Source: Chryseobacterium sp. FH2 (lineage in GTDB: Bacteria > Bacteroidota > Bacteroidia > Flavobacteriales > Weeksellaceae). From it: a stretch of 64,000 nt of DNA. Below, one piece after another: positions 1 through 64,000 of this stretch (its first letter is position 1; the number at the start of each line of letters is the position of its first letter). The position numbers and the translations under genes were made by a program. The notes under the pieces were generated by a model. It was not told where the DNA came from. It was given only the letters and a program-made list of their open reading frames with translations, and searched no databases. The stretch covers positions 62,001 through 126,000 of the forward strand of contig NZ_LFNE01000008.1 in the NCBI RefSeq assembly GCF_001045455.1, read 5' to 3'.

Positions 1-681
1 CCACATTAATAAGGGAATATCTGAAACATAAGCAGTGTAAAATACTAAAATTCCTGTAATCACAACGAAAATCATGGTTTGCTTTGATTTTTTAATCATT
101 AAACCAAGCTCTAAACGGTCAGTTGTTTCCCTTAACGAAAATATAGATGCCAAATAGGCACAGATTGAAACCGTAAATAATCCCACAGCAACACCAAACC
201 AATTCAGCCAGCTGAAAATATATAAATCTAAAAAGTTGGATGCATGAGGATTTATAGAGTGAGAAACTGTTGCGGCAGCGATTAGCCCTAAGAAAAATGG
301 TGTAAGCAAGCTCGAAAAGTAAAATATCTGAGTATAAACCTGTTGCCAGTCGTCTTTTACTGCATCATAATGTCTGAAAGTAAATGCTGTTCCTCTTGCA
401 ATAATTCCGACAAGCATTAAAACTAAGGGAATATGAAGATAAGTCGAAAGAGTAGTGTAAATTTCAGGAAATCCTACAAAAAGGATTACTATTGCAATAA
501 TCAGCCACATATGATTGGCTTCCCAAACTGGTGCGATAGATTCATACATGATTTCTTGTGTTTTGTGACGGGCTCTTTTTTTGGTGAAGAGCTCAACAAT
601 TCCCGCTCCAAAATCAGCTCCTCCCAAAATCACATACAAACAAATTGATAACCAAAGAAATCCTATAACTACGTAAATCAT
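1..681 (-). CDS. cydB: Cytochrome bd-type oxidase subunit II (partial, C-terminus beyond the window)
   Basis: Second subunit of the cytochrome bd quinol oxidase, an inner-membrane respiratory oxidase. 227 codons are visible; the protein reads MIYVVIGFLWLSICLYVILG, followed by GGADFGAGIVELF and APVWEANHMWL, both characteristic of the CydB N-terminal half, and it is almost wholly hydrophobic. Its ATG overlaps the cydA stop codon by four bases (ATGA), so the two subunits are translationally coupled. The remaining C-terminal part lies to the left of the window. Identification is by family motifs seen in the translation. Confidence 0.95.
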   Translation of the reverse strand, partial: MIYVVIGFLWLSICLYVILGGADFGAGIVELFTKKRARHKTQEIMYESIAPVWEANHMWLIIAIVILFVGFPEIYTTLSTYLHIPLVLMLVGIIARGTAFTFRHYDAVKDDWQQVYTQIFYFSSLLTPFFLGLIAAATVSHSINPHASNFLDLYIFSWLNWFGVAVGLFTVSICAYLASIFSLRETTDRLELGLMIKKSKQTMIFVVITGILVFYTAYVSDIPLLMW

Positions 682-2021
682 GATTTTTTGTTTTTAGCAT
701 TAAACTGAACATCAGTAGGATCATAAAGTTTCGGAACCATTTGTATTTGTCTTCTCAATAAAAAGATGATAATCAATGATAATGAAACAAAAATCGCAGT
801 GAAAAAGTAAAAAGAATACTGTATCCCCGGCATTGGTGTCACGGCATCGACCGTTCTCATGATTCCATAAATAATCCACGGTTGTCGGCCGACTTCTGTA
901 ACCGTCCAACCTGCTTCCAAAGCAATATATCCGAAAGGTGAGGCTATTAAAAATGTTTTTAGCAGCCAGTTTTTACTGAGCCATTCTTTCTTAAAAAATG
1001 TGGCATATAAATAAACGACTCCTATACAAATCATAACAACCCCGAAAAAAATCATAATCTGAAAAGCATAATGGACAACCGAGATAGGCGGCCATTGATC
1101 TCTTGGGAAATCTTTCAGGCCTTTTACTTCAGCATTAAAATCATTAGCAACTAAAAAGCTTAAAACCTTTGGAATTTTTACAGCATATTTTATTTCACCT
1201 TTTTTTTCATCAGGAATTCCCCCGATTACAAAAGAAGCACCTTTTTCAGTTTCGAAATGAGCTTCCATTGCTGCTAATTTGATAGGTTGTCTTTCTGCAA
1301 CGGATTTTGCGGCAATGTCACCGCTTAAAGGCGCTCCGAATGCTCCGATTAATGCAAATCCTGCAGCTATTTTGAATGCTTTGGTGTGAAACTCTACATT
1401 CTTTTTTTGCATGATTAAATAAGCATGAACTCCTGCAACGGCAAATCCTGTCGCACAAAATGCTGCAACTGTCATATGTAAAGCCTGCGGAAACCAAGCG
1501 TCGTTAAACATTGCTTTTATGGGATCAATATGTATGTATTGTCCGTTTACATAATCAAAACCGGCAGGAGAGTTCATCCAGGCGTTTGCGGCAACCACTA
1601 AAATCCCTGAAGCTAAACCACTTAGCCCAACCAGAAATCCACAAAACCAATGAAACCATTTGTTAAATTTATCCCACCCATAAAGAAAAAATCCGATAGC
1701 AATCGCTTCAATAAAAAATGCTGTACCTTCCAGAGAAAAAGGCATTCCAAAAATTGGGCCCGCGTGTTTCATAAAAGCAGGCCACAGAAGTCCGAGTTCG
1801 AAAGAAAGCATTGTTCCGGATACGGCACCTGTAGCGAAAAGTATAGCTACACCTTTGCTCCATGCTTTTGTAAGACCTTTATAAACTTCATTATTTGTTT
1901 TTAAGTATTTCCAGTGCGCGAAGGCCATTAAAAAAGGCATCACCATACCCACACAGGAGAATATAATATGAAACCCAAGCGACATTGCCATTTGTGCGCG
2001 GGCTGCTAGAAAATCATCCAT
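678..2021 (-). CDS. cydA: Cytochrome bd-type oxidase subunit I
   Basis: Haem-carrying subunit of the bd quinol oxidase. Family marks in the translation are GFHIIF with the conserved N-terminal haem-ligand histidine, KLAAMEAHFETE of the quinol-binding Q-loop, and the GRQPWIIYGIMRTVDAVTP segment near the C-terminus. The short Q-loop is the kind seen outside enterobacteria. I prefer the ATG at 2021 (MDDFLAARAQM), because it puts the conserved His at residue 18, about where E. coli CydA has it; an in-frame ATG 11 codons upstream (2054) is possible. Followed directly by cydB with a 4-bp overlap. The gene diverges from gyrB. Confidence 0.95.
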   Translation of the reverse strand: MDDFLAARAQMAMSLGFHIIFSCVGMVMPFLMAFAHWKYLKTNNEVYKGLTKAWSKGVAILFATGAVSGTMLSFELGLLWPAFMKHAGPIFGMPFSLEGTAFFIEAIAIGFFLYGWDKFNKWFHWFCGFLVGLSGLASGILVVAANAWMNSPAGFDYVNGQYIHIDPIKAMFNDAWFPQALHMTVAAFCATGFAVAGVHAYLIMQKKNVEFHTKAFKIAAGFALIGAFGAPLSGDIAAKSVAERQPIKLAAMEAHFETEKGASFVIGGIPDEKKGEIKYAVKIPKVLSFLVANDFNAEVKGLKDFPRDQWPPISVVHYAFQIMIFFGVVMICIGVVYLYATFFKKEWLSKNWLLKTFLIASPFGYIALEAGWTVTEVGRQPWIIYGIMRTVDAVTPMPGIQYSFYFFTAIFVSLSLIIIFLLRRQIQMVPKLYDPTDVQFNAKNKKS

Positions 2022-2182
2022 AACATCAACTTTTGAGTAAATAAATTTAAGCATAAATTATTGATGTTCGGTATGATTTACAACAGTATTGATTTCAACA
2101 ATAGGTTTTAACTTTGATATTTTTTAAAATAATGATTTCTTTTCAGTGGAGAAAAATCCCTTCTTTTTTGATATATTTTAAC

Positions 2183-2213
2183 TTTCATAAGTCGAAAAAA
2201 AACACGATATTTG
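2183..2213 (+). promoter_or_regulatory. Candidate gyrB promoter
   Basis: TTTC at 2183 and GATATTTG at 2206-2213 are 19 bp apart, one mismatch each from the Bacteroidota sigma-A pattern TTTG-N19-TAnnTTTG. Position is 37 bp before the gyrB ATG. Inference from consensus only. Confidence 0.45.
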
Positions 2214-2249
2214 TAGGTCTTTGCATTTAGCAAAAATTTAATATTTGAT

Positions 2250-4184
2250 ATGAGTCAAAAACAATATACAGCTAGTAGTATTCAGGCATTGGAAGGAATG
2301 GAACACGTGCGTATGCGTCCTTCAATGTACATTGGTGATGTAGGAGTAAGAGGTCTTCACCATTTGGTTTATGAAGTAGTAGATAATTCTATTGACGAGG
2401 CTTTGGCAGGATACTGCGATACGATCTTCGTTGCTATTAAAGAAGGAAACGGAATTGAAGTAAGCGATAATGGTAGAGGTATTCCTGTTGACTTTCACGA
2501 AAAAGAACAAAAATCCGCTCTTGAGGTTGTAATGACCAAAATCGGAGCCGGAGGTAAATTTGATAAAGATTCTTATAAAGTTTCCGGAGGTCTTCACGGA
2601 GTTGGGGTGTCGTGTGTGAATGCACTTTCCAACGAAATGGTAACTACCGTTTACAGAGACGGAAACGTATATCAGCAGATATATTCCAAAGGAAAAGCCC
2701 AGACTGAAGTTGAAGAGATAGGCCACAGCGACAAAAGAGGAACAAAGCAGTTTTTCCAGCCTGATGATACTATTTTTACAGAATTAGTTTACAATTACGA
2801 CACTTTAGCAAGTCGTTTAAGAGAACTTTCTTACCTTAATAAAGGTATTACTATTACACTTACAGATGAAAGAGAAAAACTGGAAGATGGTTCTTTCAAA
2901 ACAGAAATCTTTCATTCTGACGGAGGTTTAAGGGAATTCGTTGAATTTATCGATGGAAACCGTGAAGGGATTATGGAACAAGTAATTTTCATGGAAGGTG
3001 AAAGAGACGAAATTCCTGTAGAAGTGGCGATGCGTTATAATACTTCATTCAACGAAAATCTACATTCTTACGTTAATAATATCAATACTCACGAAGGAGG
3101 TACTCACTTGGCGGGATTCAGACGTGCTTTGACGAGAACCTTGAAAAAATATGCTGATGAACTGGGTATTCCACAAAAAGAAAAAGTGGAAATTACCGGA
3201 GATGATTTCCGTGAAGGATTAACGGCTGTAATTTCTGTAAAAGTAATGGAACCTCAGTTTGAGGGACAAACTAAAACAAAATTAGGGAATTCTGAAGTTT
3301 CCGGTGCTGTTGATAAAATTGTAGGGGAAATGCTTACCAACTTCTTGGAAGAAAATCCTAATGAAGCAAAATTGATTGTTCAAAAAGTAGTTTTAGCTGC
3401 AAAAGCCAGACAGGCCGCTAAGAAAGCTCGTGAAATGGTTCAGAGAAAATCCCCGATGGGAGGTTCTGGGCTTCCGGGAAAACTATCTGACTGCTCATCG
3501 AAAAACCCTTCAGAATCTGAACTGTTCTTAGTAGAGGGAGACTCGGCTGGTGGAACGGCAAAACAAGGTAGAGACAGACATTTTCAGGCTATTCTTCCGT
3601 TGAGAGGTAAAATTTTGAATGTTGAAAAATCAATGCTTCATAAAGTATATGATAACGAAGAAATTAAAAATATTTATACGGCTCTTGGCGTTTCAGTAGG
3701 TACAGAAGAAGACAGTAAAGCGTTGAATATGGCTAAGTTAAGATATCATAAAATTGTAATCATGACCGATGCCGATATTGATGGTTCTCACATTTCTACG
3801 TTGATTCTTACGTTCTTCTTCAGGTTTATGAAAGAACTTATTGAGAATGGATATATTTATATTGCTCAGCCGCCTTTATATTTATTGAAAAGAGGAAATA
3901 AAAAAGTATATGCTTACAACGAAAAAGAGCGTGAAGAGTTTACTTTAGAAATGTCTCCGGACGGAAAGGGTGTTGAAATTCAACGTTATAAAGGTCTTGG
4001 AGAGATGAATCCTGAACAACTTTGGGAAACGACTCTAAATCCTGAACATAGAATCTTGAAGCAGGTAACAATTGACAATGCTGTGGAAGCAGACAGTGTT
4101 TTCTCAATGTTAATGGGAGATGAGGTTCCGCCAAGAAGAGACTTTATCGAAAAGAATGCAAAATATGCTAAAATTGATGCATAA
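2250..4184 (+). CDS. gyrB: DNA gyrase subunit B
   Basis: ATP-driven subunit of DNA gyrase, which introduces negative supercoils. At 644 residues it has normal full length for the short Bacteroidota form. The translation shows the GHKL ATPase N-terminus (VVDNSIDEALAG, SDNGRGIPVD, GGLHGVGVSCVNAL), the TOPRIM motif EGDSAGGTAKQGRDR and the metal-binding MTDADIDGSHI, and the C-terminal RYKGLGEMNPEQLWETT. ParE has the same fold, but the organisation and C-terminus fit GyrB. Followed by a clear intrinsic terminator at 4208, so probably transcribed alone. Confidence 0.96.
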   Translation: MSQKQYTASSIQALEGMEHVRMRPSMYIGDVGVRGLHHLVYEVVDNSIDEALAGYCDTIFVAIKEGNGIEVSDNGRGIPVDFHEKEQKSALEVVMTKIGAGGKFDKDSYKVSGGLHGVGVSCVNALSNEMVTTVYRDGNVYQQIYSKGKAQTEVEEIGHSDKRGTKQFFQPDDTIFTELVYNYDTLASRLRELSYLNKGITITLTDEREKLEDGSFKTEIFHSDGGLREFVEFIDGNREGIMEQVIFMEGERDEIPVEVAMRYNTSFNENLHSYVNNINTHEGGTHLAGFRRALTRTLKKYADELGIPQKEKVEITGDDFREGLTAVISVKVMEPQFEGQTKTKLGNSEVSGAVDKIVGEMLTNFLEENPNEAKLIVQKVVLAAKARQAAKKAREMVQRKSPMGGSGLPGKLSDCSSKNPSESELFLVEGDSAGGTAKQGRDRHFQAILPLRGKILNVEKSMLHKVYDNEEIKNIYTALGVSVGTEEDSKALNMAKLRYHKIVIMTDADIDGSHISTLILTFFFRFMKELIENGYIYIAQPPLYLLKRGNKKVYAYNEKEREEFTLEMSPDGKGVEIQRYKGLGEMNPEQLWETTLNPEHRILKQVTIDNAVEADSVFSMLMGDEVPPRRDFIEKNAKYAKIDA

Positions 4185-4207
4185 TTAAATTTATAAGATA
4201 TAAAATT

Positions 4208-4236
4208 AAAAGACTTCAGGAATGAAGTCTTTTTTT
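4208..4236 (+). terminator. Intrinsic terminator after gyrB
   Basis: Perfect 11-bp stem AAAAGACTTCA / TGAAGTCTTTT around a GGAA loop, followed by a T-run. It begins 24 bp after the gyrB stop codon. Confidence 0.9.
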
Positions 4237-4340
4237 GTCTTATGGTATAATGAAAATAATAATTTAAGCAGATATTTCAAATCTTAAATCCACCTATCAT
4301 TCACTTTCCTGATTGTTTTTCATATCTGTTTAAATAAAAC

Positions 4341-4372
4341 TTGACAAAGGGGTATTCAATGTCGTATATTTG
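4341..4372 (+). promoter_or_regulatory. queA promoter (Bacteroidota sigma-A type)
   Basis: TTG at 4341 and TATATTTG at 4365-4372 are spaced 21 bp, matching the TTG-N19-21-TAnnTTTG pattern. The leader contains a small hairpin AAATTAC-N5-GTAATTT at 4381-4399. I do not see a preQ1 riboswitch in it. Confidence 0.7.
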
Positions 4373-4428
4373 CACCTCGAAAATTACACCTTGTAATTTC
4401 AATAAATTTTTAAACCGTAATTTAAAAA

Positions 4429-5478
4429 ATGAAGACATCCGATTTTAATTTCGACCTTCCTGCAGAATTACTAGCAGAACATCCTTCTGAGCACAGAGAT
4501 GAAGCTAGATTGATGGTATTAGACCGTAAAACTGAAACAATTGAGCACAAGCTGTTTAAAGATGTGGTAGATTATTTTGAGGAAGATGATTTATTTATTT
4601 TCAACAATACTAAAGTTTTCCCTGCTCGTCTTTATGGAAATAAAGAAAAAACAGGGGCTAAAATTGAAGTTTTCCTTTTAAGAGAGCTTGATAAAGAAAC
4701 TCGTGTTTGGGATGTATTGGTAGATCCGGCAAGAAAAATCAGAATTGGAAACAAATTGTTCTTCACGGAAGATGAATCTTTGGTCGCTGAGGTTATCGAT
4801 AATACAACTTCCAGAGGCAGAACTTTAAGATTCTTATTTGATGGTTCTTATGAAGAGTTTAGAACTAAATTGAAAGAATTGGGGGAAACTCCGCTTCCAA
4901 AATATATCAAAAGATCTGTAGAACCTGAAGATGCTGAAAGATATCAGACTATTTATGCAAAAGTAGAAGGAGCTGTTGCTGCACCTACCGCAGGTCTTCA
5001 TTTTTCAAAACATTTGATGAAGAGATTGGAGATTAAAGGAATCAATTTTGCTGAAGTTACACTTCATGTAGGATTGGGGACTTTCAATCCAATTGAAGTT
5101 GAAGACCTTTCTAAGCACAAAATGGAGTCTGAAGAAATCATCATCGATGAAAAAAATGCTGAAATCATCAACAAAGCAGTACAGGAAAACAGAAGAGTTT
5201 GTGCTGTGGGAACTACAACGATGAGAGCAATTGAAACTTCAGTTTCTTCAAACAGAAAAATATCTGCATTCAATGGCTGGACGAATAAATTTATCTATCC
5301 ACCTCACGATTTTGGAGTTGCAAATACAATGATTACGAACTTTCACACGCCAAAATCTACATTATTAATGATGATTGCAGCGTTTGCAGGAAGAGATTTC
5401 GTAATGCATGCTTACGAAGAAGCCGTAAAAGAGAAGTACAAATTTTACTCTTACGGTGATGCTATGTTAATTCTTTAA
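4429..5478 (+). CDS. queA: S-adenosylmethionine:tRNA ribosyltransferase-isomerase
   Basis: Transfers and isomerises the ribosyl part of SAM onto preQ1-tRNA to give epoxyqueuosine, the penultimate step in queuosine tRNA modification. 349 residues, the usual length. Characteristic stretches are [21 protein letters not shown] at the N-terminus, [34 protein letters not shown] and [18 protein letters not shown] near the end. It has its own promoter. The next gene, rlmN, also encodes an RNA-modification enzyme, but a stem-loop at 5495-5525 separates them, so co-transcription is possible but not shown. Confidence 0.95.
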
Positions 5479-5494
5479 TAAAGATATAAGGTAA

Positions 5495-5525
5495 AAGGTT
5501 GCAGGTAGTATTTACCTGCGACCTT
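5495..5525. repeat. Stem-loop between queA and rlmN
   Basis: A 13-bp stem (AAGGTTGCAGGTA at 5495 against TACCTGCGACCTT at 5513-5525, one G-U pair) with loop GTATT. There is no T-run on either side, so it is not a normal intrinsic terminator. It resembles the short palindromic, low-complexity intergenic elements common in flavobacteria. Whether it recurs elsewhere in the genome cannot be seen here. Confidence 0.6.
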
Positions 5526-5549
5526 CAACCTAAAATCTATAATCTTACA

Positions 5550-6584
5550 ATGAAAGATATCAGAACTTTATCACTGGATCAGCTTAAAGACTATTTTGTG
5601 TCTTTGGGAGAAAAGCCGTTTCGTGCGAAACAGGTTTATGATTGGTTGTGGAGTAAAAATCTCCATTCGATTGATGAAATGACGAATCTTTCGAAACCTC
5701 TTCGCGAAAGAATTTCAGAAGAGTATACTATTAACCCCGTTTCTGTTGATCTACTCCAAAAAAGTAAAGACGGGACCATTAAAAACGGAGTGAAACTTCA
5801 CGATGGTTTATTGGTGGAATCTGTACTGATTCCTACAGAAACAAGAACTACAGCGTGTGTCTCTTCCCAGGTTGGATGTTCGTTAAACTGCGAATTCTGT
5901 GCAACAGCTCGTTTGAAAAGAATGAGAAACCTTGAAGTGGCAGAAATTGTAGATCAGGTAGCTTTGATTGACAGTCAGAGTAAAATGTATTTTGACAGGC
6001 CTCTTACGAATATCGTTTTTATGGGGATGGGAGAGCCAATGATGAATTACAAAAACGTAGTAGAAGCTATCAGAAAAATTACCCAGCCGGAAGGTTTAGG
6101 GATGTCTCCAAGAAGAATCACTGTTTCTACTTCAGGAATTCCGAAGATGATCAAGATGTTGGCCGATGATGAGCTGCGTGTAAAATTGGCTTTATCACTT
6201 CACTCAGCTATTGAATCTAAGCGTAACGAAATCATGCCGTTTTCAGATAAATTCCCATTGACGGACATTATGGAGTCTCTTCAATATTGGTATCAAAAGA
6301 CAGGCTCTGTTATCACTTTTGAATATTGTGTATGGAAAGGTATTAATGACAGTGATGAAGATATTAAAGCCTTGATTAAATACTGTAAACAGGTGCCTTC
6401 TAAAGTTAATTTAATTCAATATAATCCTATCGGAGACGGAAAATACGATCAGTGTAACAAACAGGCAGAAGAAAATTATGTACGTCAGCTGGAAAATGCA
6501 GGCATTACTGTAATGATTCGTAAAAGCCGTGGCGGAGATATTGATGCCGCTTGTGGTCAGCTTGCCAATAAAACTGTTGATTAA
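5550..6584 (+). CDS. rlmN: Dual-specificity 23S rRNA (A2503)/tRNA (A37) C2-methyltransferase
   Basis: Radical-SAM methyltransferase that methylates C2 of A2503 in 23S rRNA and A37 in some tRNAs. The cluster-binding motif CSLNCEFC supplies Cys110, 114 and 117. FMGMGEPMMNY is the SAM-binding GEP region, and AACGQLA near the C-terminus (Cys335) supplies the second catalytic cysteine. I take ATG 5550 (MKDIRTLSLDQL) rather than an upstream in-frame ATG at 5499, because 5499 lies inside the stem-loop and the extra residues (QVVFTCDLQPKIYN) are not family-like. Length from 5550 is 344 residues, normal for RlmN. Confidence 0.94.
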   Translation: MKDIRTLSLDQLKDYFVSLGEKPFRAKQVYDWLWSKNLHSIDEMTNLSKPLRERISEEYTINPVSVDLLQKSKDGTIKNGVKLHDGLLVESVLIPTETRTTACVSSQVGCSLNCEFCATARLKRMRNLEVAEIVDQVALIDSQSKMYFDRPLTNIVFMGMGEPMMNYKNVVEAIRKITQPEGLGMSPRRITVSTSGIPKMIKMLADDELRVKLALSLHSAIESKRNEIMPFSDKFPLTDIMESLQYWYQKTGSVITFEYCVWKGINDSDEDIKALIKYCKQVPSKVNLIQYNPIGDGKYDQCNKQAEENYVRQLENAGITVMIRKSRGGDIDAACGQLANKTVD

Positions 6585-6632
6585 AATTTCCTTAAAAATT
6601 TAAAAATTTTTCTTAAGAATTTCTTAAAATCT

Positions 6633-6640
6633 TACCTTTG
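6633..6640 (+). promoter_or_regulatory. Promoter -7 element before the sterol-desaturase gene
   Basis: TACCTTTG at 6633-6640 is an exact TAnnTTTG match, 20 bp before the start codon. A TTTC at 6609-6612 lies about 20 bp upstream, so the -33 part is weak. The spacer contains TTCTTAAGAA. Confidence 0.6.
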
Positions 6641-6659
6641 TAGATAAAACTAAAAGGTG

Positions 6660-7598
6660 ATGATGGATTACTTTCTTGGCGAAGACGGATTGGAAAATGT
6701 ATATGCGTGGTCAATACCTCTTCACGCCACGGTTATCTTAGCGGAAATGATTTACAGCCACATTTCAGAGGCGAAATTATATAGTGGAAAAGATGTAGCC
6801 ACAAGTATTTATCTTGCATTGATGAATTTTGGGCTGGATCTTGTCATGAAAGCCTTTGCAATGGGGGTGATGTTTTTCTTCTACAACCACAGGCTTTTTA
6901 CTTGGGATTTTACAATTTGGTATTGGTTAATTTGCTTTGTTATTACTGATTTTGCCTATTATGTTCTGCATTATGTAGATCATCATTCAAGGGCGTTTTG
7001 GGCAGTGCATATCACCCATCACAATTCAGAGTTTTTTAATTTAACAACAGGTTTCAGAAGTCCTGTTTTACAGCCGCTTTACAGATATTTATATTTTTCT
7101 CCGTTGGCTTTTTTAGGATTTAATCCCTGGCATATTATGGTCGTTTACGCTATAGGTCAGGTTTACGGAACTTGGGTGCATACACAGACAGTGAAAAGTA
7201 TGGGGATTTTAGAATATATTTTGGTAACTCCTTCTCATCACCGTGTTCATCATGCTTGTAATATCAAATATTTGGATAGAAATATGGGGATGTGCCTGAT
7301 TATTTGGGACAAAATTTTTGGGACATTCGAAAAAGAAGATCCAAATGTTCCTGTAAAATATGGAATTTACCCCAAAATGCCGGACAATAAACCCGATACT
7401 GTCCTGCTTTATGAATGGAGAAAAATCTGGAAAGATATCAAACAACCCGGTTTAAAATTTTCAGACAGAATCAATTATGTCTTTAATTCTCCGGGTTGGA
7501 GACATGACGGAACCGGAAAAACGGTAAGGCAATACCAAAAGGAATATTTAGCAAAAAAAGCGAAAAGAAAGCAAGAGCATCAAAAAAAAACGGCTTGA
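6660..7598 (+). CDS. Sterol desaturase / fatty acid hydroxylase-family membrane protein
   Basis: Member of the membrane di-iron hydroxylase/desaturase superfamily. Histidine clusters are visible in order: HYVDHHS, HITHHNS and HRVHHACN, which together would bind two irons. At least four hydrophobic segments alternate with them. The C-terminus is highly basic (YLAKKAKRKQEHQKK). The substrate cannot be deduced; family members act on sterols, carotenoids, sphingoid bases or alkylglycerols. The start region reads GTG ATG ATG GAT; ATG 6660 or 6663 is the likely start. The gene is flanked by its own promoter and a terminator, so probably monocistronic. Confidence 0.85.
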   Translation: MMDYFLGEDGLENVYAWSIPLHATVILAEMIYSHISEAKLYSGKDVATSIYLALMNFGLDLVMKAFAMGVMFFFYNHRLFTWDFTIWYWLICFVITDFAYYVLHYVDHHSRAFWAVHITHHNSEFFNLTTGFRSPVLQPLYRYLYFSPLAFLGFNPWHIMVVYAIGQVYGTWVHTQTVKSMGILEYILVTPSHHRVHHACNIKYLDRNMGMCLIIWDKIFGTFEKEDPNVPVKYGIYPKMPDNKPDTVLLYEWRKIWKDIKQPGLKFSDRINYVFNSPGWRHDGTGKTVRQYQKEYLAKKAKRKQEHQKKTA

Positions 7599-7649
7599 TT
7601 TATTAAATAAACAGCAAAAAATTTTCAATAAAATCTATATAATCACGAG

Positions 7650-7677
7650 AGGCGGACAATTGTTCGTCTTTTTTTAT
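7650..7677 (+). terminator. Intrinsic terminator after the sterol-desaturase gene
   Basis: Ten-pair hairpin, AGGCGGACAA against TTGTTCGTCT (two G-U pairs), directly followed by a long T-run. The loop would open at the central AATT. Confidence 0.75.
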
Positions 7678-7743
7678 CATTAAAATTTAATTAAAACTTT
7701 TGCGGCTTTTGTAGTTGAAACCAGAAAACTCTATTTTTACTCT

Positions 7744-8652
7744 ATGAAAAAGTTGTTTCTGACTCTTACCATTGTAATTTCTACATTTTCGTTTTCCCAA
7801 AGAACAGATTTTCTAAAGATTAGAAAATACAGAATCAGCCATTTAGGGGAAAAAATTAAAGAAACTTCAGGATTAAATATCTTAAATGGAAAACTTTATA
7901 CTTTCAATGACAGTGGGAATACAGCCGATATTTATGAAATTAATAAGGATAACGGAGAAATTATCCGGATATTTACAACCAATTTAATCAATAAAGATTG
8001 GGAAGCTTTAACGAATGATGGTGAAAATTTTTATATAGGTGATTTCGGAAATAATACAGGTGAGAGAAAAGATCTTACGGTTTATAAAATTCCCTACGAA
8101 AATCTAAACAATGTAAATAATACTAATATTTCGGTATCTGAGAGAAATCCTGACGGGATGTCTATCCCGTTTTTTTATCCTGAGCAAAAAGATTTTACTT
8201 CCAAGAATTTAAACACAGATTTCGACACAGAAGCAATGATTTATTTAAACGGGAAACTGCATATTTTCACGAAAGAATGGGCTTCAAAATCAACGACACA
8301 TTATATTATTAATCCTGAAATTTCAGAAAAACAAAGAGCTGAAAAAATAGAGGCTTTTAAAACTGATTTTGTAGTTACAGATGCTTCTTATTTTGATAAA
8401 AAACTTTATCTGGCCGGCTATACGAAGAAAACAGAAGTCTTTTTAGAGGTTTTTAACGAAACAGAACCGGGAATATTTTTTGAAGGAACTCCAAAACGTT
8501 ACTATTTAGGTACTGCCATGTCAATCGGACAGATTGAAGGAATCGCTGTAGATGAGTCCGGAATTTATATTTCGGGGGAAAAATTCAATTCTCCGTTGGG
8601 AAGTACAAAGCAGAGCCTGTATTTTGTTCCAAAAGATAAACTCAAAGATTAA
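7744..8652 (+). CDS. Secreted protein of unknown function, beta-propeller-like
   Basis: 302 residues starting with a clear signal peptide (MKKLFLTLTIVISTFSFSQ), so exported. The mature part has repeated strand-rich units of the type GxLYTFNDSGN, FYIGDFGNNTGERKDLTVYKI and LYLAGYTKKTEVFLEVF. This pattern suggests a propeller fold like SdiA-regulated or phytase-like proteins, but I cannot name a family with confidence. No C-terminal type IX sorting domain is obvious. It stands alone between a terminator and the promoter of the next gene. Confidence 0.7.
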   Translation: MKKLFLTLTIVISTFSFSQRTDFLKIRKYRISHLGEKIKETSGLNILNGKLYTFNDSGNTADIYEINKDNGEIIRIFTTNLINKDWEALTNDGENFYIGDFGNNTGERKDLTVYKIPYENLNNVNNTNISVSERNPDGMSIPFFYPEQKDFTSKNLNTDFDTEAMIYLNGKLHIFTKEWASKSTTHYIINPEISEKQRAEKIEAFKTDFVVTDASYFDKKLYLAGYTKKTEVFLEVFNETEPGIFFEGTPKRYYLGTAMSIGQIEGIAVDESGIYISGEKFNSPLGSTKQSLYFVPKDKLKD

Positions 8653-8679
8653 TTTCTCTTAAAATTAACTGAAAAAAAT

Positions 8680-8687
8680 TATCTTTG
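8680..8687 (+). promoter_or_regulatory. Promoter -7 element before the polyprenyl synthetase gene
   Basis: TATCTTTG at 8680-8687 matches TAnnTTTG exactly, 37 bp before the TTG start codon at 8725. No good -33 element is seen. Confidence 0.55.
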
Positions 8688-8724
8688 TAAGAATTAATAA
8701 TTATTTATCCATTATTCGAAAATT

Positions 8725-9702
8725 TTGGCAAATATCGTAGAAGAAATTAAGCAACCGATTAATGAGGAAATGAAACTTTTTGAAGAGAAGTTTTATGAAT
8801 CGATGCAGAGTAAAGTCCCTTTACTAGATAAAGTTACTCGTTTTATCGTTACTACAAAAGGGAAGCAGATGCGTCCTATGTTTGTTTTTCTTTGTGCAAA
8901 ATTGGTAGGTAATGTCAACGAAAAAACCTATCGTGGTGCTTCTATGATAGAGTTGATCCATACGGCAACTTTGGTGCATGATGATGTGGTGGATGAAAGC
9001 TTTAAACGCCGTAATTTTTTTTCAATCAATGCGTTATGGAAAAATAAAATTGCGGTGTTGGTAGGAGATTATCTTCTTTCAAAATCAGTTTTATTATCAA
9101 CAGATCATAAAGATTATGATTTGTTGTCCGTAATTTCCAGAACAATCCGTGAAATGTCTGAAGGAGAGCTTCTTCAATTGGAAAAAGCCAGAAAATTAGA
9201 TATTACGGAAGATGTTTACTACGAAATTATTCGCCAGAAAACGGCGACTTTAATTGCTGCTTGTTGCGAAATCGGAGTATTGTCAAACAGTACAGATGAA
9301 GTTTTAGCCAAAAAAATGCTTGATTTCGGAACTTATACCGGGATGGCTTTTCAAATTAAAGATGATCTTTTTGATTATTTAAGTTCAAACGTTATCGGAA
9401 AACCGGTAGGAATTGATATTAAAGAACAGAAAATGACATTGCCTTTAATTCATACTTTAAAAATAGCTGGCGAAAAGGACAGAAAATACTATTTTAACAC
9501 GATAAAGCGTTATAATAATGACCAGAAGCGTGTGAAAGAGTTAATTTCTTTCGTTAAAAATTCCGGAGGTTTAGATTATGCCATTAAAGTAATGAAGGAT
9601 TTTCAGCAAAAAGCAAAAGATATTCTGAATGAATTTCCTGATTCTGAAGCAAAAAAATCTTTACATCTTATGCTGGATTACGTAATTGAGAGAAAATTTT
9701 AA
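8725..9702 (+). CDS. Polyprenyl synthetase (trans-isoprenyl diphosphate synthase)
   Basis: Condenses isopentenyl diphosphate units onto an allylic diphosphate; in this setting most likely to make the octa- or similar prenyl chain for menaquinone. The first aspartate-rich motif is in LVHDDVVDE and the second region is QIKDDLFDY; KGKQMRPMFVFL near residue 50 is the conserved basic segment. Length 325 is typical. The reading frame opens with TTG (8725, LANIVEEIKQPINEEM). An ATG 14 codons later is possible, but the residues before it look family-like, so TTG is preferred. Confidence 0.9.
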   Translation: MANIVEEIKQPINEEMKLFEEKFYESMQSKVPLLDKVTRFIVTTKGKQMRPMFVFLCAKLVGNVNEKTYRGASMIELIHTATLVHDDVVDESFKRRNFFSINALWKNKIAVLVGDYLLSKSVLLSTDHKDYDLLSVISRTIREMSEGELLQLEKARKLDITEDVYYEIIRQKTATLIAACCEIGVLSNSTDEVLAKKMLDFGTYTGMAFQIKDDLFDYLSSNVIGKPVGIDIKEQKMTLPLIHTLKIAGEKDRKYYFNTIKRYNNDQKRVKELISFVKNSGGLDYAIKVMKDFQQKAKDILNEFPDSEAKKSLHLMLDYVIERKF

Positions 9703-9703
9703 A

Positions 9704-9997
9704 CTAAATAACTTTCATCGTTACAATAATAACAGCTAATACAATACAAAATAAAGCGATTAAAAATAAATAATCCGCAATATTCTCAAACTTGTTTTCC
9801 TGCTTTTCTTTTTTTGTTCTGATAGCCAAAAATGAGAAAAAACAGCTGAAGGCAAAAAACAGGCAGGCAATTCCGGCAAATTCGTCCAAATGCGTACTCT
9901 GACTAATCTTAGAGATTTTTAAAGAAGTGATAATCACCAGTGAAAACCCTAAAAGATTGCTCGATGCATTGAGGATATGGGATGATTTTCTTTCCAT
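9704..9997 (-). CDS. Small inner-membrane protein, unknown function
   Basis: From ATG 9997 (MERKSSHILNASSNL) the product is 97 residues with three hydrophobic segments: LLGFSLVIITSL, FAGIACLFFAFSCFFSFLAI, and YLFLIALFCIVLAVIIVTM. The second and third are linked by a basic cytoplasmic-type loop (RTKKEKQENKF). An earlier in-frame ATG at 10027 exists. It ends one base from the convergent polyprenyl synthetase gene. I do not recognise the family. Confidence 0.6.
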   Translation of the reverse strand: MERKSSHILNASSNLLGFSLVIITSLKISKISQSTHLDEFAGIACLFFAFSCFFSFLAIRTKKEKQENKFENIADYLFLIALFCIVLAVIIVTMKVI

Positions 9998-10134
9998 GTT
10001 TACAAATTTATTCAAAATAAACCACAATTTTTTTTATTATCAAATTTTTAAAAAAGATTAATAAAAATTAAAATTAATTTAAAAAGTGTATATTAGCAAA
10101 ATACTTGAAGAACAAAAACCTTTTTTATTTGGCT

Positions 10135-12567
10135 ATGCAAACAACTTATATTGAAACACAGCAAATTTCTTTTCAAGATTTTAAAAATCAGATACTTGAG
10201 GATTACAAATTAGGGAGAATTTCTCGCGAAATGTCTTATCTGGGAAGAAGAGAAGTACTTACAGGAAAAGCTAAGTTTGGAATTTTTGGGGATGGTAAAG
10301 AGCTTCCTCAGTTGGCAATGGCGAAAGTTTTCAGAAATGGCGACTTCCGTTCAGGATATTACAGAGATCAGACTTTTTCGTTAGCTGTGGATGCTTTGAC
10401 GGTTGAAAGTTTCTTTGCGCAGTTATATGCGGATACAAGTGTGGAAAGAGAGCCTGCATCGGCGGGAAGACAGATGAACGGCCACTTTGCCACAAGAAGT
10501 TTGAATGAAGACGGAAGCTGGAAAGATTTAACAGCACAAAAAAATATTTCTTCTGATATTTCGCCTACAGCAGGGCAGATGCCTAGATTATTAGGCTTGG
10601 CTCAGGCTTCAAAAATATATAAATCAGTACAATTCGACGGTTCTGAAAAATTCTCAAAAAATGGTAATGAAATCGCTTTTGGAACAATCGGAGATGCTTC
10701 TACGGCAGAAGGTCATTTCTGGGAAACGTTGAATGCAGCCTGTGCGCTTCAGGTTCCGATGGTTGTTTCGATTTGGGATGACGGTTACGGAATATCAGTT
10801 CCTACCAAAAACCAGAGAGCAAAAGCAGATATTGCTGAAATGTTGAGTGGTTTTCAGAGAAAAGAAGGTGAAAATCAAGGTTGTGAAATCATTCAGGTGA
10901 AAGCTTGGGATTATCCATCATTGCTGGATGCTTATGCAAGAGCCGAACAGTTTGCAAGAATGGAAAGCGTTCCTGTAGTTGTTCATGTTATTGAAGTTAC
11001 GCAGCCTCAGGGTCATTCTACTTCAGGTTCTCATGAAAGATATAAAAACGAAGAGCGTTTAGCTTGGGAATCTCAGTTTGACGGGTTAGTAAAATTCAGA
11101 GAATGGATTTTGAATTATTCGATCGAAATTGACGGAAAAGAAGAAATTATCGCAAGTTCAGAAGAATTAGATTCAATCGATGAAGAAGCGAAAAGAACTG
11201 TAAAAGCGGGACAAAAAACGGCTTGGGAAAGCTATCAAAAAACAATTACAGATTTAATTCATTCGGTTCTGCCTTTAGTGGAAAACCTTAAAGGACAAAA
11301 TACTGAAATTGAAAATTATATTAATCAATTCAATAAATTAGTTTCAAAAGCGAAGAAAGATGTTTTCCATTTGATAAGAAAATCTTTACTGGCAACAAGA
11401 GGAACAAATTCTGCGGAAAGAAATCAATTGATGCAGAAATATAATGAGATTTTTGAAGTAGAAAAAGATAATTATTCTTCTCATTTATATTCTCAGTCTC
11501 AGTGGAAAGCTGAAAACGTAAAAGAAATCAAACCAATCTATTCTGACAGCTCTGAAGATGTGGACGGAAGAGTAGTGGTAAGAAATAATTTTGATAAAAT
11601 TTTTGAAAAATACCCTGAAACTTTAGTTTTTGGTGAAGATGCCGGAAATATCGGTGATGTCAACCAGGGCCTTGAAGGAATGCAGGAAAAATACGGTGAT
11701 ATTCGCGTTGCCGATACGGGAATCCGTGAAGCAACGATCTTGGGACAGGGTATCGGTATGGCAATGAGAGGTTTGAGGCCAATTGCCGAAATACAGTATT
11801 TAGACTATATTTTGTACTGTTTGCAAGGAATGAGCGATGATTTGGCGACGGTACAATACAGAACAAAAGGCGGACAAAAAGCTCCTGTAATTATCAGAAC
11901 AAGAGGGCACAGGCTAGAGGGAGTTTGGCATTCAGGTTCTCCGATGGCGGGAATTTTGAATCTTTCAAAAGGTATTTTGGTATTGGTTCCAAGAAACTTA
12001 ACGAAAGCTGCCGGATTCTATAATACCATGCTCCAAAGCGATGATCCTGCGGTTATTGTTGAATGCCTGAACGGTTACAGATTAAAAGAAAAACAACCTG
12101 ATAACTTGGGTGAATTCACTGTTCCTGTAGGGAAAATTGAAGTAACAAGAGAGGGAAAAGATGTTACGTTGGTAACTTACGGCTCGACCTGGAGAATTGT
12201 CATGGAGGCAGCGGAAGAACTTGAAAAATTAGGAATTTCCGCGGAAGTTATTGACGTTCAGTCTTTAATACCTTTTGATTTGACAAATGAAATTGCTGAA
12301 AGCGTGAAGAAAACCAACAGATTAGTAGTAATTGACGAAGATGTGGAAGGTGGAACTTCGGCGTTTATTCTTCAGCAGATTTTAGAGAAACAAAAAGCTT
12401 TCAGATATTTAGATTCTGATCCTTTGACAATTGCTGCAAATGATCACAGACCAGCGTATGCAAGTGATGGAGACTATTTCAGCAAGCCATCTTCAGATGA
12501 TATGGTTGAGAAGATTTACACCATGTTTAATGAAACAAATCCTCAAAAATATCCTGCGATATTTTAA
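10135..12567 (+). CDS. Fused E1 alpha/beta 2-oxo acid dehydrogenase (thiamine-diphosphate enzyme)
   Basis: Both halves of an alpha-2-beta-2-type E1 component in one chain of about 810 residues. The alpha half carries the thiamine-diphosphate signature GDASTAEGHFWETLNAA with DDGYGISVPT, and HSTSGSHERYKNEERL. The beta half carries VFGEDAGNIGDVNQGL, GIREATILGQGIGMAMRG and GHRLEGVWHSGSPMAGI. It would decarboxylate pyruvate or a branched-chain 2-oxo acid and pass the acyl group to a separate E2; the specificity cannot be read from the sequence. ATG 10135 (MQTTYIETQQ) is the likely start; a TTG at 10105 would add ten residues. A terminator follows at 12589. Confidence 0.9.
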   Translation: MQTTYIETQQISFQDFKNQILEDYKLGRISREMSYLGRREVLTGKAKFGIFGDGKELPQLAMAKVFRNGDFRSGYYRDQTFSLAVDALTVESFFAQLYADTSVEREPASAGRQMNGHFATRSLNEDGSWKDLTAQKNISSDISPTAGQMPRLLGLAQASKIYKSVQFDGSEKFSKNGNEIAFGTIGDASTAEGHFWETLNAACALQVPMVVSIWDDGYGISVPTKNQRAKADIAEMLSGFQRKEGENQGCEIIQVKAWDYPSLLDAYARAEQFARMESVPVVVHVIEVTQPQGHSTSGSHERYKNEERLAWESQFDGLVKFREWILNYSIEIDGKEEIIASSEELDSIDEEAKRTVKAGQKTAWESYQKTITDLIHSVLPLVENLKGQNTEIENYINQFNKLVSKAKKDVFHLIRKSLLATRGTNSAERNQLMQKYNEIFEVEKDNYSSHLYSQSQWKAENVKEIKPIYSDSSEDVDGRVVVRNNFDKIFEKYPETLVFGEDAGNIGDVNQGLEGMQEKYGDIRVADTGIREATILGQGIGMAMRGLRPIAEIQYLDYILYCLQGMSDDLATVQYRTKGGQKAPVIIRTRGHRLEGVWHSGSPMAGILNLSKGILVLVPRNLTKAAGFYNTMLQSDDPAVIVECLNGYRLKEKQPDNLGEFTVPVGKIEVTREGKDVTLVTYGSTWRIVMEAAEELEKLGISAEVIDVQSLIPFDLTNEIAESVKKTNRLVVIDEDVEGGTSAFILQQILEKQKAFRYLDSDPLTIAANDHRPAYASDGDYFSKPSSDDMVEKIYTMFNETNPQKYPAIF

Positions 12568-12588
12568 TTGAGTTTTTAGATAAATTTG

Positions 12589-12617
12589 AACCGCTTTCTA
12601 AGGAAAGCGGTTTTTTA
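12589..12617 (+). terminator. Intrinsic terminator after the fused E1 gene
   Basis: Ten-bp stem AACCGCTTTC / GAAAGCGGTT with TAAG loop and a T-run. It also marks the left edge of the RiPP accessory region. Confidence 0.9.
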
Positions 12618-12618
12618 A

Positions 12619-12938
12619 TTATCTTATTTTATAAAAATTTATTGCTTTCTGCTTTAGAGGATTTGTACTCCATTCTTCCCATTCTCCGGTGTAGGGATTA
12701 TAACCGCATTTCAAAGGTTTTGAAATGTCTAATCCGTTTTCATTACTGTGGGTTCTTTCTGTATACGCTCTGCAATCTGTACAAATGTACCTGAACTCAC
12801 AATCTTTGCAGGCTTCTATCTCATCTTTGGTAAGATTCCAGTATTTTTTTTAATCAGCATGTTGTAAAGCCTGCTGTAAACCTATTTCTTTAATATTTCC
12901 GAAGATTTGTGACAATGTTTAATATTCCCGTCTTTGTG
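12619..12938 (-). pseudogene. Fragment of a gwsS-type SPASM gene (C-terminal part, broken)
   Basis: The stretch 12641-12938 is a near copy of 14847-15165, the 3' part of the intact SPASM gene. Read on the minus strand it still gives KKYWNLTKDEIEACKDCEFR and the terminal CGYNPYTGEWEEW, then Q-K-A-I-N-F-Y-K-I-R and a TAA at 12619-12621. It contains a frameshift near the DGNIK segment and an in-frame TAA where the intact copy has QHADFKKYW (QHAD then stop). It joins abruptly to a gwsG fragment at about 12940. A collapsed duplicate, not a functional gene. Confidence 0.85.
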
Positions 12939-12939
12939 C

Positions 12940-13077
12940 CTATTCGTCTGGTTGAATTTCATTAGAAAGTAATGAGTTATCACAATCAATCCTTTCAAAA
13001 TTAGCATTATTAGATATAAGATATTCTATGATTTCATTACCGGAACGATCACTATTTTCTGTTATTATTTTTATCAT
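12940..13077 (-). pseudogene. Fragment of a gwsG-type ATP-grasp gene (first 45 codons)
   Basis: Starts with an ATG at 13077 and matches the first 50 codons of the intact ligase gene at 16994 almost base for base (12978-13077 is virtually identical), apart from a small in-frame deletion (DCDNSLLSNEIQP instead of DCDNFSEYTSIISNEIQP). It ends at a TAG at 12940, where the sequence jumps into the SPASM fragment. The original gene body between has been deleted. Confidence 0.85.
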
Positions 13078-13122
13078 TTAAATATTTTAAATAATCCTCA
13101 AAAGTTAATTTAACAGCATTAT
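13052..13122 (-). pseudogene. Tail fragment of the DUF6624-like gene
   Basis: Encodes NAVKLTFEDYLKYLNDK and NNNRK then stop, identical to the C-terminus of the intact gene ending at 16969, and overlaps the following gwsG fragment start by 26 bp exactly as in the intact locus. Homology to the 17 kb copy begins abruptly at 13122, next to the truncated gwsG2, marking a recombination junction. Confidence 0.8.
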
Positions 13123-13506
13123 CTAACCCAATTTTTTTGCTTGTTCTAGCACTAATAGTTTATTAACACTACTATTACTCTGTTTATTAATGTTTTTTTT
13201 GGACTCAAGTGTTTTTATTATATAATCTTGTAACCAGTGTTGATGTTCATTCATATGAATATCAACTGAGGGATTATTGTAGTGCAAGTGTTTAAAGCGG
13301 AGCCTTCCTCTTCTGTACCAAAAACTGGTAATCTCATCTAAGAAAAATTGTGTTCTGTGACTTTCCAAGAAAATTCTTTTTTTATAAACTTTAATTTCAA
13401 AAATCTCATCTTCATGTACACGAATAAATTTTTTACCCATCTCAGAAAGCCAATTTATAACTTCATTAGTGGTAGTTTCTTGATTTTTCGTTACAATTAA
13501 AATCAT
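13123..13506 (-). pseudogene. Truncated second ATP-grasp peptide ligase (N-terminal domain only)
   Basis: 127 residues. It matches the N-terminal pre-ATP-grasp domain of graspetide-type ligases: MILIVTKNQETTTNEVINWL corresponds to MIKIITENSDRSGNEIIEYL of the intact ligase at 16994, and FWYRRG to VWIRRG. It stops after LEQAKKLG, just where the ATP-grasp fold should begin, at the junction with copied 17-kb sequence. The ATP- and metal-binding residues are therefore all missing. It is a diverged paralogue, not a recent copy. Its ATG overlaps the upstream gene's stop by four bases. It could still be translated, but no ligase activity is expected. Confidence 0.8.
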
Positions 13507-14396
13507 TTCTTTTTTGTTTTTTTGAAAAAATCTTTTCTGATTTCAGCTTCATGTTTCAAACTGGGTAGTCCTATGCTTTTTCTACTTCGATTAACCTGAG
13601 TCGAATCTTGGGTTTTATTTCTATATCTAAACCTTGATGCTGTATTCTTATTATTATCAAAGGTATCTGCCATAAGTGAATAATCCTGAGGGGAACAATC
13701 ACCTGATTTCAAATATTCAAATACTTTGCTTTTAATTATGGGATAACTTTCTGATGATACCATATGGCTCAATAAAGTTGGCATTGCGATAAAAACATCA
13801 TTATTTCCAAGTCGTCCTATTTTTTGTGAAGAAGGAAACCCATAATTTGTAAACGTCCATAGGAAAAGATGTGCATTTTTTTCAACATTCTTTTTGACCA
13901 ATGTTTTATCGTTAGGTCTGCCTACCTGATCTCGTATCATAGCTATTGTGAAAGAATCAATAAGTTGTTTATTTAGACTTTTTTTCCAATCTGCAACTCT
14001 TTGATTTACTTCTGTGCTGTCTATTCCATACTTTTGATAAAGCTTGAATTGGTCTTTATAACTGTCACCATAGGGAGCTATTAAAGGTATCAGTTTATAA
14101 AGACTTTTTTTTCCACCAAAATTTTTATTGTAATCATCAGATATTTTAATATATGTGAAATACTCTTCTATGCGTTCCTGATTTTTAGGTGTATATTTTC
14201 TAAATAATTTACGATATTTTTTTATAGCTTTTTGAGGATTATTTGCCATCCGATAAATACTGTCAATTTCATTTACTCTATTATAATAGGTAATATAATC
14301 GAACTCTCTACTTTTACAAGAATTAAAAAAAAATGTCCATGTTGAAAATATGGCTATTAAGTAAAAAATGGACTTTTTATTAAAATGTTTTTTCAC
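13503..14396 (-). CDS. Lipoprotein, DUF6624-like, of the RiPP locus
   Basis: 297 residues with a lipobox ending at Cys27 (FFFNSCKSRE), so predicted to be a lipid-anchored exported protein. The N-terminal part is helical and TPR-like. The C-terminal part has YGFPSSQKIGRLGNNDVF and the closing RKSIGLPSL, which correspond to KYGFPNEYMVG and RKKIGLPDV in the paralogue at 16969. This pattern resembles the DUF6624 family. Function unknown; presence in both peptide units suggests a role tied to the peptides (export, processing or protection), which is inference. The start codon is GTG at 14396; no in-frame ATG is nearby. Confidence 0.7.
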   Translation of the reverse strand: MKKHFNKKSIFYLIAIFSTWTFFFNSCKSREFDYITYYNRVNEIDSIYRMANNPQKAIKKYRKLFRKYTPKNQERIEEYFTYIKISDDYNKNFGGKKSLYKLIPLIAPYGDSYKDQFKLYQKYGIDSTEVNQRVADWKKSLNKQLIDSFTIAMIRDQVGRPNDKTLVKKNVEKNAHLFLWTFTNYGFPSSQKIGRLGNNDVFIAMPTLLSHMVSSESYPIIKSKVFEYLKSGDCSPQDYSLMADTFDNNKNTASRFRYRNKTQDSTQVNRSRKSIGLPSLKHEAEIRKDFFKKTKKK

Positions 14397-14460
14397 GCAA
14401 AATGTTTTTTATATTGATAAGGGAGATTTATTTTCCCCTTATTTTTATTTTACAAATAAA

Positions 14461-14661
14461 TTATGCATTAGGCCCACAGGTTGTTATCCTACCTTTATAA
14501 CCTCCGCCCGGAGAATCATATACATCATATTCTACACAGTTTTCTCCAACATTTACATTGGATTGTATATTGCATGTGCCTCCTTGAATAGTTTTTAAAT
14601 CTTTTAACTGTTTATTTTCCAAAGAAGAAAAGTTCTTCTTCATGCCTGTTAATTTTTTCAT
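14461..14661 (-). CDS. RiPP precursor peptide 2 (GG-type leader)
   Basis: 66 residues. The leader SSLENKQLKDLKTIQGG ends in a double-glycine motif of the kind cut by C39-type transporter peptidases. The presumed core is TCNIQSNVNVGENCVEY and onward to TTCGPNA, with three Cys and a glycine-rich turn (SPGGGYKG). It lies directly downstream of the SPASM gene and upstream of the second exported protein, and has its own promoter region sharing a roughly 30-bp motif with that of peptide 1. It is probably a substrate of the ATP-grasp/SPASM pair. No transporter is encoded nearby. Confidence 0.75.
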   Translation of the reverse strand: MKKLTGMKKNFSSLENKQLKDLKTIQGGTCNIQSNVNVGENCVEYDVYDSPGGGYKGRITTCGPNA

Positions 14662-14770
14662 TTTTTTTCATTTTAATTTAATAATTATCTTTGTCATATA
14701 AGCCCTGACATGGGGAACCGATCAGTCTTAATATTTATTTTTTGTACTGTACACTTACAAGAATAAATAC

Positions 14771-14799
14771 TTTTATATCAATATTGACAGTACAAATAT
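14771..14799 (-). promoter_or_regulatory. Conserved promoter-proximal motif upstream of precursor peptide 2
   Basis: On the plus strand 14771-14799 starts TTTTATATCAATATTGACA and ends CAAATAT. The region before peptide 1 (18437-18467) starts TTTTATGTCACTATTGACA and ends CAAAAATAT. The two agree at all but a few positions although the surrounding DNA differs. On the minus strand the motif begins with a -7-like box (ATATTTG) and runs downstream. It implies that the two peptide genes share a control element. Confidence 0.65.
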
Positions 14800-14825
14800 T
14801 GGTTTTTAGAAAATCTGAAAACCAT

Positions 14826-15917
14826 TTAATTTTGTATTCCGTAATACTGTATTGCTTTCTGTTTTAGAGGATTTGTACTCCATTCTTCCCATTCTCCGGT
14901 GTAGGGATCATAACCGCATTTCAAAGGTTTTGAAATGTCTAATCCGTTTTCATTACTGTGGGTTCTTTCTGTATACGCTCTGCAATCTGTACAAATGTAC
15001 CTGAACTCACAATCTTTGCAGGCTTCTATTTCATCTTTGGTAAGATTCCAGTATTTTTTGAAATCAGCATGTTGTAAAGCCTGCTCTAAAGTTGTATTTT
15101 TAATATTTCCGAAAGATTCTGGCATTGCAGGACAGTTTTTAATATTCCCGTCTTTGTCTATTGCTATTTTTTTGTGAAGGCAGGAATTGTGATTGACCGC
15201 TTCTGTATACATTTGAATATTGGTGGCAAAATAATCAGATTTAATTTTCCCGCAATGTAATTGGGGACTTATCTTTTGTGTTGTAAAAATTATAAATTTA
15301 GTATTTTTACTATCAATAAAAATATATTCTTCTTTTTTGCTATTGCTGATAATAAAAGAAGTAATCCGAGGATATTCAACAACCATATTTTGTAAAATCT
15401 GTATATTTAAATCAGGAGAAAATTGAAGTATGAAAGATATTGATGAAATTATCATCTCATTTTTATTAATAAAATTTAAAATATCATTAATGATTTCTAA
15501 TTTTATTTTATGATAAAATCTAATTTGTAGAAATTTACAGTTAAGATTATCCAAATTTGTAAACACTTTGAAAAGATTATAATTGCTGGTAGTGTCTAAA
15601 TCTATGATTGCATTTGAAATTTCAAAAGGATAATGAAAATCCAAATCCATTTTCGGATAGTATTTTGGATTTTGTGTAAAGAATATGAATTCTTTTTCTA
15701 ATAGAAAATCAAAATATTCATCTATGATTCCGTCATATTGATTTTTATAATGAATTTTTATATCTTTTTTATTTTTTTTGCCATCAAATTTTTTTAAAAT
15801 ATCATATAAATCATTAGGAATGAATTCATAATTTCCTCTTTGTAAATCACAAATAATACTGTTAATACTTCCCTTAACAGGAATACAGTTAGGGTATAAT
15901 CTGAAGACTTCTTTCAT
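14826..15917 (-). CDS. gwsS: Grasp-with-spasm system SPASM-domain peptide maturase
   Basis: 363 residues. Residues 1-80 look like a PqqD-type peptide-recognition domain (FRLYPNCIPVKGS, then YEFIPNDLYDILKKFDG). The C-terminal SPASM domain holds eight Cys at 222, 246, 262, 300, 303, 309, 312 and 334 (SCLHKKIAIDKDGNIKNCPA; CKDCEFRYICTDC), fitting auxiliary iron-sulfur clusters. No CxxxCxxC radical-SAM motif is present, as is characteristic of the named grasp-with-spasm family. The start codon overlaps the stop of a 55-residue gene (ATGA). Its natural reaction is unknown. Three partial or broken copies of this gene region occur in the window in total, counting this intact one. Confidence 0.87.
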   Translation of the reverse strand: MKEVFRLYPNCIPVKGSINSIICDLQRGNYEFIPNDLYDILKKFDGKKNKKDIKIHYKNQYDGIIDEYFDFLLEKEFIFFTQNPKYYPKMDLDFHYPFEISNAIIDLDTTSNYNLFKVFTNLDNLNCKFLQIRFYHKIKLEIINDILNFINKNEMIISSISFILQFSPDLNIQILQNMVVEYPRITSFIISNSKKEEYIFIDSKNTKFIIFTTQKISPQLHCGKIKSDYFATNIQMYTEAVNHNSCLHKKIAIDKDGNIKNCPAMPESFGNIKNTTLEQALQHADFKKYWNLTKDEIEACKDCEFRYICTDCRAYTERTHSNENGLDISKPLKCGYDPYTGEWEEWSTNPLKQKAIQYYGIQN

Positions 15918-16081
15918 AAAACTTTAGAAATAGGCTTATAAAATATCTGATCAGATATTTTATCTGATTTAATTTTTCTTATTGTAAAAAACTGTCCCTT
16001 CTCAATTTTAATATTTTCTTTAAAAGAATACTGAAGAACAATAGGTATTTTTTCAAAATTATTTCTGACTAGTTTTTTCAT
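15914..16081 (-). CDS. 55-residue protein encoded between gwsG and gwsS
   Basis: ATG at 16081 opens MKKLVRNNFEKIPIVLQYSF, continues KENIKIEKGQFFTIRKIKSD and ends PISKVL. It overlaps the last 23 bp of gwsG and its TGA overlaps the gwsS ATG by four bases, so it bridges the two genes with no gap, the pattern expected of a translationally coupled gene. The product is basic, without a signal peptide or membrane segment. A 26-bp perfect palindrome (15938-15963) lies within its last third. I know no family. Alternatives are that it is a fragment split from one of the maturases, or only a coupling leader. Confidence 0.6.
   Translation of the reverse strand: MKKLVRNNFEKIPIVLQYSFKENIKIEKGQFFTIRKIKSDKISDQIFYKPISKVL
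15938..15963. repeat. 26-bp perfect palindrome inside the gwsG-gwsS gap
   Basis: Two 13-base arms (ATAAAATATCTGA and its complement) meet without a spacer around TGATCA. No T-run follows in the minus direction. It lies within the coding part of the 55-residue gene, 21 bp before the gwsS ATG. A hairpin there could affect gwsS translation or mRNA decay, or the palindrome could bind a protein. Confidence 0.75.
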
Positions 16082-16994
16082 AATCAATTAATTTTTCTGC
16101 AATAAACTTTTCAATATGATAATTACAATTTCTTGAAACCCAATTGAACTGTCCTTGTGGATTGATCTCTAGAAAAACAAATTCATTTTCGGGGGTTAAA
16201 ATAAGATCTATTGAGCATGTGTCGATTTTCTTGTGCTTTAGAAATTTTCTTAGTTTTTGAATTATTTTTTTGGGAAGATTGAATGCAATACATCTATTTT
16301 GTTTTTCAGAATTATAGTTTCTGAAGTCGATTTTAGTTTTCTCGTCATTCTGAGAAAATATAGCCATTGCAAAAAAGCTGTCATCAAAATAAAAAGTTCT
16401 TATTTCTACTTCTTTTTCTATGTACTGCTGAAACTTTGAAACCACAAAGTAATCATGTAATTCATCTAAATGAAAATTTTCAACAATGCATGTTCCTTGG
16501 GACATATAAATAAATTCTTCCGTCTTAAACCTGATAATATCTTTAATAGATTTTGTGATTATTTTCCCGTGTTTTTCTTTAAAAGAAATTACATCTTTTT
16601 TCTTATTTGTAATGAGTGTTTCAGGTATTTTGAAACCACACTCTTTTGCTAGATAAAGATCATATAATTTATTGTGCTGATCTTCTTCTATAAAGTCACC
16701 AAAATAATTTTTATTTCCTTTATTTATCTTTTCATAGAATTTATTTACGATATCACTTTCTTTCCATATATAGTAACTGAATGGGTAATTTAATAATTCA
16801 TTAGGATTTAATTGTCTTGATCCTCTTCTAATCCAAACAACATCTTTTTCTGGTTGAATTTCATTAGAAATAATAGAGGTATATTCACTAAAATTATCAC
16901 AATCAATCCTTTCAAAATTAGCATTATTAGATATAAGATATTCTATGATTTCATTACCGGAACGATCACTATTTTCTGTTATTATTTTTATCAT
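16059..16994 (-). CDS. gwsG: Grasp-with-spasm system ATP-grasp peptide maturase
   Basis: 311-residue ATP-grasp ligase of the graspetide type, expected to link side chains of the precursor peptide by ester or amide bonds at the cost of ATP. The N-terminal pre-ATP-grasp domain runs to about residue 110 (VVWIRRGSRQ at 52-61). The ATP-grasp fold shows GKIITKSI (144-150), QQYIEKEVEIRTFYF (189-203), CSIDLIL (260-266) and FLEINPQGQF (274-283), the last two supplying metal-binding acids. It overlaps the upstream DUF6624-like gene by 26 bp and the downstream small gene by 23 bp, so all are one transcript. Probable targets are peptides 1 and 2. Confidence 0.9.
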   Translation of the reverse strand: MIKIITENSDRSGNEIIEYLISNNANFERIDCDNFSEYTSIISNEIQPEKDVVWIRRGSRQLNPNELLNYPFSYYIWKESDIVNKFYEKINKGNKNYFGDFIEEDQHNKLYDLYLAKECGFKIPETLITNKKKDVISFKEKHGKIITKSIKDIIRFKTEEFIYMSQGTCIVENFHLDELHDYFVVSKFQQYIEKEVEIRTFYFDDSFFAMAIFSQNDEKTKIDFRNYNSEKQNRCIAFNLPKKIIQKLRKFLKHKKIDTCSIDLILTPENEFVFLEINPQGQFNWVSRNCNYHIEKFIAEKLIDYEKTSQK

Positions 16995-18063
16995 TTAAAT
17001 ACTTTAAATAATCCTCAAAAGTTAATTTAACAGCATTATTAGTGATGTTATTTAATATTTGCTCACCACAGCTCTCTGTAAAATATTGTATAAAGCTGGT
17101 GGGTTCAAACCTGTATAAAGGATTAAAATTTACCTTAAATAATCTGTACAATGTAGTTTTTGAGACATCAGGCAAACCAATTTTTTTTCTGTTTTCTTCA
17201 ATACGGTCTATTTCTTTTTTATCTTTTTTGTCTCTGCTTTCGGGATAAATACTTTTATTTATGTAGTATTCACTGTCTAAGCCAATTAAAGGAAGATTAT
17301 AGTCTTTTTTCAATGTTGCATGCTCTGTTAAATCCACAAAATTCCTGTTCCTAAGTTTTCCTTCCAAAACAGCTTTATAGAGCAATGGTACTAAATCTAC
17401 GTTTATTTCTTTACCTTTTTTCTGTTGATGGATAATAATGAGCTGATAGTCGGGAGTAAAAGCATCCACTTGGTTGTTCACTCCCACCATATATTCATTA
17501 GGGAAACCATATTTTTCAATAACTTCTTTAAGCTTTACAGCATTAAGACTATCATTTTTATTGAGTTTTTTTATAAGTGCTTCGTCAGGTCTTTTTGTTG
17601 AAAAAGGAACAGTTAGTCTACCAAGGTACTGATCGCTTTTACCTAAACTGTCCAGCGTTTTTTTTAGGATATAGTTGAATTTACTTTGCTCCTGAGTACA
17701 ATCTATTCCATTTATAAAATCTTGATTATTTTCCATAAAATCTTTGAAAAATTTAAATCCTCTTATAGTAGAAAAATTGTAACCTAAACATCTTAGATTT
17801 TTGTAATCCTTTTTTGCTCTCTCATTATTATGTATTTCTGTGTTTACAATAAAACTATTATATATATCATCAAAAAAAGGTTGTTTTTTGAGCTTAAATG
17901 CATTTTGATAATATTCTGATGCAGCTTTTTTGTCATTAGAGATTACTATAGCATATTCTGCTTTATTGGTATAGTCATAATATTTTTGCAGAGTTTCGGA
18001 CAATTGACCATAAGTATATAAAATGCAAAATAAGCAAATGAGGAGAAGAGTTTTTTTTATCAT
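16969..18063 (-). CDS. Exported DUF6624-like protein of the RiPP locus
   Basis: 364 residues with an N-terminal signal peptide (MIKKTLLLICLFCILYTYGQ), so predicted periplasmic or outer-membrane-associated. An N-terminal helical TPR-like part (KAASEYYQNAFKL, NERAKKDYKNLRCLGY) is followed by EKYGFPNEYMVGVNNQVDAF, LLYKAVLEGKLRNRNF and ENRKKIGLPDV, a pattern resembling DUF6624. The extra C-terminal 55 residues are specific to this copy. It lies between precursor peptide 1 and gwsG and overlaps gwsG by 26 bp. A paralogue occupies the same place in the second unit (13503). Function unknown. Confidence 0.75.
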   Translation of the reverse strand: MIKKTLLLICLFCILYTYGQLSETLQKYYDYTNKAEYAIVISNDKKAASEYYQNAFKLKKQPFFDDIYNSFIVNTEIHNNERAKKDYKNLRCLGYNFSTIRGFKFFKDFMENNQDFINGIDCTQEQSKFNYILKKTLDSLGKSDQYLGRLTVPFSTKRPDEALIKKLNKNDSLNAVKLKEVIEKYGFPNEYMVGVNNQVDAFTPDYQLIIIHQQKKGKEINVDLVPLLYKAVLEGKLRNRNFVDLTEHATLKKDYNLPLIGLDSEYYINKSIYPESRDKKDKKEIDRIEENRKKIGLPDVSKTTLYRLFKVNFNPLYRFEPTSFIQYFTESCGEQILNNITNNAVKLTFEDYLKYLNDKNNNRK

Positions 18064-18208
18064 TTTTATTTTTTAATAAATAAAATATTTTACTCACATC
18101 CATTTACATTAACAGTGGTTTATACTTATTGCTAAAAATATAAATTGGATGCAGGTAAAATATTTGTAATAAAAGATGATACTTTATAGTTTCTTATCTT
18201 TAATAAAA

Positions 18209-18418
18209 TTAACTACTATGACAGTTGCCTAAGCCTATATAACCTCCATTACCAAATTTAACGTCGCTATCGCAAGTTACATCACCTAAACTAGTCGTGG
18301 CTTGTATTGATCCATTATACATAGGACCTCCGCTTCCTCCTGCAACATCTTTTTTACCCTCATTTTTCATTTGAAATTTTTTAAGGCTCTCTAATCCCTT
18401 TGTTGTTTTCTTTTTCAT
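18209..18418 (-). CDS. RiPP precursor peptide 1 of the grasp-with-spasm locus
   Basis: 69 residues: a Lys-rich leader (MKKKTTKGLESLKKFQMK), then a glycine-rich hinge (VAGGSGGPMYNG) and a core with SIQATTSLGDVTCDSDVKFG and YIGLGNCHSS. The core has Ser/Thr and Asp clusters that could be cross-linked by an ATP-grasp ligase, plus two Cys. It is the first gene of the operon that continues through the exported protein, gwsG, the 55-residue gene and gwsS. It is transcribed away from the XRE regulator, with a candidate operator in between. The substrate role is inferred from position, size and composition. Confidence 0.8.
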   Translation of the reverse strand: MKKKTTKGLESLKKFQMKNEGKKDVAGGSGGPMYNGSIQATTSLGDVTCDSDVKFGNGGYIGLGNCHSS

Positions 18419-18436
18419 TGTTTGAAATTTTTTATG

Positions 18437-18467
18437 TTTTTATGTCACTATTGACAATCCAAAAATA
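18437..18467 (-). promoter_or_regulatory. Promoter and conserved motif upstream of precursor peptide 1
   Basis: On the minus strand a -7 box TATTTTTG lies at 18467-18460, an exact TAnnTTTG match, 42 bp before the peptide 1 ATG. The flanking sequence (plus-strand TTTTATGTCACTATTGACA) is closely matched upstream of peptide 2 at 14771. Confidence 0.65.
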
Positions 18468-18496
18468 TCAAACAGTGTTGAAATAACTTTAAGGTT

Positions 18497-18531
18497 TTTA
18501 TGTGAATTTTATGTGAATTTCAACACATAAA
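18497..18531. promoter_or_regulatory. Candidate operator of the XRE regulator
   Basis: TTTATGTG occurs at 18497-18504 and 18508-18515, 11 bp apart and so on the same face of the helix. Its exact complement CACATAAA is at 18524-18531, forming with the second copy an inverted repeat with an 8-bp spacer. The block lies directly upstream of the regulator's -7 box and between the divergent peptide and regulator genes. Autoregulation and control of the peptide operon are inferred. Confidence 0.65.
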
Positions 18532-18534
18532 TAA

Positions 18535-18542
18535 TATATTTG
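18535..18542 (+). promoter_or_regulatory. Promoter -7 element of the XRE regulator gene
   Basis: TATATTTG is an exact TAnnTTTG match, 18 bp before the ATG at 18560. The inverted operator repeat ends four bases upstream of it, so a bound regulator would cover the promoter spacer. Confidence 0.65.
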
Positions 18543-18559
18543 CAGTATAAAACATAACA

Positions 18560-18934
18560 ATGATAAAAAATAAGCTCATAAAAGTCCGAAAGGCAAAAGA
18601 ATTCACCCAGGAAAAAATGGCTAAAATATTACATATGACTCAATCTCAATATCAAAGAAGGGAAAAAGGAGAAATAAAAATTTCTGATCCGGAATGGGAA
18701 CGTATTGCAAAAGCATTAGATGTTCCCGTAGAAGATATTAAAGAAGATGAATCAATTATCCATCAGATTAATACTTATGATAATCAATCCGTTAATTATT
18801 CTTCAAGTAATAATTACTTTCATAATATCCCGGATTATATATTGGAAAACCAGCAGGAGTATATTAATTTGCTGAAAAAGGAAATTGAGGAATTAAAAGG
18901 AGAAATTCAAGATTTAAAATCTCAAAACAAATAA
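18560..18934 (+). CDS. XRE-family transcriptional regulator beside the RiPP operon
   Basis: 124 residues. Residues 5-57 form a Cro/C1-type helix-turn-helix (KVRKAKEFTQEKMAKILHMT, QSQYQRREKGEIKISDPEWE, IAKALDVPVEDI). The C-terminus (about residues 95-124, EYINLLKKEIEELKGEIQDL) is a regular coiled coil, suggesting dimerisation. It diverges from precursor peptide 1 across 141 bp that contain both promoters and repeated TTTATGTG sites. It is the likely local regulator of the peptide operon and of itself. It ends in a bidirectional terminator shared with the HxlR gene. Confidence 0.85.
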   Translation: MIKNKLIKVRKAKEFTQEKMAKILHMTQSQYQRREKGEIKISDPEWERIAKALDVPVEDIKEDESIIHQINTYDNQSVNYSSSNNYFHNIPDYILENQQEYINLLKKEIEELKGEIQDLKSQNK

Positions 18935-18936
18935 AA

Positions 18937-18966
18937 AAAGGCTGTCAAACGACAGCCTTTTTATTT
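18937..18966. terminator. Bidirectional terminator between the XRE and HxlR genes
   Basis: Ten-bp stem AAAGGCTGTC / GACAGCCTTT with AAAC loop, with an A-run before and a T-run after. It serves the two convergent genes; the HxlR stop codon lies inside it. Confidence 0.9.
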
Positions 18967-19334
18967 TTTACCTTCTCATCCAAAAAAACACAATCTTTAT
19001 CTGCATGAAAACTTTTATTCTGATATTTTGCTTCCCATTCTTCCAGTAAATACAGAATCGGTAATAATGCCAATCCCTTTTCTGTTAAAGAATATTCCAC
19101 TCTCGGAGGGATTTCTTTAAACTCTTCCCGGATGACCAATCCGTCAGCTTCCATTTCGCGTAACTGGTCGGTCAAAACTTTTCTGGAAATTACATGTATT
19201 CGCACGGCAAGTTCTCCAAAACGCAATTTTCTATCCTTAATTACCAATACAATTATAGGTTTCCATTTGCTTCCCAATGCAGACATTGCCTTACCCAGAG
19301 GGCAGCTGTATTGCATTAATTCGTTTTTCTTCAT
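18945..19334 (-). CDS. HxlR-family transcriptional regulator
   Basis: 129 residues with the HxlR winged-helix signature: CPLGKAMSALGSKWKPIIVL, LRFGELAVRI, ISRKVLTDQLREMEADGLV and PRVEYSLTEKG. The Cys in SCPLG is at the place of the redox-sensing Cys of YodB/QorR-type members, which detect quinones and electrophiles. It diverges from an old-yellow-enzyme gene, a typical target for such regulators. GTTAC repeats fill the space between them. The role in electrophile response is inferred from family and neighbourhood. Confidence 0.88.
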   Translation of the reverse strand: MKKNELMQYSCPLGKAMSALGSKWKPIIVLVIKDRKLRFGELAVRIHVISRKVLTDQLREMEADGLVIREEFKEIPPRVEYSLTEKGLALLPILYLLEEWEAKYQNKSFHADKDCVFLDEKVKNKKAVV

Positions 19335-19336
19335 AT

Positions 19337-19376
19337 GTTACTTTTATGTTACTAATGTAAGTTACTGCAAAGTTAC
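19337..19376. promoter_or_regulatory. GTTAC repeats upstream of the HxlR gene (candidate operator)
   Basis: GTTAC starts at 19337, 19348, 19361 and 19372, i.e. two pairs each spaced 11 bp, with a GTAA between the pairs at 19357. A further pair, GTTAC-N5-GTAAC at 19418-19432, lies in front of the reductase gene. Probable HxlR binding sites. Confidence 0.55.
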
Positions 19377-19417
19377 CACTTTTTTTCATCATAAGATACA
19401 AATACGAACTATTATTA

Positions 19418-19432
19418 GTTACTTTGTGTAAC
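19418..19432. promoter_or_regulatory. Inverted GTTAC-N5-GTAAC before the old-yellow-enzyme gene
   Basis: Imperfect dyad GTTACTTTGTGTAAC, 24 bp before the ATG at 19456, overlapping a weak -7-like box (TTACTTTG). Same half-site as the repeats at 19337-19376. Confidence 0.55.
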
Positions 19433-19455
19433 AATTATAAAAATATAATTTAAAG

Positions 19456-20517
19456 ATGAGTACAGAATCATTATTTAAACCATTTCAATACAAAAATTTA
19501 CAGCTTAAAAATAGAATAGTAATGGCTCCCATGACGAGGGCACAATCTGATAATGGTGTTCCGACACAGGCTATTGCAGATTATTATGCAAGAAGGGCAG
19601 AATCTGAAGTAGGACTGATTCTTTCCGAAGGAACTGTTATCAACAGACCGGCTTCAAAAAATATGCAGAATATCCCTGATTTTTACGGAAATGAAGCATT
19701 AAACGGCTGGAAAAATGTAATTGATGCCGTTCATGCAAAAGGAGGGAAAATGGGGCCTCAAATCTGGCATGTAGGAGATACAAGAAGTTCTGCAGAATAC
19801 CCTTTAGTTGATATGGAAAAAGCTTCTACAATGACATTAGAAGATATCCAGGATACTATTCAGCAATTTGCTGTTTCTGCCAAATCTGCGAAAGATCTGG
19901 GATTTGATGTTGTTGAAATTCACGGCGCACATGGTTACCTTATCGACCAGTTTTTCTGGGAAGTTACCAACACAAGAACTGATGAATATGGTGGTAAAAC
20001 ACTGAAAGAAAGAAGCAAATTTGCAGTAGATGTTGTAAAAGCGATCAGAGCTGCTGTTGGTGAAGATTTTACGGTTATTATCCGTCTTTCCCAATGGAAA
20101 CAGCAGGATTATAAAACGAAATTGGCCAATACTCCGGAAGAAATGGAAGAGTGGCTGTTGCCATTAAAAGAAGCAGGAGTGGATATTTTTCATTGTTCAC
20201 AACGTCGTTTTTGGGAGGCGGAATTTGAAGGTTCTGATCTGAATTTTGCAGGTTGGGCCAAGAAAATCACCGGGCAGCCAACAATTACTGTAGGTTCTGT
20301 AGGTCTTGAAGGAGATTTTATGGCGGCATTTGCAGGGCAGGGAACTGAAAAAGCAGATTTAACCGAATTGACAAGAAGATTGGAAAGAGGAGATTTTGAT
20401 CTTGTTGCTGTCGGGCGTGCACTTTTACAGGATCCGCTTTGGGTGAAAAAAATCAAAGAAGGAAATACGGAAGAGCTTTTAAATTTTTCCGCTGAAAGTT
20501 TGACAGTACTTTATTAA
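19456..20517 (+). CDS. NADH:flavin oxidoreductase of the old yellow enzyme family
   Basis: 353-residue FMN enzyme that reduces activated alkenes such as N-ethylmaleimide, enones and nitro esters. Typical segments are LFKPFQYKNLQLKNRIVMAP and MTRAQSDNGVP at the N-terminus, VEIHGAHGYLIDQFFW with the active-site His pair region (HGAH), TNTRTDEYGG, and the phosphate-binding GRALLQDP near the end. An HxlR regulator is divergent, which suggests induction by electrophiles. A strong terminator follows at 20642. Confidence 0.92.
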   Translation: MSTESLFKPFQYKNLQLKNRIVMAPMTRAQSDNGVPTQAIADYYARRAESEVGLILSEGTVINRPASKNMQNIPDFYGNEALNGWKNVIDAVHAKGGKMGPQIWHVGDTRSSAEYPLVDMEKASTMTLEDIQDTIQQFAVSAKSAKDLGFDVVEIHGAHGYLIDQFFWEVTNTRTDEYGGKTLKERSKFAVDVVKAIRAAVGEDFTVIIRLSQWKQQDYKTKLANTPEEMEEWLLPLKEAGVDIFHCSQRRFWEAEFEGSDLNFAGWAKKITGQPTITVGSVGLEGDFMAAFAGQGTEKADLTELTRRLERGDFDLVAVGRALLQDPLWVKKIKEGNTEELLNFSAESLTVLY

Positions 20518-20641
20518 AAAACAATTATGAATTGTGAATTTACTTCGCTGTTTTTTTTAACATTCAACTATTCACCGGTGGGGTAACTAACAATTCACTT
20601 ATTTATATTTATAAATTTTCTACCTAATTATTTTTTAAACG

Positions 20642-20679
20642 AAACCCGCTTTCAGGATTCCTGAAAGCGGGTTTTTTTA
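20642..20679. terminator. Strong hairpin terminator between two convergent genes
   Basis: Fifteen-bp perfect stem AAACCCGCTTTCAGG / CCTGAAAGCGGGTTT with a three-base loop and T-run. It follows the old-yellow-enzyme gene; with AAA on the other side it can also end the convergent protease transcript. Confidence 0.9.
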
Positions 20680-20729
20680 ACAGATTTAAATATCTAAATT
20701 GTCATATCGGAATATGGCAAAGTGAATTC

Positions 20730-21932
20730 TTACAAACCTATGTTTTTATTCGGTTTCAATTGCTTTAAGATATCCTTCGGAATAGCGTTTTTGTGAACAA
20801 GAATTGCCGTTGATTTGTATTCTACATACGGTCTTGTTACATACAGATAGCCTTCGAAATCGTTCGTTACTCCCCAAGAGTTTTTAACCATATAATATTC
20901 TTTTCCTGACTGATCTTTTGCCAGCCCTACGATATGCATACCGTGATCATCTGTTGTAGACAGGTTATTAAGAGCTTTTTGGCGCATATCTTCAGTGATC
21001 GTTTTGTCTTTTTTAGGCTCTGTAAATAAAATTGCTTTGTTGTCTGCATTGATTTGGTCTAAATCCATATCAGGAACATAGGCAACACCGTTTTTATATG
21101 AGAAATAAGGTTCAGAAACATCAGTTGCCCAACCCACGGAATATCCTTTGTTTACAGCATTGTCAATAATTGCTGTCAAATCTTTCATCGGAACGTTCCA
21201 GTCAGAATCATGGCTCCAGTTATCAGGAATCGGAACTACGAATTTTTGATAATACGGATAGTCTTTGTATGAAGAAATTTCTACATAATCTTCAGGATTG
21301 ATTCCTACAACTTCTTTAGCGAATGTTTGAGGAGTATAACTTTTCCCTTCGTAGGTAAAGTTGGCAGGAACTTTTCCTAAATACTCATCAAGAATTGCAT
21401 CCACAGAATCCATCCAGTTATCCGAAAGCTTACCTTTAGATGAAGCCTGAACCAGACTGTCTAAAACCGGCTTTAATTTACCTTGCATTTCCTTGAAATT
21501 ATTAAGAGTCTGCCCGGATTTTAATCCTGTATAAACATCCTGGGGTACTGCACCATATTTTTTATACATATTTACTACATCGTGCAGCTCTCCGCCATCA
21601 CCCCAGCTGATTGCACCATTATTTAAAACGTATAATTTTGCTTTATCGTGGTAAGAATTTCTCGCTGTGAAAATTTCTGCCAAGTCCACAGGTTTTTTAC
21701 CCATTCTCTGCATTTCAGATTCAAGGAAAGAATTTCCTGAATAGCTCCAGCATGTTCCTGAAGAACCTTGATTTTTTACTGAAGTTGCCCCTACATCTTT
21801 CAACGTAGTGAATTTGAAATTAGCGTTTTGAGATTGATTGTTTTTTAACTTGTTGATTAAGTCATCCTGGGCAAACATCATACTTCCTGCAGACAAAACA
21901 AAAAGTAATGACGCAATTTTGGTATTTTTCAT
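20730..21932 (-). CDS. Exported C1-family cysteine protease (bleomycin hydrolase/aminopeptidase C-like)
   Basis: 400 residues with a signal peptide (MKNTKIASLLFVLSAGSMMFAQ), hence periplasmic or secreted, unlike cytoplasmic PepC. The papain-type catalytic centre is complete: QGSSGTCWSYS (Cys61), TDDHGMHIVG (His) and VKNSWG (Asn). The central insert typical of the C1B/bleomycin hydrolase group is present. Substrate unknown. It is monocistronic and divergent from the ECF sigma gene. A link to the RiPP locus 2.3 kb away is not supported by arrangement. Confidence 0.88.
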   Translation of the reverse strand: MKNTKIASLLFVLSAGSMMFAQDDLINKLKNNQSQNANFKFTTLKDVGATSVKNQGSSGTCWSYSGNSFLESEMQRMGKKPVDLAEIFTARNSYHDKAKLYVLNNGAISWGDGGELHDVVNMYKKYGAVPQDVYTGLKSGQTLNNFKEMQGKLKPVLDSLVQASSKGKLSDNWMDSVDAILDEYLGKVPANFTYEGKSYTPQTFAKEVVGINPEDYVEISSYKDYPYYQKFVVPIPDNWSHDSDWNVPMKDLTAIIDNAVNKGYSVGWATDVSEPYFSYKNGVAYVPDMDLDQINADNKAILFTEPKKDKTITEDMRQKALNNLSTTDDHGMHIVGLAKDQSGKEYYMVKNSWGVTNDFEGYLYVTRPYVEYKSTAILVHKNAIPKDILKQLKPNKNIGL

Positions 21933-22065
21933 TACTATAAAAGATTATTTTAATTAATAGTCGTTGGTATTAAAGATTTGTTACAAGGGGAAAAGTTAAA
22001 TTTCATAAACAGATTTTTTAGATTATTTTTAAAAAAAAGTTTAATAGGTTTCCAACCATTCTTAA

Positions 22066-22080
22066 AATTTTTGCATCTAT
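22066..22080 (+). promoter_or_regulatory. Promoter motif before the ECF sigma gene, repeated before the vWA gene
   Basis: AATTTTTGCATCTAT is identical to 31091-31105, upstream of the vWA lipoprotein. It may be read as a one-mismatch -7 box (AATTTTTG) or as an ECF-type -10 (GCATCTA) with AACC at 22054 as -35. Confidence 0.5.
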
Positions 22081-22098
22081 AAGAATATAAGCGAGACT

Positions 22099-22617
22099 AT
22101 GGAAAGAGAATTACTGTTAGAATGTCAACGTAACGACCGGAACGCACAACGGAAGGTTTACGAAAAAATGGCGGGAAAGCTGTATTCAGTTTGTAAACGC
22201 TATCTGAAAACGGATGAAGATATTGAAGAAGTATTGGCAGATACTTTCTATAAAATTTTCACGAAGATCAGCCAATTGCAAAATCCTGAAACTTTTGAAG
22301 CTTGGGCAAAAAAAATTGCTGTAAATGAATGTCTTCAAAAATTGCGTTCCAGAGAAATGCTGCATATTTCTTTAGATGAAAATTGGGTTCACTCATCAGA
22401 CACGACAGTGGAACATATTTCTTTTGAAAAGGATATTTTAAAACTTCTGAATTTTCTTCCTGAAGGCTGCAGAGCTATTTTTAATCTGTTTGCCATTGAA
22501 GGGTATCCGCACAAAGAGATTGCAGTAATGCTTTCCATAAGCGAAGGGACATCAAAATCTCAACTCAATTTTGCCCGAAAAAAATTACAGGAACTTTTGA
22601 TCAACCAAAACATTTAA
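22099..22617 (+). CDS. ECF-type RNA polymerase sigma factor
   Basis: 172 residues with region 2 (YEKMAGKLYSVCKRYLKTDE, DIEEVLADTFYKIF, WAKKIAVNECLQKLR) and region 4 (LPEGCRAIFNLFAIEGYPHK, EIAVMLSISEGTSKSQLNFARKKL). It is an extracytoplasmic-function sigma factor that would direct polymerase to a small regulon. The next gene, 12 bp downstream, encodes a one-pass membrane protein with an anti-sigma-like N-terminus. The whole operon of envelope proteins behind it is the likely target. Confidence 0.93.
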   Translation: MERELLLECQRNDRNAQRKVYEKMAGKLYSVCKRYLKTDEDIEEVLADTFYKIFTKISQLQNPETFEAWAKKIAVNECLQKLRSREMLHISLDENWVHSSDTTVEHISFEKDILKLLNFLPEGCRAIFNLFAIEGYPHKEIAVMLSISEGTSKSQLNFARKKLQELLINQNI

Positions 22618-22629
22618 ACTTTTACCACA

Positions 22630-23724
22630 ATGGAAACTAATCATAATATAGATAAAACATTCAATGAGGCTTCTAAAGCTTTAGATGAGCCTGCAACTTT
22701 TCCGGGGTTTGACAAGGTTTGGAATAAAATTGAAGAAAAATTAGATAAAAAAGAAGAAAAAAAGAAAACGGGCTTAATGTGGTTTCCATACGGCATTGCT
22801 GCAAGTTTGATGATCGGAGTGGGAATTTTTTATTTTTTAAATAAGAAACAATTAGTACCTGCAATAACTTCGATTGCAGAAGGCCCGAAGGCTACAACAA
22901 ACACAAATATTGCTAAAGTTGACAGTACCGTAAAATCTAATATTGAAAAGGAAATTACCACTCCAAAAACTTCTGCAAAAGCTGAAAAATTAGCTTATAA
23001 ACACATCGGAATTCCTAAAAAAACGTATGTTTTTGAGGGTTTTTATCCAAATATTACTGAGTATAATGAAAAAGCTGATGTGCAATCTACCACAGATACT
23101 TTAGGAAATAAAGAGATTGAACAGGTAATCGTAATGGGGCTGAAGAGAGAAAAATCTGCTATGAAAAGCGCAATGAGTTTAGTTTCTTCAAATGATATTT
23201 CCAAATCCGATAGTAAAAAAATTGTTGCCGATACAGCGGAAGCTCAATCTTTTAACAGTCCGTTTGATATTAAAAATGAATTGAAAGAACCTCTTGTTTT
23301 AGGATATAATAATTCTTACAAAAAAAATAAAGGGACAGCACCAACTTCTGTGACAGCTGGTAAAATAGGCGATAAATATTTGGCGGATAAGCTTCAAGGT
23401 TCTGTGGCTGGTCTTAATATCAGTTCTTTTGGAAGCCCGGGTTCTGGAAAAGTAGATATTGTTGTCCGTGGCCAAAGCTCTCTAAGTACCAATGATAATC
23501 CGCTATACATTGTTGATGGAACAATGATAGATGTAGAAGAATTTAAAAAAATAGATCCTGAAAAAATAGAAGCTTTAACCGTTTTAAAAGGTGAAAAGGC
23601 ATTACTCCTTTATGGAAGCAAGGCAGCAAACGGGGTTATTGTAATTGAAACTAAAGATATTTCGAGAGAAGATAAACAAAAGCTGAAGGAAATTCTTAGA
23701 AAGGGAGGTGCTTTGAATAAATAA
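22630..23724 (+). CDS. Membrane-anchored anti-sigma-like protein with a TonB-receptor plug domain
   Basis: 364 residues. The cytoplasmic N-terminus (1-48) is charged and amphipathic, in the place where an anti-sigma domain would be. One membrane span is at 51-70 (WFPYGIAASLMIGVGIFYFL), so the rest is periplasmic. Residues 163-170 (IEQVIVMG) resemble the TonB-receptor linker, and 250-342 form a plug-like domain: LADKLQGSVAGLNIS, VDIVVRGQSSLSTNDNPLYI, VDGTMID, YGSKAANGVIVIETKD. A plug on an inner-membrane protein is unusual. It may sense or engage the plug-less barrel encoded next. Anti-sigma function is inferred from position. Confidence 0.75.
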   Translation: METNHNIDKTFNEASKALDEPATFPGFDKVWNKIEEKLDKKEEKKKTGLMWFPYGIAASLMIGVGIFYFLNKKQLVPAITSIAEGPKATTNTNIAKVDSTVKSNIEKEITTPKTSAKAEKLAYKHIGIPKKTYVFEGFYPNITEYNEKADVQSTTDTLGNKEIEQVIVMGLKREKSAMKSAMSLVSSNDISKSDSKKIVADTAEAQSFNSPFDIKNELKEPLVLGYNNSYKKNKGTAPTSVTAGKIGDKYLADKLQGSVAGLNISSFGSPGSGKVDIVVRGQSSLSTNDNPLYIVDGTMIDVEEFKKIDPEKIEALTVLKGEKALLLYGSKAANGVIVIETKDISREDKQKLKEILRKGGALNK

Positions 23725-23764
23725 TATTCTCACAAATTATTTTCCAACTAAAAAATCATAGATC

Positions 23765-26533
23765 ATGAGACGATTTCATTTGTTCTGTTTTTTAACAGCA
23801 ACTACCGTTATGTCTGCTCAGAGCTCACAATTATATTATTCAGGAACATTTTTTAATCATACAAATAAGCCTCAAAACTTTCTAAAAGTTTACAACAAAA
23901 ACAGTGGTATTTTTGAAATGACCGATGAGAAGGGCTTTGCTATTATTGCTGCAAAACCTTACGATACATTGGTCTGGAACAACGGAAAAAATACGGAGGT
24001 TATCCTATCATATCGATTGAGTGAATTAAAAAATATTTTGGAAAGTCAGATTGACAAAAAACAGGCTCAGAACGTTTACAGTAAAGATTATGATAGTTTG
24101 ATTGCCTTTAAAAATAAAGATAGTTTCAGCATTGAAAATTCTAAAACGGTTTTAAGCAAAAATTCGGATAAATATTTTTCGTCTGTAAGGAAAATCAGGC
24201 AAAAAAACGATACCCTTTTTAAGGTGAAAATAGTAGCACAGCAGTATTTGATTTTTAATGGAAGCTTTATGACTTCATTTGATGTAAAAAACCGTAATTC
24301 AATTCCCGTAACCCAAAGCAGGTACGTACAGGGAAGGCCTGAAAATGGAGCTTTAGTATGGAAAGGCCCTGAAACAAATGAGATGTTCAGCTTTGGGCCT
24401 GATATTTCGACATTAGGATTTGATAATCAACCCTACGAATACGACGAAAACGGGAGATTAATACATTTTAAAAACGGAATTTCACGCGCAAAAGTTTACG
24501 ACAATGATATTTTTAAAACTACGGTTGGATTTAATAATCAATTGAGATTAAACGCTTTAATTAAGAATGGTTATCAGGAAAAAATGCGTTTTTCTTTGGA
24601 TTTGGGTCAGCAAAAAGATCAAATGTATTTTGTTGATCAGTTTAATATAACAAATAATATAAAGACGAAATTGAATGTAAATTTAAATGGGTATATTTTT
24701 AATCTCGGGTTTAATTATGAGGAAAACAAAGCTACAAACGCCAATAGAATAGCTCTTTTTAATAGAATCTATCAGAATTCTTTACTAACGCCTGTCTCAT
24801 TTTCCAACTCGCAGAATATCTTTTTAAGCAACAATTTCCAGCGAAGTTATAGCCAAAGTGCTGATAATCCGTTTTTTCTTTTTAATCAAAACAATACATA
24901 TAATTATAAAAATAGCCGCAGACAGGCAAGCTTTGACGTAGCGAAAAATTGGAGGAATTTTAAACTGTATATAAGTCAGTCTTATGAAAACGACAGTTTT
25001 TGGAACCTTGATCAATATAAACCTTCAACTTTTGGGTTCAATGATGGTATCACTAATGAAAGAGGGCAGAATAATAGTCTGTACCATTCTAATATTTTAG
25101 GAAATTATTCATTAGGAAATTATAAACTCAGAAATATTTTCAGTCTTAATTTTATTCTAAATGATAGAAAATCAGATGTTTATAATAGCTTAGCCTACCG
25201 GAAATATATTTATCAGAGAACTTCGCAGGATTATTTGTTTAATTATAATATGGAATTTTATAGCCATGATTTTGAGATGGGGCTTCAACTTGGAAATTCA
25301 TTCTATATTTCAAATACATCTGATAAAAACAGCTATTGGCTGCCAAAAGCAAATGCTTATATTACTTTCCAGAATATCTTTGATTGGAATAATATTAATT
25401 TTAAAATTTTAGGTGCTTATACCCAAATAAGCTCTGAGCCGGAAATTACAAAATCATATGCTTCTTATGAAACCACATTATTAAACGCTCAGAATTCCTA
25501 CCAGTATTTTCCTGTGAATGAAGTGGAAAGCTTTAATAAACTTTCAAATATAAATACTAAAGAATGGAAAGCAGGAGGAAAAATAAACCTAGGCCACCAT
25601 ATAAGTTTTGAAGGTGAATACTTTAACAGAAAAATTAATAATGATGTGTTTTCTGTATTTGAAAATAATCAGTTAAGATTAAAAAATCTGGCGAATCATA
25701 CGTACAGCGGATATGAATTCAATTTTGATTATAATAATTTAAGGCTTTCCTATGATTTTTACAGCACTCATAAAGTTTCATTTTTTAAATATAAAGATAT
25801 TGTAAACAAAGTGAATGCCGGGTATAATAATATGGCTATTTCGGGATTCAGCGATATTTATAAAACCCTTACAGAAGGACAGGTTTTGGGAGCTGTTATG
25901 GGAAGTTATTTTATAAGAAATGCTGAGGGGCAGCTGATTATTGATGAATTTGGTTATCCGAAAAAAGCAGACGGAATAAAAATTATTGCAGACCCGACTC
26001 CGGATTTTGTATTAAAATTTAATCATAATTTTAAGTATAAAAGGTTTTCTTTAGATATCAATTGGGAATGGAAAAAAGGAGGACAAATCTGGAACGGAAC
26101 ACAGGCTGTGCTTGATTATTATGGACGTTCTTACAATTCTGGTGAAGAAAGGAATATGAAGAACTATGTATTTCAAGGTGTGAATTCCGGAGGGAATGTA
26201 AATCAGATTCCTGTCGATTTTTATGATCAGAACCAGAATGTTACAGAAAACAGGTGGTCAAGATATGGTTATTTGGGTGTATCGGAAGATTATATCCAAA
26301 AAGCTGATTATATAAGGATTAACAGCATTTCGCTTTCCACAAATTTTCCGATTAACAATACTTCAAGAACGTTGACTCTTACTTTTTATGTCAATAATAT
26401 TTTATTATGGCAGGCAAATAAAGGCGTAGATCCTGGTCAAAATTTTTACGATACAGATAATGGAAGAGGTCTTGATTTCTTTAATCTTCCTTCCTTTAAA
26501 ACATTCGGATGCATGGTTTCATTTAAATTTTAA
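23765..26533 (+). CDS. Plug-less TonB-receptor-like outer-membrane barrel
   Basis: 922 residues with signal peptide (MRRFHLFCFLTATTVMSAQ). The N-terminus (about 28-85) resembles the carboxypeptidase-regulatory-like domain that precedes SusC-type plugs. From about residue 240 on, the sequence is a long run of alternating aromatic strands ending in SLSTNFPINNTSRTLTLTFY, VNNILLWQANKGVDPGQN and a terminal F (VSFKF), like the C-terminal part of SusC-type barrels. I find no plug motif (no RG..s...PLYVVDG, no YGSRAANGV). The neighbouring genes on both sides encode plug domains. It probably sits in the outer membrane; whether it transports anything is unknown. Confidence 0.7.
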   Translation: MRRFHLFCFLTATTVMSAQSSQLYYSGTFFNHTNKPQNFLKVYNKNSGIFEMTDEKGFAIIAAKPYDTLVWNNGKNTEVILSYRLSELKNILESQIDKKQAQNVYSKDYDSLIAFKNKDSFSIENSKTVLSKNSDKYFSSVRKIRQKNDTLFKVKIVAQQYLIFNGSFMTSFDVKNRNSIPVTQSRYVQGRPENGALVWKGPETNEMFSFGPDISTLGFDNQPYEYDENGRLIHFKNGISRAKVYDNDIFKTTVGFNNQLRLNALIKNGYQEKMRFSLDLGQQKDQMYFVDQFNITNNIKTKLNVNLNGYIFNLGFNYEENKATNANRIALFNRIYQNSLLTPVSFSNSQNIFLSNNFQRSYSQSADNPFFLFNQNNTYNYKNSRRQASFDVAKNWRNFKLYISQSYENDSFWNLDQYKPSTFGFNDGITNERGQNNSLYHSNILGNYSLGNYKLRNIFSLNFILNDRKSDVYNSLAYRKYIYQRTSQDYLFNYNMEFYSHDFEMGLQLGNSFYISNTSDKNSYWLPKANAYITFQNIFDWNNINFKILGAYTQISSEPEITKSYASYETTLLNAQNSYQYFPVNEVESFNKLSNINTKEWKAGGKINLGHHISFEGEYFNRKINNDVFSVFENNQLRLKNLANHTYSGYEFNFDYNNLRLSYDFYSTHKVSFFKYKDIVNKVNAGYNNMAISGFSDIYKTLTEGQVLGAVMGSYFIRNAEGQLIIDEFGYPKKADGIKIIADPTPDFVLKFNHNFKYKRFSLDINWEWKKGGQIWNGTQAVLDYYGRSYNSGEERNMKNYVFQGVNSGGNVNQIPVDFYDQNQNVTENRWSRYGYLGVSEDYIQKADYIRINSISLSTNFPINNTSRTLTLTFYVNNILLWQANKGVDPGQNFYDTDNGRGLDFFNLPSFKTFGCMVSFKF

Positions 26534-26536
26534 GAT

Positions 26537-29500
26537 ATGAATTTCAGATTTACCTCATATATTTTATTGTTGGGATTTTTATTTTTAAATATTCCGGCAA
26601 AAGCGCAGGATATTTTTCACGATTTTGAAAAAGAAAAAGTGTATGTACAGACTAACCATGTTTTTTATAAACCCGGTGATGAAATGTACTATAAAATTTA
26701 CATTGTGAAAGGAGAAAGTAATCTTCCTGCGGAAGACAGCAAAGTAGTAAATTTTGAATTGACAGGTCCGGACGGAAGTGTTTTCAAAAAGCTTAAATAT
26801 GAAATAAAAAGTGGCCATGCTGAAGGTCACATATATTTTGCGGACGATATGAAGGGAGGGATTTATAAAATCCGTGCTTATACAGACTGGATGCAGAATG
26901 AAGATGATAAAAATGCTTTTGAAAAGGAAATCACTCTGCAAAAAACCGTTTCTCCGAGAATTTTAATGAAACTTGATTTTCCTAAAAAGGGATATGGGGC
27001 AGGAGATGAGGTATTTGCTGATTTCTCTATGAGAAGTCTGAGCAATCTTGCCATTCCTTTTTATGAAGCAGATTATAGTGTCATGCATAATGGTGAAAAA
27101 ATTTCAGAAGGAAAGCTGATTACCGGTAAAGAAGGAAAAAACCAATTGAAATTCAGGCTTCCGGATGTTTTAAAATCATCTGATGCATTATTAACTGTTA
27201 AAGTAAATTTTGATGGATTTACAGAATCTGTTTCGCGAAATATCCCTATTGTTTTGAATAATCTCGATGTGAAATTCATGCCTGAAGGTGGGACTTTCAT
27301 CAATGGAATCGAGCAGAATATTGCTTTTAAAATTTTAGATGAATTTGAAAAACCTGTAGATGCAACGCTGGAAATTTACAATCAGGAGAATGTGAAAATA
27401 ACCAAAGCTTCAGCATATAATTTCGGGATGGGCAGTTTTCAATTGACCCCGAAAAATAATGAAACATATTATGCTAAAGTTTTACAACCTGAAAACATTA
27501 AGGCAATTTATCAGCTTCCGGCAGCCAGGGATAATGGAATTGTTTTTAATATGATAAAAGAAGGGGAGAAATTTTTGTTTAAGATAATTTCAACTCATGA
27601 AAAAAATATTATTGTGGAAGGAAGTTTTCGTGGAAAAAATATTTTTAATAAAACAATTTCATTAAAAAAGGGTCTCAATCAGTTTGAATTACAGGAAGAT
27701 AAACTTCCGATTGGTATTTGTAGGTTTACAGCCTTGGAAAATGATATTCCTCTTGCGGAACGTGTTGTTTTCGCGAACGAAAATAAACAGATGAATATTA
27801 AAATTAAACCTGAAAAAGCGAATTATTTACCCAGAGAAAAAGTGATTTTGGATATTGAAACTACCGATGAAAAAGGCAACCCAATTCCTGCAAATATGGC
27901 TTTGAGTGTCGTGGATGACAAACTTTGGACTTACGCAGATGATAAACAAAATCATATTATTTCATGGCTTTTGATGGATTCTGAATTGAAAGGAAAAATT
28001 GAAAAACCACAGTTTTATTTTGATAATAAAGAAGAAAAAGCAGGGAAAAGCTTAGATCTTGTCATGCTGACGAATGGTTACAGATATTTTGAGCTGATTC
28101 CCGAAGTTATTAAAAACAAAAAATATAAATACCTTCCTGAAAAGAAAAATCCAATCTACGGAATTGTAGAAGATGAGAATAAGAAGCCTGTAAAAGCCGA
28201 AGTTTTTTTATTGGAAGAAGCAGCCAATAGCACTAAAGTTCTTAGACAGATTACAACAGAAAAGGGACTGTTTTATTTTTCAGGTTTAAATCGGGAAACT
28301 TCATATAAGGTAATAGCAAAATCTTTTCAGCCAAAACATAAAGTTAATGTGAGGTTTTTATCTTATAGGCTTAATATTAATCCTTTAACGAAAAACAAAC
28401 TGAATAATATTGACGTTGAAGAAGTGATTAAAGAAGCTGAAATTAAAGAAAAACCAAAGGAAACAGCGGAGACTCCAAAACAACAATATTATACTAAACC
28501 TATTTATAGATCAGATACTGTTAAAAATCAAAATATTGAAGAAGTTGTGGTAACAGCTTTAGGAATTAATAAAAAAGAATCTTTGACGGGCTCTACCACA
28601 GTTGTAAAATCTTATGAGATTGAAAATCCCGCTATGGGTTATCTTCTCAGCGGGAAAGTGGCGGGGCTTCAGGTTTCCGGTATCAGTAACCAAAGTAATC
28701 AAAATATTCTTATCAGAGGAATTTCGTCAGCTTCTAATAATAAACCTTTATTTATTGTAGACGGAGTTCCGGTTGAAAATTTCAATACAATGATTAATCC
28801 GAATGATATCAACAGTATTACGATTCTTAAAGATGCAGCTGCAATAGCGGTTTACGGAAGCAGGGCTGCAAACGGAGTAGTTATTGTGAACTCCTGGAAA
28901 AATATGAATTCCGGAATCAGAATTGATATTTCCCCGAAATCTTATTTTGCTGTGAAAGCTGTTCCAGGAGATAGTTTGGTGGAGTATTCGTATACCAGAA
29001 AATTTTCATATCCTGTTTACAAGACGACCAATACTTCGTACCGGATTGATTATAGAGATGCAATTTATTGGAATCCTGTGGTAGAAACAGATAAAAACGG
29101 AAAAGCAAAAGTAGAATTTTATAATTCTGATGCTAATACTACTTTTAGAATTATGGCGGAAGGCATTTCTGCAACAGGGCTTCTGGGAAGAAAAGAAACA
29201 ACGTATGCTGCTCAGAGCTTAATATCAATTGATGCTAAAATTCCACAGTATCTGTCAAGAACAGATCAAATGCTGATTCCTGTTGTAATTAAAAATAATT
29301 CTTCGGAAACAAAAGAAATAATAATGAATATCATTGTTCCCAATCGTGTTAAACTGATAAAGTCTGATAGCTTAATTACTTTAAAACCATTAGAATCAGG
29401 CAGATTGTTTGTCAAAATTCAAACGGATGAAGTGATTAATTCTAATATTCAGTTTACAGTAAGATCAGATGATTTTAGGGAGACTATGATCCTTCCGTTC

Positions 29501-31054
29501 AAGGTAGAAGAGAAAGGATTTCCGCATAAATACTCGATGATCAACAATCAAAATGAAAATATAAAAATTGTCATTCCTGAATATATTAACGGGAGTTTTT
29601 ATTCATCTTATTATGTTTTTGAAAACAGAGCTTTGCAGATGTTTGAGGATTTGGAACGATTAAGAAGAGAACCTCACGGCTGTTTTGAACAGCTTTCTTC
29701 AACAGTTTATCCTAATATTTTTATTCTGGATTATCTGAAGTCTGTCAACAAAATTACTTCTGAGGACGAAAAGACTGTAACCAAAAACATGAAAATGGGT
29801 TTTCAGAAGATGTTAAGCTATAGGCAGAAAGATGGTGGATTTGGCTATTTCAATTCAACACAGTCCAGCGTTGCGGTTTCAGCTTTTGCATTGTTGGAAT
29901 TTAATGATTTAAAAAAATATGTGACGATTGATCAGAAATTGATTCAGGGATTAAGCTCGTTTATCCTCTCAAAAAAAGATAAGAACGGACTTTTTGAAGT
30001 AAGAGGAGAATATGAACTGAATCAGCCTTATTCCGAATATTCTTGGTCTAGAAATATGTATGTTTTGTATGCTTTATCAAAGAGCGGATTTAAAAATGAA
30101 ATTGAAAATTCTTATAAAATTTTGATGAACAGGGCTTTGGCGACAAAAGACTCTTATCAGTTAGCATTGATGGCAAACACTTCTGCAAATCTTGGAAAAG
30201 ATCAGGACTGCAATACTTTATTAAACATTTTAAACCAACAGCATGATAATAAAAAATTGAAAACTAAAATTACATTTACAGGTTCCGGAGGAATGTCTGC
30301 GAATGCTGAAACGCTTTCACTTTATATAATGGCTTTGCAAAAAGATGAAAGACTGAATCAGTTGAAGATTGCAGAAATTGCAGACGAATTAATCAATTAT
30401 AACGGGTATTATGGCTTTGGTTCCACTCAGGCAACAAGTCTGGCTCTGGAAGCATTATCAGAATTCTTTACTAAAAATGAACAACTTTTTGGAACTGGAA
30501 AACCTATGGTAAAAATTAATGGTTCCGATATCTATCCGAATGTAAATGTTACTTCAGCCTATAAAGTAGGTGAGAACAGGATAAATATAGTTTATCATGA
30601 TAAAAAAGGCCTTCCTTATAAATTAGATTATGAATATTATACTTTACAAGCTCCGGAAAGCGCTGATATCCCTTTGCTGTTAGACATAAAATTAAAATCG
30701 TCAATATCAAAAGTAGGAGAGACAAACAGGCTTTCTGTTAGGGTTAAAAATAAAATCAATGGACAATTACCAATGGCAACAGCGAAAATTGGTATTCCTG
30801 CGGGGCTGACTTTACAAAATGCTCTGCTAAAAGATTTGATTGACAAAAAACAGATTTCTTATTATGAAATTTTTGATAATTATCTGGTTTTGTATTGGGA
30901 ACATTTCAATGCCAATGAAACGAAGGTTGTCAATGTAGATTTAAAAGTAGAATTTGCAGGTGAATATACGGGAAAAGCAAGTAATGTCTACTTATATTAT
31001 ACACCGGAATCCAAAGCCTGGAATGAGGGAATTAAAGCTAAAATTGAACCTTAA
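26537..31054 (+). CDS. Alpha-2-macroglobulin family protein with an inserted TonB-receptor plug domain
   Basis: 1505 residues with signal peptide (ending AKAQ near residue 23). MG2-type domains follow (KVYVQTNHVFYKPGDEMYYK). A carboxypeptidase-regulatory-like unit lies at about 537-600 (NPIYGIVEDENKKPVKAEVF). A complete plug-like domain sits at about 666-790 (EEVVVTALGI, SGKVAGLQVSG, NILIRGISSASNNKPLFIVD, YGSRAANGVVIVN). Then come the A2M domain (YRDAIYWNPVVETDKNGKAK) and the thioester motif PHGCFEQLSS, with Cys1049 and Gln1052, leading into the helical thioester-containing domain. The protein could trap proteases covalently or bind surfaces. It starts 3 bp after the barrel gene, so they are co-translated. 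Confidence 0.88.
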   Translation: MNFRFTSYILLLGFLFLNIPAKAQDIFHDFEKEKVYVQTNHVFYKPGDEMYYKIYIVKGESNLPAEDSKVVNFELTGPDGSVFKKLKYEIKSGHAEGHIYFADDMKGGIYKIRAYTDWMQNEDDKNAFEKEITLQKTVSPRILMKLDFPKKGYGAGDEVFADFSMRSLSNLAIPFYEADYSVMHNGEKISEGKLITGKEGKNQLKFRLPDVLKSSDALLTVKVNFDGFTESVSRNIPIVLNNLDVKFMPEGGTFINGIEQNIAFKILDEFEKPVDATLEIYNQENVKITKASAYNFGMGSFQLTPKNNETYYAKVLQPENIKAIYQLPAARDNGIVFNMIKEGEKFLFKIISTHEKNIIVEGSFRGKNIFNKTISLKKGLNQFELQEDKLPIGICRFTALENDIPLAERVVFANENKQMNIKIKPEKANYLPREKVILDIETTDEKGNPIPANMALSVVDDKLWTYADDKQNHIISWLLMDSELKGKIEKPQFYFDNKEEKAGKSLDLVMLTNGYRYFELIPEVIKNKKYKYLPEKKNPIYGIVEDENKKPVKAEVFLLEEAANSTKVLRQITTEKGLFYFSGLNRETSYKVIAKSFQPKHKVNVRFLSYRLNINPLTKNKLNNIDVEEVIKEAEIKEKPKETAETPKQQYYTKPIYRSDTVKNQNIEEVVVTALGINKKESLTGSTTVVKSYEIENPAMGYLLSGKVAGLQVSGISNQSNQNILIRGISSASNNKPLFIVDGVPVENFNTMINPNDINSITILKDAAAIAVYGSRAANGVVIVNSWKNMNSGIRIDISPKSYFAVKAVPGDSLVEYSYTRKFSYPVYKTTNTSYRIDYRDAIYWNPVVETDKNGKAKVEFYNSDANTTFRIMAEGISATGLLGRKETTYAAQSLISIDAKIPQYLSRTDQMLIPVVIKNNSSETKEIIMNIIVPNRVKLIKSDSLITLKPLESGRLFVKIQTDEVINSNIQFTVRSDDFRETMILPFKVEEKGFPHKYSMINNQNENIKIVIPEYINGSFYSSYYVFENRALQMFEDLERLRREPHGCFEQLSSTVYPNIFILDYLKSVNKITSEDEKTVTKNMKMGFQKMLSYRQKDGGFGYFNSTQSSVAVSAFALLEFNDLKKYVTIDQKLIQGLSSFILSKKDKNGLFEVRGEYELNQPYSEYSWSRNMYVLYALSKSGFKNEIENSYKILMNRALATKDSYQLALMANTSANLGKDQDCNTLLNILNQQHDNKKLKTKITFTGSGGMSANAETLSLYIMALQKDERLNQLKIAEIADELINYNGYYGFGSTQATSLALEALSEFFTKNEQLFGTGKPMVKINGSDIYPNVNVTSAYKVGENRINIVYHDKKGLPYKLDYEYYTLQAPESADIPLLLDIKLKSSISKVGETNRLSVRVKNKINGQLPMATAKIGIPAGLTLQNALLKDLIDKKQISYYEIFDNYLVLYWEHFNANETKVVNVDLKVEFAGEYTGKASNVYLYYTPESKAWNEGIKAKIEP

Positions 31055-31090
31055 ACTTGAAAATATAAAATTTTACCATACACCTTTTTT

Positions 31091-31105
31091 AATTTTTGCA
31101 TCTAT
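31091..31105 (+). promoter_or_regulatory. Promoter motif before the vWA lipoprotein gene
   Basis: AATTTTTGCATCTAT, identical over 15 bp to the sequence before the ECF sigma gene at 22066. It lies in the 121-bp gap between the macroglobulin and vWA genes and suggests separate but shared control. Confidence 0.5.
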
Positions 31106-31175
31106 TATATAAAGCTTGATTATAAGTAATAATTGGAGTAAAATTTAATAGAAATTCGTAACTAAAAATCTGAAG

Positions 31176-33089
31176 ATGAAAAAAACAGTGATAACAATAT
31201 TTGTGTTGGCAATTCTTGGAAGTTGTAAAACAAAAACTGCAACAGATTCTACGAAAGAATCAAAACCTTTAAGCGTAAAAAAAGATAAAGATCAGGATGG
31301 AATTCCCAATAAAGAAGATCAATGCCCGGAAATTGCAGGTCCTGTGGAAAACAACGGCTGCCCTTGGCCGGATACCGATGGCGATAATGTAATAGATAAA
31401 GATGATGCATGTCCCACAGTTGCAGGACCTGCTGAAAATAACGGTTGTCCTTGGCCGGATACAGACGGTGACGGAATTTTAGATAAAGACGATGCATGTC
31501 CTACCGTTCCCGGACTCCCGGAATACAATGGCTGTCCGAAGCCGAAAAGACAGACTGCGATGGAAGTTGAAAGTGTTTTGGTTACAGGTTATAAAACAAA
31601 AACGGTTAATCAAGCACGTGCAAAACAAATGAGGGCTACAAAAACAGGAAAAAAAGCAATCAAAAAACAAAAAAATTATAATAATAATGAAGAGTATGAT
31701 GCTCTGGTTGAAAATCCTTTTGAATTAACTAAAAACCAGCCGCTTTCTACTTTTTCTATTGATACCGATAATGCTTCTTATTCAAATGTCAGACGTATGA
31801 TTATTGATGGGGAAGTTGATAAAAATGCTGTGAGAGTAGAGGAAATGATTAATTATTTTAAATATAATTATCCTCAGCCGAAAAATAATCAGCCTTTTTC
31901 TATTAGCACAGAATTAAATTCAGCACCCTGGAATCCGGATCATAAATTGCTTAAAATTGGTTTGAAGGGGAAAAATATTCCGATGAACAATTTACCACCG
32001 TCTAATATTGTTTTTCTTCTCGATGTTTCAGGTTCGATGGATGAAGAGAATAAGTTGCCTTTACTTAAATCTTCTCTGAAAATTTTACTAGATCAGCTAC
32101 GACCTAAAGATAAAGTAGGAATTGTTGTGTATGCCGGAAGTGCAGGTGTTGTTTTACCACCAACTTCTGCTGCTGAAAAAGGAAAAATTATCGAAGCATT
32201 AGACAGATTGCAGGCGGGTGGAAGTACTGCCGGTGGCGAAGGAATTGAATTGGCTTACAAGTTGGCAGAAGAAAACTTTATCAAAGGAGGGAATAATCGT
32301 GTGGTGCTGGCTACAGATGGTGATTTTAACGTCGGTGTGTCTTCGAAAACAGATCTTGAAACTTTAATTGAAGAAAAAAGAAAAACGGGTGTTTTCCTTA
32401 CTTGCCTTGGATATGGAATGGGAAATTATAAAGACAACAAAATGGAGACTTTGGCGGATAAAGGCAACGGAAACTACGCTTATATTGACAACCTACAGGA
32501 AGCTCAGAAGTTTTTGGGAAGGGAATTTGCAGGAAACATTTACACGATCGCAAAAGATGTAAAAATTCAGATTGAGTTTAATCCTAAATATGTAAAATCT
32601 TATCGGTTAATCGGATACGAAAACAGAAAATTAAGGAATGAAGACTTTGTGGACGATAAAATTGATGCAGGTGAATTGGGAAGCGGACACACCGTTACAG
32701 CTTTATATGAAATCATCCCTGCAAATGTAAGTTCAGAGTTTTCACCTAAAGATAGGAAGTTGAAATATACAGCTAATTCAGGATCTAAAAAATTTGGAAA
32801 TGAGCTGGCGACGATTAAATTCAGATATAAAAAGCCAAGAAGTAACAAAAGTTCTGAAATTGTTGAGGTTGTGAAAAGTTCTTCCGTTGACAAAGCTAAA
32901 GCAAGCTCAGATTTCAAATTTGCCTCTTCTGTAGCTTGGTTCGGCCTGGTTTTGAGAGATTCAAAATTAATCAAAAAGAAAAATCTTGCCGATATTCAAA
33001 ATTTGGCAAAACAAAGTAAAGGAACCGATGAAGAGGGCTATAGAACAGAATTTATAAAGTTAGTTCAGGATTATAAAAACAGTAAGTAG
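31176..33089 (+). CDS. Lipoprotein with thrombospondin type-3-like repeats and a von Willebrand A domain
   Basis: 637 residues with lipobox (AILGSCKTK). Residues 36-125 contain three repeats of about 29 residues with DxDxDG calcium-type loops ([48 protein letters not shown]); the DNA is correspondingly repetitive. [14 protein letters not shown] resembles the start of a TonB-receptor linker, but no plug follows. The vWA domain has the MIDAS motif [11 protein letters not shown] (283-287 DVSGS) and [11 protein letters not shown]; the layout resembles YfbK-type proteins. It is probably surface-exposed. A2M and vWA proteins often occur together in bacteria, supporting a common role. Confidence 0.88.
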
Positions 33090-33095
33090 TCTTTA

Positions 33096-33130
33096 AAAAC
33101 AGGCATTCTAAAGAATGGCTGTTTTATTTT
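33096..33130 (+). terminator. Terminator after the ECF/macroglobulin locus
   Basis: Stem AAAACAG-g-CATTC / GAATG-g-CTGTTTT with one internal mismatch and TAAA loop, followed by ATTTT. It starts 6 bp after the vWA stop codon. Confidence 0.8.
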
Positions 33131-33139
33131 GTAATTAAT

Positions 33140-33157
33140 TTTCAAAAATTATTGAAA
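33140..33157. promoter_or_regulatory. Candidate operator before the GbsR/MarR-type regulator
   Basis: TTTCAAAAATTATTGAAA is an 18-bp dyad (TTTCAA-N6-TTGAAA), identical to 33748-33765. Its right arm provides the TTG (33152) of the gene's promoter, so binding would block polymerase. Confidence 0.65.
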
Positions 33158-33181
33158 GTTCAAAATATTTAATTATATTTG
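33152..33181 (+). promoter_or_regulatory. Promoter of the GbsR/MarR-type regulator gene
   Basis: TTG at 33152 and TATATTTG at 33174-33181 with 19-bp spacing, an excellent Bacteroidota match, 26 bp before the ATG. Confidence 0.7.
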
Positions 33182-33207
33182 TATTAAGAAATCAAAAGAC
33201 ATACAAA

Positions 33208-33711
33208 ATGAATCTTTCAGAAGCTAAAGAAAAGTACATTCAGACCTGGGGAACTTTTGCTACCAATTGGGGAATCAATCGTACAATGGCACAGGTTCAT
33301 GCGTTGCTTTTAGCAAGTGATAAACCACTTTCTACCGATGAAGTGATGGAGCAGCTTGAAATTTCAAGGGGAAATGCCAATATGAATTTGCGGGCTTTAA
33401 TGGATTGGGGAATTGTGAGGAAAGAATTTGTGAAAGGGGACAGAAAAGAGTATTTTGTTGCGGAGAAAGATGTCTGGTATCTGTTCAAACAAATTACAAA
33501 AGAACGTAGAAAAAGAGAGATAGAACCTGTAATTTCATTCTTGGAAGAACTTAAAAATATTGAAGATAGGGATTCTCCTGAAGCAAAAGAATTTATCAAG
33601 CTGATGGATGATTTCAGCTCGGTAACAGGAAAAATCAACAATATAATGGATTTGGCGATTAAAAGTGATGATCACTGGCTGGTCGGGAAAATCACCAACT
33701 TATTAAAATAA
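33208..33711 (+). CDS. GbsR/MarR-type transcriptional regulator
   Basis: 167 residues. GTFATNWGINRTMAQVHALL, LSTDEVMEQLEISRGNANMN and LRALMDWGIVRKEFVKGDRK show the winged helix-turn-helix of the GbsR group of MarR-like proteins; the C-terminal half is helical, for dimerisation. It is followed by its own terminator and then by a four-gene group. An identical 18-bp dyad lies before the regulator and before that group, so it probably represses both. The ligand is unknown. Confidence 0.88.
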   Translation: MNLSEAKEKYIQTWGTFATNWGINRTMAQVHALLLASDKPLSTDEVMEQLEISRGNANMNLRALMDWGIVRKEFVKGDRKEYFVAEKDVWYLFKQITKERRKREIEPVISFLEELKNIEDRDSPEAKEFIKLMDDFSSVTGKINNIMDLAIKSDDHWLVGKITNLLK

Positions 33712-33736
33712 AAAAGGATTTCAAATCCTTTTTTAT
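33711..33736 (+). terminator. Terminator after the GbsR/MarR-type gene
   Basis: Ten-bp stem AAAAAGGATT / AATCCTTTTT with TCA loop and T-run, overlapping the end of the coding region. Confidence 0.85.
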
Positions 33737-33747
33737 TTCAGCTTAAC

Positions 33748-33765
33748 TTTCAAAAATTATTGAAA
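33748..33765. promoter_or_regulatory. Second copy of the TTTCAA-N6-TTGAAA dyad
   Basis: Exact 18-bp copy of 33140-33157, 96 bp before the DCC-family gene. No clear -7 box follows at the expected distance, so the promoter itself is not identified. Confidence 0.6.
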
Positions 33766-33860
33766 ATATTATAATTATGAGAAATTTAATCATTCATTTA
33801 TTTCTGGTTTTTTATTTCGGAGGAAAAAAGAAAAGAATAACTTTTTAAAATAATGACACA

Positions 33861-34679
33861 ATGAAAACTCTTAAAAACCACACACTGATCTATGACAATG
33901 AATGCCCGATGTGCAATATTTACTCAAAAGGTTTTATAAAATCCGGAATGCTTGATGAAAGCGGAAGAGAAGCTTTTACAGAACTGACTTTCAGGAATAA
34001 AACCCTTATCGATTTTAACCGTGCGAAAAATGAAATTGCTCTGGTTGATCATAAGGAGAATAAAGTGATTTACGGATTAGACAGTTTACTTTTAATCATC
34101 GGAAATTCATTTCCTTTATTGGAAAAAACCGCAAGAATTAAGCCTTTATATTGGTTTTTCAAAAAGCTGTATTCTTTTGTTTCTTACAACAGAAAACAGA
34201 TTATCCCCTCAGCTAAAGACTATATCAACGCAGAACAGTCTTGTACACCAGATTTTAATGTAAAATACAGAATTGCTTACATGAGTTTTGTTGTCATTTT
34301 TTCGGCTTATATTGTAAGTGTATTTGCAACAAAATTAGGCTTGAATCTGAGTCAGAATTTTCTTAGAGAATTTACAGTCTGTTTAGGGCAGATTACTTGG
34401 CAGGCGATATTTTTAAAATCATATTTACAAGACAAAACTTGGGATTATCTGGGAAATATGATGACTGTTTCCCTGATTGGAACATTACTTTTAATTCCTC
34501 TTTTATTCACAAATTTCAGCGCTGTTTTTAATATTATTTATTTTGGAGCGGTTGTTTTTATTATGTTTCTAGAACATCTGAGAAGATGCAAAATTTTAAA
34601 ATTAAATCTTATCCCGACAGTCAGCTGGTTGATTTATAGAGTGTTAGTTTTAATGGTATTAACGTATTTATATGTCTGA
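33861..34679 (+). CDS. DCC-family (DUF393-like) membrane protein
   Basis: 272 residues. The N-terminus LIYDNECPMCNIYSKGFI has the Cys-x-x-Cys after an acidic residue typical of the DCC thiol-disulfide oxidoreductase-like family (usual form DGxCxxC). The C-terminal half has about four hydrophobic segments (YMSFVVIFSAYIVSVFA; MMTVSLIGTLLLIPLLF; IYFGAVVFIMFL; VSWLIYRVLVLMVLTYLYV), so it is a membrane protein. The redox role is only inferred from the family. Its stop overlaps the next start by eight bases. Confidence 0.7.
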   Translation: MKTLKNHTLIYDNECPMCNIYSKGFIKSGMLDESGREAFTELTFRNKTLIDFNRAKNEIALVDHKENKVIYGLDSLLLIIGNSFPLLEKTARIKPLYWFFKKLYSFVSYNRKQIIPSAKDYINAEQSCTPDFNVKYRIAYMSFVVIFSAYIVSVFATKLGLNLSQNFLREFTVCLGQITWQAIFLKSYLQDKTWDYLGNMMTVSLIGTLLLIPLLFTNFSAVFNIIYFGAVVFIMFLEHLRRCKILKLNLIPTVSWLIYRVLVLMVLTYLYV

Positions 34680-35124
34680 AATTTATCTAAAAACAATTAT
34701 AAAAGCCGATATTCAAACAGTTTTTGATTTGGCAAGAGACATTGATTTACATCAAAAATCGACTTTCAAAACGGGTGAAAAAGCAATTGCAGGGCGAATG
34801 AAAGGGTTGATAGAATTAAATGAAACGGTGACTTGGAGAGCAAAACATTTAGGCTTCTATCAAACCTATACTTCAAAAATTGTAAACATGGAAAAACCAT
34901 ATCAATTCACAGATATAATGTTGAAAGGAACTTTTAAATCCCTACAACATCAGCATATTTTTAAGCAAGATGGTGAAAACACGATTATGACAGATATTTT
35001 CGACTTTGAATCTCCATTTGGAGTGATCGGAAAACTTTTCAATACATTTTTTCTTAAAAATTATCTCAAAAGTTTTTTGTCAGAAAGGAATGAATTAATT
35101 AAGAAAACAGCCGAAAAACAATAG
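34672..35124 (+). CDS. SRPBCC-family (START/Bet v1-like) protein
   Basis: 150 residues. IYLKTIIKADIQTVFDLARD and IDLHQKS, then GLIELNETVTWRAKHLGFYQ and FDFESPFGVIGKLFN, are typical of the ligand-binding SRPBCC/polyketide-cyclase fold often found beside TIGR01777 epimerases. A hydrophobic ligand is likely, identity unknown. It overlaps the DCC-family gene and is part of the four-gene group. Confidence 0.8.
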   Translation: MSEIYLKTIIKADIQTVFDLARDIDLHQKSTFKTGEKAIAGRMKGLIELNETVTWRAKHLGFYQTYTSKIVNMEKPYQFTDIMLKGTFKSLQHQHIFKQDGENTIMTDIFDFESPFGVIGKLFNTFFLKNYLKSFLSERNELIKKTAEKQ

Positions 35125-35195
35125 GTATCTATCATTTATACAGGGCTTATCTAAGCAATTTTAAACGCAAAAGAAACATTACATCTCAAAACAAA

Positions 35196-35921
35196 ATGAA
35201 CTTCTTAAAAGCAGAATGGCGAAAGCTGGCTATCATCAACTACGAAATCAATCCCGGAATTTTAATTAAATACCTTCCGGAAGGTACGGAACTCGATTTT
35301 TATAATGGGAAATGCTATATAAGCCTGGTAGGATTTATGTTTTTAAATACCAGATTATTAGGGCTTCCAATTCCTTTTCATAGAAATTTTGAGGAAGTTA
35401 ATCTAAGATTTTATGTACGGAAAAAAGAAGGGAATGAATGGAAAAGAGGAGTGGTTTTTATCAAAGAAATTGTTCCAAAGCCGGCCTTAAGCTTTGTTGC
35501 TAATTCTGTTTACAAAGAAAATTACAAAACAATGCCAATGAAAAACCTGATGCATAAAAAAGATAATGAGCTTCTTATCAAATATTCCTGGAAGGATAAA
35601 ACTTGGCATTCTATCGAAATTACAGCTGAAAATACGCCGTTACAAATGGAAGATAATTCCGAATTCGAATTTATTACTGAACATTATTTCGGTTTTACAA
35701 AAAATGAAAACAAAACTTCAGAATACGAAGTTTACCATCCGAAATGGGAATATTATTTAGTTAAAAACCATCGATTAAAAATTAATTTCAAAAAAATCTA
35801 CGGAAATGATTTTGAATATTTAAAACATCAAAAACCAATTTCTGTAATGCTCGCAGAGGGTTCAGAAATTATGGTAAAAACAAAAAAATATTTGTCAAAA
35901 GTTATAAACTCAAAAAAATGA
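35196..35921 (+). CDS. DUF2071 (YqjF-like) protein
   Basis: 241 residues beginning MNFLKAEWRKLAIINYEINP and continuing LIKYLPEGTELDFYNGKCYI and SLVGFMFLNTRLLGLPIPFH, matching the DUF2071 pattern (two beta-rich halves). No catalytic residues are evident. The stop overlaps the next ATG by four bases. Function unknown; the neighbours suggest lipid or small-molecule handling. Confidence 0.82.
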   Translation: MNFLKAEWRKLAIINYEINPGILIKYLPEGTELDFYNGKCYISLVGFMFLNTRLLGLPIPFHRNFEEVNLRFYVRKKEGNEWKRGVVFIKEIVPKPALSFVANSVYKENYKTMPMKNLMHKKDNELLIKYSWKDKTWHSIEITAENTPLQMEDNSEFEFITEHYFGFTKNENKTSEYEVYHPKWEYYLVKNHRLKINFKKIYGNDFEYLKHQKPISVMLAEGSEIMVKTKKYLSKVINSKK

Positions 35922-36811
35922 AAATAATCATTGCAGCAGGAACCGGGTTTCTTGGAAAAAACCTTGAAAAATATTTTGCCGAAAAAGGGAACCAGATATA
36001 TATCTTAACGAGGAATCCAAAACGCAAAAACGAAATTTACTGGGATGCAAAAACGTTAGGAGAGTGGAGAAATACACTTGAAAATGCTGATGTTCTAATT
36101 AATCTTACAGGGAAATCTGTTGATTGCAGATACACAGAGGAAAATAAACAGGCAATTTTTTCTTCCAGGATCAACAGTACCAAAATTCTTCAAAAGGCTA
36201 TTGACAGTTGCATCAATACACCAAAAGTTTGGCTGAATGCAAGTTCTGCAACCATCTATGTGCATTCTGAAAAGCATATAAACACAGAAGAAAACGGAAT
36301 TATCGGCGATGATTTTTCAATGAATATCTGTAAAAGTTGGGAAAAAGAATTTTTTACAGTGAAAAATGAAAATGTAAGGAAAGTTGCATTGAGAACTTCC
36401 ATTGTTTTAGGAAAAAACGGAGGGGCTTTTCCGAAATTAAAAATGATTACGAAATTGGGGCTAGGCGGAAAACAAGGGCGGGGAAATCAAAATATAAGCT
36501 GGATTCATATTGATGACTTTTGCAAAGCTGTCGAATATATTATTGACAATCAAAATATTGGGGGAGAAATCAATGTTACATCTCCAAATCCTTTATCCAA
36601 CGAAGAATTCATGAAGAAATTAAGAAAACAAATGAAAATTCCGTTTGGTTTAAACGCTCCGGTCTGGCAGTTGGAAATTGCATCGATATTTTTGAAAACC
36701 GAAACGGAATTATTATTAAAAAGCAGAAATGTTTATCCTAAAAAATTAATTAAAAACAATTTTGAATTTTCTTATATGCATATCGAATCTGCATTTCAGG
36801 ATTTATTGTAG
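35918..36811 (+). CDS. TIGR01777-type NAD(P)-dependent epimerase
   Basis: 297 residues of the extended short-chain dehydrogenase superfamily: IIAAGTGFLGKNLEKYF is the dinucleotide-binding loop, VLINLTGKSVDCRYTEENK and WLNASSATIY are typical of the TIGR01777 group, and ISWIHIDDFCKAVEYII is the conserved late motif. The position of the usual catalytic Tyr is taken by the IYVHSEKH region, so activity is uncertain. Last gene of the four-gene group; no terminator hairpin is evident. Confidence 0.85.
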   Translation: MKIIIAAGTGFLGKNLEKYFAEKGNQIYILTRNPKRKNEIYWDAKTLGEWRNTLENADVLINLTGKSVDCRYTEENKQAIFSSRINSTKILQKAIDSCINTPKVWLNASSATIYVHSEKHINTEENGIIGDDFSMNICKSWEKEFFTVKNENVRKVALRTSIVLGKNGGAFPKLKMITKLGLGGKQGRGNQNISWIHIDDFCKAVEYIIDNQNIGGEINVTSPNPLSNEEFMKKLRKQMKIPFGLNAPVWQLEIASIFLKTETELLLKSRNVYPKKLIKNNFEFSYMHIESAFQDLL

Positions 36812-36978
36812 TATGTTTGTTTTCTATTTTGACCCGATTCTCTGTGCTTCTGAAACTGCATAATAATGATTAAATTTTAGTGAATTAACTCAGTTTCAAT
36901 TACCTGTTATATTTAAGGTATATACTATTTTTGTGTTAAATTTTAAGCACACGATAAAAAATATACCGAAGGTAGATA

Positions 36979-37095
36979 ATTCACAGCGATCCTGATAAAG
37001 CATTAAAAATTGCTGAAAAAGCATATCAGCTTTCAAAGGGGCCAAAAAATAAGAGAATGTGGAAGATTAAAACTATTTTATCTGTTTTAAATTAG
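36979..37095 (+). pseudogene. 3' remnant of a TPR-type gene
   Basis: Reads IHSDPDKALKIAEKAYQLSK, then GPKNKRMWKIKTILSVLN and a stop. The DPDKALKIAEKAYQLSK stretch is a good TPR-like helix of the sort found in flavobacterial TPR regulators. No start codon or upstream part is present. Decayed gene end. Confidence 0.5.
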
Positions 37096-37130
37096 AGTGT
37101 ATTAAATTTTAACAGTTATTAAGATTTTAT

Positions 37131-37138
37131 TATTTTTG
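37131..37138 (+). promoter_or_regulatory. Promoter -7 element before the DUF3857 pair
   Basis: TATTTTTG, exact TAnnTTTG match, 17 bp before the ATG at 37155. No clear -33 element. Confidence 0.55.
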
Positions 37139-37154
37139 CATAATTTTAATAACC

Positions 37155-39047
37155 ATGATGAAAATACTATGTATTGGAGCATTATCGGTAGCTTCAATTC
37201 ACTATGCACAAACCTATCCTGTTTCTGCGATCTCGGAAAATCTAAAGAAAAATGCTAATGTTGTAGTCAGAAAAGATTTTACAACAATTCAAATCAATAA
37301 AATTAATGAAATAAAGTATCAGGTTAATACTGTTACAACTGTTTTAAATAAAGACGGCGACGGAAAAGCGACGGCCTATATTCCTTATGAAAAAGGGAAT
37401 AGTATTTCAGATGTAAAAGTTACTGTTTATGATGAGTCGGGAAAGAAAATGAAAAGTTTTTCCAAATCTGATTTTGGAGATTTTGCGAATAATAATCAAG
37501 GGGTATTTTATTCTGACAGCAGAGTTTTAGCATTATCATATACTCCCTCTCAATATCCTTATACTATTGATTTTTCTTATCAGATTACGGATGAGAATAC
37601 TGTTTTCATTCCTGATTTTGTTCCTTTTTCGGCAACCAATACATCTTTGGAAGAGGGACAGTTCAGAATTATTAATAAATCGGGGATTGAACTTAAAACG
37701 AAAACGTATCCTTCAAAATATAACTATACATCTGTTATAGAAAGTGATAATGCAGGGGAAAAAATATATTCTTACAAAAATGTTCCCGCAATTGATGATG
37801 CATTAATGTTGCCAAAACCCGTGAAGATTTTACCTAAAGTCAGTTTCGCACTGACAAAATTTAATCTTGAAGGAAAACAGGGGACTTTGAGTAACTGGAC
37901 TGACTTTGGAACCTGGTATTATAATAATCTCGTTCAGCCTGTGGCAGTTTCGACACCTGCCATAAAAGCGGAAGTGGCAGCTTTGAATTTACAGGGCTCA
38001 ACAGAAGAAAAGGTAAAAAAATTGTATCAGTATATGCAGGCGAAAACCAGATATATTTTTGTTGGCTTAGGAATTGGTGGCTGGCTTCCTATGATGCCCG
38101 ATGAGGTACATAAAAAAGGATATGGTGACTGTAAAGGCCTTACCAATTATATGAAAACCCTGTTGGACGAAGCAGGAATCCCCTCTAATTACTGTGTCAT
38201 TAATTCTAATTCTTCAGAGGTTTCGTTTGATTCTGATTTTCCAAAAATGGGCGGAAATCATGCTATTTTGATGGTTCCCACTGAAAAAGGAAATATTTGG
38301 CTGGAAAATACATCTCAGCAAATTGCTTTCAACCATTTAAGCTATAATACGACGGACAGAAATGTGCTGTCCGTTACCAAAAAAGGAATCGAGCTTATCA
38401 ATACACCTTCTTTAAGTGCCGAACAGAGCAAGGAAAAGCAAAAACTGAAAATTAATCTTAATGAAGATAACAGTATTAACGGTGAAGGCCAGTTTGTTTT
38501 TACGGGAAGCCAATATGATTTTAATTTGCCTTATGCCTATTTATCTCCAAAAGAAAAAAATGATGCGTTGAAAAGCAGGATTGATGTCTTGAATTTTGAA
38601 AAAGTTGAGATGAAAGATTTTGTTAATGATAAAGATAATGCTGTCGCAAAATATACTATTGATTTTAAAGCAATTAACTATTCCAAAAATATGGGAAACA
38701 GCATGATGTTTAGAGCAGTGCCTATTTTTACGAATAGCTATTATAAAACAGAAGAAAACAGACAGCTTCCTTTTGAAATTGGTCAGTCTTTTAATGATGA
38801 ATATGAAATCAGTTATACAATTCCTAAAAATTATAAGATTGATGAAATTCCCAATAACGTTATAATTAATTCCGAATTCGGAACTTATACATTAAGTTTT
38901 GTGAAAAATGGTGAAGAAATAAAAGTAAACAGAAGCATCAAAGTAACCAAGGGGATTTTTCCTAAAGAAAAGTATAACGATTATATCAATTTCAGAAAAA
39001 AGACTATAAATACTGATAACTCAAAAATCTTAATAACTAAAATCTAA
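37155..39047 (+). CDS. Exported DUF3857/transglutaminase-like protein, catalytic residues present
   Basis: 630 residues with signal peptide (MMKILCIGALSVASIHYAQ). The N-terminal third is the DUF3857 beta region (VNTVTTVLNKDGDGKATAYI). The transglutaminase-like core has GYGDCKGLTNYMKTLLDEAG with the nucleophile Cys and MGGNHAILMVP with the His. The C-terminal third is a beta-rich DUF3858-like part. Probably periplasmic; substrate unknown. It is followed 3 bp later by a paralogue in which the Cys is lost. Confidence 0.85.
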   Translation: MMKILCIGALSVASIHYAQTYPVSAISENLKKNANVVVRKDFTTIQINKINEIKYQVNTVTTVLNKDGDGKATAYIPYEKGNSISDVKVTVYDESGKKMKSFSKSDFGDFANNNQGVFYSDSRVLALSYTPSQYPYTIDFSYQITDENTVFIPDFVPFSATNTSLEEGQFRIINKSGIELKTKTYPSKYNYTSVIESDNAGEKIYSYKNVPAIDDALMLPKPVKILPKVSFALTKFNLEGKQGTLSNWTDFGTWYYNNLVQPVAVSTPAIKAEVAALNLQGSTEEKVKKLYQYMQAKTRYIFVGLGIGGWLPMMPDEVHKKGYGDCKGLTNYMKTLLDEAGIPSNYCVINSNSSEVSFDSDFPKMGGNHAILMVPTEKGNIWLENTSQQIAFNHLSYNTTDRNVLSVTKKGIELINTPSLSAEQSKEKQKLKINLNEDNSINGEGQFVFTGSQYDFNLPYAYLSPKEKNDALKSRIDVLNFEKVEMKDFVNDKDNAVAKYTIDFKAINYSKNMGNSMMFRAVPIFTNSYYKTEENRQLPFEIGQSFNDEYEISYTIPKNYKIDEIPNNVIINSEFGTYTLSFVKNGEEIKVNRSIKVTKGIFPKEKYNDYINFRKKTINTDNSKILITKI

Positions 39048-39049
39048 GC

Positions 39050-40981
39050 ATGAAAAAAATAATATTAATCGCTTTATCTTCGATGAGCATTGTCTTTATT
39101 GAAGCTCAAAAACATGAATTTCTGGATCCTCCTAAGTTTAACGAAGCTGATCTGTCTAAAACAAAATCTGCATTAGATGAAAATGCTCCTGCAGAAATTT
39201 TATATAAGTCTGTACATTTTAATATTGATACCAATACAGGAAATCTTCGTAAAACAGCTTTCTACAGAGTAAAAATTTACGATAAAGATAAAGCTGAAGA
39301 TTGGCTGAGCCTTGAAATTCCTTTGTATCAGAATGGAAGCAATAGAGAAAACCTGGATAAAATAAAAGCATTTACTTATAATCTTGAAAATGGAAGTTTA
39401 GTTTCCACTAAAGTTGATAAAAGCTCAAAATATAAAAGTAAGGAAAGTAAGAATGTGAGCGTGACAAAATTTGCTTTTCCAAATGTGAAAAATGGTTCTG
39501 TGATTGAGTATCAATATGAAGTCAGCTCCCCATTTTTATATGCAATTCCTCAAATATTGATTGAGTCAGATACTCCTTCTTTATATACTGAGTATGTGCT
39601 GGATGCTCCAAGTTATATTTCATATAATGTAAATTATACGGGTTCTCTGAATCCTAAATACAGGATAGTGGAAGAAAAAACATTATATGGAATGCAACAT
39701 AAAACATACAGGTTTGGTTATGAAAATTTAAAAGGTTTTAAAACTGAAAAACATATAAAAAATGATATGAATTTCAGAACAAAAATCAGTGCCGAATTGC
39801 ATTCTACCAATTTTAGGGAATTAAAATTACATTCTTCTTCTTGGGAGCAGATTAAAGAGAAGCTTTACAATGATGATGACTTCGGAGGAGAATTAAAGAA
39901 AACAAAATTAGCTAAAGAAAATATGCCGGCGAATGTTTCCGGTCTGAAAACTGATCTTGAAAAAGCAAATGCTATTTTCAATTATGTGAAAAACACCTAT
40001 ACGTGGAATAATGATAGAGGAATTTACACGGAAGACGGCATTAAAAAACTGATTGAAACTAAAACAGGAAATGCAGCAGAAATCAATCTTTTCTTAGTAA
40101 TGTTGCTCAGAGAAGCTGGCTTAAAGGCTGATCCTATTATCATTTCTACAGTTAATAATGGGCTTATCAATTTGATATCTCCAAGTGTGGCAAGTACAAA
40201 TTTTGTCATTGCTGCTATTGATACAAAAGAAGGTTTCCATGTATATGATGCAACCTCAAAACAGTCTTCGGTGGATAATTTACCTCCAAGAGACTGGAAC
40301 GAATATGGAATTTTATTAGCAAAAGACAAAGCCAAACAAATGCAGCTTGTAAATTCCACGCCAAGTTTTACACATCTTACGGCAAATGCAAAAATTAATG
40401 AAGACGGAAGTATTTCGGGAAGTTATTCAGATAAAGATACTGGGACTTTTGCAATGTTTGCTAAAGAAAGTTTTGATGAAAATCCTGAAAAATACAAGAA
40501 GCAGTACAAAGACAACTTCTCAATTGATTTTAATAATGTAGATTCAAAAGTTCTTGAATCCGGTGATTTTGAAAGTACAATGAGCTTTTCTTCTGACAAC
40601 CTGATTGATAAAGTAGGTAAGAAGATGATTATCAATCCAATGCTGTTTTTGAACAAAAACTCTAACGAGTTTGATCAGACAGAAGAAAGGAAATATAAGA
40701 TCGACTTTTATGCTCCTTTTACAAAAGTGAAGAAGGTTATTTTGGAAATTCCGGAAGGATATACTGTCGAAGAATTACCAAAAAGTAAGAAAATTGTCAC
40801 TGATGATAAGGAAATCGAATACAGCTATATTGCTGAGCAAAAAGGAAATAAGCTGGAAATAACATCCACTACCAAGATTGCAAGTCCGGATTATCCCAAA
40901 GAATATTATCCTGCATTCAAACAAATTTGGGGGGTAGCCTCAAAGCAGGAAAACCAGGTTATTAGTCTTGTTAAAAAATAA
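39050..40981 (+). CDS. Exported DUF3857/transglutaminase-like protein, catalytic Cys missing
   Basis: 643 residues with signal peptide (MKKIILIALSSMSIVFIEAQ), paralogous to the preceding gene. At the transglutaminase position it reads TKTGNAAEINLFLVMLLREA where the active form has GDCKG; the Cys is replaced and the His region (STNFVIAAID) is also changed. It is probably a non-catalytic partner or binding protein. The gene ends in a hairpin terminator at 41008. Confidence 0.82.
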   Translation: MKKIILIALSSMSIVFIEAQKHEFLDPPKFNEADLSKTKSALDENAPAEILYKSVHFNIDTNTGNLRKTAFYRVKIYDKDKAEDWLSLEIPLYQNGSNRENLDKIKAFTYNLENGSLVSTKVDKSSKYKSKESKNVSVTKFAFPNVKNGSVIEYQYEVSSPFLYAIPQILIESDTPSLYTEYVLDAPSYISYNVNYTGSLNPKYRIVEEKTLYGMQHKTYRFGYENLKGFKTEKHIKNDMNFRTKISAELHSTNFRELKLHSSSWEQIKEKLYNDDDFGGELKKTKLAKENMPANVSGLKTDLEKANAIFNYVKNTYTWNNDRGIYTEDGIKKLIETKTGNAAEINLFLVMLLREAGLKADPIIISTVNNGLINLISPSVASTNFVIAAIDTKEGFHVYDATSKQSSVDNLPPRDWNEYGILLAKDKAKQMQLVNSTPSFTHLTANAKINEDGSISGSYSDKDTGTFAMFAKESFDENPEKYKKQYKDNFSIDFNNVDSKVLESGDFESTMSFSSDNLIDKVGKKMIINPMLFLNKNSNEFDQTEERKYKIDFYAPFTKVKKVILEIPEGYTVEELPKSKKIVTDDKEIEYSYIAEQKGNKLEITSTTKIASPDYPKEYYPAFKQIWGVASKQENQVISLVKK

Positions 40982-41007
40982 AAGATTAAAAATGTAAGAA
41001 ATATTTT

Positions 41008-41039
41008 AAAACCATTCAAAAAATGAATGGTTTTTGCTT
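41008..41039 (+). terminator. Terminator after the DUF3857 pair
   Basis: Eleven-bp stem AAAACCATTCA / TGAATGGTTTT with A5 loop and T-rich tail. Confidence 0.85.
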
Positions 41040-41059
41040 TTGTATAAGAAATCGAAATT

Positions 41060-41884
41060 ATGAAAAACACCGTTGCCGTCATTGCGCTTTCTTCTCTCTT
41101 TATTTTTGCTGCCTGTAAAAAGACCGAAAACAAAGACATAACTACAAATACAGAAATAAAAGAAACAGAAAAATTGACTGTTGATTCTGTAAAAGTTAGT
41201 GATTCGGTCAAAATCAATGATTCTTTGTCTGTTAAATATTCTTCTAAATTTCTTGTCTTTCCTGCTATTAAAGACAAAAAATTATTAGACAGTATTTACT
41301 TTGGCAATAAAGGAATTAAAGATTATTCGAAAGAAGGAATACAAAACTTTTTACAGAGAGAAAGAAAGGATTATTTTGCTTCTGTAAAAAAAGACAGCAA
41401 AGATTGGATTTCAGATTTAGGATTTGCGCAAACCTGGGATACGGATTTTTCTATGACGCTAAAATCCAATATCAATAATTATATGCACATTCAATACCTG
41501 TCAAGCTCTTATGAAGGTGGGGCACATGGCAACTATGGCTTTTCAGAAAGAGTTTTTGATGTAAAAAATAATAGAAAAGTTGAGCTTAAAGATATTACTA
41601 CGATGCCAAAGAAGAAATTGGAATTGCTGCTGATGAAAAATATCAATAAATTACCCAGCGGTACTACTGATTCTAATGGTGAAGTGAAAAACTCGGATAT
41701 GCTTTTGGTTGAGGTAATTCCGGTAACAGAAAATTTTTATTTTGATGACAAAAATTTATACTTCCATTATAGCCCATATGAAATTGCGGCTTATGCAGCT
41801 GGCGATATTGAGATTCCTGTTTCTTTTGAAGAGCTAAAAGGGGCTATTAATCAACAATTTAAAGCGAGAATGAAAATTAAATAG
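41060..41884 (+). CDS. Lipoprotein with DUF3298 (RsiV-like) domain
   Basis: 274 residues; lipobox LFIFAACKKTEN. SSYEGGAHGNYGFSERVFDV and LYFHYSPYEIAAYAAGDIEI are the two hallmark stretches of DUF3298, the domain also found in the anti-sigma factor RsiV, where it binds lysozyme. There is no sigma factor next to it, so no regulatory role is claimed. Exported, lipid-anchored. A terminator at 41889 closes it. Confidence 0.82.
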   Translation: MKNTVAVIALSSLFIFAACKKTENKDITTNTEIKETEKLTVDSVKVSDSVKINDSLSVKYSSKFLVFPAIKDKKLLDSIYFGNKGIKDYSKEGIQNFLQRERKDYFASVKKDSKDWISDLGFAQTWDTDFSMTLKSNINNYMHIQYLSSSYEGGAHGNYGFSERVFDVKNNRKVELKDITTMPKKKLELLLMKNINKLPSGTTDSNGEVKNSDMLLVEVIPVTENFYFDDKNLYFHYSPYEIAAYAAGDIEIPVSFEELKGAINQQFKARMKIK

Positions 41885-41888
41885 TATT

Positions 41889-41917
41889 AATGCTTCCAAA
41901 TCAGGAAGCATTTTTTA
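41889..41917 (+). terminator. Terminator after the DUF3298 lipoprotein gene
   Basis: Nine-bp stem AATGCTTCC / GGAAGCATT and T-run. It overlaps the -7 box of the next gene. Confidence 0.85.
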
Positions 41918-41923
41918 TTTTTG
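41916..41923 (+). promoter_or_regulatory. Promoter -7 element of the lipid kinase gene
   Basis: TATTTTTG, exact TAnnTTTG match, ends five bases before the ATG at 41929. It sits in the tail of the preceding terminator, implying a leaderless or nearly leaderless mRNA. Confidence 0.55.
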
Positions 41924-41928
41924 TGGAA

Positions 41929-42780
41929 ATGGAAAAAGTAGCTTTTATTATCAATCCTTTTTCGGCAAAGAAGAATTACCAGCCGTTTCTGAATGAACTT
42001 ATAAAGAAGGTTGAAAATCCTCTGTATTATATTTCAGAATCAATTCCGGGAACAGATGAGTTCATTAAGGTAAATTATGATAAAGTTGATATTTTTGTCG
42101 CAATCGGTGGTGACGGAACTATTTCTACGGTTGCCCGAAACCTGATTAATACGGATAAGATTTTGGCAATTTTTCCCGCAGGCTCTGGAAATGGATTTTC
42201 GAATGAAACAAAATTCAACAAAAATCTCGATGAGCTTTTAGAAAAAATAAAAGCAGGGAAATCCAGGAAAATAGATACATTTACCGTTAATGATTTGCTT
42301 TCTATCAATGTTTCCGGTACAGGTTTTGACGGGAAAGTGGTAAAAGAATTTGAAAAGACTGATCGCGGATTCAAAAACTATATCAAAGTTTCATTCAAAA
42401 CATTTTTCAATTATAAACCAATTAAGGTTAAATTTTTTGATGAACACTATAAACAGTATAACGGAAAATATTTAATGTTAAATATTGCAAACACGCGCCA
42501 GTTTGGGAATAATGCCTATATTGCTCCAAATGCGAGTAAAAGTGATGGCTTGGTGGATATGGTTTTGGTGAAAAAATTTCCGTTAACTTATTCTGCGCTT
42601 TTTGCCTTTAGGATGTTTACAAAAAAGCTTAAAGATGATGATTATGTCACTTATCTTCCCGTTTCGGAAATTGAATTTAAGGTAAATACCAAAAATTGGC
42701 ATTTAGATGGTGAATTCAATAAAATAAAATCACCAATTCGCGTAAAGGTGTTGCCTTCCAGCTTACATATTTTAATCTAA
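41929..42780 (+). CDS. Diacylglycerol kinase/YegS-like lipid kinase
   Basis: 283 residues from ATG 41929. EKVAFIINPFSAKKNYQPF, VAIGGDGTISTVARNL with the GGDGT nucleotide-binding loop, and FPAGSGNGFSNE are the signature of the DAGK catalytic fold; QYNGKYLMLNIANTRQFGNN and YIAPNASKSDGLVDMVLV mark the second domain. It would phosphorylate a lipid such as diacylglycerol. An upstream in-frame ATG (41890) lies inside a terminator hairpin and is rejected. Confidence 0.9.
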   Translation: MEKVAFIINPFSAKKNYQPFLNELIKKVENPLYYISESIPGTDEFIKVNYDKVDIFVAIGGDGTISTVARNLINTDKILAIFPAGSGNGFSNETKFNKNLDELLEKIKAGKSRKIDTFTVNDLLSINVSGTGFDGKVVKEFEKTDRGFKNYIKVSFKTFFNYKPIKVKFFDEHYKQYNGKYLMLNIANTRQFGNNAYIAPNASKSDGLVDMVLVKKFPLTYSALFAFRMFTKKLKDDDYVTYLPVSEIEFKVNTKNWHLDGEFNKIKSPIRVKVLPSSLHILI

Positions 42781-42937
42781 TAATTTAATTTTTGGAGCTT
42801 TTTCGCTTTTGTTACAATTTTAGTTTAAATATAACACACATTTGATACATACAGACCGAAGTGTCAGATCAATTATTGGCTTGCCATTGTAAAATATGAT
42901 CAATTCTTAATGGGTAAATGAGGTAATTCTTCAAATA

Positions 42938-44218
42938 TTAAACTTCTAATTCTTTTTCCACTTCATTGGGATGATCAAGACAATATTGAAGCTGGCTTTT
43001 GTCTAACTGTTTTTCCCAATTGGCAACTACTACGGTTGCAACAGAGTTTCCGATAACATTGGTCAAAGCTCTACATTCACTCATGAATTTATCAATTCCT
43101 AAAATCAAAGTCATCCCTGCTATCGGAATTTCAGGAACTACGGCTAAAGTTGCCGCTAAAGTTACAAATCCTGCACCCGTAACGCCGGCAGCACCTTTTG
43201 AGCTCAGCATAGCTACCAAAAGCAGCATCAATTGTTTTTCAATCGGAAGATGGATATTTAAAGCCTGCGCAATAAAGAGTGAAGCGAGAGTCATATAAAT
43301 ATTAGTTCCGTCAAGATTAAAGGAATATCCCGTCGGGACAACCAATCCTACAATCGCTCTTGAGCAGCCTGCTTTTTCCAGTTTTTCCATAATTCCTGGA
43401 AGTGCAGATTCTGAAGAACTTGTTCCCAGTACCAGGAGAAGTTCTTCTTTGAGGTAAAACATCAATTTGAAAATATTAAAACCATTGTACCAGGCAACAG
43501 CTCCCAAAACTAAAACAACAAACAGAATAGAAGTAATATAAAAAGTACCCACTAAAAATATAAGGTTCAGAACAGAATGAATTCCATACTTTCCGATAGT
43601 AAAAGCCATTGCTCCGAATGCTCCAATCGGAGCCAGTTTCATCAGAATATGTACAATCTTGAAAATCGGAGTAGCTAAATCTTGAAGAAAATCCGTTACT
43701 TTCTTACTTTTTTCTTTTGTTAAAACCAATGCAATTCCCATTAAGATAGCTACCAGAAGCACCTGTAAAATATTTTCGCCAACTAAAGGGCTGAATAGCG
43801 TTTCAGGAATAATATTCATGATGAAACCGGTAAGAGTTGTCTCGTGGGCTTTCTGCTGATATTGTGAAACATCGCCTGAAAGAGTAGAAGGATCGATATT
43901 TAAGCCGTGCCCTGGTTGTAAAATGTTTCCGACAATCAAACCTATTATCAAAGCTAATGTTGAAAAAGTAAAGAAATAAATCATCGCTTTTATGGCAATT
44001 CTTCCAACTTTTTTCAGGTCGGTCATATGGGCAATCCCTAATGTAAGGGTGATGAAAATTACCGGTGCAATAATCATTTTTACCAGTTTTATGAATCCAT
44101 CTCCCAAAGGTTTCATTTTTTCACCCAGTTCGGGGTAGAAATTTCCTAAAAGAATTCCTCCTACAATGGCAATAATTACCTGAAAATAAATCTGTTGATA
44201 GAATTTTGTTGTCTTCAA
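42938..44218 (-). CDS. Dicarboxylate/amino acid:cation symporter (DAACS family)
   Basis: 426 residues, about eight membrane spans. The reentrant-loop and substrate motifs of GltP/DctA-type carriers are present: [58 protein letters not shown] and the [16 protein letters not shown] helix. It imports C4-dicarboxylates or acidic amino acids with cations; the exact substrate is not decidable here. The start appears to be TTG at 44218 ([13 protein letters not shown]), as no ATG fits the conserved N-terminus. Confidence 0.9.
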
Positions 44219-44577
44219 AACAGTAGCTTTTGATTTTTAAAAGGCGAAAATTAGGAAAATTTATCTTTAAATATGACAAAAGTCATAAAAAATTCTGGAT
44301 GGCTCCTAAAGTATACCGTAGATGATGACTTCTGTACTTGAAATAATAATATAATTTCATAATAGTAAAAACATATAAAAATTACTGCTATTCTTAACAA
44401 AAAAATTCCCTCACAAAATTAGAAAGTGTGACACTTATTATTAAAAAATACTCTGATTAAGTTCAGAGTATTTTTACTTAGAAGATAGGGGGTAATGATT
44501 GGCGAGGATATAGCGTATTTTTTTAAATAAATAGATAAAGCCGGAATTACAGAAATCACCGGGCTCATAATTCAAAT
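44219..44577. other. 359-bp gap between the symporter and ggt
   Basis: It contains the ggt terminator (44444-44475) and must contain the symporter promoter. I see no exact TAnnTTTG box on the minus strand and no further coding or RNA feature. Confidence 0.5.
44444..44475. terminator. Terminator downstream of ggt
   Basis: Twelve-bp stem AAAAATACTCTG / CAGAGTATTTTT with 8-base loop, flanked by A and T runs so usable in both directions. It is about 100 bp past the ggt stop codon. Confidence 0.8.
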
Positions 44578-46263
44578 TTATTCTACCCCAACAGAATCAT
44601 CTCCACGGCCGTCTGCCACAGCATGAATTGTTCCATTATCATCAATGGTAATCATTTCTGTCTTTCCGATACGATCCCATCTTTCTGTTTTATACCCTAG
44701 TTTTTCCAAATCTTTAATCGTGCTTTCAGGAAAGTTTTTTTCAAAAGCTACTGTTTCAGGAAGCCATTGATGATGGAATTTCGGTGCATTTACCGATATA
44801 TTTGCATTTTGTTTAAAATCAACAGTATTTACAATCGATTGGTATACAGAAGTTGGTATTGTAGTTCCTCCCGGAGTTCCTACAACCATGTAAGGCTTTC
44901 CGTTTTTCAATAAAATTGTTGGAGTCATTGACGAAAGCATTCTTTTATTGGGCTGAATAGCATTAGCTTCTCCGCCTACTGCTCCAAACATGTTCGGAAC
45001 ACCCGGTTTTATGGAGAAATCATCCATTTCGTTATTTAAAAAAAATCCGGCTCCTGAAACAACAACTTTACTTCCGTATAACCCATTCAAAGTGGTTGTC
45101 ACAGAAGCAGCATTGCCTTCTTTATCTAAAACCGAAATATGAGTGGTTTCCGTTGATTCTTTTGGCTGTTTAATGATTTTTCCGACTTCGGCACTTGAAG
45201 TAGCTTTATTAAAACCGAAGCTTTTCCATCTGTTTTTCAAGTAGTCATCAGAAATCAGATATGCTGTTTTATCTTGAATGAAATCCGGATCTCCCATGTA
45301 TTCTGCTCGATCGGCAAATGCTCGTCTTTCAGCTTCCACCATAATCTGAACCGCCTGAGTAGAATTTTGTTGATATTTTTCGAGATTTTCATAACTCGCC
45401 ATTTTTAGCATTTGAGCAAGAAGAACACCTCCGCTTGAAGGAAGAGGCATTGAAATAACATTATTGCCTTTATAATCAAATTCCAAAGCTTTCCTTTCCG
45501 CAACTTTATAATTTTTAAGATCTTCTAACGTTATGATTCCGTTTCCTTTTTTCATCTCAGCGACTAAAAGTTGGGCTGTTTTTCCTTCATAAAAACCTTT
45601 TGCTCCAAGTTTTTGAATCAATCTTAATGTTTCCGCCAATTCTTTCTGAACCAAAATATCTCCCGCTTTCCAAGGGTTGCTTTTCACAAAAACAATAGAA
45701 GATTTATTATGTTTCTGAAAATATTCTCTTTGAGAGTTTAGCATGTCCGCTTCCAACTCGGTAATCGCAAATCCTTTTTCAGCCAGATCAATAGCAGGCT
45801 GAATGATTTTCTCCATTGGAAGTTTACAATATTTCAATGTTGCAAAAAAACCTGCTACACTTCCAGGAATCCCTACAGCCAATCTTCCGTTTTGTGATAA
45901 ATCTGTGTTTGCTTTCCCGTTTTTGTCGAGATACATATCTCTTGAAGCTTTTTTTGGAGCTGTTTCACGATAATCCAATGTAAATTTTTCACCGTTGTTT
46001 TTCACTCCCACTAAAAAACCGCCTCCTCCGATGTTTCCGGCTTGAGGGTAAACAACCGCCAATGCATACTGAGCTGCGGTAATTGCATCATAAGCATTTC
46101 CGCCCATTTTCAAAATTTGTGCTCCGGCTTCACTTGCCAGGGGATGTGCCGAAACTACGACTCCTTTATTTTTTACCTTTACCTCCTTTACGATGTTAAT
46201 GTCTGTGTACTGTGCTGATATTGATTGAGTTGCAAGTACTAATATGATGATAAACTTCCTCAT
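44578..46263 (-). CDS. ggt: Gamma-glutamyltransferase
   Basis: 561 residues, signal peptide MRKFIIILVLATQSISAQ, periplasmic. The enzyme hydrolyses or transfers the gamma-glutamyl group of glutathione and is made as a self-cleaving precursor. The nucleophile Thr lies in ESTETTHISVLDKEGNAASV, NGLYGSKVVVSGAGFFLNNE and MDDFS follow, and TPTILLKNGKPYMVVGTPGG completes the pattern. HPLASEAGAQILKMGGNAYD is the N-terminal landmark. It stands alone and is divergent from the threonine dehydrogenase gene. Confidence 0.93.
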   Translation of the reverse strand: MRKFIIILVLATQSISAQYTDINIVKEVKVKNKGVVVSAHPLASEAGAQILKMGGNAYDAITAAQYALAVVYPQAGNIGGGGFLVGVKNNGEKFTLDYRETAPKKASRDMYLDKNGKANTDLSQNGRLAVGIPGSVAGFFATLKYCKLPMEKIIQPAIDLAEKGFAITELEADMLNSQREYFQKHNKSSIVFVKSNPWKAGDILVQKELAETLRLIQKLGAKGFYEGKTAQLLVAEMKKGNGIITLEDLKNYKVAERKALEFDYKGNNVISMPLPSSGGVLLAQMLKMASYENLEKYQQNSTQAVQIMVEAERRAFADRAEYMGDPDFIQDKTAYLISDDYLKNRWKSFGFNKATSSAEVGKIIKQPKESTETTHISVLDKEGNAASVTTTLNGLYGSKVVVSGAGFFLNNEMDDFSIKPGVPNMFGAVGGEANAIQPNKRMLSSMTPTILLKNGKPYMVVGTPGGTTIPTSVYQSIVNTVDFKQNANISVNAPKFHHQWLPETVAFEKNFPESTIKDLEKLGYKTERWDRIGKTEMITIDDNGTIHAVADGRGDDSVGVE

Positions 46264-46297
46264 GATAAAAATTATAACCGAATTTACAAATTTTGTT

Positions 46298-46328
46298 TTT
46301 GAGAAGGGGGGTAAAATTTTTATTTTTG
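46298..46328 (+). promoter_or_regulatory. Promoter of the threonine dehydrogenase gene
   Basis: TTTG at 46298-46301 and TATTTTTG at 46321-46328 with 19-bp spacing, a full match to the Bacteroidota consensus, 25 bp before the ATG. Confidence 0.75.
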
Positions 46329-46353
46329 CTTAAATCAACTAATAATAAGATAA

Positions 46354-47319
46354 ATGGAATCCTATACGGAAAAAATATTGATTACAGGTGCCTTAGGACA
46401 AATTGGAACCGAACTTACAAACAGACTTGTTGAAATTCACGGAGCTGATAATGTAGTTGCTTCAGGGCTGGACAGATGGCAAAAAGGAATTACTGCTGCA
46501 GGGCATTATGAGAGAATGGATGTTACTAATACCCAGCTGGTAAAGCAGGTGATTAAAGATTATGAAATCACTACAGTTTACCATTTGGCTTCGTTATTGT
46601 CCGGAACATCAGAAAAGCAGCCTATTTTTGCTTGGAAACTAAATCTTGAACCTCTTCTTCAGTTTTGCGAAATGGCAAAGGAAGGTCTTCTCAAAAAGAT
46701 TTTCTGGCCAAGTTCTATTGCGGTTTTCGGGAAAGGAATTCCAAAAGAAAATGTCGGGCAGGATGTTGTTTTAAATCCTACAACAGTCTACGGAATTTCA
46801 AAAATGGCAGGTGAAAAATGGTGCGAATATTATTTTGATAAATATGGGGTAGATGTAAGGAGCATCAGATACCCCGGATTGATTTCATGGAAAACTCCGG
46901 CAGGTGGTGGAACAACTGATTATGCAGTTGAAATTTTCTACGAAGCAATTGAAGAGAAAAAGTATACAAGTTTCATTTCAGAAAATACGGGAATGCCTAT
47001 GTTATATATGGACGATGCGATAAATGCAACATTGAAATTAATGGAAGCTCCGGCAGAACATCTTACCGTTCGATCATCTTATAATTTAGGTGGAATGTCT
47101 TTTACTCCAAAAGAATTGGCAGAAGAAATCAGGAAAGAAATCCCTGAATTTACGATTGATTATAAACCAGATTTCAGACAGGCAATTGCAGATTCCTGGC
47201 CGGCTTCAATTGATGATTCTGTAGCGAAAAAAGATTGGGGGCTTACGTACGATTTCGGGATTTCAGAGATGTCAAAAGATATGATTAAGAATCTGAAAGT
47301 AAAATTAGGTAAGAATTAA
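46354..47319 (+). CDS. L-threonine 3-dehydrogenase, epimerase-type
   Basis: 321 residues of the extended SDR/UDP-galactose-epimerase superfamily. KILITGALGQIGTELTNRL binds NAD, STVYG-type catalytic stretch is PTTVYGISKMAGEKWCEYYF (Tyr-x-x-x-Lys). RYPGLISWKTPAGGGTTDYA and VEIFYEAI are distinctive of the short-chain L-threonine dehydrogenases known from flavobacteria and animals, separating it from sugar epimerases. It oxidises L-threonine to 2-amino-3-ketobutyrate. Confidence 0.88.
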   Translation: MESYTEKILITGALGQIGTELTNRLVEIHGADNVVASGLDRWQKGITAAGHYERMDVTNTQLVKQVIKDYEITTVYHLASLLSGTSEKQPIFAWKLNLEPLLQFCEMAKEGLLKKIFWPSSIAVFGKGIPKENVGQDVVLNPTTVYGISKMAGEKWCEYYFDKYGVDVRSIRYPGLISWKTPAGGGTTDYAVEIFYEAIEEKKYTSFISENTGMPMLYMDDAINATLKLMEAPAEHLTVRSSYNLGGMSFTPKELAEEIRKEIPEFTIDYKPDFRQAIADSWPASIDDSVAKKDWGLTYDFGISEMSKDMIKNLKVKLGKN

Positions 47320-47403
47320 TTTACTTAAATTTTACTTTAAATATAGTTATTTTTAACATCTGATTTTTAATTGATTACAAATTTTATCTAAATTTTAATT
47401 TAA

Positions 47404-48156
47404 ATGATATTATTGACTTTCAACATTGTTAATATTGAAGCTGAAATAAAAAATGATGCTCAGATTTCCGATGATGAAAAATTAAAAATCACAGAGAATA
47501 ATATAAAAGCGATTCTTAGAATTTTAGATCTTCATGATGTAAAATCCAGTTTTTTTATTGAAATTTCTGTTGTTGAAAAACTTCAAAATCTTATAAAAGC
47601 AATTTCAACCAAAGGTCATGAAATTGCTTTTTATAATAAAAATTCAAATCTTCAGCAAATTGAAAATGCGAAGAAATTTACTCAGGATTTTCTGGAAAAA
47701 CAGATCCGTGGGATTCGTCAGAAAGATTTTAAACAGCCTCAGGAAAGTTTAAAATTATTGGAGTTTAATTATATTTCAAATATTGATAACGCAAATATTC
47801 TTTTTCCTTTCAAACGTCTGAAAAGGGATACGGAAATCAGTGAAGAAGACGGATTGAGCATTGTTCCTGAAAGTATTTCCCCTTACAGTCAATTGCCGTA
47901 CAATGATTTTGTGTTTCAGATTCTGCCGATGAAATATTATCAGAATATGGTTTTTGAAACATTAAAGAATGATGATTTTGTTTTGATCTATCTTAATTCC
48001 TGGCAGTTTACTGATTTTAAGAGATATCAGTTTGATATTCCTTTTTACAGGAAATTAAATTCAGGCAAAAAAATGGAGGACAAATTAGATGCCCTCCTGA
48101 CTTTTATCAACGAGAAAGAATTGGCGACTTCCCGTATGAAAGATTATATTTTTTAG
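47404..48156 (+). CDS. Degenerate polysaccharide deacetylase-like protein
   Basis: 250 residues. ILRILDLHDVKSSFFIEISV and ISTKGHEIAFYNKNSN correspond to the NodB-type core (xLxxxxVKATFFV and KGHEIGNHTxxH), and IPFYRKLNSG fits the C-terminal DUF3473-like part. The usual metal ligands are lost: FDVE/FDDG appears as FNIVN, and the HxxxH motif is replaced by FYNKNS. Catalysis is doubtful. No signal peptide. Confidence 0.65.
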   Translation: MILLTFNIVNIEAEIKNDAQISDDEKLKITENNIKAILRILDLHDVKSSFFIEISVVEKLQNLIKAISTKGHEIAFYNKNSNLQQIENAKKFTQDFLEKQIRGIRQKDFKQPQESLKLLEFNYISNIDNANILFPFKRLKRDTEISEEDGLSIVPESISPYSQLPYNDFVFQILPMKYYQNMVFETLKNDDFVLIYLNSWQFTDFKRYQFDIPFYRKLNSGKKMEDKLDALLTFINEKELATSRMKDYIF

Positions 48157-48172
48157 TTTTTTTGGAGAAAGC

Positions 48173-49378
48173 TTATGCTAATTCAAAAAGTGTAATTTCC
48201 GGTAAAACTCCAACTCTTCCCGGATAGCCCAAAACTCCAAAACCCCTGTTTACATAAAGCATTTTTCCTTCACTTTCGTATAAATCCGCCCATTTTGGAT
48301 AACGGTATTGAACGGGCGACCATTTTACGTTTTTTAAATCTAAACCAAACTGCATACCGTGCGTATGACCGGAAAGCGTTAAGTGAATGTTTCCCGGGTG
48401 CTTTTTTACCACGTAATCAAAGTGTGTAGGGTCATGGCTCATCAGGATCTTTGTTGCGGATTCTGGTACGCCCTTTAAAGCATCATCAATTCTTCCGAAC
48501 TGTGGAAAAGGCTTTAATCCCCAGTTTTCAACACCAAGGATATATAGTTTTTCACCATTTTTTTCAATAACCCTGTTTTCGTTTCTCAACATATCAAAGC
48601 CCGCCTGCTTTTCATAGTTGATTAAGGTTTCAAGATTTTGTTTTTTTGCGTCTGGCGAAGTCCAGGTTATGTAATCACCATAATCATGGTTTCCAAGCAC
48701 TGCAAACTTTCCGTCTTTTGCTTTAATTTTAGAAAATAAAGGAATAAAAGGCTTGAATTCATCAGCGACATTATTTACCATATCTCCTGTGAATAGAACC
48801 AAATCCGGATTTTGCTCGTTGATAAGATTAATTGCGTGTTCCAGCTTACCGGGATCTGTAAAGCTTCCACTGTGCACATCGGAAATTTGTATGATTTTAT
48901 AACCTTTGAAGCTTTTTGGCAGATTGGCAAAGTTTATTCTTACTCTTCTTACTCTGTGACGGTATTTCCCAAACGTAATTCCATCGATAAATAAAGCGGA
49001 AAGCACACCTCCTAAGCCAAGCCCCACCAAGCTTAAAAATTTTCTTCTTTCAGGAAAAAAGTTTTCCGTCGGTCGTGTTAATCCTATTAAATAACCACCG
49101 GTTCTGAAGATGTCATCAATTAATAAAAATAATACAATAAAAACTTTAGGTAAGATAAATACTAAAAATAGCGATATCATTATCTGGGCTCGCATTGTAC
49201 TTCTATCCGATCTTTGAAAATGCATAACCTCGTACGCGAAAATTCCATAAACAGCTAAAGATACTACCCAATATCCGAGTTTTATCCAGAAATTATCTGT
49301 TAATGTCCTTATTGCCTGGTAGATATAAACTTCAAGGAATAAGAAGATACTGGCAATAATTAAAAAATTTCTTTGCAT
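48173..49378 (-). CDS. Membrane-anchored metallophosphoesterase
   Basis: 401 residues from ATG 49378. Three to four N-terminal membrane spans (FLIIASIFLFLEVYIYQAI, LGYWVVSLAVYGIFAYEVM, IMISLFLVFILPKVFIVLFL) precede a calcineurin-like domain with all metal motifs: IIQISDVHSGS, DLVLFTGDMVNN, FAVLGNHDYGDY, ILMSHDPTHFD and LTLSGHTHGMQFG. It resembles the YaeI/UDP-DAG-pyrophosphatase-like group. An earlier in-frame ATG (49399) lies inside a hairpin and is not preferred. Confidence 0.88.
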   Translation of the reverse strand: MQRNFLIIASIFLFLEVYIYQAIRTLTDNFWIKLGYWVVSLAVYGIFAYEVMHFQRSDRSTMRAQIMISLFLVFILPKVFIVLFLLIDDIFRTGGYLIGLTRPTENFFPERRKFLSLVGLGLGGVLSALFIDGITFGKYRHRVRRVRINFANLPKSFKGYKIIQISDVHSGSFTDPGKLEHAINLINEQNPDLVLFTGDMVNNVADEFKPFIPLFSKIKAKDGKFAVLGNHDYGDYITWTSPDAKKQNLETLINYEKQAGFDMLRNENRVIEKNGEKLYILGVENWGLKPFPQFGRIDDALKGVPESATKILMSHDPTHFDYVVKKHPGNIHLTLSGHTHGMQFGLDLKNVKWSPVQYRYPKWADLYESEGKMLYVNRGFGVLGYPGRVGVLPEITLFELA

Positions 49379-49390
49379 AATAATGTTTAA

Positions 49391-49425
49391 AAAAAGCACA
49401 AAGAATAGTTTCCATGTGCTTTTTT
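49391..49425 (-). terminator. Terminator after the FabH-like gene
   Basis: Stem AAAAAGCACA / TGTGCTTTTT with 14-base loop; on the minus strand it follows the ketoacyl synthase stop codon by about 25 bp. Confidence 0.65.
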
Positions 49426-49448
49426 ATTTTTTAATTAAAAATATATTT

Positions 49449-50516
49449 TTAAGGAAATCTATAAACGATAGCATTGATATTCATTCCGGCACCTACCGAA
49501 GTCATCACAATGTTACCTTTTTCTTTAAACGTTTGACCGTCCATTTTTCCTTTAATTATTAAATCAAACATTGTAGGAATAGTTGCTACAGATGAATTTC
49601 CAAACATTTGGATAGTCATTGGGGATATTGCATGGTCGTAATCTTTCACATCGTATAGTTTGTGAAGTCTGTCGATCATGGCATAGTCCATTTTAGCATT
49701 TGCCTGGTGGATTAATATTTTGTTGATATCATCAATAGAAAGCCCTGCGTCATCAATGGTTTCTTTGATGGCTACAGGAACGTTTTTAAGAGCGTACTCA
49801 TAAATTTTTCTTCCCAGCATTCTGATAAACGGTTTATCCCTGTCAACATCTATATTTAAAGAGGGGCCGCTTACCAGGTATTCTAATTCGGGGCCATTAT
49901 CACAAATTGTATTATGAGCAATAATCCCCACATTTTCTTCGTCAGTCGCTTTTACGACAACAGCACCGGCTCCGTCAGCAAAAATCATTTTATTTCTGTC
50001 GAAAGGGTCTGTAACTCTGCTCAAAGTTTCGCTACCTACTACAAGAATAGTTTTGGCAGCTTGAGCTTTGATTAAATTATCAGCCAAAATCATTGCTTCT
50101 ACCCATCCCGGACATCCGAAAATCATATCGTAAGTGATACATTTTCTGTTTTTTATACCCAAATGGTTTTTTACTCTCGCTGCCATATTCGGCATAAAGT
50201 TTACAAGTCCGCCTGCATTTACTTCTCCAAAATTACTTGCGTAGATAATATAATCTATTTTTTCAGCATCAATTTTTGCGTCTTCAATAGCAATTTTTGC
50301 TGCTTCGTAGCCAATTTTAGAGTTCGATAGATGGTCTTCAATATATCTGCGTTCCTCAATTTCTGTAATTTCTACAAATTTTGAAATGATTTCTTCAGTA
50401 GGTTTTTCGATTTTTTCACCTTCATCCGTATAGAATTCAGAATCTAAAAAATAATCTCTACCAATAACTCTATTAGGAATATAAGATCCAGAACCAATAA
50501 TGATTGTATTCGGCAT
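49449..50516 (-). CDS. 3-oxoacyl-ACP synthase III family protein
   Basis: 355 residues of the FabH-like thiolase family. The catalytic triad is in place: Cys135 (IFGCPGWVEA), His270 (ILIHQANAKMD) and Asn307 (MFGNSSVATIP). The family condenses a starter acyl-CoA with malonyl-ACP; FabH is about 320-330 residues, and the extra N-terminal segment here (EFYTDEGEKIEKPTEEI) fits a FabH paralogue, so the true substrate may not be the fatty-acid starter. Confidence 0.85.
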   Translation of the reverse strand: MPNTIIIGSGSYIPNRVIGRDYFLDSEFYTDEGEKIEKPTEEIISKFVEITEIEERRYIEDHLSNSKIGYEAAKIAIEDAKIDAEKIDYIIYASNFGEVNAGGLVNFMPNMAARVKNHLGIKNRKCITYDMIFGCPGWVEAMILADNLIKAQAAKTILVVGSETLSRVTDPFDRNKMIFADGAGAVVVKATDEENVGIIAHNTICDNGPELEYLVSGPSLNIDVDRDKPFIRMLGRKIYEYALKNVPVAIKETIDDAGLSIDDINKILIHQANAKMDYAMIDRLHKLYDVKDYDHAISPMTIQMFGNSSVATIPTMFDLIIKGKMDGQTFKEKGNIVMTSVGAGMNINAIVYRFP

Positions 50517-50586
50517 TCGTTAAATGATTTTTTTAAAGATGCAAAGTTAATAATTAATATTAATAACGGAGAATTAAAAATATTAT

Positions 50587-50594
50587 TAAATTTG
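50587..50594 (+). promoter_or_regulatory. Promoter -7 element before the menG operon
   Basis: TAAATTTG, exact TAnnTTTG match, 22 bp before the ATG at 50617. It would drive the run 50617-52707. Confidence 0.6.
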
Positions 50595-50616
50595 CAAAAA
50601 TTGTACTTTACAATCT

Positions 50617-51186
50617 ATGAAAAACAATCCGTCGTTGAAAGGCTTATTTATAGCGGTTGTGGCGTTTATCCTGGCCTTTGGAATTTACTTCCTGTTTTTA
50701 GCCAAAAAGAACTACTACCTGGTAGATAACCCTACACCCAATACTTATTACTATAAAATAAACAATGGTTCTGAAAGCATAATTGCCGCAGGGCAATTTG
50801 TAAATGTAGATTTGAAAAAAGGAAAAAATTCTATTAAAGTTTTTGACCAGAATAAGAAATTACTTTACGATTCTGCATTTGAAGTGAAGAAAATCCGCGG
50901 GCTTATTAATATTGCACACCAGGATTATTATATCAATGATCAATATTACGGATACAATCTTAAAAAAGATTCATTACTTTTGGCTCTTGATAAGACTATG
51001 ATTGACGGCAAAGCCTATTTTGGAGGTGCACAGCACTTCAATAAGCTTTATACAGAAGATTTTTATTACAATATAGATGAAGATTACGATAAGATAATCA
51101 AAAATGTTCAGCAGGTGGAGTTTAGATCAAAAATCTTCAGAAAGCAGGATTACCTTAATTATTATAAAGAATATTACAAGTTTTAA
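50617..51186 (+). CDS. Single-span membrane protein, unknown function
   Basis: 189 residues with one N-terminal span (GLFIAVVAFILAFGIYFLFL), the remainder outside the cytoplasm and rich in Tyr, Asp and Lys (FYYNIDEDYDKIIKNVQQVE). I do not recognise a family. It lies 3 bp before menG and is probably in the same operon as menG and porT. Confidence 0.75.
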   Translation: MKNNPSLKGLFIAVVAFILAFGIYFLFLAKKNYYLVDNPTPNTYYYKINNGSESIIAAGQFVNVDLKKGKNSIKVFDQNKKLLYDSAFEVKKIRGLINIAHQDYYINDQYYGYNLKKDSLLLALDKTMIDGKAYFGGAQHFNKLYTEDFYYNIDEDYDKIIKNVQQVEFRSKIFRKQDYLNYYKEYYKF

Positions 51187-51189
51187 GTT

Positions 51190-51921
51190 TTGACAAAAGA
51201 TATTACCAAAGTTACTCCCTACAATTCTGAGGCTACGAAGAAAAGTCAGGTAGAGGATATGTTCGACAATATTGCACCAAAATATGATCTTCTGAATCAT
51301 GTTTTATCCATGAAAATTGATGTTTTATGGAGAAATACTTTGGTGAAAATGATGAAAGATGACAGCCCGCAGGAAGTACTGGATGTGGCTACAGGAACGG
51401 GCGATCTGGCAATCACGATCGAAAAAGGAACCAACGCAAAAGTAATTGGTTTAGATTTATCGCAACAAATGTTAAATGTTGGCGTTATTAAAATAAAAAA
51501 ACTTAATTTAGACGGCAAAATTTCCATGCAAAAGGGAGATGCAGAAAATTTACCTTTCGAGGACAATAGATTTGATGCTGTTTCCGTTGCATTTGGAGTA
51601 AGGAATTTTGAAAATCTTAAAAAAGGTTTAGCAGAGTTAAGAAGAGTAGTTAAAGATAACAAGAGTGTTTATATACTGGAGTTTTCAAAGGTTGAGGGGT
51701 TCTTAGGGCCATTTTATATGTTTTATTTCAAAAATATATTACCTGCCATCGGCAGATTGGTTTCTAAAGATAACAGGGCATATACATACCTTCCGGATTC
51801 TGTAAATGCATTTCCTTTCGGGGAAAAGATGAAGCAAATTCTTTTAGATACAGGATTTAAAAAAGTTGAATATAAAAAACTAAGTTTAGGTATAGCCACA
51901 ATTTATAAAGCAACAAAGTAA
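51190..51921 (+). CDS. ubiE: Demethylmenaquinone methyltransferase
   Basis: 243 residues, class I SAM methyltransferase that adds the ring methyl in the last step of menaquinone synthesis. FDNIAPKYDLLNHVLSMKID, LDVATGTGDLAITIEKG, GDAENLPFEDNRFDAVSVAF and GVRNFENLKKGL are signatures of the UbiE/MenG family. The frame opens with TTG at 51190 (LTKDITKVTPYNSEATK), which matches the usual flavobacterial N-terminus better than the internal Met. Confidence 0.93.
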   Translation: MTKDITKVTPYNSEATKKSQVEDMFDNIAPKYDLLNHVLSMKIDVLWRNTLVKMMKDDSPQEVLDVATGTGDLAITIEKGTNAKVIGLDLSQQMLNVGVIKIKKLNLDGKISMQKGDAENLPFEDNRFDAVSVAFGVRNFENLKKGLAELRRVVKDNKSVYILEFSKVEGFLGPFYMFYFKNILPAIGRLVSKDNRAYTYLPDSVNAFPFGEKMKQILLDTGFKKVEYKKLSLGIATIYKATK

Positions 51922-51924
51922 CCT

Positions 51925-52707
51925 ATGAATAAATTTTTATTAAGAGCACTGGTTTTAGCCTCAGTAAATATTGCAATGTTTGCAAATGCACAATTTAGAA
52001 CCCGAAACAGAATGGATAAGTTGGAAGACTTTGATGAGCAAAAATTCAGTTGGGGTTTTTATTTGAACGGGAACAGACTAGACTACCGTATCGTTTTGCA
52101 TCCGAGATATGGCTCATTTGAGAATCAGAATCTCGTTACATCTAAAGAGAGTTACAGTTTTGGTGCGGGGCTTATCGCTAAATGGAGACTGAATGACTAT
52201 TTGGATTTAAGGGCAGAACCGGGCTTACAATTTGCTCAAAGGGAGTTGACTTTTAATACACAATCAAATGACCAGTACGCTGCGGGAACTTTGACGAATG
52301 ATCCTTTTATTCCGATTCCGTTAACAGATAATGACAGAGTAAGGCAAATCAAATCTACTTTGGTGGATATTCCTATCATGCTGGAAGTTCACGGGCACAG
52401 ATGGTACAATTCCAGACCTTATTTTGCTGCGGGTGTGAATTATATTGTTAATTTACAGTCAAATGCAGATTCTACAGATGACAACTTGCAACAGGTTTTC
52501 AGATCCACAACGCATAATTTTGCATGGTCTGCTGAAATGGGTATTCAGTTTTACTTTAATAAATTTAAACTGACTCCGGCGGTAAGAGGTACATTTATCA
52601 TGAATAACGAAATTGTTGCGGATAATGCAACTACACCTCCTTACTGGTCATCTGCAATGTCTACATTACAGACAAGAGCGGTGATGTTTGTGCTGAAATT
52701 TGAATAA
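51925..52707 (+). CDS. porT: Type IX secretion/gliding protein PorT family
   Basis: 260 residues with signal peptide (NKFLLRALVLASVNIAMFANA). FSWGFYLNGNRLDYRIVLHP and SFGAGLIAKWRLNDYLDLRA, then RHxY-type barrel strands to the C-terminal VMFVLKFE, match PorT (SprT), an outer-membrane beta-barrel needed for type IX secretion. The order ubiE-porT is conserved in flavobacteria, supporting the call. A terminator follows at 52729. Confidence 0.87.
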   Translation: MNKFLLRALVLASVNIAMFANAQFRTRNRMDKLEDFDEQKFSWGFYLNGNRLDYRIVLHPRYGSFENQNLVTSKESYSFGAGLIAKWRLNDYLDLRAEPGLQFAQRELTFNTQSNDQYAAGTLTNDPFIPIPLTDNDRVRQIKSTLVDIPIMLEVHGHRWYNSRPYFAAGVNYIVNLQSNADSTDDNLQQVFRSTTHNFAWSAEMGIQFYFNKFKLTPAVRGTFIMNNEIVADNATTPPYWSSAMSTLQTRAVMFVLKFE

Positions 52708-52728
52708 GAAAATTAGAGTTAAAAATAT

Positions 52729-52760
52729 AAAGGAGGTACAAAATGTACCTCCTTTTTTTG
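52729..52760 (+). terminator. Terminator after porT
   Basis: Twelve-bp stem AAAGGAGGTACA / TGTACCTCCTTT with AAA loop and T-run. Confidence 0.9.
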
Positions 52761-52790
52761 GTGTCATATCAAAATATAGAGAGTTTTATT

Positions 52791-52820
52791 TTTGTTAGTA
52801 TTAATATTTTGTTATTTTTG
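52791..52820 (+). promoter_or_regulatory. Promoter of the zapA operon
   Basis: TTTG at 52791 and TATTTTTG at 52813-52820 with 18-bp spacing, good Bacteroidota match, 28 bp before the ATG at 52849. Confidence 0.7.
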
Positions 52821-52848
52821 CTAATAGTTAGAATATACAAAACCTGAA

Positions 52849-53151
52849 ATGCTTCAAGATTTAGAAAAAAATTTTTCAGAAATAGAGAAAAAGATTTTGC
52901 TTTTACAAAAGAACTATAAAAATCTTGCTGAAAAGTTCTCGGAATTAAGTATTGAGCATGAAGATCTGAAGAAGAAGTATGATGAGGAAAGAAAGAAAGG
53001 TCAGGTATTAGCAGAAGAGCAAAAAAATATAAAACTTTATTCAGCGATATCAGGAAATCCCGAACACAACAGACTGATGAAAAATCACATCAACAGATTG
53101 GTAAAGGAAGTTGATTTCTGTATCGCACAGCTTCAAAACAGTGGATTATAA
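52849..53151 (+). CDS. Small coiled-coil protein cotranscribed with zapA
   Basis: 100 residues, almost entirely heptad-patterned helix (DLEKNFSEIEKKILLLQKNY, KNLAEKFSELSIEHEDLKKK). Its stop overlaps the zapA ATG by one base (TAATG). By position and structure it may be a ZapB-like or other division-ring partner of ZapA, but sequence alone does not show homology. The C-terminus HNRLMKNHINRLVKEVDFCI is the most family-like part. Confidence 0.8.
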   Translation: MLQDLEKNFSEIEKKILLLQKNYKNLAEKFSELSIEHEDLKKKYDEERKKGQVLAEEQKNIKLYSAISGNPEHNRLMKNHINRLVKEVDFCIAQLQNSGL

Positions 53152-53438
53152 TGGATGTAAGAAGAATAACCATCAACATTGCAGGGAGGGTGTATCCGCT
53201 GAACGTACCGGCAGCAGAAGAGGAAACGCTGCGTAAGGTGGGGAAGCAAATTGAAAGTATGATTAAAGATTTTGAACAAAATTTCGATGTGAGAGACAAG
53301 CAAGATGCTTTGGCGATGTGTGCCCTGAAACTGGGAACTAATGCTGAAGTAGTGTCTGCAAACTACGAAAAAACGATAAACTCTACCAACGAAAGATTAG
53401 CCCTGGTTAATAATTCGTTGAACGAAATAGGGAAATAG
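53151..53438 (+). CDS. zapA: Cell division protein ZapA
   Basis: 95 residues. RRITINIAGRVYPLNVPAAE and EETLRKVGKQIESMI are the ZapA globular head; the second half is a coiled coil (RDKQDALAMCALKLGTNAEV). ZapA bundles FtsZ filaments at the division site. The downstream 6S RNA repeats the zapA-ssrS neighbourhood known from many bacteria. Confidence 0.9.
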   Translation: MDVRRITINIAGRVYPLNVPAAEEETLRKVGKQIESMIKDFEQNFDVRDKQDALAMCALKLGTNAEVVSANYEKTINSTNERLALVNNSLNEIGK

Positions 53439-53449
53439 ATTTTTTTTCC

Positions 53450-53627
53450 CGCAGAACTGCCTACAATAATTCTAACACATTAAAGGTAAACTCAACGCTA
53501 AACAATTACCGAGCAAATGTCCATCGAATGGCGTGCCGATTTATCGGATTACAGACAATGGAAATCAGTTCAAATCGTGTTGATTAGGAGTTTACTCTCA
53601 ATCTCTGGATTATTGTGGGCTTTTTTT
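53450..53627 (+). ncRNA. ssrS: 6S RNA (flavobacterial type)
   Basis: The 228-bp gap between zapA and rny has no reading frame but strong RNA structure. A 12-bp closing stem GCCTACAATAAT (53459) / ATTATTGTGGGC (53609), a second long-range stem GTAAACTC (53486) / GAGTTTAC (53588), an apical hairpin CCGAT-TT-ATCGG (53536), and a T7 tail make a long irregular rod typical of 6S RNA, which binds RNA polymerase. The location next to zapA is the classical one for ssrS. The transcript ends are approximate. Confidence 0.75.
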
Positions 53628-53666
53628 ATTTAAGAATATGAAGACAATTAAAACTCAATATAGATT

Positions 53667-55235
53667 ATGACAACAGCCATTATAGTCGGCGTTATTTGCC
53701 TGGTAATTGGTGCAGTAATAGGAATACTTTTCTCTAAAAGCTCACTCAATGCTAAGGGGAAATTTATTATAGATGATGCAAAAAAGAATGCCGAAAACCT
53801 TATAGAAAAAGCTAATGTACAAGCTGAATCCATAAAAAAAGAAAAGAACCTTCAAGCTAAAGAAAAATTTTTAGAATTAAAATCTCAGCATGATGCAGAT
53901 ATCCAGTCTCGTGAAAGAAAGATGCAGGAATCTGAGAAGAGAATCAAAGACAAGGAACATAAACTGAATGACGAGCTTAGCAAGGCAGGAAAGCTTGAAA
54001 AAGATTTAGACAGGCAGATTGCTGATTATGCTAAGAAAAACGAAATTTTAGACAGAAAACAGCAGGAATTAGACTTAGTAATGTCTAAAAAGGTTGAAAT
54101 CCTTGAAAAAATTTCTAATTACACGGCAGAAGAAGCTAAAGCAGAATTAGTGGAATCTATGAAAGCTGAAGCCAAAACAAGAGCTCAGGCACACGTTCAG
54201 AGTATCATGGAGGAGGCTCAGCTGAATGCAAAAGGAGAAGCGAGGAAAATCGTTATTCAAACCATTCAGAGAATCGGAACAGAGCAGGCTATCGAAAATT
54301 CGGTATCAGTTTTTAATATCGAATCAGACGAAGTAAAAGGTAGGATTATTGGTAGGGAAGGTAGAAATATCCGTGCCCTGGAAGCGGTAACAGGGGTAGA
54401 AATCATCGTAGATGATACTCCGGAAGCAATACTTCTTTCATGTTTTGATCCTGTAAGAAGGGAAATTGCAAGGCTGTCACTTCACAGGTTGGTTACGGAT
54501 GGCAGAATCCACCCTGCAAGAATTGAAGAAGTGGTGGAAAAAACAAGAAAACAAATCGAGGAGGAGATCATTGAAGTAGGAAAGAGAACTATTATTGATT
54601 TAGGAATCCACGGATTACACCCTGAGTTGATTAAAATCGTAGGTAGAATGAAATACCGTTCTTCTTACGGACAAAACCTATTACAGCACTCCAGAGAAGT
54701 AGCAAATATTGCTGCAACCATGGCTGCTGAATTAGGATTAAACGTAAAATTGGCCAAAAGAGCAGGTCTGTTACACGATATCGGTAAAGTTCCGGAGCAG
54801 GAATCTGAACTTCCACACGCTTTACTAGGTATGCAATGGGCTGAGAAATATGGTGAAAATGCAGAAGTTATTAATGCAATTGGGGCTCACCATGACGAGG
54901 TAGAAATGACATCATTATTATCTCCGATTATCCAGGTGGCAGATGCTATTTCAGGAGCAAGACCGGGAGCAAGAAGACAGGTTCTTGAATCTTATATCCA
55001 AAGATTAAAAGACCTTGAATCTGCCGCATTAAGCTTCGAGGGAGTGTCCAGTGCATACGCAATTCAGGCGGGTAGAGAGCTGAGAGTAATGGTAGAAAGC
55101 GGAAAAGTGAATGATGAAGTAGCTTCTCAGTTATCTTACGACATTTCTGAAAAAATCCAAAACGAACTGACTTATCCCGGGCAGGTAAAAGTAACAGTTA
55201 TCAGAGAAACGAGAGCCGTGAATATTGCCAGATAA
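53667..55235 (+). CDS. rny: Ribonuclease Y
   Basis: 522 residues, membrane-anchored endoribonuclease initiating mRNA decay. An N-terminal span ([20 protein letters not shown]) leads into a long coiled coil to about residue 200. Then come a KH domain ([20 protein letters not shown]) and the HD domain with [13 protein letters not shown], His370-Asp371, and [20 protein letters not shown]. The full domain set is present and the length is normal. A terminator follows at 55256. Confidence 0.95.
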
Positions 55236-55255
55236 TAATTGATTCAAGATATGTA

Positions 55256-55293
55256 TAAAAACCTTTCAGGAAACTGAAAGGTTTTTATTTTTT
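55256..55293. terminator. Bidirectional terminator between rny and a GLPGLI gene
   Basis: Fourteen-bp perfect stem TAAAAACCTTTCAG / CTGAAAGGTTTTTA with GAAA loop and A/T runs on both sides. Confidence 0.9.
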
Positions 55294-55299
55294 GAGATA

Positions 55300-56127
55300 T
55301 CAAGGATATTTGATTGCTTCAGACAGTTCTATTGGATTGTTATTTCGCCTAATATAATCCTGCTCCTGTTTTGTAAGTTCTTTATAATCGGGGGTAAATG
55401 GTTGTCCTTTTTCATCTTGCCAGATAACTTTCACATTGCCGGATTTCATTTCCCTATACGGATCGTTATAATGATCCATACAAACTTTTGAGATTTGTTT
55501 TTTTGTAACGTCCAGAGGTTTTGCAGACAAATAGTTTATATCTACAGATTCATCTTTCTTTATGGCTGTAAGCTGAAATTCGTAAGAACCTGTGGTGTCT
55601 TTCATGTAAACAATCAGTCCAGGCAGACCATTAAAAACAGAAGGACCGTCTTGCAGCGCAATATCTGTTGTAAACCAGGCTTCCCAAACTCTGTTGGAAT
55701 AATTAAGTGTGGCTTTCTGACATATATAATTTCCTATTTTATTTGTTTCCTTGCCAACTTTCCAATTGTAAAAAGGCATTTCTTCTGTTGTTTTATAAAA
55801 ATTTCTTAATATAGAAGAGAATTTGTAAATTTTTCTTTCTTGATTATCTTTTATAATCATAAAATTATAATCATATTTTTTTTGTGATTTTAATCCATTT
55901 TTTTCTGATGCTGTCATTAAAGAATCATTAATTAGCTGATCTTTAGAATAAAATTTTGATATTTTCTTATTGATTAGCAAGATCATATCCTTCTTCTGGG
56001 TTTCTTCGGCCAAAGAGTCTTTTTTGAAAGTCATTTGATAGTTAATCCTATAGTTTTGTCCAAAAGATATTATATAGAGAAATATGAGTAATAAGGTAAT
56101 TATTCTAAATAATATTTTCCATTTCAT
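55300..56127 (-). CDS. GLPGLI family exported protein
   Basis: 275 residues with signal peptide/one span (ILFRIITLLLIFLYIISFGQ). The family name motif is visible in VFNGLPGLIVYMKDTTGSYE, preceded by NRVWEAWFTTDIALQDGP. Function unknown; in Bacteroidota these proteins are common next to grasp-with-spasm peptide systems. Here its first 23 bp overlap the 3' end of a broken SPASM gene, which supports that association. Confidence 0.82.
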   Translation of the reverse strand: MKWKILFRIITLLLIFLYIISFGQNYRINYQMTFKKDSLAEETQKKDMILLINKKISKFYSKDQLINDSLMTASEKNGLKSQKKYDYNFMIIKDNQERKIYKFSSILRNFYKTTEEMPFYNWKVGKETNKIGNYICQKATLNYSNRVWEAWFTTDIALQDGPSVFNGLPGLIVYMKDTTGSYEFQLTAIKKDESVDINYLSAKPLDVTKKQISKVCMDHYNDPYREMKSGNVKVIWQDEKGQPFTPDYKELTKQEQDYIRRNNNPIELSEAIKYP

Positions 56128-56395
56128 AATATTGTATTGCTTTTTGTTTTAAGGGATTTGTGCTCCATTCTTCCCATTCACCGGTATAGGGGTTGTACCT
56201 GCACTTTAGAGGTTTTGAAACGTCCAATTCGGCGTTATTTGTATGGGATAGTTCTGTATATGCTCTGCAGTCTGGGCAAATTTACCTGAATTCACAATCT
56301 TTGCAGGTTTCTATTTTGTCCTTAGTGAGGTTCCAGTATTTTTTTAAGTCTTTATTACTCAAAGCTTCTTCCAATCCTGTACTCTTTAGAATTAG
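56105..56395 (-). pseudogene. Broken gwsS-type SPASM gene fragment
   Basis: Minus-strand translation gives LKSTGLEEALSNKDLKKYWN, then LTKDKIETCKDCEFR, an in-frame TAA where the intact gene has Tyr (FRYICTDC becomes FR-stop-ICPDC), then CRAYTELSHTNNAELDVSKP, CRYNPYTGEWEEW and a stop at 56105-56107. It matches the last 90 residues of gwsS at 14826 but is more diverged than the 12.6-kb fragment. The upstream part, including the whole recognition domain, is absent. It shows that a second grasp-with-spasm locus once existed here. Confidence 0.85.
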
Positions 56396-56486
56396 AAAAA
56401 GTAACACCTTCAAAAATCGGTTTTGTAATAAGGTTTTTATTTAGTTTTGTATTTTTCAATACTCATTCCATTATTATTTGAGATTT
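56128..56486. other. 359-bp gap between two GLPGLI genes
   Basis: Mostly filled by the SPASM gene remnant (to about 56395). The last 90 bp upstream of that hold no recognisable feature. Confidence 0.6.
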
Positions 56487-57335
56487 TTAATTGCTTAGTT
56501 CTATTGGGTTTTCATATTTTTTGTTTAACTGTCGTTCTTTTATTTTTTGCTGTATCATTTCTTTACCCTCTATAATAGTAGTTCCATAACTTGCAAGCAT
56601 GCCAATTGCATTGTCGTTAGCATCTTTTAATGCTTGTTCAAATTTCGGCTGTGTCGTTTCGGCAGCATTGGTATAACGACTTTCGTATAAACTTACTACT
56701 TTCCCTCTCAGCCTATCATTAGGTACAGACTTTACAAGCTCAAATTCATAATCTCCTTTATCATCTGTTATTTTGATTATTAATCCCGGCAGTCCACTAA
56801 ATTTATAAGGGCCATATGGAAACGGAATTTCAGTAGAATACCACGCAATCCAGTTTCTTCCTTTATAATTAAGCTCAGCTTTTTTACAACTAATCGTATT
56901 GATTACTTTTGATTCGTTAATAAGTTTCCAATTGCTTATTGTTGGTTCTTTATAGGTAAGTAATGACATTCCAACCAATCGAAAATATTGAATATTTTCA
57001 TTTGACTGTATAATGGTATATGGAAAATTTGTTTTTGGAACCGACACTCCTTTAAGGCTAAGAATAGTAGTATTTCCTTCAGTAATTGTTTTTGTTGAAT
57101 TTTTTAGTACAGAATCCCTTTTAAGAGATTGAGTGCTGGCAAAAAAGGCTCGCATATTACCTACTTGTAATGTGAAAAATTCTTCATGCTTATAATCCGG
57201 TGTCTGTGTATTTAACTTGGCTTTTAGCAGATAGGTGAAGTCACCATGTAGACTATCTTTTTTATCGGATTGTGAATAAAATAACGTGGCAAAAAATAAT
57301 AAGAATAATTGAAATAATTTTTTATAATAATACAT
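56487..57335 (-). CDS. GLPGLI family exported protein
   Basis: 282 residues with signal peptide (KKLFQLFLLFFATLFYSQSD). PYKFSGLPGLIIKITDDKGD carries the family motif, preceded by GRNWIAWYSTEIPFPYGP. It is a paralogue of 55300 and 61551. It is followed by the SPASM remnant and preceded by a small exported Cys-containing protein. Function unknown. Confidence 0.83.
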   Translation of the reverse strand: MYYYKKLFQLFLLFFATLFYSQSDKKDSLHGDFTYLLKAKLNTQTPDYKHEEFFTLQVGNMRAFFASTQSLKRDSVLKNSTKTITEGNTTILSLKGVSVPKTNFPYTIIQSNENIQYFRLVGMSLLTYKEPTISNWKLINESKVINTISCKKAELNYKGRNWIAWYSTEIPFPYGPYKFSGLPGLIIKITDDKGDYEFELVKSVPNDRLRGKVVSLYESRYTNAAETTQPKFEQALKDANDNAIGMLASYGTTIIEGKEMIQQKIKERQLNKKYENPIELSN

Positions 57336-57417
57336 AAGAATTTGTTTAAATGTAAAATTGCACTTATAAAGTAAATAATTACGTTATAAGTGCATATAAT
57401 TTGATATATTCTAAATG

Positions 57418-57675
57418 TTAATAACCATTTCCACAGTAATTTGCTTCAACCATATTAGCCCATATCTGACCTTGCTCTTGAGTCCAGTCTTGAGTGGTTG
57501 TGGCAGCCACTCCACAAGAAGTATAAGTAACAAAAGTACTTTTAACTTTTTTAGATTTTAGTTTTACTTGTTTAGAGGACTTTTGAATGTTGGAATTTGA
57601 ACTTTTTATAGTTATCGTTTTCGCACTTGTCATACCAGCTACTAAAATTGCAGTTGCTAAAATTAAATTTTTCAT
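57418..57675 (-). CDS. Small exported protein of unknown function
   Basis: 85 residues. Signal peptide MKNLILATAILVAGMTSA, then a Ser/Lys-rich spacer (TIKSSNSNIQKSSKQVKLKS) and a C-terminal segment with two Cys (FVTYTSCGVAATTTQDWTQE and NMVEANYCGNGY). It lies next to GLPGLI genes and the broken SPASM gene. The modular build (leader, spacer, short Thr/Asp-containing tail) allows a precursor role, but the Sec-type leader argues against a standard RiPP. Function unknown. Confidence 0.65.
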   Translation of the reverse strand: MKNLILATAILVAGMTSAKTITIKSSNSNIQKSSKQVKLKSKKVKSTFVTYTSCGVAATTTQDWTQEQGQIWANMVEANYCGNGY

Positions 57676-58283
57676 CTTTTTTTAAAAATTTTTAGTTTTT
57701 TTATCTGAATCTCAAGTTTATACACATTGATTGCTCTATGGTGTTTACTTAAAAGTATATTTAATCATCTTTCTCTTGCATTGTACACTACAAAATACTC
57801 CATGTTTAAACTGTTTTCATTCCCAAGCTAGCCAGTTATAAAACTAAAAAAGCGTGGAACTATGTCTATTGTTCTAGTAGGTACTGGTATACCCGAGAAA
57901 CGAATAGAATAGCCCACGCCGAAGCGTGAGCATTGCTATTCCTGTTTCTCATGAAAATTACCAGTTTTACTAGAACAAGAAAGCTAATGCTTTATATTTT
58001 AAATGACAGATTAGTATCTATTTTCTGACTACAATGTTAAATCTTTTTTTTCACAAAAAAAAGATTTTTGGAAGAGGTTTTAAAAATAATTGGGCTGCAT
58101 TAACTGTTCTCCGATAATGTCTGTAAAAAAAACTAAAATACATATTAACTTGTTGATATTTTTAATCATCAGGCCGGTTTATTAAAATAAGGGTATGGAG
58201 AATAATTCATTTATGACAGATATATTTAGTAAACATGATATTTTTTTGAATTAATTTTTATTTTTATCAAAATTAAAATTCAG
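57676..58283. other. 608-bp non-coding region with a large hairpin
   Basis: No plausible gene on either strand. It contains the 110-nt imperfect inverted repeat at 57869-57978 and, near the right end, the presumed promoter region of the MFS gene (no exact consensus box seen). Confidence 0.6.
57869..57978. repeat. 110-nt imperfect inverted repeat (near-continuous hairpin)
   Basis: Paired segments from outside in: TTGTTCTAGTA / TACTAGAACAA, ACTGGTA / TACCAGT, GAGAAAC / GTTTCTC, GAATAG / CTATTC, AAT / ATT, GC / GC, and CACGC / GCGTG around a CGAA tetraloop. Small internal loops separate them. It is a structured RNA, a miniature mobile element, or a site recognised as a folded single strand. No T-run follows, so it is not a terminator. 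Confidence 0.75.
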
Positions 58284-59525
58284 ATGCAAGAACTATCTTT
58301 ATCTTCAAAATTGAAGTGTATTTTTTCTATTCCGGTGATTATTGCGGCTTTAGGCTATTTTGTTGATATTTATGACCTGCTTTTATTCGGTATTGTAAGG
58401 ATTCCAAGTTTAAAATCTTTAGAACTGAATCCGGATATTGACGGAACCTTTATTCTCAACTGCCAAATGGTTGGCTTGCTTATCGGAGGGATTTTCTGGG
58501 GTATGTTCGGAGATAAAAAGGGGAGGCTTTCCGTATTATTCGGATCAATCCTGGTATATTCTTTGGCTAATATTGCCTGTGGATTTTTACCTTATTTTCC
58601 AAAAGAGCATTTAGTATATCAATATGCGGCTTTAAGGTTTATCGCAGGCATTGGTCTTGCCGGAGAGCTGGGAGCGGGAATTACCCTTGTTTCTGAAAGT
58701 TTACCAAAAAATTTAAGAGCAATCGGAACCTCTGTGGTAGCCGGTTTTGGCTTGATGGGTGCTGTTGTGGCACAGCTAACCGTAGAATTATCAGGTGGCT
58801 GGAATATTTCATATATTATTGGCGGGATTTTGGGGATTCTTCTCTTGTTTTTAAGAATCAGCGTTTCAGAATCGGGTATCTATAAAAATATTGAAAGTAA
58901 ATCTGTTTCAAAAGGCAATTTTCTGTCCTTTTTCACTCATAAAGATCGTTTAATCAGATATTTAAAATGCATTGCAGTTGGCTTACCCACGTGGTATTGT
59001 ATCGGGATTTTAGCGGTTTTGGCCAATCAATTTGCTCCGGAATTGGGCATTAAAGAAATCAACCCCGGAAAAGCAATTATGTGGGCCTATGTTGGTATTT
59101 CTGTAGGTGATTTGATGAGCGGGTTTATTTCTCACGCTTTGAAGTCCCGTAAAATGGCTATTTTTTATATGCTTGCTTTTACCATTATCGGTGTTGCTTT
59201 TATGCTTTTCGGAAATACAGATACAGAAACTAAATATTATATTTTTTGTGTGTGGCTTGGTTTGGGAACGGGTTATTGGGCAATGTTTGTGACGTTGGCG
59301 GCAGAACAGTTTGGGACAAATATCAGAAATACGGCAACGACTACCGTTCCGAATATGGTGCGCGGTTTGGTTCCTGTGATGATTTTTGGTTTTGATTTTT
59401 TTAAGAAAGACTTTTCAGTGATTATGAGCGCTGCTATTGTTGGTATCATCGTCTTTGGGTTGGCTTTTTATTCTTCGCTTACCATTTCTGAGACTCATAA
59501 TAAAGATTTGGAATTTACGGAATAA
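58284..59525 (+). CDS. MFS transporter
   Basis: 413 residues, about 12 membrane spans. WGMFGDKKGRLSVLFGSILV is the MFS signature loop between spans 2 and 3; GIGLAGELGAGITLVSESLP resembles the metabolite:H+ symporter group. AALGYFVDIYDLLLFGIVRI has the acidic span-1 residues common in that group. The substrate is unknown. A single gene with its own promoter region; no operon partner. Confidence 0.88.
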   Translation: MQELSLSSKLKCIFSIPVIIAALGYFVDIYDLLLFGIVRIPSLKSLELNPDIDGTFILNCQMVGLLIGGIFWGMFGDKKGRLSVLFGSILVYSLANIACGFLPYFPKEHLVYQYAALRFIAGIGLAGELGAGITLVSESLPKNLRAIGTSVVAGFGLMGAVVAQLTVELSGGWNISYIIGGILGILLLFLRISVSESGIYKNIESKSVSKGNFLSFFTHKDRLIRYLKCIAVGLPTWYCIGILAVLANQFAPELGIKEINPGKAIMWAYVGISVGDLMSGFISHALKSRKMAIFYMLAFTIIGVAFMLFGNTDTETKYYIFCVWLGLGTGYWAMFVTLAAEQFGTNIRNTATTTVPNMVRGLVPVMIFGFDFFKKDFSVIMSAAIVGIIVFGLAFYSSLTISETHNKDLEFTE

Positions 59526-59626
59526 ATAAGATTTGTTTAAGAAATAATTAATAGTAATCTTCCGTTTATAACATAAGTAAGTGCAACAAAATAAATTAAT
59601 TATGAAATTTACTATTAAATTATGCG

Positions 59627-59654
59627 TTGAATAATTAATATTTGTTTAACTTTG
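59627..59654 (+). promoter_or_regulatory. Promoter of the leader-type peptide gene
   Basis: TTG at 59627 and TAACTTTG at 59647-59654 (exact TAnnTTTG) with 17-bp spacing, about 48 bp before the ATG at 59702. Confidence 0.6.
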
Positions 59655-59701
59655 AAATAGAACTAAAACTATATTGTTTAATCTCAAAAACACATCACAC
59701 C

Positions 59702-59887
59702 ATGTCACAAGAAATTTTAAAAAATGCTAAAAAATTAAGAAAAAGCGACCTGAAAAACATTATGGGAGGAGTCGGTAAAATTGGAACTCCGGATTTATCT
59801 CTTTGCGGTTGTAGCTGCACGGGAGCTGTTACAGGTCCTAAATATTGTTCAACATACATTGGATGCCCACAGGTAATTACTTGCTAG
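59702..59887 (+). CDS. Orphan Cys-rich bacteriocin/RiPP-like precursor peptide
   Basis: 61 residues from ATG 59702. The leader MSQEILKNAKKLRKSDLKNI ends in MGG, a double-glycine cleavage motif. The core has six Cys, three of them in LCGCSCTG, and ends YCSTYIGCPQVITC. This is the layout of bacteriocin-like precursors frequent in Chryseobacterium. No modification enzyme, C39 peptidase or transporter dedicated to peptides is adjacent. It has its own promoter and a terminator. An earlier non-ATG start is unlikely. Confidence 0.75.
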   Translation: MSQEILKNAKKLRKSDLKNIMGGVGKIGTPDLSLCGCSCTGAVTGPKYCSTYIGCPQVITC

Positions 59888-59944
59888 TCTGATGTTTAAA
59901 CAGAATTATTTCAATTAGAAATAAACATTTCCACATTTAATACG

Positions 59945-59984
59945 CAAAAACCTTCTGGATTTCCAAAAGGTTTTTGTTATTTTA
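59945..59984 (+). terminator. Terminator after the orphan peptide gene
   Basis: Stem CAAAAACCTT / AAGGTTTTTG with an inner TGG/CCA pair, then TTATTTT. Confidence 0.8.
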
Positions 59985-60129
59985 ATATATTGTTGTTCAG
60001 AACAATAGGATACTATAAATTTATAGCTCATAATTTTTCCAGAATAAAAAAGTTTTCCGACACTTATAAAAAAATCATAGAAGTACACTGCTAGAGCTAG
60101 CTCCTAATTTTTAACCTCGGGCTTTTCAT

Positions 60130-61434
60130 TTATAAATCGGAAAAACTTTTATCATTAAGATATTCAAACCTTTTATTTTTTGCTTCCCCAATTTTTTGTT
60201 TCGTATAAATGCTGTTATTTCCTGAAAATAAATAAGATATAATGCAGGCGATAGCTATATAAATGCCCGATTCAACTCCAAATAACTCAATTCCCATCAA
60301 CATACAGGCCAATGGAGTATTGGTTGCTCCTGCAAAAACTGCCACAAACCCCATTCCTGCCAATAATCCGGAAGGTAACGGAATAAATAATGATAAAGCG
60401 CTTCCTAAAGTGGCTCCAATAAAGAATAAGGGAGTTACTTCACCTCCTTTGAAACCTGCAGAAAGTGTGATAATCGTAAAAATCATTTTTAATGCAAAAT
60501 CATAAAGAGGAAGTTGGGTTTGGAAAGATTCTACAATAGTTGGAATTCCCAACCCGATATATCTCGTCGTTCCCATTGTAAAAACAGCAATCGAAATAAT
60601 AATTCCGCCAATTACGGGACGTAAAGGAGGATATTTTATGTTAAACTTAAAAATAGAACTTCCCCAATGAATCATTTTGCTAAAAGTTGCTGCACAGGCT
60701 CCAAAAGCAATTCCGGCTAAAATACTGTATATGACAGGCAAAAATTCAAGTTTTGGGATAAAATCTATATGATAGTGAGTGTGTTTTACATTCCAGAGAT
60801 GAGTTGCCCAATCCGCGAGAATTGCAGAAGCAAAAGCAGGGAAAATAGCATTATAACGAATTCTTCCAATCAAAAAAACTTCAAGCCCGAAGACCGCACC
60901 CGCCAGGGGTGTCCCGAAAACAGAACCAAACCCTGCCGCAATAGCGGAAATAATTAAAATTTTTCTTTCATTTTTGTCTAATTTAAAAGGTTTACTGAAC
61001 TGATCTGCAATCGCTCCGGCCATTTGAAGAGCTGTTCCTTCCCGTCCTGCTGAACCGCCGAAAAAATGAGTCACCATTGTCCCCAAATAAACAAAAGGAG
61101 CCATTTTGAACGGAATTGTTTTTTTAGGTTCGTGAATGGTGTCAATCAATAAATTATTTCCCGATTCGACCTCTTTTCCGAAATAATAATATAAAACTCC
61201 AACCAAAAATCCGGCAGCGGGCAGAAATGCGATTAACCAGATATTATTTTCTCTGAAATTTGTTGCCCACTCTAATGATTGTAAAAAACCTGCAGAGGCT
61301 GTTCCCACCAAAGACCCCATCATAAGACTTATACAGAACCATTTGAAAATATAAGGTAAAGCCGGATACTTTCTAAAGAAAAATTTTGTGTGAAAAGTTG
61401 CTTTTCGTTTTAATGTTCGTTGGTTTTTAGACAT
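60130..61434 (-). CDS. clcF: CLC-type fluoride exporter (F-/H+ antiporter)
   Basis: 434 residues, many membrane spans, CLC family. The first anion-site motif is GGSAGREGTALQ (residues 127-137) with the gating Glu in GREGT, and the second region is GGEVTPLFFIGATLGSAL; the stretch GNNLLIDTIHEPKKTIPFKM and MAPFVYLGTMVTHFFGG is typical of the fluoride-selective CLC branch. The upstream leader matches the fluoride riboswitch, which makes fluoride export rather than chloride transport the likely job. It protects cytoplasmic enzymes against F-. Confidence 0.88.
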   Translation of the reverse strand: MSKNQRTLKRKATFHTKFFFRKYPALPYIFKWFCISLMMGSLVGTASAGFLQSLEWATNFRENNIWLIAFLPAAGFLVGVLYYYFGKEVESGNNLLIDTIHEPKKTIPFKMAPFVYLGTMVTHFFGGSAGREGTALQMAGAIADQFSKPFKLDKNERKILIISAIAAGFGSVFGTPLAGAVFGLEVFLIGRIRYNAIFPAFASAILADWATHLWNVKHTHYHIDFIPKLEFLPVIYSILAGIAFGACAATFSKMIHWGSSIFKFNIKYPPLRPVIGGIIISIAVFTMGTTRYIGLGIPTIVESFQTQLPLYDFALKMIFTIITLSAGFKGGEVTPLFFIGATLGSALSLFIPLPSGLLAGMGFVAVFAGATNTPLACMLMGIELFGVESGIYIAIACIISYLFSGNNSIYTKQKIGEAKNKRFEYLNDKSFSDL

Positions 61435-61440
61435 AATTTC

Positions 61441-61475
61441 CCTGATTAGTTATTATCAATAATCTCTTAATCAGG
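61441..61475 (-). promoter_or_regulatory. Candidate expression platform of the fluoride riboswitch
   Basis: On the minus strand CCTGATTA (61475-61468), the 3' edge of the aptamer, can pair with TAATCAGG (61448-61441), just before the start codon; an inner ATTAT/ATAAT extends it. This hairpin shares bases with the aptamer and would cover the ribosome-entry region when fluoride is absent. No T-run, so translational control is the likely mode. Confidence 0.55.
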
Positions 61476-61525
61476 CGTCATCAGCTTTTGAAAGCGGTTG
61501 GGGAAGGAAGAGCACCATTTCCTTT
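61468..61525 (-). promoter_or_regulatory. Fluoride riboswitch (crcB-type RNA)
   Basis: Minus-strand leader of the CLC gene: stem AGGAA / TTCCT around loop ATGGTGCTC, then CCCCAACC, stem GCTT-TCAA-AAGC, and the highly conserved TGATGACGCCTGAT. Loop GGTG pairs with CGCC as the pseudoknot. All elements stand in the order and spacing of the fluoride aptamer. The -7 box TATATTTG at 61540-61533 places the transcript start right before it. Confidence 0.9.
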
Positions 61526-61532
61526 TGTGTTG

Positions 61533-61540
61533 CAAATATA
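61533..61540 (-). promoter_or_regulatory. Promoter -7 element of the fluoride exporter
   Basis: Minus-strand TATATTTG, exact TAnnTTTG match, eight bases before the riboswitch aptamer. -33 region not clear. Confidence 0.6.
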
Positions 61541-61550
61541 AGTATTATTT

Positions 61551-62390
61551 TTAATTTTTATAGTGAACAGCTTTGTCAATCTCAATAGGATTGTTATATT
61601 TTCTGATGATTTCCTGCATACTTTTTACCTGCATATTTAGCTCATCAATGCTATGGATTTCTCTTCCGTTGATATTGATATTTAAATTGTTGTTGGTTTT
61701 ACTGAAATTTGTCCTTTCGAAAGAAAAAGGATCATTATAAAATTCTAATAAAAGCTTTTGTTTTTGCTTTTCATTAATAGGGATTGCTTTGTCCCCGAAA
61801 TTTGATTCAAGAAAATCTTCGGTAGGATAGATATCTTGAAGTTTCTGGTGTTTAATAAGATGATAAATAAAATTTTTCTTTGTATCGGAAATCTCAAATA
61901 TGAGACCGGGAAGCCCTGAAAATTTAAAAGGCCCTTCATTGAAGGGAATCTCTTTATTGAACCAGGCAATCCAGCTTCTTCCGCCAAAATTGGCTGTTGC
62001 TTTCTGTAAGGTGTAATTTTGAACCTTTTTAGTTTCACTGGAAATATTCCAGGTAATTTTATCATTGGTTTTAAATGAGTAATAGCCAAATTTAATATTG
62101 ATAAAATTTTCATTATCAAAAGTATTAGGTTTTCTTTTTACAATTTGCCCTGTCATATCAACATGTTTGTTGTCTATGTTTCCGAATTTTTTGTTTAAAG
62201 AATCTGCGATGAGAAGGTTACGTCCGTAAAACTTAACATTTTGAGAATTGATATCCAAAATCATATTGAATTTTTGATAATCAGATTCGGTGGAATCCAT
62301 TTTCAATTGCAGTTCATAAACAAATCTATGAGTCTGCGAATTCAAAGAAGCTATGAGCAATAACCCAATAAGTTTTAAAATTTTTTTCAT
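61551..62390 (-). CDS. GLPGLI family exported protein
   Basis: 279 residues with signal peptide (KILKLIGLLLIASLNSQ). The motif lies in PFKFSGLPGLIFEISDTKKN, preceded by GRSWIAWFNKEIPFNEGP. It ends NNPIEIDKAVHYKN, a C-terminus (NPIEL/I) shared with the other two copies in the window. Function unknown. Monocistronic as far as can be seen; ends about 10 bp upstream of the fluoride exporter promoter. Confidence 0.83.
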   Translation of the reverse strand: MKKILKLIGLLLIASLNSQTHRFVYELQLKMDSTESDYQKFNMILDINSQNVKFYGRNLLIADSLNKKFGNIDNKHVDMTGQIVKRKPNTFDNENFINIKFGYYSFKTNDKITWNISSETKKVQNYTLQKATANFGGRSWIAWFNKEIPFNEGPFKFSGLPGLIFEISDTKKNFIYHLIKHQKLQDIYPTEDFLESNFGDKAIPINEKQKQKLLLEFYNDPFSFERTNFSKTNNNLNININGREIHSIDELNMQVKSMQEIIRKYNNPIEIDKAVHYKN

Positions 62391-62437
62391 GATTGGTCAT
62401 CTTATATTAGATCCTAAATTTTATAAATATTTTGACC

Positions 62438-62905
62438 TTATAAAAATGGTTTCATTTCGTCTTCGATCTGGGTTCTGAGCTCCATAAGACGTTTTGCATA
62501 CTGTTCCTGTTGTTTTTCTTCTTCAGTTTCAGGAACCCATTTCGGAACAGGAAGTTTTTTCCCGTTTTCATCTACAGCCACAAAAACAATAATACAGTGT
62601 GTTTTTTTGTCAAAATTGGGTTGCTTCAGATTTCTTGAAAATACATTAATTGAAATATGCATACTTGAAGAGCCCGTATAAATTACCTGGGCTTCTACTT
62701 TTACAATTTCCCCGATTTTAATGGGCTCATAGAAACGTATTCCGCCAACATAAACAGTGACCGAATAATTTCCGCTCCATGTTGTTGCACATGCATAACC
62801 CGCCTGATCAATCCATTTCATCACGCTTCCTCCATGTACATTTCCTCCGTAATTAACATCTGAAGGCTCTGAAATAAACTGAAAAGTAATAGGTTTGTTT
62901 TCCAT
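62438..62905 (-). CDS. Acyl-CoA thioesterase, hotdog fold
   Basis: 155 residues. SEPSDVNYGGNVHGGSVMKW with the N-x-HGG motif, IDQAGYACATTWSGNYSVTV, and GSSSMHISINVFSRNLKQ match the YciA/BACH-type cytosolic acyl-CoA hydrolases, which release free fatty acid and CoA. FVAVDENGKKLPVPKWVPET is the typical end of the domain. A short basic/acidic tail follows. Chain-length preference cannot be told. Confidence 0.9.
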   Translation of the reverse strand: MENKPITFQFISEPSDVNYGGNVHGGSVMKWIDQAGYACATTWSGNYSVTVYVGGIRFYEPIKIGEIVKVEAQVIYTGSSSMHISINVFSRNLKQPNFDKKTHCIIVFVAVDENGKKLPVPKWVPETEEEKQQEQYAKRLMELRTQIEDEMKPFL

Positions 62906-63024
62906 CCCTGTAAAATTTGAATAAAGATATTTAATAATTTTTAAAATCTTAGATTAAATCCTACTTTTGAAAGATGAAACCTTGAGAAAGGCAATTTTTA
63001 ATAAATAATAAAACCATATATACA

Positions 63025-63381
63025 ATGAAGAAAGTATTTTATCTTAATACATGTGATACTTGTAGAAAAATTTTAGCCCAGTTTGACCTTACAGACTGGG
63101 AGCTTCGTGAGATTAAAAAAGAACCGGTTACCAAGGAAGAGCTTGCTGAAATGTATGAAAAAACAAAATCTTATGAAGCACTTTTCAGCAAAAAATCAAC
63201 TCAGATAAAATTGAGAGGGCTGGATGTAAAATCTTTGAAAGAAAAAGATTTTAAAGAATTATTGCTTGATCATTACACATTTTTGAAACGTCCTGTTTTT
63301 CTTACAGACAATGAGATTTTTGTAGGAAATGATAAAAAAAATGTGGAAGCCTTGAGAGAATTTTTTGGAGTAGCTGAATGA
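63025..63381 (+). CDS. ArsC/Spx-family thioredoxin-fold protein
   Basis: 118 residues. KKVFYLNTCDTCRKILAQF places Cys-x-x-Cys at the ArsC/Spx active site; IKKEPVTKEELAEMYEKTKS, STQIKLRG and FLKRPVFLTDNEIFVGNDKK follow the family pattern, including the conserved RP. Such proteins are YffB-like reductases or arsenate reductases; the lack of ars genes nearby argues against a dedicated arsenate role. It overlaps the next gene by four bases. Confidence 0.85.
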   Translation: MKKVFYLNTCDTCRKILAQFDLTDWELREIKKEPVTKEELAEMYEKTKSYEALFSKKSTQIKLRGLDVKSLKEKDFKELLLDHYTFLKRPVFLTDNEIFVGNDKKNVEALREFFGVAE

Positions 63382-63716
63382 AGTATTTAGTTTCCATATT
63401 GATTTTTATTTCATTCACTCTGAAATGTCAAACGGTTTACAGAACACCTTCAGGTACGAAGTATCATCTTTCATCATGCAGAATGGTGAAAAATGTTTCT
63501 TCAGGTCTTGATGTGAGTAAAGCTTTGGAGCAAGGCTTGCAACCATGTAATATTTGTAAACCTTCGATAAGAAATACTTATGGGATTGTCTCTAAACCTA
63601 AAAAAATAAATGGAACAAATAAGGGAAATCAATGTCTAGGAATTACAAAGAAAGGAACAAGATGTCAACATTATACTAGGATTGGAAATGATTATTGTTT
63701 TCAACATATGCCTTAA
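63378..63716 (+). CDS. Small exported Cys-rich protein (DUF5763-like C-terminus)
   Basis: 112 residues, signal peptide MKYLVSILIFISFTLKCQ. First part VYRTPSGTKYHLSSCRMVKN with LQPCNICKP resembles a zinc-binding Ada-like unit (YxTxxGxxYHxxxC...C..C). The end QCLGITKKGTRCQHYTRIGN, DYCFQHMP has the Cys/His pattern QCxxxTKKGxRC-YCxxH of DUF5763. Probably binds metal outside the cytoplasm. The ATG overlaps the preceding stop (ATGA). Confidence 0.75.
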   Translation: MKYLVSILIFISFTLKCQTVYRTPSGTKYHLSSCRMVKNVSSGLDVSKALEQGLQPCNICKPSIRNTYGIVSKPKKINGTNKGNQCLGITKKGTRCQHYTRIGNDYCFQHMP

Positions 63717-63794
63717 TAATTCTGCTTTTCGAATTTCGAAAGAAAATTTTATGGGAGCAAAATTATAAAGGATATTTTGATTATCATTAAAAAA

Positions 63795-63836
63795 AAAGAA
63801 AACCGGCGCGCTAAATTTAGCGCGCCGGTTTTCTTT
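63795..63836. terminator. GC-rich 42-bp perfect palindrome, bidirectional terminator
   Basis: Arms of 21 bases without mismatch (AAAGAAAACCGGCGCGCTAAA and complement), with A-run on the left and T-rich sequence on the right. It lies between two convergent genes. The GGCGCGC block is strikingly GC-rich for this genome. Confidence 0.85.
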
Positions 63837-63856
63837 ATAAGATATCCTTTGTCCTA

Positions 63857-64000
63857 TTATACGAAAGGAGCCTTAACTACTTTTGCAGGAATATTTTTAT
63901 TTCTTACCTGAATGAAGATTTCAGAACCTAATTTGAAGTGAGGCTTATCAACATAAGCCAGTCCTAGACCAACTTTTTTCATTGGGGACTGAGTCCCGGA
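63857..64000 (-). CDS. gcvT: Aminomethyltransferase, glycine cleavage T protein (3' end only)
   Basis: The last 47 codons are visible: [40 protein letters not shown] and V-stop. The pattern GxxLGxxYV-xxx-G-xxxVxVRxKxxxAxVVxxPF is the C-terminus of GcvT, which transfers the methylene group of glycine to tetrahydrofolate. The start lies beyond the right edge. Only the C-terminal barrel is seen, so another folate-binding aminomethyltransferase remains possible. Confidence 0.85.

Follow-up and report, generated by a model that had tools for sequence, protein, structure and literature searches.

The grasp-with-spasm region of Chryseobacterium sp. FH2 is two cassettes rather than one, and we consider it likely that an intact graspetide gene set, cassette A, whose SPASM protein GwsS acts as a SAM-less partner of the ligase, lies here beside a decayed cassette B. 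Positions refer to the window, the whole 64,000-nucleotide stretch of DNA that was analysed. Cassette A (18418-14826, minus strand) encodes precursor 1, an exported protein, an ATP-grasp ligase (GwsG), a 55-aa LPL-like protein and GwsS; it is readable throughout, with no frameshift or internal stop, and is apparently an intact gene set that probably joins a small peptide into rings. Cassette B (14661-12614, minus strand) is wrecked; it keeps precursor 2 and a lipoprotein, but its GwsG, which differs from that of cassette A, breaks off after 127 aa and gives way to scraps. Every minus-strand ORF named in the original prediction was found in the same order, with the XRE gene divergent at 18560-18934, and the assignment to the grasp-with-spasm RiPPs is supported by GwsS, which scores 358 bits against the TIGR04193 cut-off of 175. 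The single-machine layout of that prediction did not hold, since it overlooked two remnants downstream of the truncated GwsG that therefore place two cassettes in the region. One is a 176-nt near-copy of the end of exported protein A and the start of GwsG-A (12947-13122, minus strand), which aligned to 16849-17039 over 192 columns with 1 mismatch and 3 gap openings; the other is a 3' (SPASM) remnant of GwsS (12614-12944, minus strand; 89.7% identity) with indels and one stop. The truncated ATP-grasp gene (13123-13506, minus strand) is a real 127-aa fragment whose catalytic half is gone, but it is of another GwsG type and no shortened copy of the intact one, which it matches over only 33 aa at 36% identity; its identity is 75% to a GwsG of genome G110 and 61% to the GwsG on another contig of the FH2 genome, C5.

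Counting the window's own, broken copies occur at 8 of the 86 genus loci; nine had been flagged, but one of these (L123) is cut by the end of its stretch. In 16 of 29 relatives, whose HxlR gene is no more than 1.5 kb away from the E1 gene, this site holds none of the cassette genes, and the 1.5 kb viewed there in the remaining 13 is likewise without them.

GwsS-A (363 aa; 14826-15917, minus strand) is predicted to consist of an RRE at about residues 3-86, a barrel remnant without the SAM cluster and a SPASM domain with eight conserved Cys. The CX3CX2C SAM motif was absent from the N-terminal half of 86 genus GwsS proteins and of 86 proteins encoded at 80 named loci, and Pfam Radical_SAM matched none of 82 GwsS sequences, while Pfam SPASM matched 76, the window protein scoring over the cut-off. 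In the structural model of GwsS-A (pLDDT 93.2, pTM 0.87), residues 3-86 matched lasso B1 (6jx3; Z 9.8, rmsd 2.3, 78 aligned), and this RRE-like fold, a PqqD-like winged helix, also matched TbiB1 (Z 9.3), TruD (9.1) and MccB (8.1) over 78-88 residues; we take all four to be RRE-bearing proteins. Nearly the whole chain matched TigE (Z 12.3, rmsd 7.1, 302 aligned) and CteB (11.5, 6.4, 282), and the part from about residue 94 on matched anSME (Z 10.7, rmsd 4.5, 212 aligned), PqqE (10.6, 5.5, 198), SuiB (10.0, 4.7, 188) and EpeE (10.0, 5.3, 192), with the modelled barrel shortened by strand and helix count. Searching PDB sequences with the GwsS profile yielded no convincing match; of three at E <=1, the best (0.0099) was a prenyl synthase. 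The model thus describes a protein that is probably a partner of the ligase and not a radical enzyme, a reading that is apparently new.

The ligase GwsG-A (311 aa; 16059-16994, minus strand) is a divergent relative: its match to TIGR04192 spans residues 3-302 at E 1.6e-56 but, with 192 bits, falls short of the curated cut-off of 230, which the C5 and C12 copies exceed at 348 and 277 bits. EIN..GQ is an ATP-grasp catalytic motif of graspetide ligases, and GwsG-A carries EINPQGQF at 276 as well as DFR at 223. PMC13097080 calls the latter critical in ATP-grasp graspetide ligases. The ends of GwsG and GwsS are overlapped by the gene of the small protein (55 aa from ATG; 15914-16081, minus strand), which occupies the place of the published LPL family (PMC8939145) and reads KIPI where LPL would stand, so that the motif is not clear. 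Of 86 genus GwsS genes, 78 have a small ORF at this place, as do 83 of the 86 from named loci; the LPL motif regex matched 46 of the genus ORFs and 18 of the named-locus ORFs, missing most named loci.

Exported protein A (364 aa; 16969-18063, minus strand) has an N-terminal signal, recognised by eye, and a TPR-like helical part at about residues 23-115. Its model (pLDDT 78) gave TPR matches in the N-terminal part only, with Z up to 9.4, a level open to helical folds through chance arrangement, and its C-terminal part bears a weak likeness to DUF6624 (E 0.08). Lipoprotein B (297 aa; 13503-14396, minus strand) has a lipobox, again by eye, and one His and two Arg of its family are kept in 62 of 62 aligned sequences. 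At one genus locus (L118), a precursor and two lipoproteins stand beside a lone SPASM end. The exported lipoprotein may have an immunity role, for which the L118 arrangement speaks and against which the enzyme-like His and Arg speak.

The local regulator that had been proposed is supported by the divergent gene at 18560-18934 (plus strand), whose product matches Pfam HTH_3 with E 8.6e-12 and has relatives beside 12 other loci among the 86 fetched (BLASTP; 13 including the window). Between this gene and cassette A lies a putative operator (18475-18526, minus strand), with a direct repeat TCACATAAAAT/TCACATAAAAA at 18493-18516 and inverted arms GTGTTGAAAT (18517-18526) and ATTTCAACAC (18475-18484), at which the XRE protein probably binds. 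It is followed by a TATTTTTG box at 18460-18467, which we refer to the pattern TAnnTTTG, presumably the Bacteroidota promoter box. When the 13 XRE-linked loci were compared by eye, the repeat was complete in the window, L113 and L068 and present as one unit in L118, with looser forms in L049 and L066, the stretch of L121 not covering the operator region; the repeat does not mark all XRE-linked loci, being full in 3 of 13 and partial in 1 of 13. The genome holds one site at <=3 mismatches, and the reversed control gave 0.

A different conserved cis element of 36 nt, with the inverted repeat TGYCA-N9-TGRCA, lies about 30 nt before precursor 2 (14686-14721, minus strand) and is apparently new. 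Of 60 genus genomes, 42 carry it; a small ORF follows at 59 of 60 sites examined, and a family survey (E 0.01, stricter filters) placed it in 3 of 3 same-genus and 1 of 57 other genomes; no Rfam family matched it at E up to 1. In favour of an RNA hairpin, RNAalifold recovered its stem unprompted on a longer alignment, the variable pair (n=40) is U-A in 23, C-G in 8, U-G in 8, C-U in 1 and C-A in 0, and the covariation score and the cells changed on both sides were reached by 1 of 500 shuffles. Against it, two other stem measures were unexceptional (reached by 496 and 475 of 500), the stem has 4-5 bp and a single truly covarying pair, and the window copy is no more stable than its shuffles (z 0.06), its lowest-energy fold lacking that stem. 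Given the short stem, the mixed statistics and the window fold, we do not accept an RNA hairpin as certain; a DNA operator is equally possible.

Precursor 1 (69 aa; 18209-18418, minus strand) carries the type-A leader LxxLxxFQMxN..GGxGGP; its tail keeps Asp and NG, and it matched no NCBIfam model. Precursor 2 (66 aa; 14461-14661, minus strand) is of TIGR04139 type (46 bits, cut-off 40) and shares its leader type with the C5 precursor. The contrast once drawn between a Gly-hinge peptide and a double-Gly leader fails because double Gly follows the leader in both, precursor 1 reading VAGG and then SGGP, and its relatives LTGG and then IGGP, or VFGG and then EGGP. The original prediction also had one ligase/SPASM pair, that of cassette A, modify both precursors to give two products. 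Both precursor genes are indeed intact and flank the intact maturases on either side, and several unlike precursors occur within one branch 5 locus in PMC8939145. However, among 86 genus GwsS genes, leader and neighbouring exported protein agreed in 52 cases (46 with lipoprotein and FSSLENK-type leader, 6 with exported protein A and LxxLxxFQ-type leader), were crossed in none and could be assigned to neither in 34, the leader regexes having been composed after the peptides had been viewed and the scored loci coming mostly from genomes with at least two copies. With 52 agreeing and 0 crossed, a shared pair is unlikely. The GwsG fragment behind precursor 2 is moreover of another GwsG type, precursor 2 has an upstream element of its own, and the maturases of its FSSLENK/lipoprotein type, destroyed at this locus, are represented by an intact machine on C5. 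Precursor 2 appears to be orphaned, with C5 carrying the only machine of its type.

There is also a small chance that GwsS still modifies the peptide itself, its SPASM clusters, perhaps with Cys 11, 23 and 127, carrying out a redox step such as cross-linking of core Cys. The eight SPASM Cys are conserved in 85-86 of 86 genus GwsS, many precursors keep Cys (one column is Cys in 66% of 47 type-B precursors), and PMC8939145 names the SPASM protein a radical SAM enzyme. Because the three extra Cys are common among the named-locus proteins (78, 64 and 75 of 87), some members may hold an unorthodox third cluster. In the genus set, however, they occur in 26, 15 and 22 of 86 and are not conserved genus-wide, and the missing SAM motif and unmatched Radical_SAM profile argue against this chemistry. 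The whole locus could instead be on its way out, with cassette A silent too and the region a graveyard, as the broken cassette B, the broken copies elsewhere in the genus and the empty site in relatives would allow. This is improbable, given the uninterrupted reading frames of cassette A, the intact catalytic motifs of GwsG-A and an operator-like repeat common to other loci.

The SPASM-coding end of GwsS-A has a history of its own. A 362-nt conversion patch (14842-15203, minus strand) agrees with the C5 GwsS at 98.6% identity, against 46% in the preceding part. Misassembly is an unlikely cause, since a mis-join should reproduce the C5 sequence exactly, and the patch differs from it at 5 positions. 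Genus-wide concerted evolution of this end was rejected, as C-half identity in pairs with unlike N halves is no higher within genomes (median 0.672, n=37) than between them (0.669, n=2268; p 0.23); the window/C5 pair is alone in the mosaic pattern among 57 within-genome pairs, and one between-genome pair, G026-G033, also reached 0.90.

With cassette A intact and GwsS a SAM-less partner, precursor 1 would be made under XRE control, and its leader would be bound by the N-terminal RRE of GwsS, possibly with the LPL protein, so that the core is presented to GwsG. GwsG would then use ATP to link the side chains of Asp/Glu with those of Ser/Thr (or Lys), and GwsS, holding two Fe-S clusters in its SPASM domain but having lost the SAM-binding cluster, would form no radical. 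After cleavage at the double Gly, the product would be exported by the cleaving enzyme itself, a C39 ABC transporter whose gene lies elsewhere; export in trans, as predicted, is supported by the genome, where Peptidase_C39 has two matches away from the locus, the better one in a frame of 746 aa at C5:30585. The maturases of cassette B were probably lost through recent recombination involving the conserved SPASM-coding end, so that any modification of precursor 2 would fall to the C5 machine, acting in trans. We give an even chance to a broader proposal: that in grasp-with-spasm systems a radical SAM/SPASM relative, its radical site permanently lost, has come to serve an ATP-grasp ligase by presenting the substrate and perhaps by gating a redox step, bringing along its RRE and two Fe-S clusters, and that many Chryseobacterium precursors of any cassette type share the TGYCA-N9-TGRCA element with bacteriocin-like and other small exported peptides in a common peptide-warfare or signalling regulon. 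If GwsS is such a partner, a Bacteroidota-wide graspetide type has so far been read with the wrong chemistry, its products would be expected to show water losses only, and ligase partners would include a new kind, an Fe-S protein. The strict linkage of leader to cassette, together with the A, B and C5 sets of this genome, offers a ready swap system, and the shared upstream element a route to finding, and perhaps switching on, small exported peptides in the genus.

Grasp-with-spasm is a known graspetide type, branch 5 of Makarova 2022 (PMC8939145), and apparently corresponds to group 14 of the Mitchell scheme (PMC13097080); that its product is chemically uncharacterised, as originally stated, holds in the literature surveyed. 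Like branch 5, the locus has an ATP-grasp ligase, a TIGR04193 SPASM protein with a small protein just upstream at the LPL place, highly varied GG precursors and an exported protein before the ligase, which we infer to be cluster 23 of PMC8939145. It differs in its tandem decayed cassette of another type and in a GwsS-A whose 3' end is near-identical to a paralogue. Our analysis contradicts the radical SAM label given to the SPASM protein in PMC8939145; PMC13097080 is limited to noting a frequent association of such SPASM domains with radical SAM enzymes. By fold match, the GwsS model shares RRE, barrel and SPASM with the maturases CteB, TigE, SuiB and PqqE, but unlike radical SAM/SPASM maturases GwsS has no CX3CX2C motif and a shortened barrel. 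Microviridin and chryseoviridin graspetides have the same ligase family, whereas here a PFFARFL-like leader (motif from PMC8939145) was not seen by eye in precursor 1 or 2 and a SPASM protein adjoins the ligase. A precedent for such partner use may be rosaritide, whose ATP-grasp ligase MirB, according to PMC13097080, requires the partner MirC with a weakly RRE-like N-terminal domain; MirC is a SurA/PpiC-like chaperone there, whereas the putative partner GwsS is a SAM-less radical SAM/SPASM relative with a clear RRE-like fold.

The intact part of the locus, cassette A, occupies 18418 to 14826 on the minus strand, where the ORFs run in the order precursor 1 (69 aa), an exported protein (364 aa), an ATP-grasp protein (311 aa; the graspetide ligase GwsG), a protein of 55 aa and, last, the 363-aa SPASM protein GwsS, with an XRE gene starting at 18560 and divergent from the run. 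Precursor 2 (66 aa), a lipoprotein (297 aa) and an ATP-grasp fragment (127 aa) follow the SPASM protein on the same strand. The intact pair is named grasp-with-spasm by NCBIfam (GwsS scores 358 bits where 175 are required, whereas GwsG, at 192 bits, falls short of its cut-off of 230), and the ATP-grasp motifs were found in this GwsG. The system recognized in the original prediction is real and of a known kind. Precursor 2 matched TIGR04139 (46 bits, cut-off 40), and no NCBIfam model matched precursor 1. The 55-aa protein occupies the position at which the LPL family is named in PMC8939145.

The second half of the locus, however, had been misread. The 127-aa fragment was taken as its end, and further remnants at 12614-13122 were overlooked: 12947-13122 nearly repeats 16849-17039, where the exported protein meets GwsG in cassette A (1 mismatch and 3 gap openings in 192 columns), and 12614-12944 copies the 3' end of GwsS at 89.7%, with indels. 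The GwsG fragment is 75% identical to a GwsG of genome G110 and 61% identical to the copy on contig C5 of the same genome, but only 36% identical, over just 33 aa, to its intact neighbor, and by its sequence it is a GwsG of a different type. The locus therefore reads as intact cassette A followed by a wrecked cassette B and scraps of A. Two further intact sets are present in this genome, on contigs C5 and C12. Broken maturase copies were flagged in 9 of 86 genus loci, the window included, or in 8 once L123, whose flagged copy is merely cut by the stretch end, was dropped; in locus L118 a lone SPASM end is left with one precursor and two lipoproteins beside it. Another pile-up of cassette scraps is seen in L117 (436-7883; genome G109), where four lipoprotein copies are interleaved with GwsG pieces around a single full GwsS. 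In L121 (5974-7865; genome G076) a cassette carries a GwsS eroded by 11 stops, and the XRE gene near it is 72% identical to that of the window.

It had also been proposed that one ligase and SPASM pair serves both precursors, giving two products from one machine. TIGR04193 is present in 94 of 118 genus genomes (above cut-off in 87). In the 86 loci fetched there are 86 full-length GwsS genes; the sample is not random, since most of the loci come from genomes with at least two copies. With leader patterns written once the peptides had been read, 46 of these genes lie with an FSSLENK-type leader and a B- or C5-type lipoprotein, and 6 with an LxxLxxFQ..GGxGGP leader and an A-type exported protein. 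One has the lipoprotein with neither leader (L117, its precursor lying outside the 5.5 kb searched), one the A-kind exported protein with neither leader, and one the B leader next to another protein; 31 are of other types. Leader and cassette types were crossed in none of the 86. The contrast drawn between a Gly-hinge precursor and one with a double-Gly leader fails as well, because a double Gly ends both leaders. Given this linkage, precursor 2 is best read, on sequence grounds, as an orphan whose sole remaining machine of the same type is on C5; the C5 precursor is its only clear relative in the genome (E 2.9e-8), two other places being weakly similar (E 0.15 and 0.58). The tails of the six genus type-A precursors have one Asp and an NG in common.

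The flanking E1 dehydrogenase was sought in 40 genus genomes, our own included, and was obtained with 1.5 kb of flank from 29 relatives; none of the 29 flanks contained GwsG, GwsS or XRE. The other neighbor, hxlR, fell inside the flank in 16 of the 29, some with other genes between, and outside it in 13. At the DNA level, GwsS of cassette A and that of C5 share 46% identity in their first two thirds but 97% in the SPASM end, within which a 362-nt patch reaches 98.6%, a pattern that indicates recent conversion. Such conversion as a genus-wide rule was ruled out by the genus comparison. Immediately 3' of the C12 cassette lie IS3-like transposase ORFs, assigned by eye (L006, 7557-8553).

The two precursors are preceded by unlike elements. 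Upstream of precursor 1 (18475-18526), an XRE operator-like direct repeat, TCACATAAAAT/TCACATAAAAA, lies between inverted arms, a single site in the genome. Among 13 XRE-linked loci judged by eye, it is complete in three, namely that of the window, the type-A locus L113 and the type-B locus L068, partial in L118, and missing or looser in the others; thus, the same predicted control head can precede unlike cassettes. Before precursor 2 stands a conserved 36-nt element of the form CCCATGYCAGGGNTTNTATGRCAAA (14686-14721, minus strand). With as many as 4 substitutions allowed, a pattern search gave 40 copies, spread over 39 of the 86 loci. Of the 60 genus genomes searched with a covariance model built from these copies, 42 had a match at E 0.01, and many of the matches are the model's own sequences. 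Our own genome has one match at E 0.01 and a second at E 0.10. Of 80 named database loci, 9 gave ten matches in all at E <1e-5; each of the 9 bears the name Chryseobacterium in its title, and no fewer than 4 of the ten matches are records from which the model was built. In the other genera of the family, a match was found in 1 of 57 genomes.

Twenty further sites were fetched from part of the genus matches outside the 86 loci. One (L261) is a grasp-with-spasm locus, and by eye the other 19 stand ahead of bacteriocin-like GG peptides or signal-sequence proteins. Among downstream ORFs that start with ATG and have 35 aa or more, the first is no longer than 140 aa at 40/40 and 19/20 sites, and an ATG 25-40 nt downstream with an ORF of 45-140 aa was found at 38/40 and 19/20 sites as against 50 of 2000 random positions; of the failing sites, the two among the 40 have small precursor-like ORFs that start at an earlier ATG, and the one among the 20 has an ORF of 240 aa at an equal distance. 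Across L246-L265 and the window, the 36-nt element follows TGYCA-N9-TGRCA and lies about 30 nt 5' of the start of small, mostly exported-looking peptides of several classes. Rfam gave no match at the element. Although the sole variable pair of its stem covaries (U-A 15, C-G 4 and U-G 1 in the 20 further sites, which the model itself picked), two of five covariation measures are unexceptional and the window copy has no stable fold, so that the element may be an RNA stem or a DNA operator.

The assembly, chemistry and export of the cassette A product probably run as follows. The RRE of GwsS would bind precursor 1 and pass it to GwsG, which would join Ser/Thr to Asp/Glu by ester or amide links, and the LPL protein may assist; a C39 ABC protein, for instance C5:30585, would remove the leader and export the product. 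Some 20 kb separate the gene for this transporter from the C5 cassette, and directly before the transporter gene lies that of a membrane protein in which a thioredoxin-like part was recognized by eye (L128). Elsewhere in the genome (L127, C1:60928-62833), a small ORF lies ahead of two further, adjoining ATP-grasp genes, which score 120 and 131 bits against TIGR04192 and so miss its cut-off; this is perhaps a locus of microviridin/chryseoviridin type.

Eight Cys are conserved in GwsS (85-86 of 86 genus sequences; 83-87 of the 87 sequences when the protein of the window is aligned with those from named loci). No aligned GwsS of either set has CX3CX2C in its N half, the one chance C...C..C, in the C12 copy, lying within the SPASM part. 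Pfam SPASM was found in 76 of 82 sequences and Radical_SAM in none of the 82 at E 0.01. In a confident AlphaFold model from 82 sequences (pLDDT 93.2, pTM 0.87), residues 3-86 match lasso B1 6jx3 (Z 9.8, rmsd 2.3, 78 aligned), TbiB1 (Z 9.3, rmsd 2.8, 80 aligned), TruD (Z 9.1, rmsd 2.9, 88 aligned) and MccB (Z 8.1, rmsd 3.0, 81 aligned), all of them RRE-bearing proteins. Nearly the full modeled chain is matched by TigE (Z 12.3, rmsd 7.1, 302 aligned) and CteB (Z 11.5, rmsd 6.4, 282 aligned), and the part from about residue 94 onward by anSME, PqqE, SuiB and EpeE (Z 10.7 to 10.0, rmsd 4.5-5.5, 188-212 aligned). Motif absence and predicted fold together therefore argue that GwsS is built on the radical-maturase plan without the radical site.

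This SAM-less protein, a probable partner of the ligase, and the shared upstream element carry the specialist interest of the locus more than two products from one machine do. In the open literature searched, which covers few subscription papers, TIGR04193 is nowhere read as SAM-less and the element does not appear. In PMC8939145 (Makarova et al.), the SPASM protein is called a radical SAM enzyme, whereas GwsS here has no SAM motif. In PMC13097080, a SPASM protein co-occurs with all group 14 graspetides, which would be the grasp-with-spasm system, and the groups characterized there are 21 and 15 instead of 14. The same paper describes the partner protein MirC, without which the ligase MirB is inactive and whose N-domain is weakly RRE-like; as a ligase partner with an RRE-like N-domain, MirC is the nearest precedent for the proposed role of GwsS.
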